Shown here: piece by piece, positions 1 through 64,000 of the stretch
Position numbering within the stretch: position 1 is the first letter of the stretch
Layout of the letters: the number at the start of each line of letters is the position of its first letter
Assembly (NCBI RefSeq): GCF_036250065.1
Contig: NZ_CP109199.1
Coordinates: forward strand, 1,612,001-1,676,000
Source of the DNA: Micromonospora sp. NBC_01699
GTDB taxonomy: Bacteria; Actinomycetota; Actinomycetes; Mycobacteriales; Micromonosporaceae
DNA length: 64,000 nucleotides
Reading direction: 5' to 3'
Translations under genes and position numbers: made by a program
Notes under the pieces: model-generated
The model's database searches: none
What the model was told of the DNA's origin: nothing
The model's input: only the letters and a program-made list of their open reading frames with translations

Positions 1-1
1 G

Positions 2-355
2 ATCGGACCGGGGATCATGCTGGGCCTGTTCGACGCGGCGCAGTTCACCGCCGATCTCGGTCCGGGTGATCTCGGCGCGGCCCACCTCGGCGCCCCGGCC
101 GACGTCACACCGCGCGGCTTCACCCTGTCGCACAACGTGTCCAGCCCGCAGGAGGTCGACCGGGTGCTCGCCGCGGCGGCGGCCGCCGGTGCCGCCATCC
201 GCAAACCCGGCCAGCCGGCCTCCTTTGGCGGCTACCACGGCCACTTCGCCGACCCGAACGGCCTGCTCTGGGAGATCGCCCACAACCCCGGCTGGTCCGT
301 CACCCCCACCGGCACCGTCCTCCTCGCCCCCGCCAACCCCGAAACCTCCGGTTGA
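2..355 (+). CDS. VOC-family (glyoxalase/bleomycin-resistance-like) protein, 5'-truncated
   Basis: The frame is open from the first bases and stops with TGA at 353-355, so only the C-terminal part, about 117 residues, of a gene starting before the window is seen. The tail carries the pattern usual for the second half of a vicinal-oxygen-chelate domain: a strand and helix around SSPQEVDRVLAAA, then DPNGLLWEIAHN, whose Glu is the normal C-terminal metal ligand of this superfamily. The substrate cannot be deduced. It converges on lhr, and its stop codon lies inside the left arm of a palindrome shared with the lhr stop codon. Confidence 0.75.
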   Translation: MGPGIMLGLFDAAQFTADLGPGDLGAAHLGAPADVTPRGFTLSHNVSSPQEVDRVLAAAAAAGAAIRKPGQPASFGGYHGHFADPNGLLWEIAHNPGWSVTPTGTVLLAPANPETSG

Positions 356-411
356 CCATGAGGTTAGCGACGGTTTCCGGGCGGGAATCGGTTGTTAACT
401 TCATGATCAAC
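351..411. terminator. palindrome between convergent VOC gene and lhr
   Basis: Arms 351-371 and 391-411 (21 bp each) pair with four non-Watson-Crick positions, separated by a 19-nt loop. The stop codon of the VOC gene (353-355) is in the left arm and the complement of the lhr stop codon (407-409) is in the right arm. The right arm includes TTAACTTCATGATCAAC. The likely role is a bidirectional terminator. Confidence 0.6.
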
Positions 412-3400
412 GAGGTGATCGGGGGAGGCGGAGGCCGCGGGGGGTGGGGCGGAAGCCGGCGGTGGTGAGGGCCGCGGCCAGGGGTGAGGAGTGGACTGGG
501 TCGCCGTCGGCGCGTTCTACCGAGAGGGGGCCCAGGGCGTCGGAGTGGACGGCGTCGGCCAGGGCCTTGGCTGCCAGGACCAGGGCATCTTCGTCGTCCA
601 CGAAGGAGAGCAGGGTGCGACCGCCGCGTTCGACGTACAGGGTCAGGCCGCCGTTGACCAGGATCACCAAGGCGCCGGCCTTGCGACCGGCCCGATGGCC
701 GCTCACCCCGCGCTCGCCGTCACCGGAGTCGACCACCCGCTCCGGCCAGGGCAGCGCGGCACCGTACGGGTTCGCCGGGTCCGTTGCGGCGAGCACCAGC
801 GCGCTGCCCGTACGCCGCCGGCCGTCGTCCGGCTCGGCCAGCGCGCGCAGCCGGTCCACCGCCCCCGGTACGGCGAACTGCGCGGCGCCCAGCCCCTCGA
901 CGAAGTAGCCCCGCCGGGCGGCACCGCGTTCCTCCATTGCCACCAGCACCGGATACACCCCCGCGAACCCGCCGACCACCCCCTCGGCGGCAACCGCACC
1001 CCGGGTGACCAGCCCGTGCCGTTCGAGCAGCAGGTCGGCCAGGGCGGCGGCCCGCCGGGTCGGGTCGAGGTCCCGATCCGGCAACCGGGACCAGCGACCG
1101 GCGACCGCCGGTGGCCCACCCCGAGCCGGCAGCGCCGGTCGACCGGGACGCCGGTAGCGGGTACGCGGAGCGCCGGGCCGGGCCCGGTGCGCACCCCGGC
1201 CGCCGAGCAGCGCCCGCAGCGGGGCGATGGTGTCGTTGGTCAACCAGCCGCCCCAGGCCAGCTCCCAGACGGCGCCGACCAGGGGATCGTCCTCGGTCGA
1301 GCCGACCCGGTCGGCCAGCGCCCGGAAGAACAGCGCCTGCCCGTCGCCGAGCGCGTCCAGCACCGACTGGTGCAGCGGGGTGAGGGCGAGCGCCGGATCG
1401 GGCGGCGGCAGCAGCAGCGGCGCGGAGTCGGCGTACGCGAGGCTGACCCAGCCGTCGGCCGCGCCGATCGCGCCGGTGCCGGCCCAGGTCACCTCGCCGC
1501 TGGCGCAGAGCTCGTCCAGGTACGCGGGGGAGTAGTCGGCCACCCTGGCCGGCAGGATCAGGCTCTCCAGGGCGGATGCGGGCACGGCCACGCCCTGCAA
1601 CTGCTCGATCGCGGCGGCCACCGCCTCGATGCCCCTGGCGTTGCCGCCGACCTGCTGCCAGCGGGGCAGGAAGGTGGCCAGCGTCTGCGGCGGCACCGGC
1701 TCGATCTCCCGGCGCAGCGCGGCGAGTGAACGGCGGCGGAGCAGGCGCAGCACCTCCGTACCGCACCACTCGGTGCCGGTGCCGGCGGGCGAGAACTCAC
1801 CGGAGACCACCTGACCGGTGGCGGCGAGCCGACGCAGCGCCTGTTCCACCACGAACACCCCGAGCCCGAACCGGGCGGCGCAGGTGGCCGCCGGAAACGG
1901 CCCGTGCGTACGGGCGAAGCGGGCCACCAGGTCGCCGAGCGGGTCGGCCACCGGCTCCAGGTACGCCTGCGCGACGCCGACCGGCAGCGCGACCCCGAGC
2001 GCGTCGGAGAACCTGCCGGCGTCCTCGACCCCGATCCAGCGCTCCTGCCCGGCGATCCGGACCCGCAGGATCCGCCGGCCGGCCTCCAGGTCGGTCAGCC
2101 ATTCCGAGCGGGCGCCGCGTTCGACCAGTTCCGCCTCGGTCCGGTCGCCGAGCAGCCGGAGCAGCTCGACCACGTCCTCGGCGTCGCGCGGGCGGCGCTG
2201 CTCGGTCAGCCACTGCAACTGCCGCTCGGTCTCGGCGACCACCGCCGGGTCCAGCAGTTCGCGCAGGTCGACCCGGCCGAGCAACTCGCCGAGCAGGGCC
2301 GAGTCGAGGGCGAGCGCGGCGGCCCGGCGTTCGGCCAGCGGGGCGTCGCCCTCGTAGAGGAAGGCGCCGACATAGCCGAAGAGCAGCGAGCGGGCGAACG
2401 GCGACGGGTGGTTGGTCTCCACCTCGACCAGTCGGATCTTCCGGGCGGCGAGATCGCCCATCAGCCCGACCAGCGCCGGTACGTCGAAGACGTCCTGGAG
2501 GCACTCGCGGGCCGCCTCCAGGGTGATCGGGAAGTCGGCGTACTCGCGGGCGACGTCGAGCAGTTGGGCGGCGCGTTGGCGCTGCTGCCAGAGCGGTTGG
2601 CGGCGCCGGGGATCGCGTCGGGGCAGCAGCAGGGCACGGGCGGCGCACTCGCGGAACCGGGCGGCGAACATCGCCGAGCCGCCCACCGCCTCCTGCACGA
2701 TCTGGGCGATCTCGTCGGGGTCGAAGCCGACCAGATCCGCGCCGGGCGGCTCGTCGGCGGTGTCCGGCAGCCGCACCACTATGCCGTCGTCGCTCGGTAC
2801 GACCTGCGCATCCACCCCGTACCGTTCGGCCAGCCGGCGGCCGATGGCCAACGCCCAGGGGCCGTTGACCCGGGCCCCGAGGACCGAGTGCACGGCCAGC
2901 CGCCAGTCGCCCAACTCGTCGCGGAAGCGCTCGACCACCACGGTCCGGTCGTCCGGCAACGACCGGGTCGCCTCCCGCTGTTCGCGCAGGTACGCGACCA
3001 GGTTGCCAGCCGCCCAGGCGTCCAGCCCGCCGTGGCGCAGTGCCTCGGTGGCCGCCTCGTCGTCCTGCTTCACCAGGGTGCGCAGCCGGGCGCCGATGGC
3101 CCGGCCCAGCTCGATCGGGCGGCCGAGGCTGTCGCCCTTCCAGAACGGCATCCGGGCCGCCTGGCCGGGGGCGGGGGAGACCAGCACCCGGTCCGGGGTG
3201 ATGTCCTCGATCCGCCAGGACGAGGAGCCGAGCAGGAAGACGTCGCCGATCCGGGACTCGTAGACCATCTCCTCGTCCAGCTCGCCGACCCGGGCGGATC
3301 GGGTCGCCCCGGCGAGGAAGACACCGAACAGTCCCCGGTCGGGGATGGTGCCGCCGCTGGTGACGGCGAGGCGCTGGGCGCCGGCCCGGCCGGTGAGCAG

Positions 3401-4996
3401 GTCGGTCCCCCGGTCCCAGACCAGCCGGGGGCGCAGTTCGGCGAAGGCGGTCGACGGGTAGCGGCCGGAGAGCATGTCCAGCACCGCGTGCAGGGCCGAG
3501 TCGGGCAGTTCGGCGAAGGGCGCGGCCCGGCGGACCAGTGCGGCGAGGTCGGGCACCCGCCACTCGTCCAGCGCGACCATCGCGATGATCTGCTGCGCCA
3601 GTACGTCGAGCGGGTTGCGCGGGTAGTGCAGCTCCTCGATCGCCCCGTCGCTCATCCGTTCGGCGACCACCGCGCAGGAGATCAGGTCGCCCCGGTGCTT
3701 GGGGAAGACGACGCCCCGGGAGATCGCGCCGACCTGGTGTCCGGCCCGGCCGACCCGTTGCAGGCCGGCGGCGACGCTCGGCGGGGCCTCGATCTGCACC
3801 ACCAGGTCGACCGCGCCCATGTCGATGCCGAGTTCGAGGCTGGAGGTGGCGACCACGGCGGGGAGCTGGCCGGATTTCAGCGCCTCCTCGATGTGCTTGC
3901 GTTCCTCGCGGGAGACGCTGCCGTGGTGCGCCCGCGCGATCACCGGTGGGGCGCCGCTGGCCGCGCCGGACTGGGCCATGATCTCGGCCGGCAGCCGTTC
4001 GGCCGGTACGGCCCGTGGGGTTTCGAGGGCGGCGGCCGGCCCGGTTTCGAGGGCGGCGGCAATGCCGGCCTGCTCGTCGGCGGCGAGTTCGTTGAGCCGG
4101 GCGCAGAAGCGTTCGGCACCGCGTCGGGAGTTGGTGAACACGATGGTCGACCGGTGCTCCCGGATGAGCTGGAAGACGCGTTCCTCGACCGCCGGCCAGA
4201 TGGAGGCGCGGCGCGGGGTGCTCAGCTCGTCGTCGGCGGGTGGGTTCCGTTCGTCGAGCCGGGTCATGTCCTCCACCGGCACCTCGACGCTGACCTCGAT
4301 GGTCTTCGGGGTGCGTGGCTGGACCACGTCCACCGGTCGGGCCCCGGCGAGGAAGCGGGCGGTGGCGTCGACCGGCCGTACGGTGGCGGACAGGCCGATC
4401 CGCTGCGCCGGCCGGGGCAGCAGCTCGTCCAGGCGTTCGAGGGAGAGGGCCAGGTGGGCGCCGCGTTTGGTGGCGGCGACCGCGTGCACCTCGTCGACGA
4501 TCACCGACTCCACCCCGCGCAGTGACTCCCGGGCGGCCGAGGTGAGCAGCAGGAACAGCGACTCGGGCGTGGTGATCAGGATGTCCGGCGGGGTACGGGT
4601 GAACGCCCGCCGCTCGTCGGCCGGGGTGTCCCCGGTGCGCATCCCGACGGTGATCTCCGGTGGCGGCAGCCCGAGCCGGGCGGACGCCTGCCGGATGCCG
4701 GTGAGCGGGGCGCGCAGGTTGCGTTCGACGTCGACGGCGAGCGCCTTCAACGGGCTGACGTAGAGCACCCGGCAGCGGTGCTTCGGATCTGCCGGGCGGG
4801 GCTCGTGGGCGAGCCGGTCCAGCGACCAGAGGAAGGCGGCGAGGGTCTTGCCGGATCCGGTCGGCGCGACGACGAGGGCGTTGTGGCCGGCGCCGATCGA
4901 CTGCCAGGCGCCGGTCTGGGCGGCGGTGGGCGCGGCGAAGGCGGCGGCGAACCACTCCCGGGTCGCCACCCCGAACCGCTCCAGTACGTCCGCCAT
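407..4996 (-). CDS. lhr: Lhr-type ATP-dependent DNA/RNA helicase
   Basis: A 1529-residue superfamily 2 helicase, the normal length of actinobacterial Lhr (large helicase-related), a 3'-to-5' helicase implicated in DNA repair. Visible motifs are Walker A APTGSGKT near residue 45, DEVHA (motif II), the SATVR type motif III, and the C-terminal RecA-fold motif QRVGRAGH. The remaining 850 or so residues are the Lhr-specific winged-helix and C-terminal region. Between motifs III and VI is an Ala/Glu-rich insertion. The ATG start has an AGGA about 8 nt upstream. In mycobacteria Lhr is induced by DNA damage; no LexA site is obvious before this gene, which is monocistronic here. Confidence 0.93.
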   Translation of the reverse strand: MADVLERFGVATREWFAAAFAAPTAAQTGAWQSIGAGHNALVVAPTGSGKTLAAFLWSLDRLAHEPRPADPKHRCRVLYVSPLKALAVDVERNLRAPLTGIRQASARLGLPPPEITVGMRTGDTPADERRAFTRTPPDILITTPESLFLLLTSAARESLRGVESVIVDEVHAVAATKRGAHLALSLERLDELLPRPAQRIGLSATVRPVDATARFLAGARPVDVVQPRTPKTIEVSVEVPVEDMTRLDERNPPADDELSTPRRASIWPAVEERVFQLIREHRSTIVFTNSRRGAERFCARLNELAADEQAGIAAALETGPAAALETPRAVPAERLPAEIMAQSGAASGAPPVIARAHHGSVSREERKHIEEALKSGQLPAVVATSSLELGIDMGAVDLVVQIEAPPSVAAGLQRVGRAGHQVGAISRGVVFPKHRGDLISCAVVAERMSDGAIEELHYPRNPLDVLAQQIIAMVALDEWRVPDLAALVRRAAPFAELPDSALHAVLDMLSGRYPSTAFAELRPRLVWDRGTDLLTGRAGAQRLAVTSGGTIPDRGLFGVFLAGATRSARVGELDEEMVYESRIGDVFLLGSSSWRIEDITPDRVLVSPAPGQAARMPFWKGDSLGRPIELGRAIGARLRTLVKQDDEAATEALRHGGLDAWAAGNLVAYLREQREATRSLPDDRTVVVERFRDELGDWRLAVHSVLGARVNGPWALAIGRRLAERYGVDAQVVPSDDGIVVRLPDTADEPPGADLVGFDPDEIAQIVQEAVGGSAMFAARFRECAARALLLPRRDPRRRQPLWQQRQRAAQLLDVAREYADFPITLEAARECLQDVFDVPALVGLMGDLAARKIRLVEVETNHPSPFARSLLFGYVGAFLYEGDAPLAERRAAALALDSALLGELLGRVDLRELLDPAVVAETERQLQWLTEQRRPRDAEDVVELLRLLGDRTEAELVERGARSEWLTDLEAGRRILRVRIAGQERWIGVEDAGRFSDALGVALPVGVAQAYLEPVADPLGDLVARFARTHGPFPAATCAARFGLGVFVVEQALRRLAATGQVVSGEFSPAGTGTEWCGTEVLRLLRRRSLAALRREIEPVPPQTLATFLPRWQQVGGNARGIEAVAAAIEQLQGVAVPASALESLILPARVADYSPAYLDELCASGEVTWAGTGAIGAADGWVSLAYADSAPLLLPPPDPALALTPLHQSVLDALGDGQALFFRALADRVGSTEDDPLVGAVWELAWGGWLTNDTIAPLRALLGGRGAHRARPGAPRTRYRRPGRPALPARGGPPAVAGRWSRLPDRDLDPTRRAAALADLLLERHGLVTRGAVAAEGVVGGFAGVYPVLVAMEERGAARRGYFVEGLGAAQFAVPGAVDRLRALAEPDDGRRRTGSALVLAATDPANPYGAALPWPERVVDSGDGERGVSGHRAGRKAGALVILVNGGLTLYVERGGRTLLSFVDDEDALVLAAKALADAVHSDALGPLSVERADGDPVHSSPLAAALTTAGFRPTPRGLRLPRSPR

Positions 4997-5167
4997 GGCG
5001 CCAATCCTGCCCCGCGGTTACGACAATCGGCGGGCCGCCGTGGCGGAATGCCAGGCTTGTAGCCTTAAAGGCTGGTTCCTACGTTAAGTGTCACTTAACT
5101 GCTTGCTGATGTAGTGCGACATAAAGTAACTTCTCCGGCAGTCCGAGGTCGGTACGGAGGGGGCCGG

Positions 5168-5632
5168 ATGACCGCCGAGCAGCACCGCACCGCCGAGCAA
5201 CATCGCTCCGTCGACCAGAACCGCTCCGCCGAGCAGCACCGCTCCGTCGACCAGCACCGCTCCGTCGACCAGCATCGCACCGCCGAGCAGCATCGCAGTG
5301 TCGGACAGGAGCGCGGCGAGCGCGGCACCGACGTACTCATCCGCAAGGTCGACGGGCACCTGGCCGCGCTCCGACTCGGGCTGCGCGGCGCCGACCTCGA
5401 ACTCGCCGAACGGGTCGGCGCCTGCCTGCGCGTACTGGTGCTCGACACCGCCCAGGCCAGCGCCGCCGACCGGGCCCGGGTCCGGGCCGCCGTGCACTAC
5501 TTCGTGCTGCGCCGCGAGGGGCGCGGCAAACTCGTCCCGGTGCGCTCGCTCGCCGCGGCCCAACACCTGGTCAACCGGGTCGTCATCCAGCTCGGCCGGC
5601 CCGACCTGCTGGTCCGGTCCACATCGGACTGA
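5168..5632 (+). CDS. hypothetical protein with N-terminal hexapeptide repeats
   Basis: A 154-residue protein of unknown function. The ATG follows a GGAGG-like ribosome site in 5156-5165. Residues 2-49 are eight tandem hexapeptides of consensus (S/T)(A/V)(E/D)Q(H/N)R, highly charged and probably helical or disordered. The remaining 100 residues are Leu/Arg/Ala-rich with normal GC3 coding bias (for example LRLGLRGADLELAERVG), suggesting a small helical domain. I do not recognise the family. Its stop codon lies in the first unit of a 35-bp tandem repeat. A longer in-frame start at 5114 exists but lacks a ribosome site. Confidence 0.6.
   Translation: MTAEQHRTAEQHRSVDQNRSAEQHRSVDQHRSVDQHRTAEQHRSVGQERGERGTDVLIRKVDGHLAALRLGLRGADLELAERVGACLRVLVLDTAQASAADRARVRAAVHYFVLRREGRGKLVPVRSLAAAQHLVNRVVIQLGRPDLLVRSTSD
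5171..5314 (+). repeat. 18-bp coding tandem repeat (8 units)
   Basis: Eight in-frame 18-bp units encode the hexapeptides TAEQHR, SVDQHR and variants. The two unit types alternate irregularly, as expected from slippage or unequal exchange of an older two-unit block. Confidence 0.9.
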
Positions 5633-5763
5633 GCGACCGGTCCGGCGGCGCCCGGTAGTCGGACTGAGCGACCGGTCCGGCGGCGCCCGGTAGTCGGACT
5701 GAGCGACCGGTCCGGCGGCGCCCGGTAGTCGGACTGAGCGACCGGTCCGGCGGCGCCCGGTAG
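5627..5763. repeat. 35-bp tandem repeat, about 3.9 copies, across a stop codon
   Basis: Units begin at 5627, 5662, 5697 and 5732; the visible copies are essentially identical and the last is cut at 32 bp. The first unit contains the TGA stop (5630-5632) of the upstream gene. Each unit can fold: GACT near its start pairs with AGTC near its end, and ACCGG pairs with CCGGT around a GC-rich loop. A terminator array is a plausible role. Confidence 0.9.
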
Positions 5764-5843
5764 ACTGCACCCGCCGACAGGCTCGACGCCGCGCGGGACG
5801 TGGCCGACGACGGGAATGCCGACCGGGACGGGGGCGACACGCG

Positions 5844-6239
5844 ATGTGGGACGGACGCCTGATCCGCCGGCCGATCGGCCGGCTGGTCGTCGCGGTCCTG
5901 CTCACCCTGCTCGCGCTCACCGCCGTACACGGCGCCAGTTCCGCCGACACGCCGGCCGGCGCCCTGGCCACACCACACGCGTCGATCGGCGCCGCGCTGC
6001 ACCACCCGCACTCGGTGCACGGCCGGGCCGAGGCGGAGGCCGGCTCCGGCCGGTCCGCCGACCGGGTGGCGGCCGGGTCGGAACTGCGTCCGCCCGCCCC
6101 GGAACTCGTCGCCCTGCCGGTGCGGGCGATCGCGCCGGCGGCCGTACCGGTAGCGGATTCCGCGCCGATCCCCGGACCTCGGGCGGAGCCGCGGACGCGG
6201 CCCGGATCCGGGCCGTCCAGCCGCGCTCCGCCGGCCTGA
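5844..6239 (+). CDS. small exported or membrane-anchored hypothetical protein
   Basis: A 131-residue protein that begins with a basic stretch and one hydrophobic segment (about residues 12-32, LVVAVLLTLLALTAV) typical of a signal peptide or anchor, with ASSA as a possible cleavage site. The rest is Ala/Pro/Arg-rich low-complexity sequence with several His residues (HASIGAALHHPHSVHG) and no recognisable domain. A G-rich stretch about 9 nt before the ATG may serve as ribosome site. It stands alone between the 35-bp repeats and the mrp operon. Function unknown; the gene itself is moderately supported. Confidence 0.5.
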   Translation: MWDGRLIRRPIGRLVVAVLLTLLALTAVHGASSADTPAGALATPHASIGAALHHPHSVHGRAEAEAGSGRSADRVAAGSELRPPAPELVALPVRAIAPAAVPVADSAPIPGPRAEPRTRPGSGPSSRAPPA

Positions 6240-6489
6240 GCCCGCGCCGGCGCCACCGCGCCACCGGCTGATCCGCGCCGACCGGTCGCGGTCCGGCCCG
6301 CCCACCCTCGTCAGACCGTCGTACGTCGTGCCGCCCGGCCACCCGGCCCGGTGGCCCGATGTCGCGGCCATGGAGGGGCTTTAGTCCGACTTCCGTTATT
6401 TGTCGGCATTATCGACGTTTATGCCGCCTGATTCCCCGTAGCCACAGACCCTGGACAAGGGCCTGCGATGACACCTACCTGGAGAACGC

Positions 6490-9333
6490 ATGCTGGTGCT
6501 GCTGAGCCTCCACCTCGCGCTGGCGCTGATCGCGCCACTGCTCGTCCGTTGGTGGGGTCGCCGCGCCTGCTACCCGCTGGCGCTCGCCCCGGCGGCCATC
6601 TTCGCCTGGGCGGTCGCCCAGACCGGTACGGTCCGCGCCGGCGGCCAGGTGGCCGAGACGTACGGCTGGGTCCCGCAGGTGCACCTCGACCTGGCGTTCC
6701 GGGTCACCACGCTGTCCTGGCTGATGGCGCTGCTGGTCGGCGGGGTCGGCGCCCTGGTGCTGGTCTACTGCGCCCACTACTTCGCCGCCGACGACCCCGG
6801 CCTCGGCCGCTTCGCCGCCACCTTCGTCGGCTTCGCCGGGGCCATGTTCGGCCTCGTCGTCGCCGACAACCTGATCCTGCTCTACGTGTTCTGGGAACTG
6901 ACCACGGTCTGCTCCTACCTGCTGATCGGCCAGAACCCGGAGAAGTGGGCCAGCCGGCGGGCCGCCGCCCAGGCTCTCGTCGTCACCACCGTCGGCGGGC
7001 TGGCCATGCTGATCGGCCTGATCATGCTCGGCCAGCGGGCCGGGACGTACCGGATCTCCGAACTGGCGACCGCGCCGCTGCCCACCGACGGCTACCTCGC
7101 CACGCTGGTCGTGCTGCTCCTGGTCGGCGCGGTCACCAAGTCGGCGATCTTCCCGGTCAGCTTCTGGCTGCCCGCCGCGATGGCCGCCCCCACCCCGGTC
7201 AGCGCGTACCTGCACGCGGCGGCGATGGTGAAGGCCGGGGTCTACCTGGTCGCACTGTTCGCCCCGCTGTTCGCCGACGACCAGCCGTGGCGGCCACTGC
7301 TCCTCGTCGCCGGGGCGGTCACCATGCTGCTCGGCGGCTGGGCCGCACTGCGCCAGACCGACCTGAAGCTGCTGCTGGCGTACGGCACGGTCAGCCAACT
7401 GGGGCTGCTGTTCGTACTCACCGGCGCCGGCACCCGTGACGCCGAACTCGCCGGCCTCACCATGCTGCTCGCCCACGCCCTGTTCAAGTCCGCGCTCTTC
7501 CTCGTCGTCGGCATCGTCGACCACAGCGCCGGCACCCGTGAACTGCCCGCGCTGTCCGGGCTGTGGCGGCGGATGCCCCTGGTCTTCGCCGCCGCCGTAC
7601 TCGCCGTGGCGTCCATGGCCGGGCTGCCGCCACTGCTCGGCTTCGTAGCCAAGGAAGCGGTGTTCGAGGCGTTCCGGCACGACCCGCTGCTGCTCACCAT
7701 TCTGGTCGTCGGCTCCACCCTGACCGTGGCGTACAGCCTGCGCTTCCTCTGGGGGGCGTTCGGCACCAAACCGGCCCTGCCGGCGACACCGACCGAGCCG
7801 GTGGCGGTCGCCATGCTCGCCCCGGTCGGCCTGCTGGCGGTGGCCGGGCTGGCGCTCGGCGTACTGGCCCGGCCGGTGGACGACCTGCTGGTCCCGTACG
7901 CCGGGCAGTTCGGACCGGGTGGGTATCACCTGGCGCTCTGGCACGGGCCCGGCCTGGCGGTCGGGCTGTCCCTGGTCGCGCTGGCCGGCGGCGGACTGCT
8001 GTTCGCCCAACGCGACCGGATGGCCCGCGTGGTCGAGCGGCTGCGCGCCCCGTTCGACGGCGGGACCGCCTACGAACGGGTGACCTACTGGCTGGACCGG
8101 GCGGCGGTCGAGGTCACCGGCGCCACCCAGCGCGGATCGCTGCCGCAGTACCTGGGCACCATCCTGGTGGTCCTGGTGGTGGTGCCGGGCGGCGCGCTGC
8201 TGGTCGGCTGGCCCTGGCCGGACCGGGTCGCGCTCTGGCACAACCCGGTGCAACTGGTGGTCGCGGTGGTGCTCGCCACCGCCGCGGTGCTCACCGTACG
8301 GGCCCGTCGCCGGCTCACCGCGATGGTGCTGGTCGGGGTCACCGGCTACGGCACGGCGATGATGTTCGTCCTCAACGGCGCACCCGACCTGGCGCTCACC
8401 CAGTTTCTCGTCGAGACCGTCTCGATCGTGATGTTCGTGCTGGTCCTGCGTCGGTTGCCGGCCAACTTCTCGGCCCGCCCACTGCGTCGCAGCCGGTGGT
8501 TGCGGCTCGCCATCGGCACCGCCGTCGGGGTGGTCGTGGCCGGGCTCGCGCTCGCCGCCGCCGGTGGCCGGCAGGCGGTGCCGATCTCGGTCGACTTCGC
8601 CGAACTCGCCGTCTCGTACGGCCACGGCCGCAACATCGTCAACGTCACGCTGGTCGACATCCGGGCCTGGGACACCATGGGCGAGATCGCGGTGCTGGTG
8701 GTGGCGGCGACCGGGGTGGCCAGCCTGATCTTCCAGCGCCCCCGGGCCGGTCCCGGCCCCCGTCGGCCGAACGTCGGTCGCCGGAGCCGGCCGGAACGCC
8801 GCCGGGAACGGGTCTGGCTGCGGGCCGGACCGACCCTGCGCGACCGGCGCCGTTCGATCGTCTTCGAGGTGGTCACCCGGCTGATCTTCCACACCATCGT
8901 GCTGTTCTCCCTGTACCTGGTCTTCTCCGGACACAACGCACCCGGCGGCGGGTTCAGTGGCGGGCTGGTGGCCGGGCTGGCGCTGGCCGTGCGCTACCTC
9001 GCCGGTGGCCGGTACGAGCTGGACGAGGCGGCCCCGGTCGACGCCGGGCTGGTGCTGGGCGCCGGACTGTTCGTGTCGGTCGGCGCCGGCGCGCTGGCCC
9101 TGCTGGCCGGGGCGGAGGTGTTGCAGAGCGGCGTACTCGACGTGGATCTGCCGGTGATCGGCGAGGTGCACCTGGTCACGTCGATCTTCTTCGACGTCGG
9201 GGTGTACCTGATCGTGGTCGGTTTGGTGCTGGACATCCTGCGCAGCCTCGGCGCCGAGGTGGACCGGCAGATCGAGGCCGGCGAGGGACCCGAGATCGAA
9301 CTCGAACCGTTGCGAGAGCGGGAACTGACATGA
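6490..9333 (+). CDS. mrpA: Na+/H+ antiporter subunit A with fused subunit B (MrpAB)
   Basis: A 947-residue integral membrane protein opening a six-gene Mrp (Mnh) operon, the multisubunit secondary Na+/H+ antiporter related to complex I. The N-terminal 480 residues resemble NuoL/MrpA, with conserved VFWELTTVCSYLLIG and KSAIFPVSFWLPAAM segments. Residues 600-660 match the MbhD/DUF4040 part (LNGAPDLALTQFLVETVS). Residues about 790-930 are an MrpB domain with GHNAPGGGFSGG. Fusion of B to A explains why no separate mrpB follows. GGAG precedes the ATG. The stop overlaps the ATG of a 10-codon mini-ORF. Confidence 0.95.
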   Translation: MLVLLSLHLALALIAPLLVRWWGRRACYPLALAPAAIFAWAVAQTGTVRAGGQVAETYGWVPQVHLDLAFRVTTLSWLMALLVGGVGALVLVYCAHYFAADDPGLGRFAATFVGFAGAMFGLVVADNLILLYVFWELTTVCSYLLIGQNPEKWASRRAAAQALVVTTVGGLAMLIGLIMLGQRAGTYRISELATAPLPTDGYLATLVVLLLVGAVTKSAIFPVSFWLPAAMAAPTPVSAYLHAAAMVKAGVYLVALFAPLFADDQPWRPLLLVAGAVTMLLGGWAALRQTDLKLLLAYGTVSQLGLLFVLTGAGTRDAELAGLTMLLAHALFKSALFLVVGIVDHSAGTRELPALSGLWRRMPLVFAAAVLAVASMAGLPPLLGFVAKEAVFEAFRHDPLLLTILVVGSTLTVAYSLRFLWGAFGTKPALPATPTEPVAVAMLAPVGLLAVAGLALGVLARPVDDLLVPYAGQFGPGGYHLALWHGPGLAVGLSLVALAGGGLLFAQRDRMARVVERLRAPFDGGTAYERVTYWLDRAAVEVTGATQRGSLPQYLGTILVVLVVVPGGALLVGWPWPDRVALWHNPVQLVVAVVLATAAVLTVRARRRLTAMVLVGVTGYGTAMMFVLNGAPDLALTQFLVETVSIVMFVLVLRRLPANFSARPLRRSRWLRLAIGTAVGVVVAGLALAAAGGRQAVPISVDFAELAVSYGHGRNIVNVTLVDIRAWDTMGEIAVLVVAATGVASLIFQRPRAGPGPRRPNVGRRSRPERRRERVWLRAGPTLRDRRRSIVFEVVTRLIFHTIVLFSLYLVFSGHNAPGGGFSGGLVAGLALAVRYLAGGRYELDEAAPVDAGLVLGAGLFVSVGAGALALLAGAEVLQSGVLDVDLPVIGEVHLVTSIFFDVGVYLIVVGLVLDILRSLGAEVDRQIEAGEGPEIELEPLRERELT

Positions 9334-9366
9334 CCCCCCAACCCGAGCGGGAGCTGACATGACCCC
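9316..9366 (+). repeat. direct repeat across the mrpA stop and mrpC start
   Basis: A 22-bp sequence at 9316-9337 recurs with one mismatch at 9345-9366. Each copy contains a ribosome-site-like GAGCGGGA/G and ATGACCCC. The first copy supplies the mrpA stop (9331-9333) and a start at 9330 that opens a 10-residue ORF (9330-9362); the second supplies the mrpC start at 9359. Both junctions have the ATGA overlap typical of translational coupling. Confidence 0.85.
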
Positions 9367-9856
9367 GAACCTGGTCCAGGCGGTGACCGTCGGCGTGCTC
9401 GTCGGCGCCGGCGTCACCCTGCTGCTGGAACGCAGCCTGACCCGGGTGCTGCTTGGGGTGATCATGCTCGGCAACGGGGTCAACCTGATGATTCTGCTCG
9501 GCGGCCGGGCCGGCGCCGCGCCGATCGTCGGCGTCACGGCGGAGGCCGACATGAGCGACCCGCTGCCCCAGGCGATGGTGCTCACCGCGATCGTCATCAC
9601 CCTCGGCATCACCGCGTTCCTGCTCGCCGTCGGCTACCGGAGCTGGCAGTTGTTCGGCCACGACGAGGTACAGGACGACCTCGAAGACCAGCGGATCATG
9701 GTGCTCGCCGAACGGGACGAGGTGACCCGCGGCGACGAGCAGGCTGACGAGCACACCGACGACGGCGACGACCCGGAACAGGTGCCGGGTCCGGCCGGCC
9801 CGTTCACCCGCCCGGACGGTGGGACGGCTCGCGGCGGTCGGGGCGGTGCCGGATGA
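9359..9856 (+). CDS. mrpC: Na+/H+ antiporter subunit C (MrpC, NuoK-like)
   Basis: A 165-residue protein. The first 105 residues contain three hydrophobic helices resembling NuoK/MrpC, including LLGVIMLGNGVNLMILLGG and DPLPQAMVLTAIVI, the conserved segment of this family. The last 55 residues are a charged Asp/Glu/Gly-rich tail beyond the usual 110-120-residue domain, probably cytoplasmic. It is coupled to its neighbours by ATGA overlaps on both sides. Confidence 0.95.
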   Translation: MTPNLVQAVTVGVLVGAGVTLLLERSLTRVLLGVIMLGNGVNLMILLGGRAGAAPIVGVTAEADMSDPLPQAMVLTAIVITLGITAFLLAVGYRSWQLFGHDEVQDDLEDQRIMVLAERDEVTRGDEQADEHTDDGDDPEQVPGPAGPFTRPDGGTARGGRGGAG

Positions 9857-11358
9857 GGTACCTGGTCCCGCTGCCCGTCGTGATCCCGCTGCTGGCGGCC
9901 GCGTTGACGCTGGTGCTGGCCCGGTACCCGGTCGTCCAGCGGCTGGTCAGCGTCGGCGCGCTGACCGGCACCCTCGGCGTCGCGGTCGCGCTGCTGGTGC
10001 AGGCGAGCCGGGAGGGCCCGCTGGTCGTCTACGTCGGCGGCTGGCCGGCACCGGTCGGCATCGTGCTGGTCGCCGATCAGCTCTCGGCGTTGATGCTGGT
10101 CGTCTCCGCCGCGGTGACCCTGTGCGTGCTGCTCTACTCGATCGGCGAGGGCCGGGCGGACGGTTCGGACGCCACGCCGGTGACCATCTACCACCCCACC
10201 TATCTGGTGCTGACCGCGGGCGTGACCAACGCGTTCCTCTCCGGCGACCTGTTCAACCTGTTCGTGGGCTTCGAGATGCTGCTCGCCGCGAGCTACGTGC
10301 TCATCACCCTGAGCGGCACCGGGGTACGGATCCGCGGCGGTACGACGTACGTGGTGGTCAGCCTGCTCTCCTCGATGATCTTCCTCAGTGCGATCGGGCT
10401 GATCTACGCGGCCACCGGCACGCTCAACCTGGCCCAACTCGCCGGCCGGCTCGACGCGCTGCCGCCGCAACTCCGGCTGGTCCTGCACCTGATGCTGCTG
10501 CTGGCCTTCGGCATCAAGGCGGCGGTCTTCCCACTGTCGGCCTGGCTGCCGGACAGCTACCCGACCGCACCGGCACCGGTCACCGCGGTCTTCGCTGGCC
10601 TGCTCACCAAGGTCGGCGTGTACGCCATCATCCGTACCGAGACGCTGCTCTTCCCCGGTGGTCAGGTCGACAACCTGCTGCTGATCGTCGCGCTGCTCAC
10701 CATGGTGATCGGCATTCTCGGCGCGGTCGCCCAGTCCGACATCAAACGGCTGCTGTCGTTCACCCTGCTCAGCCACATCGGCTACATGATCTTCGGGGTG
10801 GCGCTGACCTCGCTGGCCGGACTCTCCGGGGCGATCTTCTACGTGGTGCACCACATCACCGTGCAGACCACCCTGTTCCTCGCCACCGGGCTGGTCGAAC
10901 GCCGGGGCGGCAGCACCAACCTGGACCGGCTCGGCGGGCTGGCCCGGGTGGCGCCGCTGCTCGGCATCCTGTTCCTCGTACCCGCGCTCAACCTGGCCGG
11001 CATCCCGCCGTTCTCCGGGTTCCTCGGCAAGCTCGGCCTGCTCCAGGCCGGGGTGGCCCAGGGCGGGGCGCTGCCCTGGCTGCTTGTCATCGGCGGCACC
11101 GTGACCAGCCTGCTCACCCTCTACGCCACCATGAAGGTCTGGAACCTGGCCTTCTGGCGGGCACCGAAGCTGGCCGACCCGCACGCCCCACCCGGACTCT
11201 CCCCGATCATGGTCGGCGCCACCCTCGCCCTGGTCGCCCTCGGGATCGGGCTGACCGTGGTCGCCGGGCCGCTCTACCAACTCAGCGGCGACGCCGCCGA
11301 GGACCTGCGCCAACGTACGCCGTACGTGGAGGCCGTCTTCCCGGTGGGCCAGCCGTGA
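9853..11358 (+). CDS. mrpD: Na+/H+ antiporter subunit D (MrpD, NuoM/N-like)
   Basis: A 501-residue polytopic protein of the proton-translocating NuoL/M/N family. Diagnostic segments are DLFNLFVGFEMLLAASYVL near residue 135, KAAVFPLSAWLPDSYPTAP near 220 and SDIKRLLSFTLLSHIGYM near 300, which hold the conserved Glu, Lys and His/Lys positions of the antiporter subunits. Length is normal for MrpD. The ATG overlaps the mrpC stop by four bases and the TGA overlaps the GTG of mrpE. Confidence 0.95.
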   Translation: MRYLVPLPVVIPLLAAALTLVLARYPVVQRLVSVGALTGTLGVAVALLVQASREGPLVVYVGGWPAPVGIVLVADQLSALMLVVSAAVTLCVLLYSIGEGRADGSDATPVTIYHPTYLVLTAGVTNAFLSGDLFNLFVGFEMLLAASYVLITLSGTGVRIRGGTTYVVVSLLSSMIFLSAIGLIYAATGTLNLAQLAGRLDALPPQLRLVLHLMLLLAFGIKAAVFPLSAWLPDSYPTAPAPVTAVFAGLLTKVGVYAIIRTETLLFPGGQVDNLLLIVALLTMVIGILGAVAQSDIKRLLSFTLLSHIGYMIFGVALTSLAGLSGAIFYVVHHITVQTTLFLATGLVERRGGSTNLDRLGGLARVAPLLGILFLVPALNLAGIPPFSGFLGKLGLLQAGVAQGGALPWLLVIGGTVTSLLTLYATMKVWNLAFWRAPKLADPHAPPGLSPIMVGATLALVALGIGLTVVAGPLYQLSGDAAEDLRQRTPYVEAVFPVGQP

Positions 11359-12029
11359 CCGGGCCGTCGCCGGCCACCACCAGCCGACCCGTGACGAGCC
11401 GGGGACGGTGGCGCGACCAGCTGGTCACCGTGATCTGGCTGGTGCTGGTCTGGAACCTGCTCTGGGGCGAGTTCACCTGGGGCAACGTGCTCGGCGGAAC
11501 GCTGGTCGCGCTGCTGGTCCTGGTCTTCTTCCCGCTGCCGAGGGTGACCTTCGACGGCCGGATCCGGCCGCTGGGGCTGCTCCGGTTCGCCGCCCGGTTC
11601 GTCGCCGAACTGGTCACCGCGAGCGTGCAGGTGGCCTGGATCGCGCTGCGCCCGGACGGCGTACGGCACAGCGCGATCATCGCCGTACCGCTGCGGGTGC
11701 GCTCGGACCTGAACCTGACCCTGACCGCCGAGGCGCTGTCGCTGGTCCCCGGCACGCTCATCGTCGAGGCGGTACGCGACACCGGCACGCTCTACGTGCA
11801 CGTGCTCGACGTACGCGGCCCCGCCGACGTGGACCGGGCCCGACGGGACGTCCTCGCGGTCGAGGAGCGGATCGTCCGGGCCACCGGTTCCGCCGCCGAA
11901 CTGCGCCTGCTCGCCGGACCCGGCCCGTCCGCGTCCGACCAGCCCCCGTCCCCCGCCGACGGGCCGCCGTCGTCCACCACCGACGGGTCGCCCCCGTCCA
12001 CCCGTACCGACGAAGGAGCATCCGAATGA
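11355..12029 (+). CDS. mrpE: Na+/H+ antiporter subunit E (MrpE)
   Basis: 224 residues from a GTG start at 11355 that overlaps the mrpD stop as GTGA. The first 60 residues form two hydrophobic helices (VIWLVLVWNLLWGEFTWGN). The central segment with SLVPGTLIVE and LYVHVLDV is the conserved MrpE core. The C-terminal 40 residues are a Ser/Pro/Asp-rich low-complexity tail (SDQPPSPADGPPSS) not found in compact homologues. A longer frame is open upstream inside mrpD, but coupling and family length favour this start. Confidence 0.93.
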   Translation: MTGPSPATTSRPVTSRGRWRDQLVTVIWLVLVWNLLWGEFTWGNVLGGTLVALLVLVFFPLPRVTFDGRIRPLGLLRFAARFVAELVTASVQVAWIALRPDGVRHSAIIAVPLRVRSDLNLTLTAEALSLVPGTLIVEAVRDTGTLYVHVLDVRGPADVDRARRDVLAVEERIVRATGSAAELRLLAGPGPSASDQPPSPADGPPSSTTDGSPPSTRTDEGASE

Positions 12030-12286
12030 ACGTCGTGATCGTGATCGTCACCGCGCTGCTGTCGGTGGCGGCGCTGCTGGCCCTGTACCGCATCGTCCGT
12101 GGTCCGTCCCTGCTGGACCGGGTCGTCGCCACCGACCTGCTGCTGGCCGTCCTGGTCGGCGCGGTCGGCACCGAGGCGGCGGTCAACCGGCACGCCACCA
12201 CGCTGCCGATCCTGGTGGTGCTCGCCATCCTGGGCTTCGTCGCCTCGGTGGGCATCGTCCGGTTCGCCGCCCGGGAGGACTCGTGA
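12026..12286 (+). CDS. mrpF: Na+/H+ antiporter subunit F (MrpF)
   Basis: An 86-residue protein with three hydrophobic helices and the conserved MrpF motif GPSLLDRVVATDLL near residues 26-39. AAGGAG lies about 8 nt before the ATG, which overlaps the mrpE stop (ATGA). Length is normal for the family. Confidence 0.95.
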   Translation: MNVVIVIVTALLSVAALLALYRIVRGPSLLDRVVATDLLLAVLVGAVGTEAAVNRHATTLPILVVLAILGFVASVGIVRFAAREDS

Positions 12287-12633
12287 CCGGCGTCGCCGAC
12301 CTGCTCTCGGCCGGCTTCCTGATCGCCGGTGCGCTGCTCAGTCTCGCCGCCGGCATCGGCGTGGTGCGTTTTCCCGACGTGCTCTCCCGGATGCACGCGG
12401 CGACCAAGCCACAGATCCTCGGGCTGCTGCTGATCCTGATCGGGGTGGGACTGCGGCTGCGTACCGGGGCGGACATCGCGACCCTGGTCCTGGTCGGGGT
12501 GTTCCAGCTGGCGACCGCGCCGGTGGCCGCGCAGATGGTCGGGCGGGCCGCGTACCGCGACCGCCGGCACCGTCCCGACCTGCTGGTGGTGGACGAGCTC
12601 GCCGACCTGTCCGGGACCGGACCGGAACGTTGA
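12283..12633 (+). CDS. mrpG: Na+/H+ antiporter subunit G (MrpG)
   Basis: 116 residues, GTG start overlapping the mrpF stop. Contains the MrpG signature GVVRFPDVLSRMHAATK near residues 25-41, followed by two hydrophobic helices. It closes the operon; a hairpin 100 bp downstream is the likely terminator. Confidence 0.95.
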   Translation: MTGVADLLSAGFLIAGALLSLAAGIGVVRFPDVLSRMHAATKPQILGLLLILIGVGLRLRTGADIATLVLVGVFQLATAPVAAQMVGRAAYRDRRHRPDLLVVDELADLSGTGPER

Positions 12634-12734
12634 GCGGGGCGGGCGGGCCGCGTTCCCGTCCGGGGAACCGGTCCCGGTCGAGGCGGTCGACACGGTGAAG
12701 ATCACCCAGCGCCGAACCTGACCAGAACGGAGAG

Positions 12735-12776
12735 AAGGGCCCCTTCCCGCACAAAACGCCATTACGAGGGGCCCTT
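12735..12776 (+). terminator. AAGGGCCCC/GGGGCCCTT hairpin after the mrp operon
   Basis: Perfect 9-bp arms 12735-12743 and 12768-12776 around a 24-nt loop, without a long T run, as is common in high-GC actinomycetes. Confidence 0.6.
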
Positions 12777-12839
12777 CCGTACTGGTCGGGGTTCGGGACG
12801 GAGTGGCGAGGGTTCGGCCGAATCCCCGGTACCTCCGGA

Positions 12840-12949
12840 TAAACTGTCGGCATGATCGACTCCTCTGCCCAGGAGGGCAGTAGTAGCCAGCCGGGTACGA
12901 CCCGGCGCCCCTGCAACCGACCGACGAACCGGGGAGCCCTGAGCCCTCC
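12840..12949 (+). promoter_or_regulatory. candidate promoter and structured 5' leader of the CNNM pair
   Basis: A TAAACT box at 12840-12845 could be a -10 element. The following 100 nt can form two exclusive structures. One is the hairpin CTGCCC-AGGA-GGGCAG (12865-12880). The other is a long-range stem GGAGGGC (12872-12878) with GCCCTCC (12943-12949) immediately before the GTG. Inside it lie the hairpin GCCGGGT/ACCCGGC (12890-12906) and CCCC (12908-12911), which can pair with the GGGG of the only ribosome-site candidate (12931-12936). No known riboswitch family could be assigned by eye. Confidence 0.4.
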
Positions 12950-14323
12950 GTGTTGATCGCGATCGGCCTCCTTCTGATCATCGTGCTCACGGCCGCGACG
13001 GGTTACTTCGTGGCCCAGGAGTTCGGCTACGTCGCCGTCGACCGCGGCAAACTCAAACAACTCGCCGACGACGGCGATCCCGCCGCCCAACGCGCCCTGA
13101 AGGTCACCGGACGGCTCTCCTTCATGCTCTCCGGCGCCCAACTCGGCATCACCCTGACCGCCCTGCTCGTCGGGTACGTCGCCGAGCCGTTCCTCGGCGA
13201 CGGCCTCGCCGACCTGTTCGGCGTGGCCGGGGTGCCCGAGGGCATCACCATGCCGCTGTCCATCGCGCTGTCGCTGGTCATCGCGACCGTCGTGCAGATG
13301 GTGCTCGGCGAACTGGCACCGAAGAACCTCGCCATCGCCCGCGCCGAGATGCTGGCGATGAAACTCAGCCGGTCGACCCTGATCTACCTGACCGTGGCCG
13401 CCCCGGTGATCCGCCTCTTCGACGCCGCCGCCACCCGGCTGCTGCGCCGGGTCGGCATCGAACCGATCGAGGAACTGCCCAGCGGCGCCACCCCGGAGGA
13501 CCTGGAACAGATCATCGCCGAGTCGCGCGAGGAGGGGCAGCTCGACATCGCCATGTCCACCCTGCTCGACCGGGGGCTCGACTTCCGGCAGCTCACCGCC
13601 GCCGAGGCGATGGTGCCACGGGTGGCGGTGCACACCGTGCAGGCCGACGATCCGGTGAGCCGGCTGGTGGAACTGCTCGACACCGGCCACTCCCGCTTTC
13701 CCGTACGCGGGACCGAGGGCGTGGACGACGTGATCGGGGTCGCCGGCATCGCCGACGTACTCGGGGTGCCGCCGGAGCGGCGGTCGATCGTACGGGTCGC
13801 CGAGGTCGCCGTACCCCCGTTGCTTGTGCCCACGACCTTGCCGCTGCCGACGGTGCTGGACCGGCTGCGGGCCGGGCACCGCCAACTCGCCTGCGTGGTC
13901 GACGAGTACGGCGGGTTCGCCGGGGTGATCACGCTGGAGGACATCGCCGAGGAACTGGTCGGCCCGATCCGGGACGAGGACGACCCGCCCGAGCCGACCC
14001 CGATCCGGCAGCCGGACGGCTCCTGGGTGGTGCCCGCCCGCTGGCGGATCGACGAGGTCGCCGACAGCACCGGCATCGCGCTGCCCGAGGCACCCGAGTA
14101 CGACACCCTGTCCGGGCTCGTCATGCGCGAGCTGGGCCGGGTGCCGGAGGTCGGCGACCGGCTGGAGATCAACCTCTCGGCCGAGTCCGAACTTCCCCGG
14201 CCGCACCCGAAGGCCCTGGTCGAGGTGCTCGCGGTGGACCGGCACGTCGCCGACTCGGTCCGGCTCGCCCTGGTCGGCCAGAACGCGGGCGCCGGGTCCG
14301 AACACCCCGAGGTGACCGCATGA
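12950..14323 (+). CDS. CNNM/CorC-family (HlyC/CorC) membrane protein with CBS domains
   Basis: 457 residues, GTG start. Architecture: DUF21/CNNM membrane domain (residues 1-200, with LSGAQLGITLTALLVGYVAEP and VLGELAPKNLAIARAE), a CBS pair (about 210-340, with CVVDEYGGFAGVITLEDIAEEL), then a CorC_HlyC domain (about 350-440). CNNM relatives are linked to Mg2+/Co2+ efflux or homeostasis; the older name hemolysin is misleading. It overlaps the next gene by ATGA, so the pair is cotranslated. Expression may be governed by the foldable leader directly upstream. Confidence 0.9.
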   Translation: MLIAIGLLLIIVLTAATGYFVAQEFGYVAVDRGKLKQLADDGDPAAQRALKVTGRLSFMLSGAQLGITLTALLVGYVAEPFLGDGLADLFGVAGVPEGITMPLSIALSLVIATVVQMVLGELAPKNLAIARAEMLAMKLSRSTLIYLTVAAPVIRLFDAAATRLLRRVGIEPIEELPSGATPEDLEQIIAESREEGQLDIAMSTLLDRGLDFRQLTAAEAMVPRVAVHTVQADDPVSRLVELLDTGHSRFPVRGTEGVDDVIGVAGIADVLGVPPERRSIVRVAEVAVPPLLVPTTLPLPTVLDRLRAGHRQLACVVDEYGGFAGVITLEDIAEELVGPIRDEDDPPEPTPIRQPDGSWVVPARWRIDEVADSTGIALPEAPEYDTLSGLVMRELGRVPEVGDRLEINLSAESELPRPHPKALVEVLAVDRHVADSVRLALVGQNAGAGSEHPEVTA

Positions 14324-15384
14324 GTACGACCTGGGCGCTGCTCGTCTCGCTGCTCCTGCTCGCCCTGAACGGCTTCTTCGTGGCGGCCGAGTTCGCCCTG
14401 GTGGCGAGCAAGCGGTACCGGCTGGAACAGGCCGCCGCCAACGGTGGCCGGGCGGCCAAGGCGGCCCTGGACGGGGTACGCGAACTCGGCCTGATGCTGG
14501 CCGGCGCGCAGCTCGGCATCACCGTCTGCACGCTGGGGCTCGGTGCCCTCGCCGAACCCGCGATCGAACACCTGGCCAGCCCGGTGCTGCACGCGGTCGG
14601 GCTGCCCGAGGCGGCCAGTCACGTGATCGCCCTGCTGTTCGCGCTGCTGCTGGTGACGTTCCTGCACCTGGTCGTCGGCGAGATGGCCCCCAAGTCCTGG
14701 GCGATCACCGACGCCGAACGCTCGGCGGTGCTGCTGGCACTGCCGTTCCGGGCCTTCGCCCGGGTGGCCCGGCCGCTGCTCACCGCGCTCAACGGCCTGG
14801 CCAACGTGATCCTGCGACTGGTCAACGTACGACCGCAGGACCAGTTGGCCCAGGCACACGGCCCGGAGGAGCTGCGGATGCTGCTGGAACAGTCCGCCGA
14901 GCACGGGCTGCTCGCCGCCGACCAGCAGCAGTTGCTGACCAGCATGCTGGAGTTGCAGGGCACCACGGTGGCCGACGTGATGGAGCCGGTGGAGACGATC
15001 ATCTCGGTCCACCGGGAGGACACCGCCGACCGGATCGAGGCGGTGAGCCGGGACAGCGGCCGGTCCCGGCTGGCCGTGCTGGAGGGCGCCGGCACCGTGG
15101 CCGGCATGGTGCACGTACGCGAGGCCGTACGGGCCACCACGGCGGGCCGTACGGCCACCGCGGAGGAGCTGATGACCCCGGTGTTCAGCCTGGCCGCGAC
15201 CGCCACGGTCACCGAGGCGGTGGCCGCGATGCGGGCCCGCCAGGCACAGCTGGCCCTGGTCACCGACCGGGTCGGGGTCGGCCGGGCGGTCGGCTTCGTG
15301 GCCCTGGAGGACCTGCTGGAAGAGGTCATCGGGGAGTTCGACGACGAGACCGACCAGGTTCCGCGCGGGCGTCGACTGCGCTGA
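14320..15384 (+). CDS. second CNNM/CorC-family membrane protein with CBS domains
   Basis: 354 residues with the same DUF21 domain (LAGAQLGITVCTLGLGALAEP, VVGEMAPKSWAITDAE) and CBS pair (EPVETIISVHREDTADRI ... ALEDLLEEVIGEF). It lacks the C-terminal CorC_HlyC domain of its partner. Two adjacent CNNM genes are common in actinobacteria and the products may form heteromers; that is inference. ATGA overlap with the upstream gene. Confidence 0.9.
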   Translation: MSTTWALLVSLLLLALNGFFVAAEFALVASKRYRLEQAAANGGRAAKAALDGVRELGLMLAGAQLGITVCTLGLGALAEPAIEHLASPVLHAVGLPEAASHVIALLFALLLVTFLHLVVGEMAPKSWAITDAERSAVLLALPFRAFARVARPLLTALNGLANVILRLVNVRPQDQLAQAHGPEELRMLLEQSAEHGLLAADQQQLLTSMLELQGTTVADVMEPVETIISVHREDTADRIEAVSRDSGRSRLAVLEGAGTVAGMVHVREAVRATTAGRTATAEELMTPVFSLAATATVTEAVAAMRARQAQLALVTDRVGVGRAVGFVALEDLLEEVIGEFDDETDQVPRGRRLR

Positions 15385-15494
15385 TCCGCAACCCTGGACG
15401 TGAGCCGGGCGGGGTGGTCGAATCGGCCGCCCCGCCCGCTCGCGTTGGGGCAGGATCGGCAGGGCAGGGCCCCAGCGTGGAGGGACGGCCGACG

Positions 15495-16385
15495 GTGCTG
15501 TTCGGCGGAGAGTCACCCGGTACGGGCTTCGCCGTCCGTACCGTGCTGACCAATCCGAGCACCCGGCCGGGGCTCGACCTGCCGGGGCGGGTACGGATGG
15601 TCGGGGGCGAGTTTCCGGTGCCGGTCGGGCACGTGGTGCTCGGACTGGTGACCCGGGTCGAGCCGGCCGACGGGAGCGACGGTTACCTGGAGTTCGAGTT
15701 CGCCCGGGTACGGGTCGCCGGGGCGGTGGTGCTGGAGCCGGGGGAGCGGCGGGACGTCGCGTTCGCCGTACCGATGCCCTGGGAACTTCCGGTGACGGTG
15801 GTGAACGGGCTTCCCCGGCTCAACCTGCCGATGGCGCTGCGGACCGAGGTGGCGCTCGGCCCGGACCTGGACCGGGGCGGCCTGACCGGGGTCTTCGTCC
15901 ATCCGCTGCCGTCCCAGGAGCGGATCATGTCGACCTTCGACAGCCTGGGTTTCACGCTGCGTCAGGTCGGTCTGCAACAGGGCCGGTTGCCGGGGGTGCG
16001 GCAGACCCTGCCGTTTCACCAGAAGATCGGTTACTGGGCGGCGCCGCTCTACGCCGGCCCGTTCACCGAGATCGAGCTGACCTTCCTGGCCGGTCCGCGG
16101 GCGCTGGAGGTGGTCTTCGCGCTGGACCGGCGGCTGGCGCTCGCCGGCGCCAGCCACTACAGCCTGACCCGCTTCCGGGTCCCGCACACCGACGTAGACC
16201 ACCTCAACTGGGTGGAGGTGGTGGACAGCTGGGTCCGGCACGCGGTGGCCCGGCACGCCGCCGTCCGCTCCGGCGCCCGCGAGGGCCCCGCCCTGTCCGA
16301 GTCGGTAAACACCAACCGCCCCCCAGACCTACCCCCCGAGGGCGAAGGCATCACCGGCACCGCCGGCGGCGAGGGCGGCATCTAA
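15495..16385 (+). CDS. Spo0M-family (arrestin-like) protein
   Basis: About 296 residues with two beta-sandwich halves typical of Spo0M: TVLTNPSTRPGLDLPGRV near the start, then LEPGERRDVAFAVPMPWE, and in the second half FDSLGFTLRQVGLQQGR and YYSLTRF-like elements. The Bacillus family member is a sporulation-control protein; the actinomycete role is unclear. GTG at 15495 has GGAGGG about 10 nt upstream; GTG 15477 and an earlier frame from 15414 are alternatives. The last 30 residues are a Pro/Gly/Glu-rich tail. It converges on the exporter gene across a long palindrome. Confidence 0.8.
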   Translation: MLFGGESPGTGFAVRTVLTNPSTRPGLDLPGRVRMVGGEFPVPVGHVVLGLVTRVEPADGSDGYLEFEFARVRVAGAVVLEPGERRDVAFAVPMPWELPVTVVNGLPRLNLPMALRTEVALGPDLDRGGLTGVFVHPLPSQERIMSTFDSLGFTLRQVGLQQGRLPGVRQTLPFHQKIGYWAAPLYAGPFTEIELTFLAGPRALEVVFALDRRLALAGASHYSLTRFRVPHTDVDHLNWVEVVDSWVRHAVARHAAVRSGAREGPALSESVNTNRPPDLPPEGEGITGTAGGEGGI

Positions 16386-16453
16386 CCCCGCCCCCTCCCC
16401 CCCCGCCCCGCCCTCCGCCCCCACCCCGCCCCCTCCCCCCGCCCCCAAGCCGG

Positions 16454-16523
16454 CGATCTTGCAGTTGTGGTGGTGGACAAAAGCCGCGAATGTGTTCTAT
16501 CGGGCGCCACAACTGCAAGATCG
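16454..16523. terminator. 17-bp perfect palindrome between convergent genes (family A)
   Basis: Arms CGATCTTGCAGTTGTGG (16454-16470) and CCACAACTGCAAGATCG (16507-16523) pair perfectly around a 36-nt loop. Flanks are C-rich on the left and GGGGGA-repeat-rich on the right. It lies between the ends of the Spo0M and exporter genes, as expected for a two-way terminator, and belongs to a dispersed family (see 48974 and 56043). Confidence 0.85.
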
Positions 16524-16591
16524 ACGAGGTGATGGGGTGGAGGGGGAGGGGGAGGGGGAGGGGGAGGGAGGGAGGAGGGGGAGGGAGGGGG

Positions 16592-17263
16592 TTAGCCGGC
16601 GGTGGCGGTGGCTAGTTTGAGGCTGAAGCCGAGGAAGAGGACGGCGATGCCGGTGGTTGTGGCGGCGGCCAGGCGGCGGCGTTGGCGGAACTGGGCGGCC
16701 AGGTAGGTGCCGGTGAGGATCAGCACGGTCAGGTAGAGCACGCTGGCGACCTGCGCGATCACCCCGAGCAGCAGGAACGACAGTGCCGGGTAGGGGTAGG
16801 TCGGGTCGACGAACTGGATGAAGAAGGAGATGAAGAACAGGATCGCCTTCGGGTTGAGCAAACTGATCACGGCCGCGCGCCGGAACGGGTTGCGCTCCGG
16901 GGTCGGTCCGGCGCCGTCGATCAGCCGCGGCGTGCCCGGTTCGTTGCGGGTCCGCCAGCGCCGCCAGGCCCCGCGCAGCATGGTCAACCCCACATAACCG
17001 AGGTACGCCGCACCGCCGTACTTGATCACCATGAAGATCGGCGGGTACGCCTTGAGCAGCGACGCCACCCCGGCGGCGGAGAGCACCATCAGTACGGTGT
17101 CGCCGAGGAACACCCCGGCCGCCGCCTGGTAGCCGACGCGTACACCGCGTTTGGCGGCGGTGGAGAGGACGAAGAGCGAGTTCGGTCCGGGCAGCAGCAC
17201 GATGGCGACGGTGCCCAGCACGTAGGTCCAGATGTCGGTGATCCCCAGCACGGGCGTCATCAT
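16592..17263 (-). CDS. LysE/RhtB-family amino-acid exporter, LeuE-like
   Basis: 223 residues with about six hydrophobic segments. The N-terminal LLPGPNSLFVLSTAAKRG is the LysE/RhtB signature; the middle has NPFRRAAVISLLNPKAILFF, the second conserved motif. LeuE and relatives export leucine and other neutral amino acids. Its ATG (17263-17261) overlaps the stop of the upstream fusion gene as ATGA, so the two are translationally coupled. A longer upstream frame would overlap the fusion gene and lacks family similarity. Confidence 0.9.
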   Translation of the reverse strand: MMTPVLGITDIWTYVLGTVAIVLLPGPNSLFVLSTAAKRGVRVGYQAAAGVFLGDTVLMVLSAAGVASLLKAYPPIFMVIKYGGAAYLGYVGLTMLRGAWRRWRTRNEPGTPRLIDGAGPTPERNPFRRAAVISLLNPKAILFFISFFIQFVDPTYPYPALSFLLLGVIAQVASVLYLTVLILTGTYLAAQFRQRRRLAAATTTGIAVLFLGFSLKLATATAG

Positions 17264-18459
17264 CGCCCCGGCGGTACCGTCGGACGAAGCGAATTCCGGA
17301 GCGTGAGCTGTGCCTTTGGCCACTCGTCGGCGATCATGGCGTAGAGCACGGTGTCCCGCCACGAGCCGTCCGGCCGCTGCCGGTGCCGACGCAGCACGCC
17401 TTCGCGCCGGGCGCCGAGCCGTTCGATCGCCCGCTGCGAGCGCTCGTTGCGGAGATCGGTGTGCCAGACCACCCGTTCCGCGCCCAGTACGTCGAAGGCC
17501 CGGCCGAGCAGGAGCAGTTTGGCCTCGGTGTTGATCCCGGTACGCCAGCTCGCCGGCCCGAGGAAGGTGTGCCCGATCGCCACCGTCCGCCGGGCCTCGT
17601 CCACCTCGTAGTAGGAGGTGCTGCCGACGACCCGGCCGGTCCGGGCGTCGCGCTGCACCCAGGGCACCCGGGTACCGGCGTGCTGGGAGCGCAGCGCCTC
17701 GGCGATGATCACGCGCAGGTCGTCGGGGTGTGCCGGGCGCGGGCTGGTCAGGTCGCGCCAGACCTCGGCGTCGTCGGTGGCCGCGTACAACTCGTCGGCG
17801 TGGGCGAGGTCCAGTGGCTCCAGTCGTACGTGCGCGCCGGCCATCGGGGCGGCGGTGAGCCAGGGGGAGCGCGGCGGGAGCAGGTAGTCGGGGACCGGCG
17901 CGGTGACCCCGGCGTCCGGCTCGGGCGGGCCGGCGACCTGCCGCAGCGGCAGCACCCCGGCCCAGTGCGGCAGGGCGTAGTCCTCGGCCTCGTCGATCAC
18001 CGGCCCGGTCCGGGCCCGGACCGACACCTCCCGCAGCGGCAGCGCCAGTACCGCCGTCTCGGCCAGTTCCCTGCGGGTCGGCGGGCGGCTGTCGGCGGCC
18101 CGACCCCGGCCCACCTTCTCCACCAGTGCGGTCATCGCGGCGAGTTTCTCGGCGGCTTCGGTGACCAGGTGGGCGGTGCCGTGCGCGACCACCGAGCGGT
18201 AGTTGGCGCTGTGGTGGAACTGGGACCGGCCGTAGACCAGGCCGTCGAGCAGGGTGACGCCGAGGCAGACCGGCAGCCCGTCCGGTCCACGGGCGGCGAG
18301 CAGTGGCCGGCCGCCGGTGGAGCCGTGCAGGTAGACCGTGTCGTCGACGCGTACGTGCAGGGTGGGCAGCAGTCTCGGTTCGCCGTCGACGGTGAAGGCG
18401 AGGGTGCAGTGGTACGCCTCGTCCAGGATCGCGTGCGCGGTGTCCCGCTGGTAGCTCAT
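17260..18459 (-). CDS. pyridoxamine-oxidase-like / GNAT acetyltransferase fusion
   Basis: 399 residues. The first 200 resemble FMN-binding split-barrel proteins (pyridoxamine 5'-phosphate oxidase-like: EPRLLPTLHVRVDDTVYLHG, and YRSVVAHGTAHLV). Residues about 235-390 are a GNAT acetyltransferase with MAGAHVRLEPLDLAHADEL, RTGINTEAKLLLLGRAFD and a C-terminal LYAMIADEWP. Such fusions are, to my knowledge, annotated in other actinomycetes. Context suggests modification of a small amine or amino acid which LeuE then exports, under control of the divergent PLP-binding regulator. The substrate is unknown. Confidence 0.85.
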   Translation of the reverse strand: MSYQRDTAHAILDEAYHCTLAFTVDGEPRLLPTLHVRVDDTVYLHGSTGGRPLLAARGPDGLPVCLGVTLLDGLVYGRSQFHHSANYRSVVAHGTAHLVTEAAEKLAAMTALVEKVGRGRAADSRPPTRRELAETAVLALPLREVSVRARTGPVIDEAEDYALPHWAGVLPLRQVAGPPEPDAGVTAPVPDYLLPPRSPWLTAAPMAGAHVRLEPLDLAHADELYAATDDAEVWRDLTSPRPAHPDDLRVIIAEALRSQHAGTRVPWVQRDARTGRVVGSTSYYEVDEARRTVAIGHTFLGPASWRTGINTEAKLLLLGRAFDVLGAERVVWHTDLRNERSQRAIERLGARREGVLRRHRQRPDGSWRDTVLYAMIADEWPKAQLTLRNSLRPTVPPGR

Positions 18460-18531
18460 CCGGTTGCGGCCTCGGTTGGCGGTGGTCTGTTGCGTCGGCT
18501 GGTACACCTGGCGCCTCCCCGATCGTTCTAG

Positions 18532-18537
18532 TACAAT
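18532..18537 (+). promoter_or_regulatory. -10 element of a leaderless mocR transcript
   Basis: TACAAT ends 9 nt before the GTG start at 18547, so transcription should begin at or just before the start codon. The AT-richer segment 18521-18546 is shared with the divergent gene and would also hold the regulator's operator. Confidence 0.55.
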
Positions 18538-18546
18538 CTCAAAACT

Positions 18547-19887
18547 GTGGCAGCACATTATCAGATCGAGGGTGGTACGGCAGCCGAGATTTCGGCCAGC
18601 GTCGAAACCGGCGTACGCGTCGGCGCCCTGCCCGCGGGGGCGACGCTGCCATCGGTCCGGGGCCTGGCCGGACAGCTCGCCGTCAGCCCGGCAACGGTGG
18701 CCAAGGCGTACCAGACGCTGCGCCAGCGCGGGCTGGTCGAGACCGCCGGGCGCAACGGCACGCGGATTCGGCCCCGACCACCGGTCGCCGCCGCCCGCTC
18801 GGCGCTGCGGCTGCCCCCGGTGGCCGGTGCGCTCGACCTGTCCACCGGCGAACCCGACCACCGGCTGTTGCCCGCGTTCGCGCCGCACCTGGCCGCCCTC
18901 GCCCACACCGGCGGCGCCCCGATCGGCTACGGCGACGCCGGGGTGCTGCCCGAACTGGTCGACCTCGCCGGGCGCCGACTGACCGCCGACGGGGTGCCGG
19001 CCGACGCGATCACCGTCACCAGCGGCGCGCTCGACGGCATCGAACGACTGCTCACCGCCCACCTGCGCCCCGGTGACCCGGTCGGCGTCGAGGACCCCGG
19101 CTGGGCCAACCTGCTCGACCTGGTCGCCGCGCTGGGCTTCCAACCGGTCGGCGTACGGGTCGACGACGACGGCCCCACCCCGGCCGGCGTACGGGCCGCG
19201 CTGGCCGTCGGCGTACGGGCGCTGGTGGTCACCAGCCGGGCGCAGAACCCGACCGGGGCCGCGGTGACCGCCGACCGGGCGGCGATCCTGCGCGACCTGC
19301 TCGGCGCCCATCACGACCTGCTGTTGATCGAGGACGACCACGCCGCCGAACTCGCCGCGCTGCCGCTGCACAGCCTGGCCGGGGTGACCCGGAGCTGGGC
19401 CTTCGTCCGTTCGGCCAGCAAGCCCTACGGCCCGGACCTGCGCCTCGCGGTGCTCGCCGGGGACGAGGCGACGGTGGCCCGGGTCGCCGGCCGGATGCGG
19501 GTCGGTGCCGGTTGGGTCTCCACCATGCTGCAACGGCTCGCCATCCGGCTCTGGAGCGACCCGGAGGTGGCCGCCGGGGTGGCCGCCGCCGGCGAGAGCT
19601 ACCAGCGACGGCGGGAGGGCCTGCGGGCGGCGCTGGCCCGGCGGGGCCTGACCGCCCACGGCCGCAGCGGGATCAACGTCTGGCTGCCGGTGCCGGACGA
19701 GATCCGCGCGGTGACCGGGCTGCGCGACGCCGGTTACGCGGTCGCGCCCGGCTCGCTCTACCGGCTCGCCACCGGACCGGCCGTCCGGATCACCATCAGC
19801 CCGCTCACCGACGGCGACATCGAACCGCTGGCCGACGCGCTGCTGCGGGTGACCGAGACCGGCGCACCCACCCCGTTCGGCGCCTGA
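18547..19887 (+). CDS. MocR-type (GntR/aminotransferase) transcriptional regulator
   Basis: 446 residues. An N-terminal GntR winged helix (residues 10-75, LPSVRGLAGQLAVSPATVAKAY) is fused to a fold-type I aminotransferase domain. The PLP-binding Lys lies in RSASKPYGPDLRLAVLAG, and NPTGAAVT and IEDDHA are the substrate- and PLP-anchor motifs. MocR proteins such as PdxR and PtsJ sense PLP or an amino-acid aldimine and control vitamin B6 or amino-acid genes. The divergent PNPOx-like/GNAT gene is the obvious target. GTG start, apparently leaderless. Confidence 0.92.
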   Translation: MAAHYQIEGGTAAEISASVETGVRVGALPAGATLPSVRGLAGQLAVSPATVAKAYQTLRQRGLVETAGRNGTRIRPRPPVAAARSALRLPPVAGALDLSTGEPDHRLLPAFAPHLAALAHTGGAPIGYGDAGVLPELVDLAGRRLTADGVPADAITVTSGALDGIERLLTAHLRPGDPVGVEDPGWANLLDLVAALGFQPVGVRVDDDGPTPAGVRAALAVGVRALVVTSRAQNPTGAAVTADRAAILRDLLGAHHDLLLIEDDHAAELAALPLHSLAGVTRSWAFVRSASKPYGPDLRLAVLAGDEATVARVAGRMRVGAGWVSTMLQRLAIRLWSDPEVAAGVAAAGESYQRRREGLRAALARRGLTAHGRSGINVWLPVPDEIRAVTGLRDAGYAVAPGSLYRLATGPAVRITISPLTDGDIEPLADALLRVTETGAPTPFGA

Positions 19888-19948
19888 CCCGCCCAGGGTG
19901 TGCGGGACCCGGCGCATGAGCACGGTCGGCCGGGGTAGAAGTGGTTCC

Positions 19949-20638
19949 ATGGCGCAGACCCGGACCGCCCCCGGCGCACAGGAGTTCATCCCGCCCGGCG
20001 CGAGGAGCCTGACCGCACTGCGTACGGCAGCGGCCTCCTGCGAGGGCTGCGACCTGTACGCCGAGGCGAACCAGACGGTCTTCGGCCGGGGTGCCGCCCA
20101 CGCTCGGGTGGTCATGGTCGGTGAGCAGCCCGGCGACGTGGAAGACCGCGAAGGGGTGCCGTTCGTCGGTCCGGCGGGCAGGGTGCTGCGCCGGGCGGTT
20201 GACGACGCCGGCCTGGACCCGGCACAGCTCTATCTCACGAACGCTGTCAAGCACTTCCGGCACACGGTGCGCGGCAAGCGGCGGCTGCACCAGACCCCGG
20301 ACCAGACCCACATCGTCGCCTGCCGGCCCTGGCTGGTCGCCGAGTTCGCCGTACTGCGCCCGGAGGTTGTCGTGGTGCTCGGCGCGATCGCCGCGAAGGC
20401 GCTGCTCGGCCCGGCGTTCCGGGTCACCCGCGAGCGCGGGGTGCTGCTGCCGTGGCCGGAGTCCGCCCAGCGCCCGGAGGACTTCACCCGGCGATCGAGC
20501 ACCGCGAACGGGCCGGTCGAGCCGACCCGTCTGCTGGCCACCATCCACCCCTCGGCGGTGCTGCGCTCCGACGACCGGGACACCGCGTACGCCGGCCTGG
20601 TCGCCGACCTGACCGTGGCCGCCGGGGCACTGGCCTGA
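19949..20638 (+). CDS. udgX: UdgX-type uracil-DNA glycosylase
   Basis: 229 residues of the family 4-like UDG superfamily: motif A GEQPGDVED, N-terminal Cys pair CEGCDLY, and motif B HPSAVLR. Between the motifs is GKRRLHQTP, matching the KRRIH loop that defines UdgX, whose His forms a covalent bond to the uracil-excised abasic site. It is therefore predicted to be a suicide-type uracil-DNA binder. Metal-cluster Cys residues are at least partly present. A TAGAAG box 7 nt before the ATG suggests a leaderless message. A 27-bp tandem duplication spans its stop codon. Confidence 0.88.
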   Translation: MAQTRTAPGAQEFIPPGARSLTALRTAAASCEGCDLYAEANQTVFGRGAAHARVVMVGEQPGDVEDREGVPFVGPAGRVLRRAVDDAGLDPAQLYLTNAVKHFRHTVRGKRRLHQTPDQTHIVACRPWLVAEFAVLRPEVVVVLGAIAAKALLGPAFRVTRERGVLLPWPESAQRPEDFTRRSSTANGPVEPTRLLATIHPSAVLRSDDRDTAYAGLVADLTVAAGALA

Positions 20639-20686
20639 GCAAGCCCGCTGCGCCGGTAAGCCTGAGCAAGCCCGCTGCGCCGGTAA
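20633..20686. repeat. 27-bp perfect tandem duplication across the udgX stop codon
   Basis: Copies 20633-20659 and 20660-20686 are identical. The first contains the TGA (20636-20638). Confidence 0.95.
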
Positions 20687-20813
20687 CCGGGGTTGTGCCC
20701 GTTCGCGGTGGTGGTGCCGGTGGCGCTAGCGTTGGCGGTCGGCGTCGGGCGGATGATGGCGCGGCGACCCGGCCACGCGCGCCGGGTCGGGCGGATGCGA
20801 GGGGGTTGGGCCG

Positions 20814-21014
20814 GTGCGGCTGACGGATTTCTGGACGCGGCTGGAGCAGGTGTTCGGCTCGGCGTACGCGACCAGCATCGCCGCCGATCAGGTGCTGTCC
20901 CAGTTGGGTGGCCGAACGGTCACGCAGGCGCTCGCCGAGGGTGAGGCGACGGTGGTCGTCTGGCGCGCGGTGGTTGCGGCGTACCCCGATCGAGTGCCCG
21001 CCCGACTACGCTGA
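20814..21014 (+). CDS. DUF3046 small protein upstream of recA
   Basis: 66 residues, GTG start with a G-rich site upstream. MRLTDFWTRLEQVFG and GRTVTQALAEGEATVVVWRA match DUF3046, a short actinobacterial family regularly found just upstream of recA. Function unknown. The gap to recA carries a LexA-box candidate, so it is probably transcribed separately from recA. Confidence 0.85.
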   Translation: MRLTDFWTRLEQVFGSAYATSIAADQVLSQLGGRTVTQALAEGEATVVVWRAVVAAYPDRVPARLR

Positions 21015-21051
21015 GCTGCCGTTATTGCCTTGTGGCGTGTCGTGGACGTTG

Positions 21052-21067
21052 TCGTACACCTGTTCGG
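21052..21067. promoter_or_regulatory. LexA-binding site (SOS box) upstream of recA
   Basis: TCGTACACCTGTTCGG matches the actinobacterial/Bacillus SOS consensus TCGAAC-N4-GTTCGA with two mismatches. It is about 130 bp before the recA ATG and in the correct gap. LexA is encoded in the same window. Confidence 0.65.
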
Positions 21068-21197
21068 CTATTGTCCACAGCGGGGTGCTCGTCCACAGCT
21101 CACGGCCGGTCGGCTGTTTTCTGTCGGACCTAGCGCCTAGCGTGTCCGCGTGACGAAAAGTTCAGCAAAGACGCCGGCGAAGGCAGGGGTGGCAACC

Positions 21198-22244
21198 ATG
21201 GCGCCAGGACCTGACCGGGAGAAGGCACTAGACCTTGCTCTCGCTCAGATCGACAAGCAGTTCGGTAAGGGCTCGGTGATGCGGCTGGGCGAACGGCCGC
21301 AGATCCAGATGGCCGTTATCCCGACCGGCTCGATCGCACTCGATGTGGCACTCGGCGTGGGCGGTCTGCCCAGGGGCCGGGTGGTCGAGATCTACGGCCC
21401 GGAGAGCAGCGGTAAGACCACCGTGGCGCTGCACGCGGTGGCGAGCGCCCAGCGGGCCGGCGGTATCGCGGCCTTCATCGACGCCGAGCACGCGCTCGAC
21501 CCGGAATACGCCAAGGCGCTCGGGGTCGACACCGACGCGATGCTGGTCTCCCAGCCGGACACCGGTGAGCAGGCGCTGGAGATCGCGGACATGCTGATCC
21601 GCTCCGGCGCGCTGGACATCATCGTGATCGACTCGGTGGCCGCACTGGTGCCCCGGGCCGAGATCGAGGGCGAGATGGGCGACAGCCACGTGGGCCTCCA
21701 GGCCCGGCTGATGAGCCAGGCGCTGCGGAAGATCACCGGTGTGCTCAGCAACACCAACACCACCGCGATCTTCATCAACCAGCTCCGGGAGAAGATCGGC
21801 GTGATGTTCGGCAGCCCGGAGACCACCACCGGTGGTCGGGCGCTGAAGTTCTACGCGTCGGTCCGTCTCGACGTACGCCGGATCGAGAGCCTCAAGGACG
21901 GCACCGACGTGGTCGGTAACCGGACCAGGGTCAAGGTGGTGAAGAACAAGGTCGCCGCGCCGTTCAAACAGGCCGAGTTCGACATCATGTACGGCAAGGG
22001 CATCTCCCGCGAGGGCTCGCTGATCGACGTCGGCGTGGAGCAGACGATCATCCGCAAGTCCGGTGCCTGGTACACCTACGACGGTGACCAGCTCGGCCAG
22101 GGCAAGGAGAAGGCCCGGGAGTTCCTCAAGGAGAACCCGGACGTGGCCGCCGAGATCGAGAAGAAGATCCTGGAGAAGCTCGGTGTCGGGGTCAGCACTA
22201 GCGACGCCGCGGGCGGCCCGGAGCTGCCGCCGGTGGACTTCTGA
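21198..22244 (+). CDS. recA: recombinase RecA
   Basis: 348 residues from ATG 21198, which has AGGGGTGG just upstream; a GTG at 21150 would add 16 residues. Contains Walker [31 protein letters not shown] (Walker B region), the L2-loop segment [19 protein letters not shown] and the C-terminal acidic end. No intein. RecA drives homologous recombination and stimulates LexA self-cleavage. Followed after 26 bp by recX. Confidence 0.98.
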
Positions 22245-22270
22245 CCGGTCGCCGATTCTTCCTCTGCATC

Positions 22271-23212
22271 ATGGCTGGACGACGTGGAGCCCGCTCGGGG
22301 CGCGGCTGGGATGCCGCACCGCCCCGATCGGGTGGTGGCACAGTGGGGCGTTCGCGGCGGGGCCGTGCCGCGAACGCCGATCCGACCGGTGGCTTCGGAC
22401 CGCCCGGTGACGCCGGTCCGCCGGGCCGGCCAGGAGACGATCAGGGCTGGTCCGAGGACAATCGGGGCCGGTCCGAGAACAATCAGGGCCGGTCCGAAGG
22501 CAATCAGGGCTGGTCCGAGGAGGACCAGGGCTGGCCGGCGGGCGCCTCGACGTCGCCGGGCCACACCGACGGTGTCGGGTCCGGCTCGGAGCAGCCGGCC
22601 GGGGCCGGCGGTCGACGGCGCGGCCGTGGTGGGGACGCCGCCGTTGCCGGGCCGCCACGCGACGAGGGCGAACTGGCCCGGGAGATCTGCCTGCGCCAAC
22701 TCGCCGTGCGCCCGCGTACCCGGGCCGAGCTGGCGACCGCGCTCGCCCGACGGGGCATCAGTGAAGAGGTCGCCCACCAGGTGCTCGACCGGTATGACGA
22801 GGTCGGCATCATCGACGACGCCGCCTTCGCGCGGGCCTGGGTCACCAGTCGCCACCAGGGGCGGGGTCTGGCCCGCCGGGCGCTGGCCAACGAGCTGCGG
22901 CAACGGGGTGTCGACAGCGACATCGCCACCGAGGCGCTCGGCGAACTGGACGAGACGACCGAGGGCGAGACCGCCCGCACCCTGGTGGATCGCAAACTGA
23001 GGACCGCACGGGGCACGCCGGACGCGGTGTTCCGCCGGCTGGTGGCGATGCTCGCCCGCAAGGGCTATCCGCCCGGCGTGGCGATCCGGGCGGTCAAGGA
23101 CGCGCTGGCGGCGCAGAGCGCCGAGGCGGCCGAGTTCGCCGAGCACATCGACCCGGACGCGCTCGCCGACGCCGAGTCGGAACTCGACCGGGACGGCCGC
23201 GCGGGCCAGTAG
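22271..23212 (+). CDS. recX: RecX regulator with long repetitive N-terminal extension
   Basis: 313 residues. Only the last 185 (from about DEGELAREICLRQLAVRPRT) form the three-repeat helical RecX fold that inhibits RecA filament growth. The first 125 residues are disordered and Gly/Arg/Asp-rich, containing about five heptapeptide units of the type DNQGRSE between residues 56 and 90 (bases 22436-22540, 21-bp repeat). The true start could lie further in, since ATG 22271 has no good ribosome site. The stop codon is inside a 29-bp tandem duplication. Confidence 0.85.
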   Translation: MAGRRGARSGRGWDAAPPRSGGGTVGRSRRGRAANADPTGGFGPPGDAGPPGRPGDDQGWSEDNRGRSENNQGRSEGNQGWSEEDQGWPAGASTSPGHTDGVGSGSEQPAGAGGRRRGRGGDAAVAGPPRDEGELAREICLRQLAVRPRTRAELATALARRGISEEVAHQVLDRYDEVGIIDDAAFARAWVTSRHQGRGLARRALANELRQRGVDSDIATEALGELDETTEGETARTLVDRKLRTARGTPDAVFRRLVAMLARKGYPPGVAIRAVKDALAAQSAEAAEFAEHIDPDALADAESELDRDGRAGQ

Positions 23213-23247
23213 CGCCACGGGACGGCCGCGCGGGCCAGTAGCGACAC
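23190..23247. repeat. 29-bp tandem duplication across the recX stop codon
   Basis: Copies 23190-23218 and 23219-23247 differ at one base and are followed by the start of a third. The first contains the TAG (23210-23212). Confidence 0.92.
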
Positions 23248-23755
23248 GGGACGTCCCGCCCGGCGGCGGCAACCGCCGGGCCGGGCACCCGACCACTTCT
23301 CGCCGGCCGGCTCGTCCGGGTATGCCCCACCCGTCATGAGCTGCGGGTAGGCATCCGTGTGCCGTACGTCCGACTCATGCTGGATCATGAGTCCTTGACC
23401 GAAGGGCACCTCGCGACCTAGCCTCGCGTTACAGGTGAGACTGCCCGACCATCGCAGGCTAAACGCACAACATAGATCGCGTAACAGTACGGCATCACTT
23501 TGGCCAGTTCAGGGGCCAGATAGCGCGTCACCGGACAGGCCGATTCGGTGACGTCACGAACACGGTTCCCGGCCTTCGGCGGTGTCCCAACACACCGCCG
23601 ATGGAACCTATCCTCGGCCAGCCGCCTCGGTCGGGCGTATCGACAGCCGTGGGGCGCGTCACAGGAGGGCGACCCTCCGGCGCCGGGCGGTGAGGGGAGG
23701 CGGCCATGACCGGGCGGCGCAGGGACATCGGGACGAGTCGCTGTGGAGCGTCGGC
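23248..23755 (+). promoter_or_regulatory. long recX-rny gap with a candidate rny promoter
   Basis: About 500 bp without a convincing gene. TTGACC (23395-23400), an 18-bp spacer and TAGCCT (23419-23424) resemble a principal-sigma promoter. The stretch to the rny start would then be a 5' untranslated region of over 300 nt. I see no recognisable RNA in it. An in-frame extension of rny from 23582 is open but lacks coding character. Confidence 0.4.
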
Positions 23756-25531
23756 ATGAGCGCGCTTGAGTGGGGGTTGCTCACCGCGATCGCCGTGTTG
23801 GCCGCCCTCGTACTGGTCGCTCTGGTGCTGGGCGCGCGGGCGCTGCGCAGGATCGGTCTCACCGGGACCGGCCCGGCGTCGGACGACTCCGCCTTCGTCG
23901 CGGAGAAGGACCGCCAGGAGCAGTCGCTCGCGGCGCTGCGGTCCGCCGCCGACGAGGCGTACACGACGGTGGACACGGCCAAGTCGGCCGCTGCCGCCGC
24001 GCGGGCCGAGGCCGCCGCCGCGAAGGCCGAGGCGAGCGCGGCCCGAGCCGAGGCCCGTCGGGTGCTGGACGCGGCCCGGGTCGAGGCGGACACCGTGCTC
24101 GACCGGGCACACCGTCAGGCCGAGACCGACGCCGAGCAGGTACGGACCGCGGCCCGGCGCAGCGGTGAGCGGGAGATCGCCTCCCTCGCCGCCACGATCA
24201 AGGAACAGGCCGTCGAGCTCGAACGGCGGGCGGCCAGGATGGACGAGCGGGAGCGGCTGCACACCGAGGAGGTCGAGCGGCTCACCGAGCGGGAACGCCG
24301 GCTGACCGCGGCGGCGACCGAGCTGACCGAGCGGGAGGCCGCCCTGGCCGTCCGGGAGGCGGCCCTGGTCGAGGCCGAGGAGCTGCGCAGGCGGGAGCTG
24401 GAACGGGTGGCCGGCCTGACCGCCGACGCGGCCCGTGGCGAGCTGGTCGAGGCGATCGAGGGTCAGGCCAAGCGCGAGGCGGCGCTCCTGGTCCGGGACA
24501 TCGAGGCCGACGCGCGTAACACCGCCGACCAGCGGGCCCGGCACATAGTGGTGGACGCGATCCAGCGGGTGGCCAGCGAGCAGACCGCGGAGAGCGTGGT
24601 CAGCGTGCTGCACCTGCCCGGCGACGAGATGAAGGGCCGGATCATCGGCCGCGAGGGGCGCAACATCCGCGCCTTCGAATCCGTCACCGGGGTCAACCTG
24701 ATCATCGACGACACCCCCGAGGCGGTACTGCTCTCCTGCTTCGACCCGGTACGCCGGGAGATCGGCCGGCTCACCCTGGAGAAGCTGGTGCTGGACGGCC
24801 GGATCCACCCGCACCGGATCGAGGAGGTCTTCGAGACCGCCAAGCACGAGGTGGAGCGGCTCTGCCAGCGGGCCGCCGAGGATGCCCTGGTCGAGGTCGG
24901 TATCACCGAGATCCACCCCGAGCTGGTCACCCTGCTCGGTCGGCTGCGCTACCGGACGTCGTACGGGCAGAACGTGCTCAAGCACCTGGTCGAGACCGCG
25001 CACATCGCCGGGATCATGGCGGCGGAGTTGCGGTTGGACGCCCCGACGATCAAGCGGTGTGCGTTCCTGCACGACATCGGCAAGGCGCTCACCCACGAGG
25101 TCGAGGGTAGCCACGCGCTGATCGGCGCCGACCTGGCCCGCAAGTACGGGGAGTCCGACGAGGTGGTGCACGCGATCGAGGCGCACCACAACGAGGTGCA
25201 GCCGCAGACCATCGAGGCGGTGCTGACCCAGGCGTCGGACGCCTGTTCCGGTGGTCGGCCGGGCGCGCGCCGGGAGAGCCTGGAGGCGTACGTCAAGCGG
25301 CTGGAGCGGATCGAGGAGATCGCCGGTAACAAGTCCGGGGTGGAGAAGGTCTTCGCCATGCAGGCGGGTCGGGAGATCCGGGTGATGGTGAAGCCGGACG
25401 ACGTCGACGACATCGGTGCGGCGGTGCTGGCCCGTGACGTGGCCAAGCAGATCGAGGAGGAGCTGACCTATCCGGGTCAGATCCGGGTCACCGTCGTACG
25501 CGAGTCCCGGGTCACCGAGATCGCCCGCTGA
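23756..25531 (+). CDS. rny: ribonuclease Y
   Basis: 591 residues: one N-terminal membrane helix (residues 5-28), a 180-residue Ala/Glu/Arg coiled coil, a KH domain (GDEMKGRIIGREGRNIRAFE near 295-315) and an HD domain (FLHDIGKALTHEVEGSHA near 440). This is the complete architecture of membrane-anchored endoribonuclease Y. GGAG lies 8 nt before the ATG. The recA-recX-rny order is usual in Micromonosporaceae-like genomes. It converges on gluD across a strong hairpin. Confidence 0.95.
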   Translation: MSALEWGLLTAIAVLAALVLVALVLGARALRRIGLTGTGPASDDSAFVAEKDRQEQSLAALRSAADEAYTTVDTAKSAAAAARAEAAAAKAEASAARAEARRVLDAARVEADTVLDRAHRQAETDAEQVRTAARRSGEREIASLAATIKEQAVELERRAARMDERERLHTEEVERLTERERRLTAAATELTEREAALAVREAALVEAEELRRRELERVAGLTADAARGELVEAIEGQAKREAALLVRDIEADARNTADQRARHIVVDAIQRVASEQTAESVVSVLHLPGDEMKGRIIGREGRNIRAFESVTGVNLIIDDTPEAVLLSCFDPVRREIGRLTLEKLVLDGRIHPHRIEEVFETAKHEVERLCQRAAEDALVEVGITEIHPELVTLLGRLRYRTSYGQNVLKHLVETAHIAGIMAAELRLDAPTIKRCAFLHDIGKALTHEVEGSHALIGADLARKYGESDEVVHAIEAHHNEVQPQTIEAVLTQASDACSGGRPGARRESLEAYVKRLERIEEIAGNKSGVEKVFAMQAGREIRVMVKPDDVDDIGAAVLARDVAKQIEEELTYPGQIRVTVVRESRVTEIAR

Positions 25532-25555
25532 CCGGGGAACCACCCGGATACGAAG

Positions 25556-25593
25556 GAACCCGGGTCACAGCCGGTGGGGATGGACCCGGGTTC
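25556..25593. terminator. 11-bp perfect hairpin between rny and gluD
   Basis: GAACCCGGGTC (25556-25566) pairs with GACCCGGGTTC (25583-25593) around 16 nt. It lies between convergent genes, so it can terminate from both sides. Confidence 0.8.
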
Positions 25594-25616
25594 GGTCGGT
25601 GCGGATGGATCGCCGT

Positions 25617-26585
25617 TCAGGCGGCGCCGCTTCCGTCGGCGCCGGCACGGGCCGGCGTCATGACGGCGATCGGCGGGAGGCCCTTGGTCTTGCGCCCCCG
25701 GGCGAGCCGACGCTGGACGTACTCGGCGAGCTTGGAGAGCAGGTAGTTCAGCAGGATGTAGATGGCGCCGACCACGGCGTACACCTGGATCGGGTTCTCC
25801 AGGTTTCCGATGAGGAATGCACTGACCCGGAGCACCTCCTCGTAGCCGATGATGAAGCCGAGTGAGGTGTCCTTGAGGACCACCACCAGTTGGCTGATCA
25901 GCGCCGGCAGCATGATCCGCAGCGCCTGGGGCAGCAGGATCATGCGGGTGATCTGGAACGAGCTGAGGCCGCAGGCCAGGGCCGCCTCGCGTTGGCCGCC
26001 GGGCAGCCCCTCCATCCCGGAGCGCATGATCTCACCGATCACCACGCTGTTGTAGATGGTCAGGCCGATCACCAGGTACCAGAGTCGGTCGCCGAGGTCG
26101 ACGCCGAGATCGGGCAGGGCGGTCGCCACGAAGAAGATGGTGATCACGACCGGGAGGCCCCGGAAGACCTCGACGCAGAACCGGGTGATCGTGTTGAGCA
26201 GCCAACTCAGCACCCGCAGTCCGAGCGCGGCCGGGGCGGGGAGGCCGACGAAGCGCCGCTCGCGCAGTGCCTTGAGCTGGACCCGCAGGACGGCCAGTGC
26301 GAGGCCGACGACCAGCGAGCCGACGATCGCCAGGCCGGCGGCGGTGAGGGTGGCGACGAAGCCGTCCCGGATCCGGGCCCAGACCAGGGAGAAGACCTCG
26401 TTGTCCGGGTCGACCAGCGGTCCCCACTTTTCCATCGTGAACTGGCCGCTCTCGTCCAGCGGCCGGTAGACGAGGAAGTAGGCGAAGGCGACGACGCCGA
26501 TGACGGCGATCACGCTGCCGATCAGGGTCAACCGCCGGGCGCGTGGGCCGGGGTTGTCGTAGAGCACCGACTGCTGCTGGTTCAT
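25617..26585 (-). CDS. gluD: glutamate-type ABC importer permease (GluD-like)
   Basis: 322 residues with five or more membrane helices and the polar amino-acid permease EAA loop (GGQREAALACGLSSFQITRMILLPQ in part: EAALACGLSS). The 80-residue N-terminal extension with an extra helix is typical of GluD in actinobacteria. GAGGA precedes the ATG. Last gene of the gluABCD unit; it pairs with GluC as heterodimer around the GluA ATPase. Confidence 0.9.
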   Translation of the reverse strand: MNQQQSVLYDNPGPRARRLTLIGSVIAVIGVVAFAYFLVYRPLDESGQFTMEKWGPLVDPDNEVFSLVWARIRDGFVATLTAAGLAIVGSLVVGLALAVLRVQLKALRERRFVGLPAPAALGLRVLSWLLNTITRFCVEVFRGLPVVITIFFVATALPDLGVDLGDRLWYLVIGLTIYNSVVIGEIMRSGMEGLPGGQREAALACGLSSFQITRMILLPQALRIMLPALISQLVVVLKDTSLGFIIGYEEVLRVSAFLIGNLENPIQVYAVVGAIYILLNYLLSKLAEYVQRRLARGRKTKGLPPIAVMTPARAGADGSGAA

Positions 26586-26631
26586 GCCGCGTCCTCGCCG
26601 TGCGTCGCGTACCGCTCGATGTTTCGCTCGT

Positions 26632-27342
26632 TCATCGGACCCCGACCGCCCGTCGTCGCTCGACCCGGTCCAGCAGGAGGCCGAGCGGTACGGTCAGCAG
26701 CAGGAAGCCGAGGCTGATGCCAACGAACACCGGGATGATCGCCTCGCCGCCCTGACTGGTCAGGTTCGTGCCGGAACTGGTGAGGTCGCCGACCACGCCG
26801 AAGAAGCCGGCCAGCGCGGAATTCTTGATCATTGCGATGATGACGCTGCCCAGCGGCACGATCGCCGACTTCCACGCCTGCGGCAGGACCACCAGGCGCA
26901 GGTTCTGGGTGAAGGTCAGGCCGATCGCCCGAGCGGCCTCGGCCTGGCCGGGCGAGACCGCGTTGATGCCGCTGCGGATCGCCTCGCAGACGAAGGCGGC
27001 GGTGTAGAGGCTCAGCGCGATGATCACGAACCGGAAGTACGGCAGTTCGTTGCCGAGCCGGGTGGAGATCGAGCTGAGTCCCGGAATCCGGAGAAAGTCG
27101 GCGTTCGACCCCAGCGCCGGCAGTACGAAGGCGGAGAAGAAGAGCACGATCGTCAGCGGACAGTTGCGGAACACCGTCACGTACGCCGTGCCGATCCACT
27201 GTAGGGGCGGCACCGGCGAGATCCGCAGGACCGCCACGAGGGTGCCGATCAGCAGGGCACCGATCGCGGCGAACACACAGAGCTGGAGAGTGACCCAGAG
27301 TCCTCCGGCGAAGACGTCGAAGTTGTCGACGAGCACACTCAC
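26632..27342 (-). CDS. gluC: glutamate-type ABC importer permease (GluC-like)
   Basis: 236 residues, GTG start with AGAGG about 7 nt upstream. Five hydrophobic helices and the EAA motif GQAEAARAIGLTFTQNLRLV. The compact permease of the pair; 46 bp separate it from gluD and 43 bp from gluB. Confidence 0.9.
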   Translation of the reverse strand: MSVLVDNFDVFAGGLWVTLQLCVFAAIGALLIGTLVAVLRISPVPPLQWIGTAYVTVFRNCPLTIVLFFSAFVLPALGSNADFLRIPGLSSISTRLGNELPYFRFVIIALSLYTAAFVCEAIRSGINAVSPGQAEAARAIGLTFTQNLRLVVLPQAWKSAIVPLGSVIIAMIKNSALAGFFGVVGDLTSSGTNLTSQGGEAIIPVFVGISLGFLLLTVPLGLLLDRVERRRAVGVR

Positions 27343-27385
27343 GGACAGGCCTCTTTCATGGTCACCCTCCAGCTCCAGTTAGAAC

Positions 27386-28267
27386 TCAGTACCGGTTGAT
27401 GCTCGGTCCGGTCGGCACGGCCGAGTCGAACTTGCCCGCGGTCTCGGTCCACGCCTTGGCGTACCGGCCGTCGGCGTAGATCTTCTCCAGGGTGTCGTTG
27501 ATGAAGTCGCGGAAGGCGGTGTCGCCCTTCTTGACCCCGATGCCGTACGGCTCGTCGGTGAACTTCTGGCCGGCGAGCTTGAACTTGCCCTCGTTCTTGG
27601 CGATGAAGCCGGTGAGGATCACGTTGTCGGTGGTGACGGCGTCGACCTGGCCGCCGGTCAGGGCGTCCACGCACTTCTGGTAGACGTCGAAGACCACGAG
27701 CTGGGCGACCTGGTCGGCCAGGTACTTCTCGATGTTCTTGGCCGGGGTCGAACCCGCGACCGAGCAGACCTTCTTGCCGCCGGCCTTGAACGAGTCCGGA
27801 CCGGTGATGCTGGAGTCGTCAGCCTTGACCATGATGTGCTGACCGGCGACGTAGTACGGACCGGCGAAGTCGATCCGCTCCTTGCGCTTGTCGTTGATCG
27901 TGTACGTCGCCGCCACGATGTCGGCCTTGCCCTGCTCCAACACCTCTTCGCGGACTGCCGACGGGGTCTCGATGTACTCGATCTTGCTCTCCGGGATGCC
28001 GAGCTCGGTCGCGATGATCTTGGCGATCTCCACGTCGAAGCCGGCCGGCTTGTTGTCCAGGCCCTTGAGACCGAAGCCGGGCTGGTCGAACTTGGTGCCG
28101 ACGATGATCTTCTGGGCCTTGTTCAGCTTCTCCATCGTGGTGCCGGCGGCGAAGCTCTTGCTCTCGGGCGCCGTACCGGTGCCGTCGCTGTCGTCGCCAC
28201 CGCACGCGGCAACACCCAGCGTCAGGGCCGCGACGGCGGCCAGCGTGGCCACTCGCGAGATACGCAT
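27386..28267 (-). CDS. gluB: glutamate-binding lipoprotein of the ABC importer
   Basis: 293 residues. A lipoprotein signal ends in VAACGGDDS, so Cys about 23 is lipidated. The body is a family 3 solute-binding protein: GFDVEIAKIIATELG, KADIVAATYTINDKRKERI and the C-terminal FRDFINDTLEKIYADGRY. Closely resembles GluB of corynebacteria, which binds glutamate; exact specificity is inferred. AAGGAG lies before the ATG. Confidence 0.92.
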   Translation of the reverse strand: MRISRVATLAAVAALTLGVAACGGDDSDGTGTAPESKSFAAGTTMEKLNKAQKIIVGTKFDQPGFGLKGLDNKPAGFDVEIAKIIATELGIPESKIEYIETPSAVREEVLEQGKADIVAATYTINDKRKERIDFAGPYYVAGQHIMVKADDSSITGPDSFKAGGKKVCSVAGSTPAKNIEKYLADQVAQLVVFDVYQKCVDALTGGQVDAVTTDNVILTGFIAKNEGKFKLAGQKFTDEPYGIGVKKGDTAFRDFINDTLEKIYADGRYAKAWTETAGKFDSAVPTGPSINRY

Positions 28268-28326
28268 CTACATCTCCTTCTTCGACGAAGAGGTCGCCCC
28301 CGGCCGGGGCGCTCCACACTGGACGC

Positions 28327-29079
<753 letters not shown>

Positions 29080-29138
29080 GCCCCCACCCGTCTGGTCTGT
29101 GGCCTTCTGTACGGGCCCCAGTCTGCTTTGGTTACGCA

Positions 29139-29169
29139 ACTGTAGGGGACCTGACGTGCGGCGACGCAA
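29139..29169 (-). promoter_or_regulatory. candidate promoter of gluABCD
   Basis: On the minus strand TTGCGT (29169-29164), a 19-bp spacer and TACAGT (29144-29139) precede gluA by about 60 bp. The spacer is long, so support is modest. Confidence 0.3.
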
Positions 29170-29278
29170 ACGATCTGGTCACGAGGCGGTAACGCGCACT
29201 GGCCGTCCGGGGGGCCGGGTCCGCCCGTCCGGCCAGCTTCAGACAACCGGCGTACGGGGTTTGGCCTGCGAAGACGCT

Positions 29279-29374
29279 TGGCGGAGGCGTACGGGAATCG
29301 AACCCGCCCGGCCGAGTTGCTCGACCGCTTCGGTTTTGAAGACCGAGAGGACCACCAGGCACCCGCCCGCCTCC
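29279..29374 (-). tRNA. selC: tRNA-Sec (selenocysteine), anticodon TCA
   Basis: The minus strand from 29374 reads GGAGGCGG..., ending ACGCCTCC plus G and an encoded CCA at 29281-29279. The anticodon arm CGGT-CTTCAAA-ACCG gives anticodon TCA (29339-29337), which reads UGA. The T arm GGCGGGTTCGATTCCCGT, an extended variable arm and the 96-nt length fit bacterial SelC. The host should therefore carry selA, selB, selD and at least one UGA-containing gene elsewhere. Confidence 0.92.
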
Positions 29375-29870
29375 ATCCCCGGCACTCTAGCTCCTGCCCT
29401 GATCACAGTCTCGGCTTTCAGGAACGGAGGCTGCCGCGCCGGCCCGGACCGCGATGGTCCGAGCCGGCATCCTGCTGTCCGGGACCGGTTGCCGCCGGCC
29501 GGACCGGTCACAGCAGGTGTATCCGTTCGGTGCTGCCGTCCGGCTGCACCATGGTCAGGCTTCCGCCGCCGCGCGCCATCAGTTCCAGCTTCGGTTTTCG
29601 TGCGATGAAAGGTCGCTCCGGTCGGCTCGGGTGCGACCCCGCCAAGTGTCGGCAAACCTACTGCGGCCACTGGAATACGCTAAGTGAGTGCGGCCGAACA
29701 CTCGGAGCGGTAGAGTGTCACCACTCGATTACGGTAGGTAGTGGGATAGGCGGATTTCGGCAGATATGGTCACAGACCGGTAACTTAGCCCCGCGTGGCG
29801 TCGGCTGCCGGTCACCATCGTCAGTAGGGGCCGTTGCTGCGGCCGTGGCTGCGCACAGCGAGGAGGCGGC
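29375..29870. other. gap between tRNA-Sec and the next gene
   Basis: About 500 bp. It holds the degenerate ribbon-helix-helix fragment at 29508-29591. The part 29680-29780 is relatively AT-rich (for example CGATTACGGTAGGTAGTGG) and may contain the promoter of the following gene. No intact gene is convincing here. Confidence 0.5.
29508..29591 (-). pseudogene. C-terminal remnant of a ribbon-helix-helix-like gene
   Basis: The minus-strand frame ends GGGSLTMVQPDGSTERIHLL-stop. The intact island gene at 57714 ends NGSLTLRNPDGSLERVHLI-stop, about 12 of 19 residues identical at the same distance from the stop. The frame is closed by TAG at 29660-29658 and has no N-terminal DNA-binding part. It is either a decayed relative or, less likely, a separate tiny peptide starting at the internal ATG. 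Its place beside a tRNA suggests the scar of an integrated element. Confidence 0.5.
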
Positions 29871-30353
29871 GTGACCGAGCTGTGGAACTGGAAGATCGAT
29901 GACCGAGTGACCGTCGCGGAGGTCTGCTCCGCGCTTGGCGACGTACTCGGGCTGGCGGTGGTGCCGCTGAGCGCGGCCGACCCGGCCCGGTTGCCGCACG
30001 ACGCGGTGGTGTGCGACGTGTGGCTCAGGCCGGGGGAGTTCCCGACCTCGGTGGACTGCTACGGGATCCCGGACGGGCTGCCCGAGATGACCGTGATCGC
30101 GTCCTTCGCCCGCCGGCTGGGCCGACCGTGCCTGGTCGCGGACGACACCCTCGACCCGGGGCGACACCTGCTGGTCGGGTCGGACGGCACGATCCGTCCG
30201 GTGCACCTCGACGTCACCGAGGACGACGACGGCGACGTCCTCGACAACCTGCGGTTGTGCAGCGCGCACGACCCGCTGTGCCGGGCCTGGTCGCAGTGCC
30301 ACCAGTCCGAGTGGGGGCCGGACTCGGTCGTCCCGGCACTCGCCGCGGCCTGA
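29871..30353 (+). CDS. conserved hypothetical protein
   Basis: 160 residues, GTG start behind a good GAGGAGG site. Soluble, acidic, no signal or membrane helix. Visible landmarks: [16 protein letters not shown] at the start, [33 protein letters not shown], then a Cys/His-rich end [20 protein letters not shown] do not recognise the family. It stands alone between the tRNA-Sec gene and DUF2277. Confidence 0.65.
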
Positions 30354-30404
30354 CCGACGCGCCGGCCGGTCGGCCGCGGACCCGTGGGCCGGGACAGTGG
30401 CCGG

Positions 30405-30665
30405 TCAGCCGGCGCTCGTCGCGGTGCGGGCATCACCGGCGCCGGCCTGGGCTGCCCCGCTACCCCGGACCACCAGTTGGTCGAGCAGGGTCCGGGTGGC
30501 CTCCGACACCGCGGCGACCGCCGCCTGGAACGCCGCCGCGTTGTGCGCCGCCGGCGTACGGAATCCGGAGATCTTGCGGACGTACTGCAACGCCGCCGCC
30601 TCGATGTCGGCCACCGTGACCTCCTCGGCGTACGGCTCACGCAGGGTCTTGATGCTGCGGCACAT
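30405..30665 (-). CDS. DUF2277 protein
   Basis: 86 residues. [30 protein letters not shown] and [10 protein letters not shown] match DUF2277, a short family widespread in actinobacteria that starts with MCR and has an AALQYVRK(V/I)SG core. Function unknown. GGGAG before the ATG. It lies divergent to miaB. Confidence 0.85.
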
Positions 30666-30865
30666 GGTTTCTCCCGGTCCCGATTGGTGGAGTCCGGCTG
30701 CGCCGGATCCGGGTGCTGGCGTCGGTCGGTCGGCCGATCGCGGCTGCCCCGTTCACTCTGCCACCGACGCCGGCGCACGGCGGCCCCGCGACCCCTCCCG
30801 GCGGGTCGGTCCCGCACCGGGTCGGCCCCGGCCCCACCCGACCCGGCCGGGACGAGGTGGACGGC

Positions 30866-30871
30866 TACGCT
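30866..30871 (+). promoter_or_regulatory. candidate -10 element of miaB
   Basis: TACGCT lies 8 nt before an in-frame GTG (30880) and 29 nt before the preferred GTG (30901), so the leader would be absent or about 20 nt. Confidence 0.4.
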
Positions 30872-30900
30872 TGGTGGCCGTGGGAGAGGGGTGGGCGACA

Positions 30901-32370
30901 GTGTCGAAGAGCTACCAGGTCGTGACCTACGGCTGCCAGATGAACGTGCACGACTCGGAGCGGATCTCCGGCCTGTTGGAGCAGGCCGGCTACGTGCGCG
31001 CCGCCGAGGTCGACGAGCCGGACGTGGTGGTTTTCAACACCTGCGCCGTACGCGAGAATGCCGACAACCGGCTCTATGGCAACCTCGGCCATCTCCGTCC
31101 GGTGAAGGACAAACGCCCCGGCATGCAGATCGCGGTCGGCGGCTGCCTGGCGCAGAAGGACCGCAGCGAAATCGTCCGCAAGGCGCCCTGGGTCGACGTC
31201 GTCTTCGGCACCCACAACATCGGCTCGCTCCCGGTGCTGCTGGAGCGGGCCCGGCACAACTCCAGTGCCGAGGTGGAGATCCTGGAGTCGCTGGACGTCT
31301 TCCCGTCCACCCTGCCGGCCCGGCGCGAGTCGACCTACGCCGGCTGGGTGTCGATCTCGGTCGGCTGCAACAACACCTGCACCTTCTGCATAGTGCCCGC
31401 GCTGCGCGGCAAGGAGAAGGACCGGCGCCCAGGCGACGTGCTCGCCGAGGTGCGCGCCCTGGTCGCCGAGGGCGTACTTGAGGTGACGCTGCTCGGGCAG
31501 AACGTCAACTCGTACGGGGTCGAGTTCGGTGACCGGCTCGCCTTCGGCAAGCTGCTGCGCGCCACCGGCGAGATCGACGGGCTGGAGCGGGTCCGGTTCA
31601 CCAGCCCGCACCCGAAGGACTTCACCGACGACGTGATCGCGGCGATGGCCGAGACGCCCAACGTCTGCCACTCGCTGCACATGCCGTTGCAGTCGGGCTC
31701 CGACGACGTGCTCAAGGCGATGCGGCGCTCGTACCGGTCGGACCGTTACCTGGGGATCATCGAGAAGGTCCGGGCGGCCATGCCCGACGCGGCGATCACC
31801 ACCGACATCATCGTGGGCTTCCCCGGCGAGACCGAGGCCGACTTCGTCCGCACCCTGGACGTGGTCCGCGAGGCCCGGTTCTCCTCCGCCTTCACTTTCC
31901 AGTATTCGAAGCGGCCCGGCACCCCGGCCGCGACGATGGACGGCCAGTTGCCGAAACAGGTGGTGCAGGAGCGCTACGAGCGGCTGATCGCGGTGGTCGA
32001 GGAGATCACCTGGGCGGAGAACAAGAAGCTGGTCGGCGAGCCGGTCGAGCTGCTGGTCGCGGTCGGTGAGGGACGCAAGGACGAGCGCACCGGGCGGATG
32101 TCCGGACGGGCCCGCGACGGCCGGCTGGTGCACTTCGACGCCGGCCCGGACGCGGCCACGGTCCGCCCCGGCGACATCGTGCACACCGTCGTGACCTACG
32201 CGGCGCCGCACCACCTCAACGCCGACGGGGCGCCGCTTCACCACCGCCGGACGCGGGCCGGTGACGCGTACGAGGCGGGTCGGGTTCCGCGTACCTCGGC
32301 GGTGTCGCTCGGCCTGCCGACGATCGGCGCCCCGCCGCTCGCACCGGTCGCCAGCGCCTGCGACCGCTGA
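30901..32370 (+). CDS. miaB: tRNA-2-methylthio-N6-dimethylallyladenosine synthase MiaB
   Basis: 489 residues. N-terminal UPF0004 domain with the three Cys of the auxiliary cluster ([18 protein letters not shown]), radical-SAM motif CNNTCTFC, and a TRAM domain near 375-440. It methylthiolates i6A37 made by MiaA, encoded 4 kb downstream. GTG 30901 is preceded by AGGGGTGGG; an in-frame GTG at 30880 would fit a leaderless start. The 40-residue tail is Ala/Pro-rich. Confidence 0.95.
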
Positions 32371-32391
32371 ACGGTAGCCGAGTAAGCGATG

Positions 32392-32428
32392 GGCGAGGGC
32401 CCCTCCGGCAGCCGGAGCGGCCCTCGCC
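32392..32428. terminator. strong hairpin between miaB and pectate lyase
   Basis: GGCGAGGGCC (32392-32401) pairs with GGCCCTCGCC (32419-32428); inside, CTCCGG pairs with CCGGAG over a CAG loop. Located between convergent genes. Confidence 0.85.
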
Positions 32429-32438
32429 GACCAACTGT

Positions 32439-33827
32439 CTACAGGCCGATCCGGCCGGTGCCGGCGCCCCCGGTGACGATGGACTTGACGCTGCTCGCCG
32501 AGTCGAGCTGGTACGCGTACGGGATGCCGGCCACGCTGCCGCCCGCGTCACCCGTACCGGAGTTCACGAAGTGGTTGTTCCGGGCCACCAGGCTGCCCGG
32601 ACCGGAGTCGCCCTCGCCCCGGTGGAACGGGTCGTCGGTGTTCTCGAAGTAGTTCCCCTCGACCAGCACACCGGCGTTCTCGGTGGAGGCGACGCCGTAC
32701 CCGCCGACGTTGTTGTAGTAGTTGTTGTAGACGTGCACCGGGTTGCCGAACCGGACCCGGGGGTGCCGCTGGCCCGAGCCGTCGAACCAGTTGTGGTGGT
32801 AGCTGACACGCAGGTGGCCGACGTCCTGGCTCGCGTTGTCGTCGCTGTGGCCGAGCAACATCGACTTGTCGTGGCCGTAGACCCGGTTCCAGGAGACGGT
32901 GACGAAGTCGGAACCGCGCTTGACGTCGACGGCACCGTCGTACCCGTCGGTGAAGCTGTTGTGGTCGACCCAGATGTTGGTGGCCGATTCCTGGACGTTG
33001 ATCGCGTCGTCGTCCCAACCGCGGAAGTTCAGGTTCCGGATGATGACGTTACGGTCACCGCTGATGTTGAAGCCGCAGCCGGAGATGGTGGCACCCGAAC
33101 CGACGCCGAGGATGGTCTTGTTCGACCGCACCCGGAGCATCCCGGAGCAGGAGATGGTGCCGGAGACCCGGATCACCGCCGCGCTGGTCGAGCCGAGCGC
33201 GGTGGTCAGTGCGCCCGCGTCGGAGACCGTGGTCGGGGAGGCGTTGCCGCCGCCGGAGGTGCCGCCGTTCTGGGTGGCCCAGCCGACCAGCCCGGTCTGC
33301 GGCGGCAGGGTCGGGCCGGTGGTCGGCGGCGGTGTGGTCGGTCGGGGAGTGGTCGGGTTCGGCCCCGGCGTGGTCGGGTTGGTGCCGGGGGTGGTCGGGC
33401 CGACGCTGCCGGTGCAGGCCACGTTGTTCAGGCTGAAGCCGGTCGGCGCCGGGTTGCTGGAGTTGTTCCAGGTGCCGTTGAAGCCGATCGACACGCTGGC
33501 GTTGGTGGCGAGGTTGGCGTTGTAGTCGACGTTGGCGGCGCTGACCTGGGCACCGCTCTGGGTGACGGTGGCGCTCCACGCCTGGGTCACCTGCTGCCCG
33601 GCCCCGAACGTCCAGCGCAGGGTCCAGCCGGCGAGCGGGTCGCCGAGGTTGGTGACGGTGACGTTGCCGCTGAAGCCTCCGGGCCACTGCCCGCCGACCG
33701 AGTAGCCGACCTGGCAGCCGGCGGCGGCGTTGGCGTTGACGGCGGTGACGACTCCGGTCGCGGCGAGGACGAGGGTGGCTGCGGCGGTGGTGCTGAACAG
33801 CGCCATCCGGCGCCGTGGTGCGAGCAT
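32439..33827 (-). CDS. secreted pectate lyase (PL1) with N-terminal CBM2
   Basis: 462 residues. Signal peptide about 1-36 ending ANANAAA. A family 2 carbohydrate-binding module follows (about 37-140), bounded by Cys residues and with Trp in QWPGGF, GWTLRWTF and GTWNNSS. A Thr/Pro linker spans 142-180. The C-terminal PL1 parallel beta-helix has NIWVDHNSFTDG, DGAVDVKRGSDFVTVSWN (Ca2+ ligands) and GQRHPRVRFG with the catalytic Arg. It cleaves polygalacturonate outside the cell. AGGAG before the ATG. A LacI-type operator lies upstream. Confidence 0.95.
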   Translation of the reverse strand: MLAPRRRMALFSTTAAATLVLAATGVVTAVNANAAAGCQVGYSVGGQWPGGFSGNVTVTNLGDPLAGWTLRWTFGAGQQVTQAWSATVTQSGAQVSAANVDYNANLATNASVSIGFNGTWNNSSNPAPTGFSLNNVACTGSVGPTTPGTNPTTPGPNPTTPRPTTPPPTTGPTLPPQTGLVGWATQNGGTSGGGNASPTTVSDAGALTTALGSTSAAVIRVSGTISCSGMLRVRSNKTILGVGSGATISGCGFNISGDRNVIIRNLNFRGWDDDAINVQESATNIWVDHNSFTDGYDGAVDVKRGSDFVTVSWNRVYGHDKSMLLGHSDDNASQDVGHLRVSYHHNWFDGSGQRHPRVRFGNPVHVYNNYYNNVGGYGVASTENAGVLVEGNYFENTDDPFHRGEGDSGPGSLVARNNHFVNSGTGDAGGSVAGIPYAYQLDSASSVKSIVTGGAGTGRIGL

Positions 33828-33996
33828 GGTTGCACTCCTTGGTCACTGGCGGGGAAGCGGCGCCGGGGCGGCGGTTCACCTCCGGTGGCCGTGCCCTGGG
33901 CGGCGCCGGTGATCCGCCGGGTCGACGTCGTCCGGCTTCCCGCCGTACGGATCGAACCGTGGTCGAAGTGTCTGGCTCCCGCGCCCGCATGCCCGA

Positions 33997-34010
33997 GGCA
34001 AGCGCTTTCC
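33997..34010. promoter_or_regulatory. LacI-family operator candidate upstream of the pectate lyase
   Basis: GGCAAGCGCTTTCC, with the palindrome AAGCGCTT at its centre, resembles operators of LacI-family sugar regulators. It is about 170 bp before the lyase start, in the only gap available for its promoter. Confidence 0.5.
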
Positions 34011-34110
34011 TGATGCAACCATGGATATGAATCGATGTAAAGCCTCACCTCGGACCGAACAGGCGAAAGGGCCCCCTCGACACCGGAATCGGTGGGAGGA
34101 GGCCCTGCCT

Positions 34111-34129
34111 GCCCGGCTCTGCGCCGGGC
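34111..34129 (-). terminator. hairpin after the DUF349 gene
   Basis: GCCCGGC (34111-34117) and GCCGGGC (34123-34129) form a 7-bp stem 9 bases beyond the DUF349 stop. A second GGGCCC-rich fold (34068-34105) follows. Confidence 0.6.
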
Positions 34130-34137
34130 TTCCCCGA

Positions 34138-35346
34138 TCAGCTCGCCTGTTCCGCCAACTGGAGGAACTGCCGCTTGGCGGCGAGTGCGGACTCGGCCTC
34201 GCGAACCCGCTTGGCGTCCCCGGCCGCCTGGGCACGGGCGAGCCGCTGCTCGGCCTCGGCCACCTGGTCACGCATCTGCACCAGCAACGGGTTCGCCGAC
34301 GGCTCCGTACGCCGCCACGCCGAGTCCATCGCCTGCCGTACCTTCTCGTCGACAACCCGCAGCCGGCGGTCCAGCCCGGCGGCCGCCTCGCGCGGCACCC
34401 GGCCGGCGTCGTGCCACGCCCCCTGGATCTCCCGCAGCTTGGCCTGTGCGGCCCGCGGGTCGCCGTCCACGTCCAGCGCCTCGGCCTCGGTCAGCAGCGC
34501 CTGCTTGCGCTCCAGGTTTCCGCGCTGCTCGTTGTCCCGCGCCGAGAAGACCTCGCTCCGGCGGGAGAAGAAGGCGTCCTGAGCGGCCCGGAACCGGTCC
34601 CAGAGCTTCTGCTCGGCCTCCTTCGAGGCACGCGGGGCCGCCTTCCACTGCGTCATCAGGTCCTTGAGCCGGTTAGCGGTGACCGCCCAGTCGGTCGACT
34701 CGGCCAGCGTCTCGGCCTCGGTGACCAGGTCCTCCTTGGCGCCCTGGGCCTGCTTGCGCTGGGCGTCCAGGGTGGCGAAGTGGGCGCCGCGACGACGGGT
34801 GAACCCGTCCCGCGCGGCGGCGAACCGCTTCCACAGCTCACCGTCGGTCTTCTTGTCGACCCCGCGAATGGCCTTCCACTCGTCCAGGATCTCCTTGAGC
34901 CGGTCACCGGCGGTCTTCCAGCCGGTCGACTCGGCGGCCAGCTTCTCCGCCTCCTCGACCAGCGCGGTCTTGCGGGCCAGCGCCTCGGTCCGGGCCGTCT
35001 CGCGGGCCGCCCGGGCCTCGCCCGCCTTCTCGTCGGCGACACCGGCCAACTTGTCCAGCCGGGCGCCGAGCGCGTCGATGTCACCCACCACGTGCGCCTC
35101 GGCCAGCGAGCCCCGCAGCCGCCGTACGCTCGCCAGTGAGTGCGCCGCGTCAGCGGCGCCGGAGTTGAGCCGCGCCTCGATCAGGTCCACCTCGGTCACC
35201 AGGTCGGCGAAGCGGCGGGCGAAGTGCGCCAGCCCCTCCTCCGGTGCCCCGGCCTGCCAGGAACCGACCACCCGCTCGCCCTCGGCCGTCTTGACGTAGA
35301 CCGTGCCGTCCGCGTCCACCCGTCCGAAGGCCGTCCAGTCGCTCAT
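34138..35346 (-). CDS. DUF349 domain protein
   Basis: 402 residues, mostly charged helices. The DUF349 unit recurs at least three times, each with a Trp-centred core: LKEILDEWKAIRGV...LWKRFAAARDGF, LKDLMTQWKAAPRA...LWDRFRAAQDAFF, and LREIQGAWHDAGRVPRE. An N-terminal 60-residue segment (MSDWTAFGRVDADGTVYVKT) is the actinobacterial cap domain. DUF349 proteins are of unknown role; some are linked to RNA binding or the stringent response. ATG 35346 has GAGG about 10 nt upstream. It is divergent from the miaA operon. Confidence 0.88.
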   Translation of the reverse strand: MSDWTAFGRVDADGTVYVKTAEGERVVGSWQAGAPEEGLAHFARRFADLVTEVDLIEARLNSGAADAAHSLASVRRLRGSLAEAHVVGDIDALGARLDKLAGVADEKAGEARAARETARTEALARKTALVEEAEKLAAESTGWKTAGDRLKEILDEWKAIRGVDKKTDGELWKRFAAARDGFTRRRGAHFATLDAQRKQAQGAKEDLVTEAETLAESTDWAVTANRLKDLMTQWKAAPRASKEAEQKLWDRFRAAQDAFFSRRSEVFSARDNEQRGNLERKQALLTEAEALDVDGDPRAAQAKLREIQGAWHDAGRVPREAAAGLDRRLRVVDEKVRQAMDSAWRRTEPSANPLLVQMRDQVAEAEQRLARAQAAGDAKRVREAESALAAKRQFLQLAEQAS

Positions 35347-35567
35347 GTGCCCATCCTCGTTCTCCCGGCGCCACCGAAGAGAGGGGTCCCCCGGGGTCGC
35401 CGCCACGGCGCAGTCATATTGCAGCGAAGTTTCTCCCCGGCATTGTCACAGGTCCCACCGGGTCCGCGTCGAGCGCCTGTGGTCGACCGTGACCATACGG
35501 TGTCCTTGACCATTGGCCGATCGGTGTGCAAGCGGGTGTAAGGTCCGAACCCAGCTACGGTGGTGGC

Positions 35568-36329
35568 GTGTCTCTGATCGCCGCCGCCGTCTGCCCGCAC
35601 CCGCCGATGATCGTGCCCGAGATCGCCGGTTTGGCCGCCGTCGAACTCGACGACCTACGGTACGCCGTGGACAACGCGATCGCACGGCTACTGTCCGTCG
35701 CCCCCGATCTGCTGCTCGTCCTCGGCGGCGGCGCTCGCACCGAAACCCTGCCCGCCCCGTACGCCGGCAGTTTCGCGGCCTGGGGAGCGGGCGCCGGATT
35801 CCGCGTCGGCGACCGGTCAACCGCGCTCGGCGACCGGTCAACTCCGCTCGGCGACCGGTCGCAGCGGCGGATCGAGGCGCTCAGCCTGCTCGTCGGTGGC
35901 TGGCTGCTCAGCCGGCACGACCTCGGCACGACGGAGATCGGTCTGGACTGCGTCGACGGCGCCGCGCCCACCGGGGACTGCGCCGCACTCGGCGCCGCAC
36001 TCGCCGAGCGCCGGCCGAGGGTCGCGCTGCTGGTACTCGGGGACGGGTCGGCCTGCCGGGGGGAGAAGGCACCCGGCTACGACGACCCGCGCGCGGGCGC
36101 GTACGACGAGGGGGTTGCCGTGGCCCTGGCCGGCGCGGACCCCGACGCGCTGCTCGACCTCGACCCGGTGGTCTCCGCCGAGTTGCGGGTGGCCGGGCGG
36201 GCGCCGTGGCAGGTGCTCGCCGGCGCGGCCGGGTCCGGGGCCGACTGGACCGGTGAGCTGACCTACCACGCGGCTCCCTACGGCGTGGGCTACCTGGTGG
36301 CCAACTGGGCGCGGGAGGGGCGGCGATGA
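35568..36329 (+). CDS. class III extradiol dioxygenase-like (LigB superfamily) protein in the miaA operon
   Basis: 253 residues from GTG 35568. AAAVCPHPPMIVPEIAG at the start resembles the metal-binding N-terminus of LigB-type proteins (PHPP), and LLVLGDGSACRGEKAPGYDD and the C-terminal TYHAAPYGVGYLVANW support the fold. Enzymatic activity is not established. A TACGGT box 6 nt before the GTG suggests a leaderless message. Residues around 82-99 are 7-residue repeats (GDRSTAL, GDRSTPL). Its stop overlaps the miaA ATG. Confidence 0.7.
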   Translation: MSLIAAAVCPHPPMIVPEIAGLAAVELDDLRYAVDNAIARLLSVAPDLLLVLGGGARTETLPAPYAGSFAAWGAGAGFRVGDRSTALGDRSTPLGDRSQRRIEALSLLVGGWLLSRHDLGTTEIGLDCVDGAAPTGDCAALGAALAERRPRVALLVLGDGSACRGEKAPGYDDPRAGAYDEGVAVALAGADPDALLDLDPVVSAELRVAGRAPWQVLAGAAGSGADWTGELTYHAAPYGVGYLVANWAREGRR

Positions 36330-37246
36330 GCCTGGTCGTCGCCGTCGTCGGCCCCACCGCGGCCGGCAAGTCGGCGCTGAGCATCGGCCTGGCCGAGGCG
36401 CTCGGCGGCGAGGTGGTCAACGCCGACTCGATGCAGCTCTACCGGGGCATGGACATCGGCACCGCCAAGCTCACCCCGGCCGAGCGGGCCGGGGTGCCGC
36501 ACCACCTGCTCGACATCTGGGACGTCACCGAGCCGGCGAGCGTGGCCGAGTACCAGCGGCTGGCCCGCGCCGCGATCGACGACATCCTCGCCCGTGGCCG
36601 GGTGCCGCTGCTGGTCGGCGGCTCCGGCCTGTACGTCCGCGCGGTGCTGGAGGAGTTCGAGTTCCCCGGCACCGACCCGGACCTGCGGGCCCGGCTGGAG
36701 GCGGAACTGGCCGACACCGGCCCGGCCCCGCTGTACGCCCGGCTGCGGGCGGTCGACCCGGCGGCGGCGGCCGGCATCCTGCCCGGCAACGGCCGGCGGA
36801 TCGTCCGCGCCCTGGAGGTGATCGAACTGACCGGCGGCCCGTTCACCGCCGCCCTCCCGGAACCGAAACCCTGGTACGAATCGGTGCAGCTCGGCGTCGA
36901 CCGGGACACCACACCGCTGGACGAGCGGATCGCCACCCGGGTCGACCTGATGTGGGCCGCCGGACTCGTCGACGAGGTACGCGAACTGGCCCGGCGGGGC
37001 CTGCGCGAGGGCCGGACCGCCGGCCGGGCGCTCGGCTACCAGCAGGTGCTGCGCCAGCTCGACGGGGAGCTGAGTGAGGAGCAGGCGCGGGCCGAGACGG
37101 TCCAGGCGACCCGGCGGTTCGTCCGCCGCCAGCGCAAGTGGTTCCGCCGCGACCCCCGGATAACCTGGCTCGACGCCGGCCGCTCGGACCTGCTCGAAGC
37201 GGGGACCAAGGTGGTGGAGGCGGCTCGGGAGCGGGGTCGGGAATGA
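36326..37246 (+). CDS. miaA: tRNA dimethylallyltransferase MiaA
   Basis: 306 residues: P-loop GPTAAGKS, NADSMQLYRGMDIGTAK, the switch segment VGGSGLYVRAV and C-terminal RQRKWFRRD. It transfers dimethylallyl to A37 of tRNAs reading UNN codons; MiaB completes the modification. ATGA overlap with the upstream LigB-like gene. Confidence 0.96.
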   Translation: MSLVVAVVGPTAAGKSALSIGLAEALGGEVVNADSMQLYRGMDIGTAKLTPAERAGVPHHLLDIWDVTEPASVAEYQRLARAAIDDILARGRVPLLVGGSGLYVRAVLEEFEFPGTDPDLRARLEAELADTGPAPLYARLRAVDPAAAAGILPGNGRRIVRALEVIELTGGPFTAALPEPKPWYESVQLGVDRDTTPLDERIATRVDLMWAAGLVDEVRELARRGLREGRTAGRALGYQQVLRQLDGELSEEQARAETVQATRRFVRRQRKWFRRDPRITWLDAGRSDLLEAGTKVVEAARERGRE

Positions 37247-37275
37247 TCGCGCGGATCATCGGGAATGATGGGTTG

Positions 37276-38226
37276 GTGCAGTTCACAAAGGGTCATGGCA
37301 CCGGCAACGATTTTGTCATCCTCGCCGATCCGGACGGCGAGCTTCCGCTCACCCCGGCCCTGGTCGCCGCGCTCTGCGACCGGCGGCGCGGGATCGGGGC
37401 GGACGGCGTACTGCGGGTGATCCGGGCGGCGAAGCATCCGGACGGCGCCGCGTACGCGGGCGAGGCCGAGTGGTTCATGGACTACTGGAACTCCGACGGC
37501 TCGATCGCCGAGATGTGCGGCAACGGGGTCCGGGTCTTCACCCGCTACCTGCTCGACAGCGGTCTCGCCGAACCGGCCGACGGCGGACTGCCGGTCGCCA
37601 CCCGATCCGGCGTGGTCCGGGCGGTGGTCGGTCCGGCCGCCGTCGGGCGCATGGTGGTCGCCGACCGGGAGATCTCCGTTGACCTCGGCGCCCCCCGACT
37701 GTACGGCCACAGCACCGCTACCCTGACCCAGCCGATCGGTACCGATGCCTCTACCGGCGCTGATGGCTCTACCGGCTCCGCCGGGCCGGTTGGATCCGAC
37801 GGGCTGCTTGGTTCCCGCCGGCTGACCCTGGCCGGCACGGCGGTGGACTGCGGGAATCCGCACCTGGTGTGCGTGCTGCCGGCCGGGGTGGAACTGTCCG
37901 CGCTGGACCTGACCCGGGCACCCGGATTCGATCCCGACTTCTTCCCGACCGGGGTCAACGTCGAGTTCGTCACCGCGGCCGAGCCGGTGGCCGGCACCGA
38001 CCTGCACGTGCTGATGCGGGTCTACGAGCGCGGTTCGGCGGAAACTCTCTCCTGCGGCTCCGGTGCGGTGGCGGTGGCCGCGGTGGCACTGCGCGACGCC
38101 GGCCTGACCGAGGGCGTGGTCGCGGTGGACGTACCCGGTGGCCGCCTCACCATCACCCTCGCCCCCGACAGCGCCTGGCTAGCCGGCCCCGCCCTCCTCA
38201 CAGCCCAAGGCACCCTCCTCCCGTAA
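37276..38226 (+). CDS. dapF: diaminopimelate epimerase DapF
   Basis: 316 residues from GTG 37276, which aligns with the conserved start (x)FTKGHGTGNDFV. An ATG at 37243 overlapping the miaA stop would add 11 residues and is a real alternative. Both catalytic Cys are present: AEMCGNGVRVF and SCGSGAVAV. It makes meso-diaminopimelate for peptidoglycan and lysine. A 25-residue Gly/Ser/Thr insert (around residue 155-180) interrupts the linker between the two lobes. Confidence 0.95.
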   Translation: MQFTKGHGTGNDFVILADPDGELPLTPALVAALCDRRRGIGADGVLRVIRAAKHPDGAAYAGEAEWFMDYWNSDGSIAEMCGNGVRVFTRYLLDSGLAEPADGGLPVATRSGVVRAVVGPAAVGRMVVADREISVDLGAPRLYGHSTATLTQPIGTDASTGADGSTGSAGPVGSDGLLGSRRLTLAGTAVDCGNPHLVCVLPAGVELSALDLTRAPGFDPDFFPTGVNVEFVTAAEPVAGTDLHVLMRVYERGSAETLSCGSGAVAVAAVALRDAGLTEGVVAVDVPGGRLTITLAPDSAWLAGPALLTAQGTLLP

Positions 38227-38279
38227 CCCCCTCCCCCCCTCCCCCCCCCCCCGAGCGCGCACGCGCGCACCCCCAGCCT

Positions 38280-38343
38280 CGTCGATCTAGGGCAAATGGT
38301 GGCTGTTGGAGATCAACTAGCCTGTATTTGCCCTAGATCGACG
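38280..38343. terminator. 18-bp perfect palindrome between convergent genes (family B)
   Basis: CGTCGATCTAGGGCAAAT (38280-38297) pairs perfectly with its complement at 38326-38343; the loop carries a second stem (GGCTGTTG with CAACTAGCC). C-rich on the left flank, G-rich on the right. Lies between dapF and the malic enzyme gene. Confidence 0.85.
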
Positions 38344-38408
38344 GCGTGCGGGGCGTGCGCGGCGCGCGGGGGAGGGGGCGGGGGGTGGGGGCGGGGGTGG
38401 GGTGGGGG

Positions 38409-39896
38409 TTAGTTTGTGGTGGCTGGGGGGGCGGTGGGGGCGGCGGCGGTGGCGGCGATCTCGGGGAGGTCGGCGGGGCCGGGGTCGGCGGCGGGGGCCG
38501 GGGTGGGGTGCTGGGCTGCGGCGCGTACGGCGGTGGCGACGGCGGTGGCGACCCGGGAGTCGAAGACGCTGGGCACGATCACCGACGGGTTGATCTTGTC
38601 TTCGCCGACCACGTCGGCGATCGCCCGAGCGGCCGCGAGCGCCATCTCCTCGGTGAACTCCTCGGCGTGCGCGTCGAGCATGCCGCGGAACACGCCGGGG
38701 AAGGCGAGCACGTTGTTGATCTGGTTCGGCTGGTCGGAGCGGCCGGTGGCGACCACGGCGGCGTACTTGCGGGCCTCCCGCGGGTCGACCTCCGGGTCCG
38801 GGTTGGCCAGCGCGAAGACGATCGAGTCCTTCGCCATGCCGGCGATGTCGTCGCCGGTGAGCAGGTTCGGCGCGCTCACCCCGATGAAGACGTCGGCGCC
38901 CCGGATCGCGCCGGGCAGGTCGCCGCTGTAGTTCTCCTTGTTGGTGTTCTCGGCCAGCCACCGCCAGGCCGGGTTGGTGTCGGCCAACCCACGGTGCAGG
39001 GCGCCCGCCCGGTCGTACGCGATGATGTCGCCGACGCCCTGGCGCAGCAGCAGCTTCATGATCGCCGTACCGGCGGCACCTGCTCCGGAGACGACCACCT
39101 TGACGTCGGCGAGCCGCTTGCCCACGACGCGCAGGGCGTTGGTCAGCGCGGCGAGCACCACGATCGCGGTGCCGTGCTGGTCGTCGTGGAAGACCGGGAT
39201 GTCGAGCAGGTCGCGCAGTTTGGCCTCGATCTCGAAGCAGCGCGGGGCGGCGATGTCCTCCAGGTTGATCCCGCCGTACGCGGGAGCGATCGCCCGTACG
39301 ATCGAGACGATCTCGTCCACGTCCTGGGTGTCCAGCACCACCGGCCAGGCGTCCACCCCGCCGAAGCGCTTGAACAGAGCGGCCTTGCCCTCCATCACCG
39401 GCAGCGAGGCGGCCGGCCCGAGGTTGCCCAGGCCGAGTACGGCCGACCCGTCGGTGACCACGGCGACGGTGTTGCGCTTGATGGTGAGCCGACGGGCGTC
39501 GGCCGGGTTCTCCGCGATCGCCAGGCAGACCCGGGCCACCCCCGGCGTGTACGCGCGGGACAGCTCGTCGCGGTTGCGCAGCGCGACCTTCGGGGTGACC
39601 TCGATCTTGCCCCCGAGGTGCAGCAGGAACGTACGGTCGGACACCTTGCGGACGTCGACGCCGTCGAGCGCGGTCAGCGACTTGACCACCTGGTCGGCGT
39701 GGTTCGCGTCGGCCGTGTCGCAGGTGAGGTCGACGATGACCGTGGTCGGGTCGGAGTCGACCACGTCCAGGGCGGTGACGATCGCGCCGGCTTCGCCGAC
39801 ACAGGTGGTGAGCCGGCCGATGGCCGAGGCGTCAGCGGTGACGCCGATCCGGATAGTGATCGAGAATCCGGCACTCGGCAGGCGGGTGGTGGTCAC
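38409..39896 (-). CDS. NAD(P)-dependent malic enzyme with N-terminal ACT domain
   Basis: 495 residues from GTG 39896, with GGAGGG just upstream. Residues 10-95 form an ACT-type regulatory domain (SITIRIGVTADASAIGRL). The catalytic part has YTPGVARVC, the Lys region VMEGKAALFKRFGG, NLEDIAAPRCFEIE and HDDQHGTAIVVLAALTNAL, then a Rossmann motif GAGAAGTAI. It decarboxylates malate to pyruvate. The Ala/Pro-rich C-terminal 35 residues are likely disordered. Confidence 0.93.
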   Translation of the reverse strand: MTTTRLPSAGFSITIRIGVTADASAIGRLTTCVGEAGAIVTALDVVDSDPTTVIVDLTCDTADANHADQVVKSLTALDGVDVRKVSDRTFLLHLGGKIEVTPKVALRNRDELSRAYTPGVARVCLAIAENPADARRLTIKRNTVAVVTDGSAVLGLGNLGPAASLPVMEGKAALFKRFGGVDAWPVVLDTQDVDEIVSIVRAIAPAYGGINLEDIAAPRCFEIEAKLRDLLDIPVFHDDQHGTAIVVLAALTNALRVVGKRLADVKVVVSGAGAAGTAIMKLLLRQGVGDIIAYDRAGALHRGLADTNPAWRWLAENTNKENYSGDLPGAIRGADVFIGVSAPNLLTGDDIAGMAKDSIVFALANPDPEVDPREARKYAAVVATGRSDQPNQINNVLAFPGVFRGMLDAHAEEFTEEMALAAARAIADVVGEDKINPSVIVPSVFDSRVATAVATAVRAAAQHPTPAPAADPGPADLPEIAATAAAPTAPPATTN

Positions 39897-40156
39897 GGGG
39901 TCCCTCCGTCGTTGGCGGGTGCGACCGGTCGGCCGCCGCATTCGCATTCTTACCCGTTCGGCTCGGCGCCGCTTCCGGCGCATCCCCGGTAGGTGTCGTA
40001 AACGACCCTCCTCAGCACACAAACGACCCTTTTCGACCGATGAGCCGCCCGTCGGGCCGGACGAACCGATCAGCCGGGGTGACGGATTATGGCGGTGCGA
40101 TCGGTGCCGGAGCGTGTCACGATTGAGGTCAGGGATCAAACGGACAGGAGACCCGC
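39897..40156. promoter_or_regulatory. divergent promoter region of malic enzyme and hflX
   Basis: 260 bp without a gene between divergently transcribed neighbours; it must hold both promoters. No clear consensus boxes were seen. Confidence 0.3.
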
Positions 40157-41605
40157 TTGCGAAATCAGGAAAGCTTCGCTCCGCTGACCGACCAGGACCT
40201 CGACGCCCTGCTCGGCGAGGAGGTCACCACCGGTGAGATGGAGCGGGAGGACCGCGCGGCACTGCGCCGGGTGGCCGGGCTCTCCACCGAGCTCACCGAC
40301 GTCACCGAGGTCGAGTACCGGCAACTCCGGTTGGAGCGGGTGGTCCTGGTCGGGGTTTGGACCGACGGCACCATGACCGACGCGGAGAACTCGCTCGCCG
40401 AGCTGGCCGCGCTCGCCGAGACCGCCGGCTCCGAGGTGCTTGAGGGGCTGATCCAGCGGCGTACCCGACCCGATCCGGCCACGTACATCGGTCGGGGCAA
40501 GGTCGAGGATCTCGCCGCCGAGGTGCTCGCCTCCGGTGCGGACACGGTGATCTGCGACGGGGAGCTCTCCCCGTCCCAGTTGCGCAACCTCGAACAGCGC
40601 ACCAAGGTCAAGGTCGTCGACCGGACCGCGCTGATCCTGGACATCTTCGCCCAGCACGCGAAGAGCAAGGAGGGCAAGGCGCAGGTCGAGCTGGCCCAGC
40701 TCGAATATCTGCTGCCCCGGCTGCGTGGTTGGGGTGAGAGCCTGTCCCGGCAGGCCGGCGGCAGTGGTCGCGGCGGCGGCGCCGGTGGCGGTGTCGGCAC
40801 CCGAGGTCCCGGCGAGACCAAGCTGGAGACCGACCGGCGCCGGATCCGCCACCGCATCTACCGCCTGCGGCGGGAGATCAAGGCGATGCGCACCGTACGC
40901 CAGACCAAGCGCGCCCGGCGCAGCCGCAACGCCGTTCCGGCGATCGCCATCGCCGGTTACACCAACGCTGGCAAGTCCAGCATCCTCAACCGGTTGACCG
41001 GGGCGGGAGTCCTGGTCGAGGACGCCCTCTTCGCCACCCTGGACCCGACCACCCGCCGGACGGAAGCCGCCGACGGGCGGGTCTACACCCTCTCCGACAC
41101 GGTCGGCTTCGTCCGGCACCTGCCGCACCAGATCGTCGAGGCGTTCCGTTCGACGCTGGAGGAGGTGGCCGACGCCGACCTGGTCGTCCACGTGGTGGAC
41201 GGGGCGCACCCGGACCCGGAGGAGCAGGTACGCGCGGTCCGTGAGGTGCTCGCCGAGGTGGGCGCGGACAAGCTGCCCGAGCTGCTGGTGGTGAACAAGA
41301 CCGACGCCGCCGAGGAGGAGACGCTGCTGCGGCTCAAGCGGGAGTGGCCGGATGCCATTTTCGTCTCCGCGTGGGCCGGGCGGGGCATGGACGAGCTTCG
41401 CGCGACGATCGAGGCCCGGTTGCCGAGACCGGCGGTCGAGCTGCGGGCGGTGCTGCCGTACGCGCGGGGTGACCTGGTCGCCCGGGTGCATCGGCGCGGT
41501 GAGGTGCTCGGTACCACACACCTCGCCGAGGGGACGCTGCTGCACGTGCGGGTCGACGAGGCGTTGGCGGCTGAATTAACCCCATATCGGGCCGTCGGCG
41601 AGTAG
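40157..41605 (+). CDS. hflX: ribosome-associated GTPase HflX
   Basis: 482 residues from a TTG start 7 nt after AGGAG. HflX N-terminal domain (YIGRGKVEDLAAEV, CDGELSPSQLRNLE), a glycine-rich linker (GGSGRGGGAGGGVGTRGPGE), then the GTPase: G1 GYTNAGKSS, G3 DTVGFVRHLP, G4 NKTDA. HflX rescues stalled or heat-damaged ribosomes. A hairpin terminator begins at the stop codon. Confidence 0.95.
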   Translation: MRNQESFAPLTDQDLDALLGEEVTTGEMEREDRAALRRVAGLSTELTDVTEVEYRQLRLERVVLVGVWTDGTMTDAENSLAELAALAETAGSEVLEGLIQRRTRPDPATYIGRGKVEDLAAEVLASGADTVICDGELSPSQLRNLEQRTKVKVVDRTALILDIFAQHAKSKEGKAQVELAQLEYLLPRLRGWGESLSRQAGGSGRGGGAGGGVGTRGPGETKLETDRRRIRHRIYRLRREIKAMRTVRQTKRARRSRNAVPAIAIAGYTNAGKSSILNRLTGAGVLVEDALFATLDPTTRRTEAADGRVYTLSDTVGFVRHLPHQIVEAFRSTLEEVADADLVVHVVDGAHPDPEEQVRAVREVLAEVGADKLPELLVVNKTDAAEEETLLRLKREWPDAIFVSAWAGRGMDELRATIEARLPRPAVELRAVLPYARGDLVARVHRRGEVLGTTHLAEGTLLHVRVDEALAAELTPYRAVGE

Positions 41606-41637
41606 CCCCGAAACCGCCCGAAAAGGCGGCTTCGGGG
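41604..41637 (+). terminator. hflX terminator
   Basis: GCCCCGAA-A-CCGCC (41604-41617) pairs with GGCGG-C-TTCGGGGC, one mismatch, loop of 6 nt. It begins within the last bases of hflX. Confidence 0.85.
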
Positions 41638-41689
41638 CGAAGGATCACGGCCTTCCCACCGTGTCTCTGCGACGTGCGACACTTGGCCG

Positions 41690-43372
41690 ATGCGGCGTGT
41701 CCTCTCCTCGGTCGTGGTTGTCGGTGGTGTGGTCGGCGGGTGTCTGGGGCTGACCGGCGCCCCGGCGCTCGCCGCACCGGCCAAGGTCTGCACCATCGAC
41801 GACAGCCGGACGAACGAACTCTCCGGCATGGTCGCGACGAAGACCGGCTACGTCGTGATCAACGACAGCACCGACGTGCAGAGCCACGACCAGATCTTCG
41901 TCCTGAGCAGCAAGTGCGCGGTGACCAAGGCGATCCCGTACACGGGCAAGGGCTCGCGCGATCCGGAGGACCTGGCGGTCTCCGCGGACGGTAAGACCCT
42001 CTGGGTCGCCGACATCGGGGACAACGCCGACGCCGCCGAACGGCGTACCAGCGTGGTGCTGTGGAGCCTGCCGGCGGACGGGACCGGCAAGCCGGTGCTG
42101 CACCGGCTTGCCTATCCGGGCGGCAAGCCGCACGACGCCGAGGCGCTGCTGATGGGCGACGACGGTGCGGCCTACGTGATCACCAAGACCGGCACCGAGA
42201 AGAGCGAGATCTACCGGGCGCCGGCGCCGCTGCCGAAGGACAACGCCACCGGCGTGCCGATGGAGCTGGCCGGTGAGATCGCCCTGCCGAAGAGCACGAC
42301 GGAGAACCTGCTCACGGTCACCGGCCGGCTGATGATCACCGGTGCGGCCCGGTCTCCGGACGGTAGCCGGGTGGCGCTGCGCACCTACGCCGACGCGTTC
42401 GAGTGGGACGTGTCGGACGGCGACATCGTCAAGGCGCTGACCACCGGCAAGCCCCGGATGACGCCGCTGGCCGACGCCTTCGGCGAGTCGATCTCGTACA
42501 CCCCGGACGGCAAGTCCTTCGTCACCGTCTCGGACGTCGGCAGCCTCGCCGACGATGCCGAGGTGGTCATCCAGAGCTACGTACCGTCGGCGAAGACCGC
42601 CGAGGCGCCGGCCGCGGCCGACGGCGAGGCCAGTGGCGCGACCGAGAGCGGCAAGTCCTGGACCTCCCAGCTCACCCTGTCCGACATCACGTACCTGATC
42701 GCGGCCGTGGGGGTGCTCGGTGCCCTGCTGGTCGGGTTGGGGATCTTCGGCATCCTCCGGTCCCGGCGCCGGCGGGCGGCCGAGCCGGCGGAGCCCGGCT
42801 GGCCCGACGACGGCAACGGGCCGAGGGGTGGCCGCCAGGGCGCCGCTGACCTGCCACCGGACCAGTCGGGCCAGGCGCGCGGCACCACCTACGGCGGCGG
42901 CGCCCAGGACGGCGGTTGGACCGGACAGCCCAGCGGCCCCGGCGCGAACGGTTACCCGCACCCCGGCGGAGAGTACGAGCCGTCCGGTCGTCCCCAGGCC
43001 GGGGTCTACGGCGGTCAGCAGGGCGGCGGTCAGCAGGGCGGCGGCGCGGTCTACGGCGGTACGCCCCGGCCCCCGGCCGGTGGCCCCGCCCCGGGCGTGT
43101 ACGGCGGTGCCGGGTCGCGGGCGCCCGGCGGTGGCACCCCGTCGGGTCCGGTCTACGGTGGCGGCCGGGGTGGCTACCCGCCCGCCGATCCGCACCGCCA
43201 GGGAGGCGACCCGCATCGCCAGGGTGGCGACCGCCGCAACGGCCAGCAGCCGGTGAACGGCCACGTCCCGCCGCGCGGCGGGCAGCAGTACGGGCCGGGA
43301 CGGCCCGCGCCCCAGGGCTACCCGGAGCAGGGCTATCCCGAGCAGGGCTACCCGGACCAGGGCCGGCGCTGA
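41690..43372 (+). CDS. exported propeller-like protein with membrane anchor and Gly/Tyr-rich tail
   Basis: 560 residues. Signal peptide 1-28 (ALAAP end). Residues 30-305 look like a beta-propeller or six-bladed repeat protein (RDPEDLAVSADGKTLWVADI, HDAEALLMGDDGAAYVITK, ESISYTPDGKSFVTVSDV). One membrane helix (about 330-352) is followed by RSRRRR, so the tail faces the cytoplasm. The last 200 residues are Gly/Pro/Gln/Tyr-rich with YGG repeats and PEQGY repeats. Function unknown; the layout suggests an external sensor or envelope protein. Confidence 0.75.
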   Translation: MRRVLSSVVVVGGVVGGCLGLTGAPALAAPAKVCTIDDSRTNELSGMVATKTGYVVINDSTDVQSHDQIFVLSSKCAVTKAIPYTGKGSRDPEDLAVSADGKTLWVADIGDNADAAERRTSVVLWSLPADGTGKPVLHRLAYPGGKPHDAEALLMGDDGAAYVITKTGTEKSEIYRAPAPLPKDNATGVPMELAGEIALPKSTTENLLTVTGRLMITGAARSPDGSRVALRTYADAFEWDVSDGDIVKALTTGKPRMTPLADAFGESISYTPDGKSFVTVSDVGSLADDAEVVIQSYVPSAKTAEAPAAADGEASGATESGKSWTSQLTLSDITYLIAAVGVLGALLVGLGIFGILRSRRRRAAEPAEPGWPDDGNGPRGGRQGAADLPPDQSGQARGTTYGGGAQDGGWTGQPSGPGANGYPHPGGEYEPSGRPQAGVYGGQQGGGQQGGGAVYGGTPRPPAGGPAPGVYGGAGSRAPGGGTPSGPVYGGGRGGYPPADPHRQGGDPHRQGGDRRNGQQPVNGHVPPRGGQQYGPGRPAPQGYPEQGYPEQGYPDQGRR

Positions 43373-43374
43373 GC

Positions 43375-43428
43375 CGGCAGCCGGACAGGTCGAAGCCGTC
43401 CCGGCAGCCGGAGACGTCGAAGCCGTCG
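43375..43428. repeat. 27-bp imperfect tandem repeat just after a stop codon
   Basis: Two units starting at 43375 and 43402 (CGGCAGCCGGA...GTCGAAGCCGTC) lie 3 nt after the TGA of the upstream gene, with a few differences between copies. Confidence 0.8.
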
Positions 43429-43467
43429 CGGCACGGGCGAGTGTGGCCCGAGTGCGCCGCGACGGCT
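43421..43467. terminator. 12-bp perfect hairpin between convergent genes
   Basis: AGCCGTCGCGGC (43421-43432) pairs with GCCGCGACGGCT (43456-43467); an inner CGGGC/GCCCG stem extends it. The gap separates the propeller gene from lexA. Confidence 0.8.
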
Positions 43468-43490
43468 GTTCGCGTGCTGCCGGATCGGGG

Positions 43491-44285
43491 CTAGATCCGG
43501 CGGAGTACGGCCACCACCCGGCCCATGATCGAGGCGCTGTCGCCGGGGATCGGGTCGAACGCCGAGTTCGCCGGCATCAGCCAGACGTGCCCGTCCCGCC
43601 GGCGGTAGGTCTTCACCGTCGCCTCGCCGTCCAGCATCGCGGCCACGATCTCGCCCGAGTCGGCGGTCGGCTGCTGGCGGACCACCACCCAGTCGCCGTC
43701 GCAGATCGCCGCGTCGAGCATCGAGTCGCCCTTGACCTTGAGCATGAAGACCTCGCCCTCGCCGACCAGCTCGCGGGGCAGCGGGAAGATGTCCTCCACG
43801 GCCTGCTCGGCCAGGATCGGACCACCGGCCGCGATCCGACCCAGCATCGGCACGTACGCCGGGGTGGGGCGCTGGGCGCGGGCCGCCTCGTCGTCCACCA
43901 GGTCGTTGGGTGGGCGTACGTCCACCGCGCGGGGACGGTTCGGGTCCCGGCGCAGGAAGCCCTTCCGCTCCAGTTCCTTGAGCTGGTAGGCGACGCTCGA
44001 CGGGGAGACCAGGCCGACCGCCTCGCCGATCTCGCGCACGCTCGGCGGGTAGCCGTAGCGCTCCACCCAGTCCCGGATGAACTCCAGGATCCGCCGCTGC
44101 CGGGTGGTCAGGTCGGCGCTGACCAGGTCGGGGAAGTGACTCACCACTGAGGTGACGGCGCGCAGGGTGGGCTGCTCGGCCGCGCGGGAGCGGGCCGGGC
44201 CGCGGCGGCGGGCCGAGGGGGCGCCGGATCCGGCGACGGCCTCTTTCGGGTGTTGCTGCCGGTTCGTCCGGTCGTCGGTCGACAC
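43491..44285 (-). CDS. lexA: SOS repressor LexA
   Basis: 264 residues from GTG 44285. Winged-helix DNA-binding domain ([36 protein letters not shown]), then the S24 peptidase domain with cleavage site GRIAAGGP (Ala-Gly), nucleophile Ser in GDSMLDAAI and Lys in [10 protein letters not shown] 55-residue basic N-terminal extension precedes the wHTH. The GGGAGG upstream is only about 3 nt from this GTG, so the exact start is uncertain. Divergent from the LysM gene, with several SOS boxes between. Confidence 0.95.
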
Positions 44286-44409
44286 GTCCGTCCTCCCTGC
44301 TCGGCGGTGGTGCCGGTGTGGCACGTGGTGCGCATGGGCCCGGATCCCGCGCGACCGTGCGTCGGCCGGGATCGGTTGTTCACGACCGTATAGGTGAGAT
44401 CAGACAGTT

Positions 44410-44517
44410 TCAAACATCTGTACGACGTGGCGTCGGCGTGTCGTGCCCGCACGCTCGACATCCGTACGCCTGTTCTGATACACCATCGTACGTCTGTTCT
44501 ATCGAACTGGCGTACGA
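44410..44517. promoter_or_regulatory. cluster of SOS boxes between lexA and the LysM gene
   Basis: Three sites match TCGAAC-N4-GTTCGA: TCAAACATCTGTACGA (44410-44425, two mismatches), TCGTACGTCTGTTCTA (44486-44501, two) and TCGAACTGGCGTACGA (44502-44517, one). The last two are directly adjacent. Together they can autoregulate lexA and control the divergent gene. Confidence 0.8.
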
Positions 44518-44531
44518 TCTTGGAGGTCAGC

Positions 44532-44855
44532 GTGGGTGCACCGGTCATTTCCCAGCCCTCGCGGCATGGTCGACTACGGCTGACCCGGCGGGGTCGGGTG
44601 GTGCTGGTCGTTTTCTTCCTGGTGCTCGTGGCCGGGCTGGCGGTGGCGCTCGCGCCCTCCTCCCGGGCGGCCGACCCGCCCGGTCCGGCGCCCACCGCGG
44701 TGGTGCTTCCCGGTGACACGCTCTGGTCGGTCGCCGAGCGGCACCGACCGGGTCGGCGGCCGTTCCGGGTGATCGACGAGATCCGTCGGCTCAACGGGAT
44801 CGACGGATACACCATCCATGCCGGGCAGCGGTTGACCCTGCCGCGCGAGCGGTGA
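44532..44855 (+). CDS. LysM-domain membrane protein divergent from lexA (ChiZ/DivS-like)
   Basis: 107 residues from GTG 44532, with GGAGG 5 nt upstream. A basic N-terminus, one membrane helix (about residues 22-45, VVLVVFFLVLVAGLAVAL), then a LysM domain (VVLPGDTLWSVAERH ... GYTIHAGQRLTLP). Divergent lexA neighbours of this shape are known: Rv2719c (ChiZ) in mycobacteria and DivS in corynebacteria, which halt division during the SOS response. Position and the SOS box 15 bp upstream support the same role; orthology is inferred. Confidence 0.85.
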   Translation: MGAPVISQPSRHGRLRLTRRGRVVLVVFFLVLVAGLAVALAPSSRAADPPGPAPTAVVLPGDTLWSVAERHRPGRRPFRVIDEIRRLNGIDGYTIHAGQRLTLPRER

Positions 44856-44976
44856 CTGTCCGGGGTTTCGGGGGCGACACACCGTGATCGTCTGACCGTC
44901 CGTCGGGGGCCGGTAACCGCTGGCCGACCCGCACTGTTGGGAAGATAACGGCGACGCGCGAGACCCGCCCGTCAAC

Positions 44977-45027
44977 TTGACCACGGCCGCTCCGCGGCAT
45001 ACGGTCGACCCCTAGATGTAGTAGTGA
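44977..45027 (+). promoter_or_regulatory. nrdR-nrdJ promoter with candidate NrdR box
   Basis: TTGACC (44977-44982), a 17-bp spacer and TACGGT (45000-45005) form a good promoter. CTAGATGTAGTAGTGA (45012-45027) just downstream resembles an NrdR box and would sit over the transcription start. The rest of the 320-bp gap 44856-45178 shows no gene. Confidence 0.5.
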
Positions 45028-45178
45028 CATGGGTGTGAGTCGCCCACAGGTTGGGTTCGGCTACCCGCAGCTTCCCTTTCACCAGCACGGCGACGGCCAC
45101 TTCACCGTGGCTCCCGCCGGCTGTCCTGGTGTCCGGGAAATGACGGGCGCCCCACAGTGCGGTGAAAGGAGGTCGGCT

Positions 45179-45709
45179 ATGCGGTGTCCATACTGCCGGC
45201 ACGCCGACTCCCGGGTCGTTGACTCGCGTGAGGCCGACGACGGCCAGTTGATCCGCCGTCGGCGGTCGTGCCCGGAGTGCGGCAAGCGGTTCACCACGGT
45301 CGAGGAGGCCGTCCTGGCGGTCGTCAAGCGCAGCGGGGTGACCGAGCCGTTCAGCCGTACGAAGATCATCGGTGGGGTGCGTAAGGCGTGCCAGGGCCGC
45401 CCGGTCGACGAGGACAGGATCGCCCTGCTCGCCCAGCGGGTGGAGGAGACCGTCCGGGCCAAGGGCGCCGCCGAGATCCCGAGCAACGAGGTCGGCCTGG
45501 CCATCCTCGGCCCGCTGCGGGAACTGGACGAGGTGGCCTACCTCCGCTTCGCCAGCGTCTACCGCTCGTTCGACTCCCTGGGGGACTTCGAGCGCGAGAT
45601 CGAGTCACTGCGCGCGGCGGCGGCCGCCCGGACGGCGGCGCGGACCGACGCCGCACCGGGGTCGACGACCCCGGCCGAGGCGGAACCGGCCGGCGGCCGT
45701 ACCGGTTAG
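45179..45709 (+). CDS. nrdR: transcriptional repressor NrdR
   Basis: 176 residues; ATG 45179 follows AAAGGAGG. N-terminal zinc ribbon (MRCPYC..., [10 protein letters not shown]) and an ATP-cone ([20 protein letters not shown]). It senses ATP/dATP and represses ribonucleotide reductase genes; the class II enzyme follows 79 bp downstream. The last 30 residues are Ala/Thr/Pro-rich. Confidence 0.96.
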
Positions 45710-45788
45710 CTTCTTGGTTTTTGATCATGTCGTTGGCGCGGCGGCGGACCGTGCCGGTAAGGGGGCGGATGAGATGGCGGGGGAAGGT

Positions 45789-48683
<2,895 letters not shown>

Positions 48684-48824
48684 GCCCGGACAAAGTGCGT
48701 TAGCTGCAACGTCAAGTTGTTCGATGGGCAACGACTGAAGCCCGGCGTTCCGCGGTCGTGAGGCGGTCTACCGGGGTTCGGCTCCCGTGCGGTCTCCAAC
48801 GTCGTGTTATCCACAGTTGAGGGT

Positions 48825-48858
48825 GAAGCCCCCCGGCCTGCCCGGGTCGGGGGGCTTC
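48825..48858 (+). terminator. nrdJ terminator
   Basis: GAAGCCCCCCG (48825-48835) pairs perfectly with CGGGGGGCTTC (48848-48858), 12-nt loop. Confidence 0.85.
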
Positions 48859-48973
48859 GACGAAAGCTGGAGTCGGCGTACGTGCCGACGCGCGTTCAGT
48901 GGGGTGGCTCCAGTTCCGGACCGGGGCCACCCCTTTCACGTGTGGTGCACCCCTTCAGCAGGGGCCCGACCAT

Positions 48974-49050
48974 CGACGATCTTGCACTTGTGGCGCCCGG
49001 ATTAGGGCCCTCATCCGGATTTGTTCACCACCACAAGTGCAAGATCGTCG
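48974..49050. repeat. 20-bp perfect palindrome (family A)
   Basis: CGACGATCTTGCACTTGTGG (48974-48993) pairs with its exact complement at 49031-49050. The loop contains CCGGAT/ATCCGG around AGGGCCCT. The whole element is nearly identical to 56043-56117 and shares arms with 16454-16523. Unlike the others it lies between codirectional genes. Confidence 0.9.
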
Positions 49051-49134
49051 CGCCGTTTGGTGTGCGGCGGGTGGGAGTGGGTCGGGGCGGTTTACGGCGG
49101 GTGGGGGTGGGCGGGTTCCTGCGATCATCGGGGC

Positions 49135-50070
49135 ATGACGATCTCCGAGAGCTACGCCGCCTTCGGCGTACGCGAGGCGCGCGGGGAGTCTCCCGCGTAC
49201 GAGCGGTTGTCCCTGGCGGTGTCCCGCGACGACGAACTGCTGGCGCTGCTCCGTACGCTGCCGCCGGCCAAGCAGCAGCCGAACCTGCTGTTCGGTGTCG
49301 TACGGTCCCTCGGTGGACCGGTCGAGGATCCCGCCGCGTTCCACGAGTACGCGCTGGGCAACTGGCCATCGATCGAGGCGGGGATCCTCGTCCGGGCGAC
49401 CCAGACCAACGAGGTCGGCCGGTGTGCCGTACTGCTGCCGGTGCTCGCCGCGCTGCCGCAGCCGCTCGCGCTGATCGAGGTCGGCGCGTCCGCCGGACTG
49501 TGCCTCTACCCGGACAGGTACGCCTACCGCTACGGCGACCGGGTGCTCGGTACGGGCGAGCCGCTGCTCGACTGTGCGGCGACCGGAGCACCGCTACCGA
49601 CCGACCTGCCCGAGGTGGTGTGGCGGGCGGGCCTGGACCTGAACCCGCTCGACGTGACCGATCCCGCCGACGTCGGATGGCTCGACTCGCTCATCTGGCC
49701 GGAGCAGACGCACCGCCGGGACCGACTCCGGGCCGCGGTCGCCGTCGCCGCGGCGCAACCGCCGATACTCGTACGCGGTGATCTGGTGGACGACCTGCCG
49801 GCGCTGGCCGCGCGGGCACCGGCCGACGCGACGCTGGTGGTGTTCCACACCTCGGTGCTGTACCAGGTGCCGAAGCCGCGTCGGGAGGCGTTCGTCGAGC
49901 TGGTACGCGCCCTGCCCGGTCACTGGGTCTCGAACGAGGCGTCGGACGTGCTGCCCCACGACGGGCTGCCGGAGCCGCCCGGCGAGGCGCGGCACAACCT
50001 GCTGGCGTTGGACGGCAGACCGCTGGCCTGGACCCGCGCGCACGGGCAGGCGATGACCTGGTTCGGGTGA
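49135..50070 (+). CDS. DUF2332 protein
   Basis: 311 residues. Matches DUF2332: YAAFGVREARGESPAYERL at the start, LIEVGASAGLCLYPDRYAY near 120 (a glycine-rich loop resembling a nucleotide or SAM site), VFHTSVLYQVPKPRREAF near 240. The family is widespread in actinobacteria with no proven activity. It converges on the MFS gene. Confidence 0.85.
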   Translation: MTISESYAAFGVREARGESPAYERLSLAVSRDDELLALLRTLPPAKQQPNLLFGVVRSLGGPVEDPAAFHEYALGNWPSIEAGILVRATQTNEVGRCAVLLPVLAALPQPLALIEVGASAGLCLYPDRYAYRYGDRVLGTGEPLLDCAATGAPLPTDLPEVVWRAGLDLNPLDVTDPADVGWLDSLIWPEQTHRRDRLRAAVAVAAAQPPILVRGDLVDDLPALAARAPADATLVVFHTSVLYQVPKPRREAFVELVRALPGHWVSNEASDVLPHDGLPEPPGEARHNLLALDGRPLAWTRAHGQAMTWFG

Positions 50071-50107
50071 CGACCTCGGGCTGGCATCGCCGAGATAGAC
50101 AGTAGAG

Positions 50108-51385
50108 TCAGTCCGTCGGCATGTCCCGCATCCGGCGCAGCGGCGAGAAGTAGACGAACAGGGCCGCACTCCAGGTCCCGAGTACGCAGATCAGCAGTGT
50201 CGGACGCAGGCCCAGCTGACTGCCGAGCAGACCGCCGAACAGGGCGCCGAGCGGCACCGCTCCGAGACAGATCCACAGGAACGACGCGTTCACCCGGCCG
50301 AGCAGTCCGGCCGGGGTGATCCGCTGCCGGTACGTCATCGCCGCCACGTTGAACAGGACCGAGTTGGCGGAGAACGCGGCCAGGCCGATGCCGTAGAGCA
50401 GCACGCCCCAGCCCGGTTGGGCCAGCGGCATGAGCAGGTACAGCGGACCGGGCGCGGCCATCGCCACCCAGATGATCCGCGCGGATCCGATCCACCGGGA
50501 CAGCCGGCTCGCGTACGCGCCGGCCACCAGGCCGCCGAGGGCGCTGAGGCTGAAGACGGCTCCGACCAGTGGCGGCGACGCGTGCAGCTCGCGGACCATG
50601 AAGGTGACCTCGACGGAGGCCGACGCCATGACAAAGAAGTTGGACGTGGTGGTGCAGGCCAGGATTTGGCGCAGGACCGGCTGGCGGCGGATGAAGGCCA
50701 ACCCGTCGGTCATCGCGACCCGCAGCGGGACCCGGCCCTCGGGTTCGGCCGGCTGCCGTTGCGCCGGTGTCTCCCGGATCAGCCACAGTGACAGCGCGCT
50801 GAGCAGGAAGGCGAGTCCGTTGCTGAGGAAGGTCCGGGTCGCGCCGACGAGTCCGACCAGCGCGCCGCCGACGCTCGCGCCGACAAGTTCGGCGAACTCC
50901 TGGCTCATCCCGAGTTTGGCGTTGGCGTCGACGAGCTGGTCGGCGACGACGAGCCGGGGGAGTTGGCTGCGGTAGGCGACGGTAAACAGGACGGTGAGCA
51001 CCCCGCCGAGCCCCACGACGAGGTAGAGGTACCACAGGGTCAGCTTCCCGGCGTACGCGACCAGCGGCAGCGACAGCATCAGCGCCATCCGGCCCAGGTC
51101 GCAGGCGATCATCAATCGTCGCTGGTCGACCCGGTCGGCGAGGATCCCGGCGGGCAGCGAGAACAGCAGGTACGGCAGCCAGGCGAGGAAGGTCAGCAGG
51201 CTGATCTGGAACACGCTGGCGTCGAGTTCGTCGGCGGCGAGCAGTGGGACCGCGATGCCGGCGATCCGGGTGCCCAGCTCACTGACCGTCTGTCCACTCC
51301 AGAGCAGCAGGAAGTTCCTGCTGCGCCAGAGCGACGGCGGCTCGACCGGGCTGGTTGCCGTGGCTGGTGCCAGTTGTCGTGTCAC
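50108..51385 (-). CDS. MFS exporter (EntS/MFS_3-like)
   Basis: 425 residues, GTG start, about 12 helices. The N-terminal FLLLWSGQTVSELGTRIAG and LPAGILADRVDQRRLM (the loop 2-3 MFS motif) are typical of the MFS_3 group, which includes enterobactin and macrolide exporters. VGATRTFLSNGLAFLLSAL follows the central loop. Substrate unknown. It is divergent from the GntR/ABC module. Confidence 0.88.
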   Translation of the reverse strand: MTRQLAPATATSPVEPPSLWRSRNFLLLWSGQTVSELGTRIAGIAVPLLAADELDASVFQISLLTFLAWLPYLLFSLPAGILADRVDQRRLMIACDLGRMALMLSLPLVAYAGKLTLWYLYLVVGLGGVLTVLFTVAYRSQLPRLVVADQLVDANAKLGMSQEFAELVGASVGGALVGLVGATRTFLSNGLAFLLSALSLWLIRETPAQRQPAEPEGRVPLRVAMTDGLAFIRRQPVLRQILACTTTSNFFVMASASVEVTFMVRELHASPPLVGAVFSLSALGGLVAGAYASRLSRWIGSARIIWVAMAAPGPLYLLMPLAQPGWGVLLYGIGLAAFSANSVLFNVAAMTYRQRITPAGLLGRVNASFLWICLGAVPLGALFGGLLGSQLGLRPTLLICVLGTWSAALFVYFSPLRRMRDMPTD

Positions 51386-51567
51386 CGGTTGCCGATCTGT
51401 GCGGGGAGATGGCCGTCCCGTCGATCTCTCGGGTCCGCTGGCACCCTACCGACGGCCCCACGAGCGCCGCACCGTAATTTGCCCACCCCGCCCGCCCCGG
51501 CCGGCATTGATGACCAGAGCGGAGTGTCGGGGTGGCGACGGTCACCGGGGGTGGGCGGGATCCGGCC

Positions 51568-51606
51568 TTGACATCCGGCCGGCCTGGTTACATGGTTAGT
51601 TACATG
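51568..51606 (+). promoter_or_regulatory. promoter and operator candidate of the GntR/ABC module
   Basis: TTGACA (51568-51573) is a perfect -35. Downstream, GTTACATG occurs twice (51587-51594 and 51599-51606) at a 12-bp interval, overlapping where the -10 and start should be; this would suit autorepression by the GntR protein. A 19-codon ORF (51604-51663) begins in the second copy and its TGA overlaps the GntR ATG as TGATG. Confidence 0.45.
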
Positions 51607-51662
51607 AGTAATGAACCGGCTAACCTTGACCGGCTCGGCCTCCACCTCGGTGGGTGCGGGTG

Positions 51663-52022
51663 ATGGAGGAAGGCCGACCGATCTTCCTCCAGGTCGCGGA
51701 GCTGCTGGAGACCGCGATCATCGACGGCAGCCTCGCCGAGGAGGCCCAGGTCCCCTCGACCAACGAACTGGCCGCCTTCCACCGGATCAACCCCGCCACC
51801 GCCGCGAAGGGCGTCAACCAGCTTGTCGACGACGGCGTTCTGTACAAGAAACGAGGAATCGGGATGTTCGTCTCCACCGGCGCCCGCACCCGGCTGCGGG
51901 AACGGCGCCGTGAAGAGTTCGCCAACCAGTACGTCCGACCCCTGCTCGCCGAGGCGCGCAAGCTCGGCATCGATGCCGAGGAACTCAAGTCGATGATCGA
52001 CCTCCGGGAGGGGGACCGATGA
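51663..52022 (+). CDS. GntR-family (YtrA-type) regulator
   Basis: 119 residues: wHTH with RPIFLQVAELLETAIIDGSL and VPSTNELAAFHRINPATAAKGVNQLVDDG, then a short C-terminal helix pair. This is the YtrA subgroup, which lacks a large ligand domain and usually represses a downstream ABC transporter. ATG 51663 fits the family start and has GGTGGG about 9 nt upstream; GTG 51654 is an alternative. ATGA overlap with the ABC gene. Confidence 0.9.
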   Translation: MEEGRPIFLQVAELLETAIIDGSLAEEAQVPSTNELAAFHRINPATAAKGVNQLVDDGVLYKKRGIGMFVSTGARTRLRERRREEFANQYVRPLLAEARKLGIDAEELKSMIDLREGDR

Positions 52023-52933
52023 ACCCGGTGGTGACCGCACGGGGCCTGTCCAAGCGATTCGGTCCGACGACCGCGCTCGACAACGTCAGCTTCTCCCTGG
52101 CCGAGAACACCATCCACGGCCTGCTCGGCCGCAACGGCGCGGGCAAGACCACCCTGATGCAGATCCTCACCGGGCAGAACTTCGCCACCGCCGGCGAGCT
52201 GTCGGTGCTCGGCCAGCACCCGTACGAGAACAGCGGGATCCTGACCGGGATCTGCTTCATCAAGGAGAGCCAGACCTACCCCCAGAACTTCCAGGTACGG
52301 CACGCGCTGGCCGCGGCCCGGCTGCTCTTCCCGCACTGGGACGGGGAGTTCGCCGCCTCCCTGATCGACGACTTCCAGCTGCCGCCCCGGCGACAGGTGC
52401 GCAAGCTCTCCCGGGGCATGCTCTCCGCGCTCGGCGTCACCATCGGACTCGCCGCCCGCGCACCGCTCACCTTCTTCGACGAGCCGTACCTCGGGCTGGA
52501 CGCCACCGCCCGGCAGATCTTCTACGACCGACTGCTCGCCGACTATGCCGAGTATCCGCGCACGATAGTGCTCTCCACCCACCTCATCGACGAGGTCAGC
52601 AACCTGATCGAGCACGTGTTGCTGATCGACCGGGGGCGGATCCTGCTGGACGAGAGCGCGGAGGCGCTGCGTACCGAGCTGGTGACGGTCTCCGGGCCGG
52701 TGGCGGCGGTGGAACAGGCGGCCGCGTACGCGCAGGAACTGCACCGCGAGCGGCTGGGCAACCTCGCCCGGGTCACCCTGCGGGGGCCGCTCGACCCGGC
52801 CACCCGCGACCGGATCACCGGCCTCGGACTGGAGCTGACCCCGGTCCCGCTACAGGAACTGGTGGTCCGGCTCACCAGCACGTCGAACGGCGCCGGGAAC
52901 GTCCGTACGGTAGGCAAGGGGGACATCCGATGA
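52019..52933 (+). CDS. ABC transporter ATPase of the YtrA module
   Basis: 304 residues: Walker A GRNGAGKTT, Q-loop region CFIKESQTYPQ, signature LSRGM (variant of LSGGQ), Walker B LTFFDEPYLGLD, H-loop STHLIDEVSN. The C-terminal 90 residues form a regulatory extension. Variant signatures like this are common in YtrB-type antibiotic-response transporters. Coupled on both sides by ATGA. Confidence 0.9.
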   Translation: MNPVVTARGLSKRFGPTTALDNVSFSLAENTIHGLLGRNGAGKTTLMQILTGQNFATAGELSVLGQHPYENSGILTGICFIKESQTYPQNFQVRHALAAARLLFPHWDGEFAASLIDDFQLPPRRQVRKLSRGMLSALGVTIGLAARAPLTFFDEPYLGLDATARQIFYDRLLADYAEYPRTIVLSTHLIDEVSNLIEHVLLIDRGRILLDESAEALRTELVTVSGPVAAVEQAAAYAQELHRERLGNLARVTLRGPLDPATRDRITGLGLELTPVPLQELVVRLTSTSNGAGNVRTVGKGDIR

Positions 52934-53625
52934 ACCGCGTCATTCCCGCGACCCGGATCCATCTCATCACCTGGCCGACCCTGGTCGCCTGGCCGTGGGG
53001 CATCCTGCTCTCCAGCTTCGTGATCAACCTGGCCCTGTTCAGCGTGATCGGCGACGAGATCCCGGGCGGACCGCAGACTGGCGGCCTGGTCAGCATCTAC
53101 ATCGTCACGATGATCAGCGCCGCCCAGTCGGTCTCCCAGTTCTTCCCGCTCGCCCTGGGGCTGAGCCTGACCCGGCGGACCTTCTACGCCGCCATCTCGC
53201 TGCTGCTGCTCGGCGAGTCCGTGCTCTTCGGGACCGTGCTCTACCTGTTCCAGCTGGTCGAGCGGGCGACCGACGGGTGGGGCATCTCCCTGCGCTTCTT
53301 TGCCCCGTCGTTCATCACCACCGACAACCCGGTGGCGCAGATCCTGATCTACACGGTGCCGTTCCTGGTGCTCGGCTTCGTCGGGATCTTCCTGGCCCTG
53401 GTGCTGCGACGCTGGGGCGTCAGCGGCCTGTACGTCCTGAGCATCGCGCTGCTGCTCCTGTTCGGCCTGCTCGGCGTACTGATCACCTGGCAGGGGTGGT
53501 GGCTGGCGGTCGGGCGCTGGCTCGGCGACCAGTCGGCGCTCTCCCTCTTCGCCGGCTGGCCGGTACTGCTCGCCCTGCTGCTGGCCGGTGCCGGCCTGCT
53601 GACCATCCGCCGGGCCACCCCGTGA
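52930..53625 (+). CDS. ABC transporter membrane subunit of the YtrA module
   Basis: 231 residues with six hydrophobic helices (WGILLSSFVINLALFSVIGD; FFPLALGLSLTRRTFY; PFLVLGFVGIFLALVL). No recognised permease motif; typical of ABC-2-like integral subunits paired with YtrB ATPases. A 38-bp duplication of its last codons follows the stop. Confidence 0.8.
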   Translation: MNRVIPATRIHLITWPTLVAWPWGILLSSFVINLALFSVIGDEIPGGPQTGGLVSIYIVTMISAAQSVSQFFPLALGLSLTRRTFYAAISLLLLGESVLFGTVLYLFQLVERATDGWGISLRFFAPSFITTDNPVAQILIYTVPFLVLGFVGIFLALVLRRWGVSGLYVLSIALLLLFGLLGVLITWQGWWLAVGRWLGDQSALSLFAGWPVLLALLLAGAGLLTIRRATP

Positions 53626-53670
53626 CCGGCAGCGGCCTGCTGACCATCCGCCGGGCCACCCCCTGACCGG
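53592..53670. repeat. tandem duplication (period 41 bp) across the ABC permease stop
   Basis: 38-bp copies at 53592-53629 and 53633-53670 differ at one base. The first contains the TGA (53623-53625), so the last eight codons are duplicated outside the gene. Confidence 0.92.
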
Positions 53671-53754
53671 TTCGGGGCAGGTGCGGGTCCGGCTCGCTCG
53701 GGGGAGCCGGACCCGCCGCGATCGGGGTGCCGGGTGCCGGCGTCGCTGGCGTAG

Positions 53755-54060
<306 letters not shown>

Positions 54061-54071
54061 GGTCTGCGCCC

Positions 54072-55274
54072 ATGTCGAGGTACGTGGTCGTCGGTGGCGG
54101 CATCGTCGGGCTGGCAACCGCCCACCGGATACTCCTGGACCGGCCGGACGCCGAGGTGACCGTGCTGGAGAAGGAGCAGCGGCTGGCGGCCCACCAGACC
54201 GGCCACAACTCCGGGGTGATCCACGCCGGGGTCTACTACAAACCAGGCAGTCTCAAGGCCGAACTCTGCCGGGCCGGTAGCCGGTCCATGGTGGACTTCT
54301 GCGCCGAACACGACATCCCGGTGCAGCGGTGCGGCAAGCTGATCGTCGCCACCGACGAGGCGGAGTTGCCCCGGCTGAGGGCGCTGCACGAGCGGGCGCT
54401 CGCCAACCGGCTGCCGGTCCGCCTGCTCACCCCCACCCAGGCCGCCGAGTACGAGCCGGCGGTCCGGTGCGTCGGGGCGCTGCGGGTCGAGTCCACCGGC
54501 ATCGTCGACTTCACCGAGGTCTGCACCGCGCTGGCCACCCTGGCGGGGAAGGCGGGCGCCCGGATCCGGCTCGGTGCCCGGGTCACCGGCATCACCACCC
54601 GCCGAGGGGGCCCGGCCGGCGCCGAGGAACTGGTGCTGACCAGTACGGCCGGCGAGGTGGTGGCGGACGTACTGGTCAACTGCGCCGGGCTGCACGCCGA
54701 TCGGGTGGCCCGGCTGGCCGGGGTCACCCCGTCGGCGCGGATCGTCCCGTTCCGGGGCGAGTACTACGAGCTGCGGCCGGAGCGGCGGGACCTGGTCCGG
54801 GGGCTGATCTACCCGGTGCCCGATCCACAGTTCCCGTTCCTCGGCGTACACCTGACCCGGATGATCGACGGCAGCGTGCACGCCGGTCCGAACGCGGTGC
54901 TGGCACTGGCCCGCGAGGGCTACTCGTGGGGGCGGATCAACCTGCCGGAGCTGGCCGACGCGGTCGGCTATCCGGGCCTGTGGCGACTGGCCCGAAAACA
55001 TTTCGGGTACGGGCTGACCGAGGTACGCCGCTCGCTGTCCCGGCGACTGTTCGCCGCCAGCCTGGCCCGACTGGTGCCGGAGCTGACCGAACGGGACCTG
55101 GTGCCGAGCGCGGCCGGCGTACGCGCCCAGGCGATCGCCCGGGACGGGTCACTGGTCGACGACTTCCTCATCGTGGCGCAACGCCGTCAGGTGCACGTAC
55201 TCAACGCGCCGTCGCCGGCCGCGACGAGCTCGTTGGAGATCGCGAAGCACATAGTGGCCCGGCTGCCGGAGTAG
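54072..55274 (+). CDS. lhgO: L-2-hydroxyglutarate oxidase
   Basis: 400 residues: FAD-binding GGGIVGLATAHRIL, GHNSGVIHAGVYYKPGSLKA (the LhgO signature), VNCAGLHADRVARLAG, and C-terminal VLNAPSPAATSSLEIA. It oxidises L-2-hydroxyglutarate to 2-oxoglutarate. TAGGGT 8 nt before the ATG again suggests a leaderless start, overlapping the stop of the DUF5522 gene. Confidence 0.93.
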   Translation: MSRYVVVGGGIVGLATAHRILLDRPDAEVTVLEKEQRLAAHQTGHNSGVIHAGVYYKPGSLKAELCRAGSRSMVDFCAEHDIPVQRCGKLIVATDEAELPRLRALHERALANRLPVRLLTPTQAAEYEPAVRCVGALRVESTGIVDFTEVCTALATLAGKAGARIRLGARVTGITTRRGGPAGAEELVLTSTAGEVVADVLVNCAGLHADRVARLAGVTPSARIVPFRGEYYELRPERRDLVRGLIYPVPDPQFPFLGVHLTRMIDGSVHAGPNAVLALAREGYSWGRINLPELADAVGYPGLWRLARKHFGYGLTEVRRSLSRRLFAASLARLVPELTERDLVPSAAGVRAQAIARDGSLVDDFLIVAQRRQVHVLNAPSPAATSSLEIAKHIVARLPE

Positions 55275-55412
55275 TTTCGCAGCTCACCGTGGACGAATTT
55301 CCATCCGCCGAGCGCCTCGACCGAGTGGGGGGTTTCGCCGCTGGTGCCCGACCCCGTACGGTGTCCGACGGACTGACCGGCCGCCCCCGGCCGGGGCGAG
55401 CGGGAGGTCACT

Positions 55413-55979
55413 GTGCGCGGGCGGCTGTTACTGATCGGTGCGGGACTGCTGGTGCTCTCCGGCTGTGGTGAGTCGGCCGCCGTGACCCGCGATGATCCTC
55501 CGCTGCCCATCCCGCCGGTGGTCAAGCTGCCGGCGTCGGCCGCCGGGGGCGTCTGCGTGCTGCTGGACTACCCGGCGATCGAGGAGTCCATCGGCACCCG
55601 GTTCGACGTGTCGGCCGCCACCGCCTCGGGCCGGACGAACACCTGCGTGCTCCAGTCCGAGGAGGCGAGCCGCCCGGATCTGGCGCTGTCGGTGACGCCG
55701 ACCACCGCTGACTCGGCGGTCTTCGCCGGTGAGATGCCCAACGGTGGGCAGAGCGTGAAGGGTCTGGGAAAGTCGGCGTACCGGCTGACGCTGCCCGTGG
55801 GCGAGGACCACGGCGCGGGGGTGGAGGTGTCCTGGCTCTCCGCGGACGGCCGGATGATCAACCTCCGTTACACCCTCGCGGCCGGCGAGGGTAAGCCGGC
55901 GGCGGACGCCCTCGCCGGCAAACTGGTCACCCTGGCCAAGGCGATCGACGCCGCCAAACCCGACGCCACCAAACCCTGA
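55413..55979 (+). CDS. hypothetical lipoprotein
   Basis: 188 residues, GTG start behind GGGAGG. Lipobox LLVLSGCGES puts lipidated Cys at about 18. The mature part has two further Cys (GGVCVLLDYPAIEESIG and TNTCVLQSE), probably a disulfide, and resembles small DUF3558-like lipoproteins only in outline. Function unknown. It converges on ideR across a palindrome. Confidence 0.75.
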   Translation: MRGRLLLIGAGLLVLSGCGESAAVTRDDPPLPIPPVVKLPASAAGGVCVLLDYPAIEESIGTRFDVSAATASGRTNTCVLQSEEASRPDLALSVTPTTADSAVFAGEMPNGGQSVKGLGKSAYRLTLPVGEDHGAGVEVSWLSADGRMINLRYTLAAGEGKPAADALAGKLVTLAKAIDAAKPDATKP

Positions 55980-56042
55980 CCGCCCCGCGCCGGAGCCGCC
56001 AAACATGCCGGCCACCCAACGGTGACCGGCACCGATCTCGTC

Positions 56043-56117
56043 GACGATCTTGCACTTGTGGCGCCCGGATTAGGGCCTTCATCCGGATTTGTTCGCCACC
56101 ACAACTGCAAGATCGTC
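56043..56117. terminator. 19-bp palindrome between convergent genes (family A)
   Basis: GACGATCTTGCACTTGTGG (56043-56061) pairs with 56099-56117 except for one C-C mismatch. The interior differs from the 48974 copy at only two positions. It lies between the lipoprotein gene and ideR and is followed by a G-run. Confidence 0.9.
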
Positions 56118-56160
56118 ACGTCGTCTGGTGTGCGGGGGGGGGAAGGGGGTGGGGGGGTGT

Positions 56161-56847
56161 TCAGGAAGCGGCGACGAAGACTCGCGAGGCCACCTCGCGC
56201 GGCAGCCGGATCTTGTCACCGGAGCGGTCGATGGTGACGCCGTCGCGCTCCTGCGCCACGGTCACCGTGGCGCCCGGGTCGACCCCGGCGGCGTGGAGCT
56301 GACGCAGGACGTCACCGTCGGTCTGCACGCTCTCGCAGATGCGCCGGACCACGACCGGGCCGGTCAGACCGGGGAAGGCGAGGTTGCGTTCCGCGTCCGG
56401 GCTCTCCACGGCGGACGACTCCAGGGCGCTGCCGAGCGCCTCCAGCCCCGGAATCGGATTGCCGTACGGCGATCGGGTGGGCCGGTTCAGCAGGTCGTAG
56501 ACCTTCTGCTCGACCGCGTCGCTCATCACGTGCTCCCAGCGGCAGGCCTCCTCGTGGGCCTCCTCGTAGGGCATGCCGATGACGTTGACCAGGAGCAGTT
56601 CGGCGAGTCGGTGCTTGCGCATGACGGCGATCGCGAGGCCCCGGCCGGACGCGGTGAGCCGCAGGTGCCGGTCGTCCTCCAGGGTCAGCAGCCCGTCGCG
56701 TTCCATCCGGGCCACGGTCTGGCTCACGGTCGGCCCGCTCTGGTGCAGCCGCTCGGCGATCCGCGCACGCAGGGCCGGCACACCCTCTTCTTCGAGTTCG
56801 AGAATGGTGCGCAGGTACATCTCAGTCGTATCGACCAGATCGTTCAC
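56161..56847 (-). CDS. ideR: iron-dependent repressor IdeR (DtxR family)
   Basis: 228 residues from GTG 56847, matching the conserved start (M/V)NDLVDTTEMYLRTI; an ATG at 56871 is also open. HTH RIAERLHQSGPTVSQTVARMERDGL, metal-binding region HRLAELLLVNVIG and CRWEHVMSD, then the C-terminal SH3-like domain (GVDPGATVTV). Fe2+-dependent repressor of siderophore and iron genes. In related genomes the next divergent genes are sseA and acuC; here a 5.7-kb island intervenes. Confidence 0.95.
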   Translation of the reverse strand: MNDLVDTTEMYLRTILELEEEGVPALRARIAERLHQSGPTVSQTVARMERDGLLTLEDDRHLRLTASGRGLAIAVMRKHRLAELLLVNVIGMPYEEAHEEACRWEHVMSDAVEQKVYDLLNRPTRSPYGNPIPGLEALGSALESSAVESPDAERNLAFPGLTGPVVVRRICESVQTDGDVLRQLHAAGVDPGATVTVAQERDGVTIDRSGDKIRLPREVASRVFVAAS

Positions 56848-57087
56848 GTCAGCCGCCCTCCCGGTGGTCAATGCTACCCCGAGTCACCGACACGGAGCCG
56901 CAGCCCGAACGGGGCGTCTCGCGCTGGTACCCACCACACGTGATGGTGTTGACCGGGTGTCGTGCCCGCCACAGATGATCTTCTGGTTGACGTAGCCACC
57001 CTCGCCGGAAACTAGCCGACCCGGAGCCGGCTGCCACGGCCGTACCAACGGTACTGGATGTGCACCGGCGGCTCGCCGGCCCACCCG
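56841..57087. repeat. left flanking direct repeat of the island
   Basis: About 247 bp that reappears, roughly 85% identical with small indels, at 62745-62979 in the same orientation. It contains the ideR start codon, the ideR/sseA promoter gap and the first 125 bp of an sseA copy. Confidence 0.88.
56962..57087 (+). pseudogene. 5' fragment of sseA
   Basis: From GTG 56962 the sequence parallels the start of the intact gene at 62862 (ATDDLLVDVATLAG in both). It then loses one base and hits TAG at 57013, and similarity stops at 57087, where the island begins. No catalytic part remains. Confidence 0.85.
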
Positions 57088-57163
57088 GTCGGGCCGAGCG
57101 CGCCGGAAGGCCCGCCCCGAGACTGTCGACCACGGGGGAAGACGACATCCTCGGGGCGGGCGG

Positions 57164-57442
57164 TCAGATGGATCGTTTGATCTGTCGGAGGGGTGGGCCG
57201 TCGATCCAGTTCAGGAATCGTGCGTCGGCGATGGGGCGGGACATGCCGCCGCCGAGGGCGCTGTCGCGGAAGCTGGTCATGATCAGGTGTAGTCGGTGGC
57301 GGTCCTGTGGGCGTGGGTACCAGGACCACATGCGGCGGATGTAGATCGGGCACGGCCATTCCTGGCCGTCGTCGGTGCAGTACCAGTCTTCGTTGGGTCG
57401 GTGTAGGGCGCCCTGGCCTTCGGGTGGCTGGTCGTACTCCAT
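57164..57442 (-). CDS. hypothetical protein of the island
   Basis: 92 residues; ATG 57442 behind GGAGGTGA. Soluble, Trp-rich, with EDWYCTDDGQEWPCPIYIRR (two Cys) and SRPIADARFLNWIDGPP. I believe such proteins recur in actinomycete accessory DNA, but I cannot name a family or function. Last gene of the minus-strand series of small genes. Confidence 0.65.
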   Translation of the reverse strand: MEYDQPPEGQGALHRPNEDWYCTDDGQEWPCPIYIRRMWSWYPRPQDRHRLHLIMTSFRDSALGGGMSRPIADARFLNWIDGPPLRQIKRSI

Positions 57443-57713
57443 GGTTTGTCACCTCCGGCTGGGTCTTGTCTCGTGGATCCTGTCGTCGGGGGGTTGGTAG
57501 GCCGTCTTCCAGGCTTTGTGCTGTCCGGGCAGGTCACGCGGGGGTAGATCGGTGCATCTCAGCCCATAAATCGCCCTGGTGCACCGCCGTCGTTTTCTTG
57601 CTGTTTGCTGCTCACGTTGCGAAGAGCTTGGCCGGTTCTGGCGAGCCGAACTTTCCGGGATCATGGGAGCCGCCATGCAACGCCCCCGACCATCGCGATC
57701 CGGGGGACGGAAC
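57443..57713. other. gap between two island genes
   Basis: 270 bp with lower GC than the chromosome around it. A 75-codon minus-strand frame (57449-57676) is open but has no ribosome site and atypical codon use. No other feature seen. Confidence 0.3.
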
Positions 57714-57950
57714 CTAGATCAGGTGTACTCGTTCGAGGGACCCGTCGGGATTCCGCAGGGTGAGGCTTCCGTTCCCGTGGTCGATCAGGTCGAGTACCAG
57801 GTTGTAGGCGACCAGGGCCCGGTTGATCGTGTCGGTCTTCGTGTCCCGTGTGCGGGCGCGCGCCGAGGCGAGTGCGTCGACCGCGCGCGGCGCCAGGTTG
57901 ACCGTGATCTTCGTCAGCGTCGATCGGTCCGGCTCAGGGCCGGTGGTCAT
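57714..57950 (-). CDS. ribbon-helix-helix-like small DNA-binding protein
   Basis: 78 residues. STLTKITVNLAPRAVDALASARARTRDTKTD... has the strand-helix-helix pattern of RHH proteins (KITVNL strand; then DTINRALVAYNLVLDLI helix). The tail NGSLTLRNPDGSLERVHLI is shared with the remnant at 29508-29591. Its ATG overlaps the end of the XRE-TPR gene (ATGA, 57950-57947). It may be an antitoxin-like or regulatory partner; no toxin gene is adjacent. Confidence 0.7.
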   Translation of the reverse strand: MTTGPEPDRSTLTKITVNLAPRAVDALASARARTRDTKTDTINRALVAYNLVLDLIDHGNGSLTLRNPDGSLERVHLI

Positions 57951-59175
57951 ACGCTCACGCCCATGTGCTGGGCCAGGTCGGCGATCGGCGGGGGTGGTGT
58001 GCCGGAGGTGCGGCGGAGGATGTCGGACATGACCTCGTGGGCGATCGGCCGGCAGCGGATCTCCGAGGGGGCGAGTCGGTCGCCGTCGACCAGCATCTCG
58101 CCGGCGTTGTGTACGTCGCCGATCTGGGCGTAGCCCCTGGCGATGTCGAGCAGGTGGTTGGCTCTCCGTTCGGGTGGCAGGGCGGCGAATTTGCGCTTGT
58201 CGATCCGCTGTTCGTGGGTGTCCACCGCCTTTCGGCCCTCGCCCAGTTCGACCGCTGCGGCTGCCCGGTGTACTTCGAGGTTGGTGGGGCCGAAGCTGGT
58301 CCAGTAGTGGTTCTGGTCCGAGCCGAGGGCGGTGGCGGGCTCGTGGGCTGCTCGGGTCAGGTCTCGTACGGTGGCGCTGTCGCCGAGTCGGGCGGCGGCC
58401 ATCGCGGCTTGGAGTAGCAGCGTTCCGTAGAAGGAGAGCCGGTCCGGGGCGGCGTCGTTGGTGTCGCCCGGTGCGAGCCGGTTGGCGATGTTGATGTTGA
58501 CTTCCAGTGCGGAGCGGGCTCGGCCGAGGGCGAGTAGGGCGTTGCCGACCCGGTAGGTGGCGGCTCCGACGAGTAAGGGGTCGTCGGCGCGTACGGAGAC
58601 GGTCATCGAGCGGTCGGCGGCGAGCCGGGCCAGGTCGTACTCACCGAGTTTGCACAGGGCCGAGGAGGCGATCGGTAGACCTGTCCGAGCAGGTTCGCGG
58701 CGAGTTGTCCATCGTCGCCGGTGTGATAGGCGTCGGCCGCCTGGGCGTCGCGCAGCAGCTTCGGTAGCGCCCTGGTCAGCACCGTGTAGCGGGCGTACTG
58801 GTAGGTCAGCCAGGCGTGGTTGACCGCCTTGCGGAACTCGGTCAGGACGGGTGTCATGATCTGTGCGTCGAGGTATCTGCTTACCCCCACGTATCGCTCC
58901 AGGGCGGCCCGGATCTCCTCGACTTCCACCTCATCGAGGTGGCTCGCCGTGTCGGTACGCCGTTGCGGGTCTTTGCCGCGCAGTAGCTGCACGTCGATGG
59001 TGAGCACGTCGGCGATCTCGTAGAGGACGGAGAACTTGTCCAGCCGTCGCACTCCGCGTTCGATCTTGTCGACCCAGCTTTTGGACTTGCCGAGCCGGTC
59101 GGCGAAGATCTGCTGGGACAGCTTCCGTCGACCGCGCCAGTACGCGACGCGGCGCCCGATCGGTAGTTCATCCAC
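57947..59175 (-). pseudogene. XRE-TPR regulator gene with a frameshift
   Basis: The 5' frame from ATG 59175 encodes an XRE helix-turn-helix (QQIFADRLGKSKSWVDKIE) and helices up to about NLLGQVYR. The frame then shifts near 58672: one missing base restores IASSALCKLGEYDLARLAAD and the TPR-like C-terminal half to 57947. As written, the first frame ends at 58603 with an unrelated Pro-rich tail. The second half could be translated alone from 58606. A sequencing error or a programmed shift is not excluded. The intact relative is at 61533. Confidence 0.75.
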
Positions 59176-59350
59176 CCGCGATCACCGCCAGGCTCCGGTG
59201 GGCCCAGTCCAACTGCGGGCACCCGTCCGGGGTGCACTGCCGGCAGGTGCCCGTCTGCCACGGGTACCGGCCCGGCTGGTGTTGCCGCCGGGTCAGATCG
59301 GCCGCTTCCCAGATCGCCGCTTTCGTCAGCGGCTCGTCCTGTCGGCTCAT
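59168..59350 (-). CDS. small Cys protein 1 of the island
   Basis: 60 residues. Contains GTCRQCTPDGCPQLDWA, a CxxC-x4-C motif that may bind metal, in the same arrangement as its neighbour (CLHCTQYGCP). ATG 59350 overlaps the upstream stop as ATGA; its end overlaps the XRE-TPR start. The tight coupling suggests the two Cys proteins and the regulator work together. Function unknown. Confidence 0.65.
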   Translation of the reverse strand: MSRQDEPLTKAAIWEAADLTRRQHQPGRYPWQTGTCRQCTPDGCPQLDWAHRSLAVIAGG

Positions 59351-59556
59351 GACTCTCCATCCCCGGCACCGTCCTGCGCCTGAATCCGTGTGCCCCGTGC
59401 GAGCGCCTGTAGGAACTCGATCGCGCGATCCATGTACGGGCATCCGTACTGGGTGCAGTGGAGGCAGACCGGTCGCCAGAGGCGGGATCGTCGGTGTCTG
59501 GTGATCTCCTCGCGAGCGATCCACTTCAACGTGTCGAGGCTCAGTTCCCCACTCAT
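59347..59556 (-). CDS. small Cys protein 2 of the island
   Basis: 69 residues. Motif CLHCTQYGCPYMDRAIEFL parallels the Cys motif of the next gene, so the two are probably ancient duplicates. N-terminal part SLDTLKWIAREEITRHRRSR is basic and helical. Three bases separate it from the preceding small gene. Confidence 0.65.
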   Translation of the reverse strand: MSGELSLDTLKWIAREEITRHRRSRLWRPVCLHCTQYGCPYMDRAIEFLQALARGTRIQAQDGAGDGES

Positions 59557-59559
59557 CGG

Positions 59560-59757
59560 TCACGCCGTGGGGGCGCGCCGGATGCGTCCGGACATCCCGA
59601 TCGAGAACAGCTCCGTCGGAAGGGCCTCTTGATTCTTGTCGTACCGGCCCTCGTTGGGCATGCGCCGCCGTGTACCGGGAGCCGGCGGCATGTCGGCCAC
59701 CCCCTGGCCGGGGACCGGGGACTCGGGAGTGATCGCGTTGCTTTGTTCGTCGTGCAC
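59560..59757 (-). CDS. small hypothetical protein, first gene of the island's minus-strand operon
   Basis: 65 residues from GTG 59757, preceded by AGGAGGAG at good spacing. Low complexity and likely disordered: Pro/Met/Arg-rich with PGQGVADMPPAPGTRR and a final GMSGRIRRAPTA. No signal peptide. A peptide-precursor role could be imagined, but no modifying enzyme is nearby, so I make no such claim. Confidence 0.55.
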   Translation of the reverse strand: MHDEQSNAITPESPVPGQGVADMPPAPGTRRRMPNEGRYDKNQEALPTELFSIGMSGRIRRAPTA

Positions 59758-59787
59758 AGTGCTCCTCCTTCAACTCGAACGTTGGAA

Positions 59788-59822
59788 GCGGGGTCGCTCC
59801 GATGGGGACGGAACGACCCCGC
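59788..59822. promoter_or_regulatory. hairpin in the divergent control region of the island
   Basis: GCGGGGTCG (59788-59796) pairs with CGACCCCGC (59814-59822). It lies 30-65 bp upstream of the minus-strand operon start, within the 240-bp divergent region shared with the XRE-DUF5753 gene. It could be an operator or attenuator; no -10/-35 pair was certain. Confidence 0.4.
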
Positions 59823-59999
59823 GCAGTTCCGCCCGTCTTTCGGGGAACGAGATTCGTAGATTCGAGCGGTTCTGCTAGGTGACACTCTGCTGTCGGAACC
59901 CCTACTCTCGGAACACATAAGTCCACTTCGGGGAGTGTGCGCACTCGGACCTGGGCAGCAAAGCGCCGATCTCTAATTTGAGGAAAGGTTGGGGAACAC

Positions 60000-60800
60000 G
60001 TGGGAATCTCAGCTTCGGAGTACATGATTCGCGATCTGAAGCGGAAACGGCTAAAGGCAGGGTTGACCCAGGCCCAGCTCGGGGAGCTGATCCACTATTC
60101 CGATACTCAGGTCAGCGCCATGGAGACGGGTGGCAAGCCCGTAACTCTGGCGTACCTGAAGCTGGTCGACCAGGCGCTTAACCTCGGCGACCACTTCGAG
60201 GTGATGTGGGAGGAACTGGTCAAGGACGCTGACGCGCCGGTCTGGCTGCGGGAGTGGCTTGCGATTGAGCGCGAGGCGAGGGTGCTGCGCTGGTACGAGC
60301 ACGCCTTCGTCCCTGGGCTGTTGCAGACGGAGGCATACATGCGGGCGATCTTCTCGGCATCCCATCGGCTGCCGGCCAACGAGGTGGAGCAGCAGGTTGC
60401 CTCCCGGTTGGAGCGCCAGACCATCCTGACTATGGATGACCCGCCGGAGCTGTTCGTCGTGATCGACGCCATGGTGATCAAGCGCATGGCCGGCTCCGGC
60501 CAGGTCATGGTCGAACAGGTGGAGCATCTGCTGGCCTGTGCGGACAACCCCAAGATTCACTTGCAGGTCATCCCCATGTCGCTCGGGATGTACTCGGGGC
60601 TCGCCGGGGCATTCATCCTGGCCGACCTGCCGGAGGCTCACAAGGTTGGCTACGTTGACAACCAGCTAACCGCGCAGATCGTTGAGCGCGCGGAAGACAT
60701 TGCTAGCCTCGGAGTGTCGTGGGATGCAGTCCGAGACGAGGCGCTGCCACGCAGCCAGACCGTAGAACTTCTGAAGGAAGCGGCGAAATCATGGACATGA
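60000..60800 (+). CDS. XRE-family regulator with DUF5753 domain
   Basis: 266 residues, GTG start with GGGGAA upstream. HTH at residues 10-65 (AGLTQAQLGELIHYSDTQVSAME), then DUF5753 (WYEHAFVPGLLQTEAYMRA, LACADNPKIHLQVIPMSLGMYSGLAGAF). This is the WhiJ-like regulator class of actinomycetes that pairs with a DUF397 protein encoded just downstream. GC content is visibly lower than in the flanking chromosome. It overlaps the DUF397 start by about 10 bp. Confidence 0.93.
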   Translation: MGISASEYMIRDLKRKRLKAGLTQAQLGELIHYSDTQVSAMETGGKPVTLAYLKLVDQALNLGDHFEVMWEELVKDADAPVWLREWLAIEREARVLRWYEHAFVPGLLQTEAYMRAIFSASHRLPANEVEQQVASRLERQTILTMDDPPELFVVIDAMVIKRMAGSGQVMVEQVEHLLACADNPKIHLQVIPMSLGMYSGLAGAFILADLPEAHKVGYVDNQLTAQIVERAEDIASLGVSWDAVRDEALPRSQTVELLKEAAKSWT

Positions 60801-60979
60801 CCGGCGCCCAGTGGCGTAAGTCGACCCGCTCGTCCACCAACGGTGGGGCGTGCGTGGAGGTATCCGACAACCTGCCCGGCCGCGTGCTCGTTCGGGACAC
60901 CAAGGACCGCGACGGCGGCACCCTGGCCTTCGAGCCGGCGGCGTGGAGCGCGTTCGTCGGCTTCGCTCGCCAGCCCTAG
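60791..60979 (+). CDS. DUF397 protein 1
   Basis: 62 residues: MTGAQWRKSTRSSTNGGACV, LVRDTKDRDGGTLAFEP, AAWSAFVGFARQ, the full DUF397 pattern. Partner of the upstream XRE-DUF5753 protein in WhiJ-type systems. ATG 60791 fits the usual MD(x)TGAxWRKS start; a second ATG at 60797 forms ATGA with the upstream stop. Confidence 0.9.
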   Translation: MDMTGAQWRKSTRSSTNGGACVEVSDNLPGRVLVRDTKDRDGGTLAFEPAAWSAFVGFARQP

Positions 60980-60988
60980 CCGGCACAG

Positions 60989-61030
60989 AAAAGGCCCTGG
61001 CCTGCCCTCATCGGGTGGCCAGGGCCTTTT
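60989..61030 (+). terminator. terminator of the first XRE-DUF397 unit
   Basis: AAAAGGCCCTGGCC (60989-61002) pairs with GGCCAGGGCCTTTT (61017-61030), followed by more T. A classic intrinsic terminator. Confidence 0.93.
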
Positions 61031-61125
61031 TCATGAGTACCTGAGCCCTGGGACAGTCCGTTGACCATCGCGACCTCGGACCGGCGGAACGTGGCGTTCA
61101 TGGATGGACTGCTGGGCGGGCAGGT

Positions 61126-61244
61126 GACCAAGGGTCCAGATGGGTCGTTGCCCTTGAGGAGGTCTGGGAAGTTGTCCGTGAGTACGCTCTACCCGGACAG
61201 TCGTCCTTGGAACTCCTATGGAAACGGCGGAGTCCTGGAGCTGA
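61126..61244 (+). pseudogene. decayed C-terminus of a second XRE-DUF5753 gene
   Basis: The frame from 61156 reads VWEVVREYALPGQSSLELL. After a one-base shift near 61217 it continues METAESWS-stop (TGA 61242-61244). The intact gene at 60000 ends SWDAVRDEALPRSQTVELLKEAAKSWT-like, matching in order and spacing. The first three quarters of the gene are gone. Confidence 0.75.
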
Positions 61245-61249
61245 ACGAT

Positions 61250-61426
61250 GTGCCGCGCTGGCGGAAGTCCAGCCGAAGCAACGGACAAGGCGGCGCCTGT
61301 GTAGAGGTGGCCGACAACCTGCCCGGACGTGTGCTCGTCCGGGACACCAAGGATCGCGACGGCGGCACCCTGGCCTTCGAGTCGGCGGCGTGGAGCGCGT
61401 TCGTCGGCTTCGCTCGCCAGTCCTAG
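61250..61426 (+). CDS. DUF397 protein 2
   Basis: 58 residues from GTG 61250 (GGAG 9 nt upstream): RWRKSSRSNGQGGACVEVAD, LVRDTKDRDGGTLAFES, AAWSAFVGFARQS. Nearly identical to DUF397 protein 1 in its last 45 residues. Its own XRE partner is the decayed fragment just upstream, so it may now be an orphan or work with the intact XRE protein. Confidence 0.85.
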   Translation: MPRWRKSSRSNGQGGACVEVADNLPGRVLVRDTKDRDGGTLAFESAAWSAFVGFARQS

Positions 61427-61436
61427 CCGGCACAAG

Positions 61437-61477
61437 AAAGGCCCTGGCCTGCCCTCATCGGGTGGCCAGGGCCTTTT
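61437..61477 (+). terminator. terminator of the second DUF397 unit
   Basis: AAAGGCCCTGGCC pairs with GGCCAGGGCCTTT; nearly identical in sequence to the terminator at 60989-61030, including the loop. Confidence 0.92.
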
Positions 61478-61532
61478 ACCCGGACCATTGGCCGTACCGT
61501 AGGTAGCAGGGCACCCCTCGACGGAGGGCTAC

Positions 61533-62735
61533 ATGGCGCGCAGGGCTACACGAGACACTGCCATCGGTCAGCGCATCCGCGACCGCCGTACGCTGCTGAA
61601 ACTCACACTCCGCGTCGCCGCCGATCGGGCCGGCATCAGCCACACCACCCTCTCGCGCATCGAACGTGGCGAGATCAGCGCCGACAACCGCTTCACCCTG
61701 GCGGACATCGCCGAGGCATTGCGCTGTCCCGTCACAGACCTGACCGGGCTACCCGCCGCGCCCGCCGACCGGGACCAGGCCGAGGCCGGCGGCGCCGTCC
61801 ACGAGGCGCTGCAAGCCGTCATCGGCGCCGATCTGGACTATCCGCCCGACTCCGAACCGGTCGCGCTCGATGCCCTGGGCCGGGAGCTGGAGTTGGTCCG
61901 GGGGCTGCGGATCAGGTGCGACTACATCGCTGCGGCGAACAGGATCCCGAATCTGATCCGGGGGTTGCACGCCGCCGCGTACGGCCAGGAACGGGAGCGT
62001 GCCCTGCGTGGTCTCGTCATCGCCGAGGACATGACATCGTTCGTGATCCGCTATGCCGGTCACCCCGGCTCGGCTTGCCTGGTCGCCGACCGCGCGCACC
62101 AGGCGGCCGAACGGCTCGATGATCCGGTGATGCTCGGCCTCGCGGCTTGGTCGCGGGGGCACGCGGCAACCGGCATGGGTCTGTATCCACGGGCGCTACA
62201 GGTGGCGCAACGAGCTGCGACCGAACTCCAGCCGCACACCGGCGAGCCGGACGCGCTGGAGATGTTCGGGCAACTGCTGATGTTGCAGGCGTTTGCGATC
62301 TACGCCCAGGGTCGCGACCTGGCCGACACGACCGAACTGGTTGCCGAGGCGGTGCGGATTGCCGAGCAGACCGGCGAGAGCGGGGCCCTGAACCTGGCCT
62401 TCGGGCCGACAAACATCCGGTTCTGGAAGGTCAGCATGCTCTCAGACGGTGACCCAGGCGCGGCCGTCGAGATCGCACGCGAGACTCAGCCGGCGGCGGT
62501 CGAGTCCCCGTCCCGGCAGTTCGCGTTCTACGCGGATACCGGCCGCGCGCTGGCGCACCTGCGCCGCGACCGGGAGGCCCTGCGGATGTTGCTGACCGCC
62601 GAGCGGTTGAGTCCTCAGCGGATGCGCTCGCCGATCATCACGGAGACAGTGCGGGGCCTGCTGGAGCGGTCGAAGCGAGGCACCGGCTGGACCGAGCTTC
62701 GCGGCCTCTGCGAACGGCTCGGCATCGGGGCGTAG
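61533..62735 (+). CDS. XRE-family regulator with TPR-like C-terminal domain
   Basis: 400 residues, ATG behind GGAGGG. HTH in residues 10-70 (LRVAADRAGISHTTLSRIERG), followed by about ten TPR-like helices (GLYPRALQVAQRAATELQP; NLAFGPTNIRFWKVSMLSDG). It has the same architecture and the FGPTN motif of the frameshifted gene at 57947-59175. TPR-bearing XRE proteins in actinomycetes often respond to peptides or antibiotic-pathway signals; the ligand here is unknown. Confidence 0.88.
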   Translation: MARRATRDTAIGQRIRDRRTLLKLTLRVAADRAGISHTTLSRIERGEISADNRFTLADIAEALRCPVTDLTGLPAAPADRDQAEAGGAVHEALQAVIGADLDYPPDSEPVALDALGRELELVRGLRIRCDYIAAANRIPNLIRGLHAAAYGQERERALRGLVIAEDMTSFVIRYAGHPGSACLVADRAHQAAERLDDPVMLGLAAWSRGHAATGMGLYPRALQVAQRAATELQPHTGEPDALEMFGQLLMLQAFAIYAQGRDLADTTELVAEAVRIAEQTGESGALNLAFGPTNIRFWKVSMLSDGDPGAAVEIARETQPAAVESPSRQFAFYADTGRALAHLRRDREALRMLLTAERLSPQRMRSPIITETVRGLLERSKRGTGWTELRGLCERLGIGA

Positions 62736-62744
62736 ACGACAGAC

Positions 62745-62979
62745 CGTTCACGTCAGCCGCCCTCCGGTGGGCCAATCCTCCAGTCACCGACCCGGAGCCG
62801 TAGCCGAACGGGGGTGTTGCGCAGTGGTGCCGATCGAACGCGATGGTGTTGACTGAGCGTCATGTCCGCCACAGACGATCTACTGGTCGACGTAGCCACC
62901 CTCGCCGGGGAACTGGCCGACCCTGAGCCGGCCGCACCAACCGTACTGGATGTTCGCTGGCGGCTCGCCGGCCCACCCG
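62745..62979. repeat. right flanking direct repeat of the island
   Basis: Counterpart of 56841-57087, same orientation. It begins with a vestige of the ideR start (CGTTCAC...CCGCCCTCC, the GTG and its ribosome site on the minus strand), followed by the promoter gap and the start of the intact sseA. Confidence 0.88.
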
Positions 62980-63719
62980 CGCGGGAGGACTACGCCGCCG
63001 GGCACCTGCCCGGAGCGGTTTTTGTCGATCTCGACGCCGAGCTGTGCGGTGCCCCCGGCCCCGAGGGGCGGCATCCGCTGCCCGACCCGGCCGCGCTCCA
63101 GCGGGTCCTGCGCGCCGCCGGGGTGCGTACCGGTCACCCGGTGGTGGTCTACGACGGCGGCGACGGTCTGCCCGCCGCCCGCGCCTGGTGGACCCTGCGC
63201 TGGGCCGGACACGAATCCGTCCGGGTGCTCGACGGCGGATTCGCGGCCTGGGTCAGCGCCGGGCAGCCGGTCACCGCCGAGGTGCCGACCCCACCGCCGG
63301 GGGACGTCACCGTCGTACCCGGTGGTCTGCCGGTGCTCGACGCCGACGCGGCGGCCGAACTCGCCGCCGGAGCCGGCGTGCTGTTCGACGTCCGGGCCGC
63401 GCCGCGCTACCGGGGCGAGACCGAGCCGGTCGACCCGGTCGCCGGGCACGTACCCGGCGCGGTCAATCTGCCGACCACCGAGCACATCGCCCCGGACGGC
63501 AGGCTGCGGGCCGCCGCCACCCTCCGGTCGCGGTTCGCACAGGCCGGCGTCGAGCCCGGCGTACGCGTCGGCGCGTACTGCGGGTCCGGGGTGACCGCCG
63601 CGCACACGGTGTTCGCCCTGCACCTCGCCGGGCACCCCGACGCCGCCCTCTACGTCGGCTCGTGGAGCCAGTGGGTGACCGACCCGGACCGCCCGGTGGC
63701 CACCGGCGCCGGCACCTGA
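62862..63719 (+). CDS. sseA: thiosulfate/3-mercaptopyruvate sulfurtransferase
   Basis: 285 residues, two rhodanese domains. The N-terminal inactive domain ends with VLDGGFAAWVSAG; the C-terminal domain has the active loop CGSGVTA with catalytic Cys near residue 240. It transfers sulfur from 3-mercaptopyruvate or thiosulfate. ATG 62862. Stands between ideR and acuC in related actinobacteria, so this is the functional copy of the ancestral gene or its incoming homologue. Confidence 0.94.
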   Translation: MSATDDLLVDVATLAGELADPEPAAPTVLDVRWRLAGPPAREDYAAGHLPGAVFVDLDAELCGAPGPEGRHPLPDPAALQRVLRAAGVRTGHPVVVYDGGDGLPAARAWWTLRWAGHESVRVLDGGFAAWVSAGQPVTAEVPTPPPGDVTVVPGGLPVLDADAAAELAAGAGVLFDVRAAPRYRGETEPVDPVAGHVPGAVNLPTTEHIAPDGRLRAAATLRSRFAQAGVEPGVRVGAYCGSGVTAAHTVFALHLAGHPDAALYVGSWSQWVTDPDRPVATGAGT

Positions 63720-63804
63720 TCCCACCGTCGGCCGGGGCCCGGTCCACCCTCGCCGAGGGCGGTTGAGTCTGGGAGCGGGCCCCGCCGCATGCGACGATGG
63801 CGCC

Positions 63805-64000
63805 ATGTCGGATGGCACGGTGGTGGTGTGGGATGAGTCCCTGCTCGCCTACGACCTGGGTGAGCACCCGCTCGATCCGGTCCGGGTCGAGCTGACCGTC
63901 GCGTTGGCGCGAGAGCTGGGCATCCTCGACCGGGCCGGTGTCCGGGTGGTCGCCCCGACCCCGGCCGACGAGGCGGCACTGACCCGGGTGCACCGGCCGG
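63805..64000 (+). CDS. acuC: acetoin-utilization/histone-deacetylase family protein, 3'-truncated
   Basis: The first 65 residues run off the window end. VVVWDESLLAYDLGEHPLDP and VRVELTVALARELGILD match the N-terminus of actinobacterial AcuC, a class I histone-deacetylase-like enzyme acting on acetyl-lysine. The GACGAT element about 8 nt before the ATG might serve a leaderless start. Confidence 0.85.
   Translation, partial: MSDGTVVVWDESLLAYDLGEHPLDPVRVELTVALARELGILDRAGVRVVAPTPADEAALTRVHRP

Follow-up and report, generated by a model that had tools for sequence, protein, structure and literature searches.

At this locus, an intact gene for a DtxR/IdeR-type regulator (56161 to 56847, minus strand), which we take to be ideR (start probably at GTG 56847, with the ORF reaching a TTG at 56871), is separated from an intact ORF for a putative sulfurtransferase (62862 to 63719, plus strand), which keeps the name sseA given in the preliminary description. 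The ideR protein shows 97% identity to its counterparts in both congeners compared (G001 and G002), and the sseA protein shows 88% identity to that of G002 and 83% to that of G001. Between the two genes, two direct copies of the ideR-sseA junction (left, 56836 to 57093; right, 62740 to 62985) enclose a 5.6-kb island. The repeat unit of about 260 bp comprises the start of ideR, the intergenic region and the first ~44 codons of sseA; the copies are 79.7% identical over 261 aligned columns (E = 1e-57), with 80–85% identity in ungapped pieces, and the similarity on the left side is gone by about 57107. A scan of the window (the whole 64-kb stretch of DNA analysed) for direct repeats of at least 100 bp, with at least 75% identity and a spacing of 2–12 kb, returned only two pairs, namely this junction pair and a dispersed 115-bp repeat. 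In the left copy, beside the intact ideR, the sseA start (56962 to 57015, plus strand) has lost one base near 57006 and runs into an in-frame TAG (57013 to 57015) after 17 codons. The right copy has an intact sseA half and a decayed ideR half, and includes no more of ideR than its initial bases (about three codons if ideR starts at GTG 56847). The preliminary description had reported both the direct repeats and this composition of the two copies, which were borne out; its estimate of roughly 85% identity was too high. That the repeats are unrelated promoters or similar by chance has practically negligible probability and was rejected on the E-value over the 261 columns; furthermore, both copies align along their length to the congener junction, which is single.

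The island carries a cassette in which five small genes (A to E) face a gene pair for an XRE-DUF5753 regulator and a DUF397 protein. Its left edge, placed by a left-end alignment of cassettes, is a GC-rich, terminator-like inverted repeat past gene A (57108 to 57160, minus strand), which also occurs in the copies L191, L192, L193 and L202. The minus strand contains gene A (57164 to 57442; 92 aa, without Pfam match, sharing as much as 94% DNA identity with its other copies), gene B (57714 to 57950; 78 aa, 80–94% DNA identity to the 14 other copies), TPR1 (57947 to 59175), which copies a resident XRE-type regulator gene at 86.6% identity and carries a frameshift, the genes C (59168 to 59350; 60 aa) and D (59347 to 59556; 69 aa, up to 95% DNA identity, in L203) for small Cys-rich proteins, and gene E (59560 to 59757; 65 aa). 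An extra 256 bp between A and B (57459 to 57714) is missing in L191, L192, L193 and L194 and contains a dispersed repeat of about 50 bp (57620 to 57669). On the plus strand, a WhiJ/Scr1-like XRE HTH protein bearing DUF5753 (60000 to 60800; PF19054, E = 1.2e-51; PF01381, E = 1.7e-8) is directly followed by a BldB-like DUF397 gene (60794 to 60979; PF04149, E = 4.8e-21, translated from 60791), which is the arrangement of an XRE-DUF397 (whiJ-bldB) locus, and by a hairpin-forming repeat (60989 to 61029). A second DUF397 copy (61241 to 61426, plus strand, within the ORF 61061 to 61426; PF04149, E = 1.1e-20) is followed by a duplicate of this hairpin (61437 to 61477), and 61289–61477 is 92% identical to 60842–61030. 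The last gene, TPR2 (61533 to 62735, plus strand), has its stop codon directly beside the right repeat and encodes a full-length XRE-type regulator of 400 aa; the protein shows 68% end-to-end identity to the product of a G002 gene located near homologues of B and C.

As the preliminary description had stated, the island contains no integrase or transposase, at least among the domains searched with Pfam and NCBIfam in ten translated ORFs; gene E stood outside these scans and was searched against PADLOC and PHROGs only. No tRNA that could be an att target was found in the congener regions L015 and L016, and none of the 20 listed inverted-repeat pairs spans both island ends. An integrative element with its own integrase finds no support in these searches (no integrase domain in ten ORFs, no tRNA in the two congener regions), nor does a transposon with target duplication (no transposase domain in ten ORFs, no inverted-repeat pair across the ends). 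A defence system was rejected, as the PADLOC matches were weak and mostly limited to the HTH part.

The genus sample used for comparison consisted of three genomes, that is, the strain's own (G000) and the congeners G001 and G002. Both congeners lack the island and have empty sites, with the starts of ideR and sseA about 110 bp apart. Moreover, the two genes are adjacent (gap of at most 363 bp) at 80 of the 82 other loci that contain both, the two congeners included, which indicates that ideR and sseA were ancestrally neighbours and that the 5.6-kb block was inserted between them. These data agree with the earlier statement that the genes are neighbours in related actinobacteria, and an island fixed in the relatives, which had been named as a case against the preliminary description, was not what the congeners have.

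To trace the origin of the two junction copies, they were compared with the congener junctions. In a maximum-likelihood quartet, the tree joining left and right was ahead by 7.2 and 7.7 log units on too few sites, with an AU p value of 0.083 for the topology that a more distant donor would predict and of 0.046 for the other alternative. These values weakly suggest that the two copies are sisters; a 9-bp indel in sseA, which pairs the left copy with G002 and the right copy with G001, argues against this grouping. The substitutions fall in complementary halves, with 15 right-only and no left-only changes on the ideR side versus six right-only and nine left-only changes on the sseA side (Fisher p = 0.0007, for a dividing line chosen after the alignment had been seen). 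The left sseA fragment carries eight private changes, distributed 3, 2 and 3 over the codon positions, plus the frameshift and the stop. In addition, sseA with its downstream DNA and the upstream flank are both 88.0% identical to G002. Both copies thus probably stem from the strain's own lineage and decayed in complementary halves, so that no second copy of foreign origin has to be assumed.

The counterpart of TPR1 is intact on the same chromosome (G000:C1:6156893-6158122), and the two genes are sisters with a support of 100 (IQ-TREE) and 0.997 (FastTree). TPR1 has 114 private changes versus 17 in its resident sister (63 versus 8 at third positions). This excess is poorly explained by simple decay in place, and the long branch could mean a stay in another strain. 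A simple gene-conversion mosaic was rejected, because the sites in common occur throughout the gene.

By sequence similarity, the island belongs to a set of about 15 related cassettes that this soil actinobacterium carries. Related cassettes lie at no fewer than 14 other sites, an XRE-DUF5753 homologue is present at 12 of the 14 A-B-D loci examined, and the genome contains further XRE/DUF397 matches; no close cassette match was found in the two congeners. Nine cassettes were compared with the congeners: L199 and L201 are insertions without a visible target repeat, six gave no call, and L197 adjoins a duplication of about 115 bp of its target, which is the 3' end of a gene. In the L197 quartet, the tree joining left and right was again the best, with an AU p of 0.11 for both alternatives. 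The region inserted at L197 also includes further DNA not found in G002 and remnants that, by eye, are insertion-sequence-like. An alignable target duplication is present at only two of the 15 cassettes and is therefore not a regular cassette property. As a general property it was also rejected in a target-repeat search covering 17 cassette-like loci, where repeats of at least 100 bp occurred only at L197 and L192 (CRISPR-like arrays); shorter repeats of 17–67 bp (best E = 4e-6) occurred elsewhere (e.g., at L195, L205 and L206). The idea that L199 and L200 carry each other's flank was rejected, since their common 146 bp is a dispersed repeat that lies near other cassettes too. It is improbable that the A-E/XRE/DUF397 cassette is a self-spreading unit that, without transposase or integrase, would enter by homologous or break-repair routes, shuffle parts between copies, pick up resident genes such as TPR1 and sometimes duplicate 100–260 bp of target.

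Overall, we favour, with a probability of about 0.6, a lineage-specific insertion of the cassette with duplication of its target, followed by complementary decay. The cassette family would have multiplied in this lineage, and its member at ideR-sseA would have gained TPR1, as a copy of the resident regulator gene, the second DUF397 gene and TPR2. Its entry into the ~110-bp promoter region common to the divergent ideR and sseA genes, with duplication of about 260 bp of target, would postdate the split from the sequenced congeners. Neither gene would have lost its promoter, because each kept a full upstream copy, and both promoters presumably still work. The useless halves (the ideR half in the right copy and the sseA start in the left copy) would have decayed afterwards. 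The manner of target duplication is the most speculative part: a one-step break-repair or template-switch insertion would take the fewest steps, followed in rank by a single crossover that involved a close relative's DNA, as a circle or as a fragment. Ku, taken as the sign that end joining is available, scores above its curated cut-off in G000, G001 and G002. The island joints, which are old, show only a few bases of similarity by eye, and the titles and abstract openings of the literature matches listed contain no bacterial example of a staggered break that duplicated 260 bp.

In Campbell-type integrants, the target segment stands on both sides of the insert. The island resembles such integrants, and the merodiploids that have been described (PMC3784515), in its flanking target copies, but shows no sign of a diverged donor copy or a circle. 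A conspecific or very close donor, entering by the Campbell route or by homology-facilitated illegitimate recombination and leaving copies nearly identical at first, would fit the shared-lineage and decay evidence equally well. The latter process is described in bacteria (PMC3240628), and we infer, beyond that source, that one homologous plus one illegitimate joint could give the island structure; a second repeat derived from target DNA is present at L197. However, this route requires an earlier molecule in which the cassette was already joined to an ideR-sseA junction, and this junction had no match in the DNA flanking the 14 other cassettes; we regard this route as unlikely. The preliminary description had instead proposed a single crossover in which the incoming circle or fragment brought another strain's diverged junction, which would make each repeat a native/foreign hybrid. 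Of this proposal, the Campbell geometry, the insertion with its flanking target copies and the lack of a recombinase of its own have stood. The complementary pattern would likewise arise if native DNA gave way to foreign DNA midway through the repeat, and both the 9-bp indel common to the left copy and G002 and the long branch of TPR1 would fit. The diverged junction itself was not supported, given the left-right tree (weak), the complementary substitutions, with left sseA changes at all codon positions plus frameshift and stop as in decay, the equal identity of both flanks to G002, and TPR1 as sister of a resident gene. The alignment to relatives' junctions that had been proposed as a check succeeded for both repeats and weakly favoured their pairing. 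Entry from a diverged donor is thus rather improbable; a donor closer to the strain than G002 is conceivable.

XRE-DUF397 loci make up a large regulator family that is poorly understood and differs widely in copy number from one actinobacterium to another. Like the island, the whiJ-bldB-X loci of Streptomyces consist of an XRE (DUF5753) gene and then a DUF397 gene, with many paralogs per genome and an extra gene at some loci, where iosA or abaA adjoins the whiJ-bldB paralogs (PMC10294661). In contrast, the neighbour in the island is the divergent operon of small genes A-E, and no abaA-type HATPase was found in the ten scanned ORFs (gene E outside the scan); the available part of the Streptomyces account does not speak of insertions that duplicate their target. 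The available text on S. pratensis describes fifteen bldB/hpb DUF397-HTH gene pairs in each genome, which have duplicated and proliferated in the past (PMC4239341), similar to the multiplied pairs here; it concerns how sequences diverge between strains within a single species, whereas the present case is whole-cassette presence or absence between congeners. With its roughly 15 related cassettes, some empty congener sites and two duplicated targets, the genome is a concrete place to study regulator spread, and the ideR-sseA case illustrates how two divergent genes could tolerate an insertion into their common promoter, each keeping a copy of its own.

The remaining two of the 82 ideR-sseA loci belong to Salinispora and have a different insert between the genes. 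Their flanking repeats are no longer than 23–40 bp (best E = 0.007), and they lack cassette genes apart from a chance-level 29-residue match to gene E inside the sseA of L078. A role of ideR-sseA as a hot spot for the cassette was rejected, the two inserts being other genes. By eye, these inserts contain beta-lactamase-like and LysR-like genes.

In both congeners compared here (G001 and G002), which together with Micromonospora sp. NBC_01699 (8.28 Mb, single contig) make up a three-genome sample of the genus, ideR and sseA are adjacent and divergent. The named relatives of sseA, among the best 80 of 132 matches, belong to the Micromonosporaceae and other actinobacteria. Both genes were present at 82 of the 119 fetched loci examined (L005-L123; some genomes enter these counts twice, e.g., L006/L015 and L007/L016), and the start-to-start gap between them was 49-363 bp in 80 of these 82; the remaining two loci, from Salinispora, had gaps of 3.2 and 7.2 kb. 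Because these 80 gaps are short and the Salinispora inserts carry different genes, the ~5.6-kb regulatory island was seen only in NBC_01699 and at none of the 82 loci. The Salinispora inserts (7.2 kb in L071 and 3.2 kb in L078) are independent and showed no flanking repeats; their genes differ from those of the island and, judging by eye from the translations, are beta-lactamase-like and LysR-like.

The island lies between direct repeats at 56836-57093 and 62740-62985, which align at 79.7% identity over 261 columns (E 1e-57); the repeats described from the sequence alone are thus real, but the identity of roughly 85% assigned to them is reached only by the best of their ungapped pieces (80-85%). 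As also described, the left copy holds an intact ideR and a broken sseA start, and the right copy an intact sseA with no more of ideR than its first bases; the damage to the left sseA start consists of a 1-nt deletion and a TAG. At the left island edge, the repeat runs into a terminator-like hairpin of the small gene A, which is also present in four other copies of the cassette (L191, L192, L193, and L202); at the right edge, the repeat begins no more than 5 bases from the stop codon of the regulator gene TPR2. A scan for direct repeats (at least 100 bp, spaced 2-12 kb) returned two pairs in the 64-kb window, namely the junction pair and a dispersed 115-bp repeat. The same scan of 26 other own-genome loci (469 kb), picked mostly for holding cassettes and hence not a random sample, returned one pair each in L192 (a CRISPR-like array), L195 (a dispersed repeat), and L197, and none in the remaining 23; a pair was found in 1 of 25 congener loci (441 kb).

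The preliminary description took one junction copy to be that of another strain, acquired by Campbell-type recombination, and asked which copy is native. The answer is neither alone, as both are partly native: the upstream flank and the DNA from 62745 onward (right repeat, sseA, and downstream sequence) are each 88.0% identical to G002, and the changes in the two copies are complementary. On the ideR side, 15 private changes fall in the right copy and 0 in the left, and on the sseA side 6 and 9, respectively, although a 4-bp gap and a shifted stretch may inflate the right-copy count (Fisher p 0.0007 for the split, with the dividing line drawn after the alignment had been seen). The eight private changes in the sseA coding part of the left copy are distributed 3/2/3 over codon positions 1/2/3. 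A quartet likelihood test favoured pairing the left copy with the right, the two alternative trees being worse by 7.2 and 7.7 log units (AU p 0.083 and 0.046, respectively), with the species order ((own,G002),G001) in the tree of the resident TPR1 relative (IQ-TREE 98, FastTree 0.931). Because of the private changes, codon positions, and quartet trees taken together, we read the divergence as decay of the half that each copy no longer needs. A foreign half in one of the copies is less likely; a 9-bp indel opposes the left-right pairing and speaks for such an origin.

The fewest steps would be required by one insertion event that duplicated its target, whether through template switching or through a staggered break; the genome encodes Ku. 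The same picture would follow from a single crossover in which the incoming DNA came from a very close relative. Of these three routes, the one with a diverged donor has the least support. Duplication of the target would let ideR and sseA each keep a whole upstream region. In agreement with the preliminary description, the survey of island open reading frames and domains found regulators and small proteins and no integrase or transposase (ten open reading frames scanned against Pfam and NCBIfam; gene E compared with PADLOC and PHROGs only).

Except for the regulator gene TPR1, the island matched many own-genome sites, in which genes A, B, C, D, and E face XRE-DUF5753 and DUF397 genes. At least 14 such cassettes were counted (L191-L204; best 40 candidates per genome scored): by protein match (E 1e-6), A, B, and D are present in all 14, C in 13, the XRE gene in 12, and E in 7, and a further locus (L216) contains A, B, and C. 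The DNA of gene B is 80-94% identical to the island B across the 14 loci; the other genes are more variable, A or the XRE gene often being matched as protein only, and the D region had no DNA match among the best 40 candidates of either congener. Judged by sequence comparison, the island is a mosaic, because its closest copies differ from gene to gene: L193 for A (94%), L194 for B (94%), L203 for D (95%), L191 for E (86%), and L157 of G002 (79%) followed by L192 (78%) for the XRE gene. Genes C and D (59168-59556) have a common short Cys motif (CxxCTxxGCP by eye), which suggests related small metal-binding proteins. The 256-bp A-B spacer contains a ~50-bp dispersed repeat (57620-57669), with 77-85% similar sites in G000 (NBC_01699 itself) and G002.

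TPR1 (57947-59175) is frameshifted. Its intact counterpart, with 86.6% identity, is a gene at 6.157 Mb on this chromosome, and close matches of equal extent to that gene occur across many genomes of the family. The two are sisters (support 100 in IQ-TREE and 0.997 in FastTree), with 114 private changes in TPR1 versus 17 in the resident gene; at third positions the numbers are 63 versus 8, an approximately eightfold excess that is more than decay would give, so that decay alone accounts for it poorly. TPR2, at the right island end, is full length, and its relative in G002 (68% identity) lies near C and B homologues.

The flanks of nine of the 14 cassettes were looked up with twelve of twenty 200-base pieces. 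L199 is an insertion at a site that is short in G002, and L201 one at a site short in both congeners, with a 7.3-kb insert exceeding the cassette; comparison with the congener sites revealed no target repeat at either. In L197, the 3' end of a topoisomerase-like gene (by eye), single copy in both congeners, is repeated over ~115 bp at a point 5.3 kb further on, ~230 bp past the DUF397 gene of the cassette, and the right copy is followed by 1.8 kb that G002 lacks. The best tree joins both L197 copies, without significance (AU 0.11). The surroundings of L191, L193, L194, L195, L196, and L202 were too unlike the congeners for a call. Self-comparison of the 14 loci showed a long target-type flanking repeat in none except L197, which with the island gives an alignable target-derived repeat in 2 of 15 cassettes. 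L192 (G000:C1:7342000-7361000) has its cassette between two CRISPR-like repeat stretches, and close to the cassette edges of L199, L200, L194, L195, and L197 there is another dispersed repeat (~120-165 bp), in either orientation. An ARAGORN tRNA-His call at the left cassette end of L199 (9226-9311), on the opposite strand to the gene A it overlaps, is probably due to chance.

By family, the cassette is a regulator locus. XRE-DUF397 pairs of Streptomyces influence development as well as antibiotic production, and overexpression of DUF397 proteins caused no clear toxicity (PMC10364602, PMC10294661). Multi-copy XRE-DUF397 loci are already known; neither the partner operon of genes A-E and its multiplication in the lineage nor duplicated-target insertions were met in a literature search that was not exhaustive.

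Outside the island, the dispersed ~115-bp repeat (56027-56155 and 48973-49087) has an inverted-repeat character and recurs (71-92%) at six more of the loci fetched from this genome. Its copy at 56031-56161 looks like a small insertion, because the corresponding site in G002 is ~100 bp shorter.
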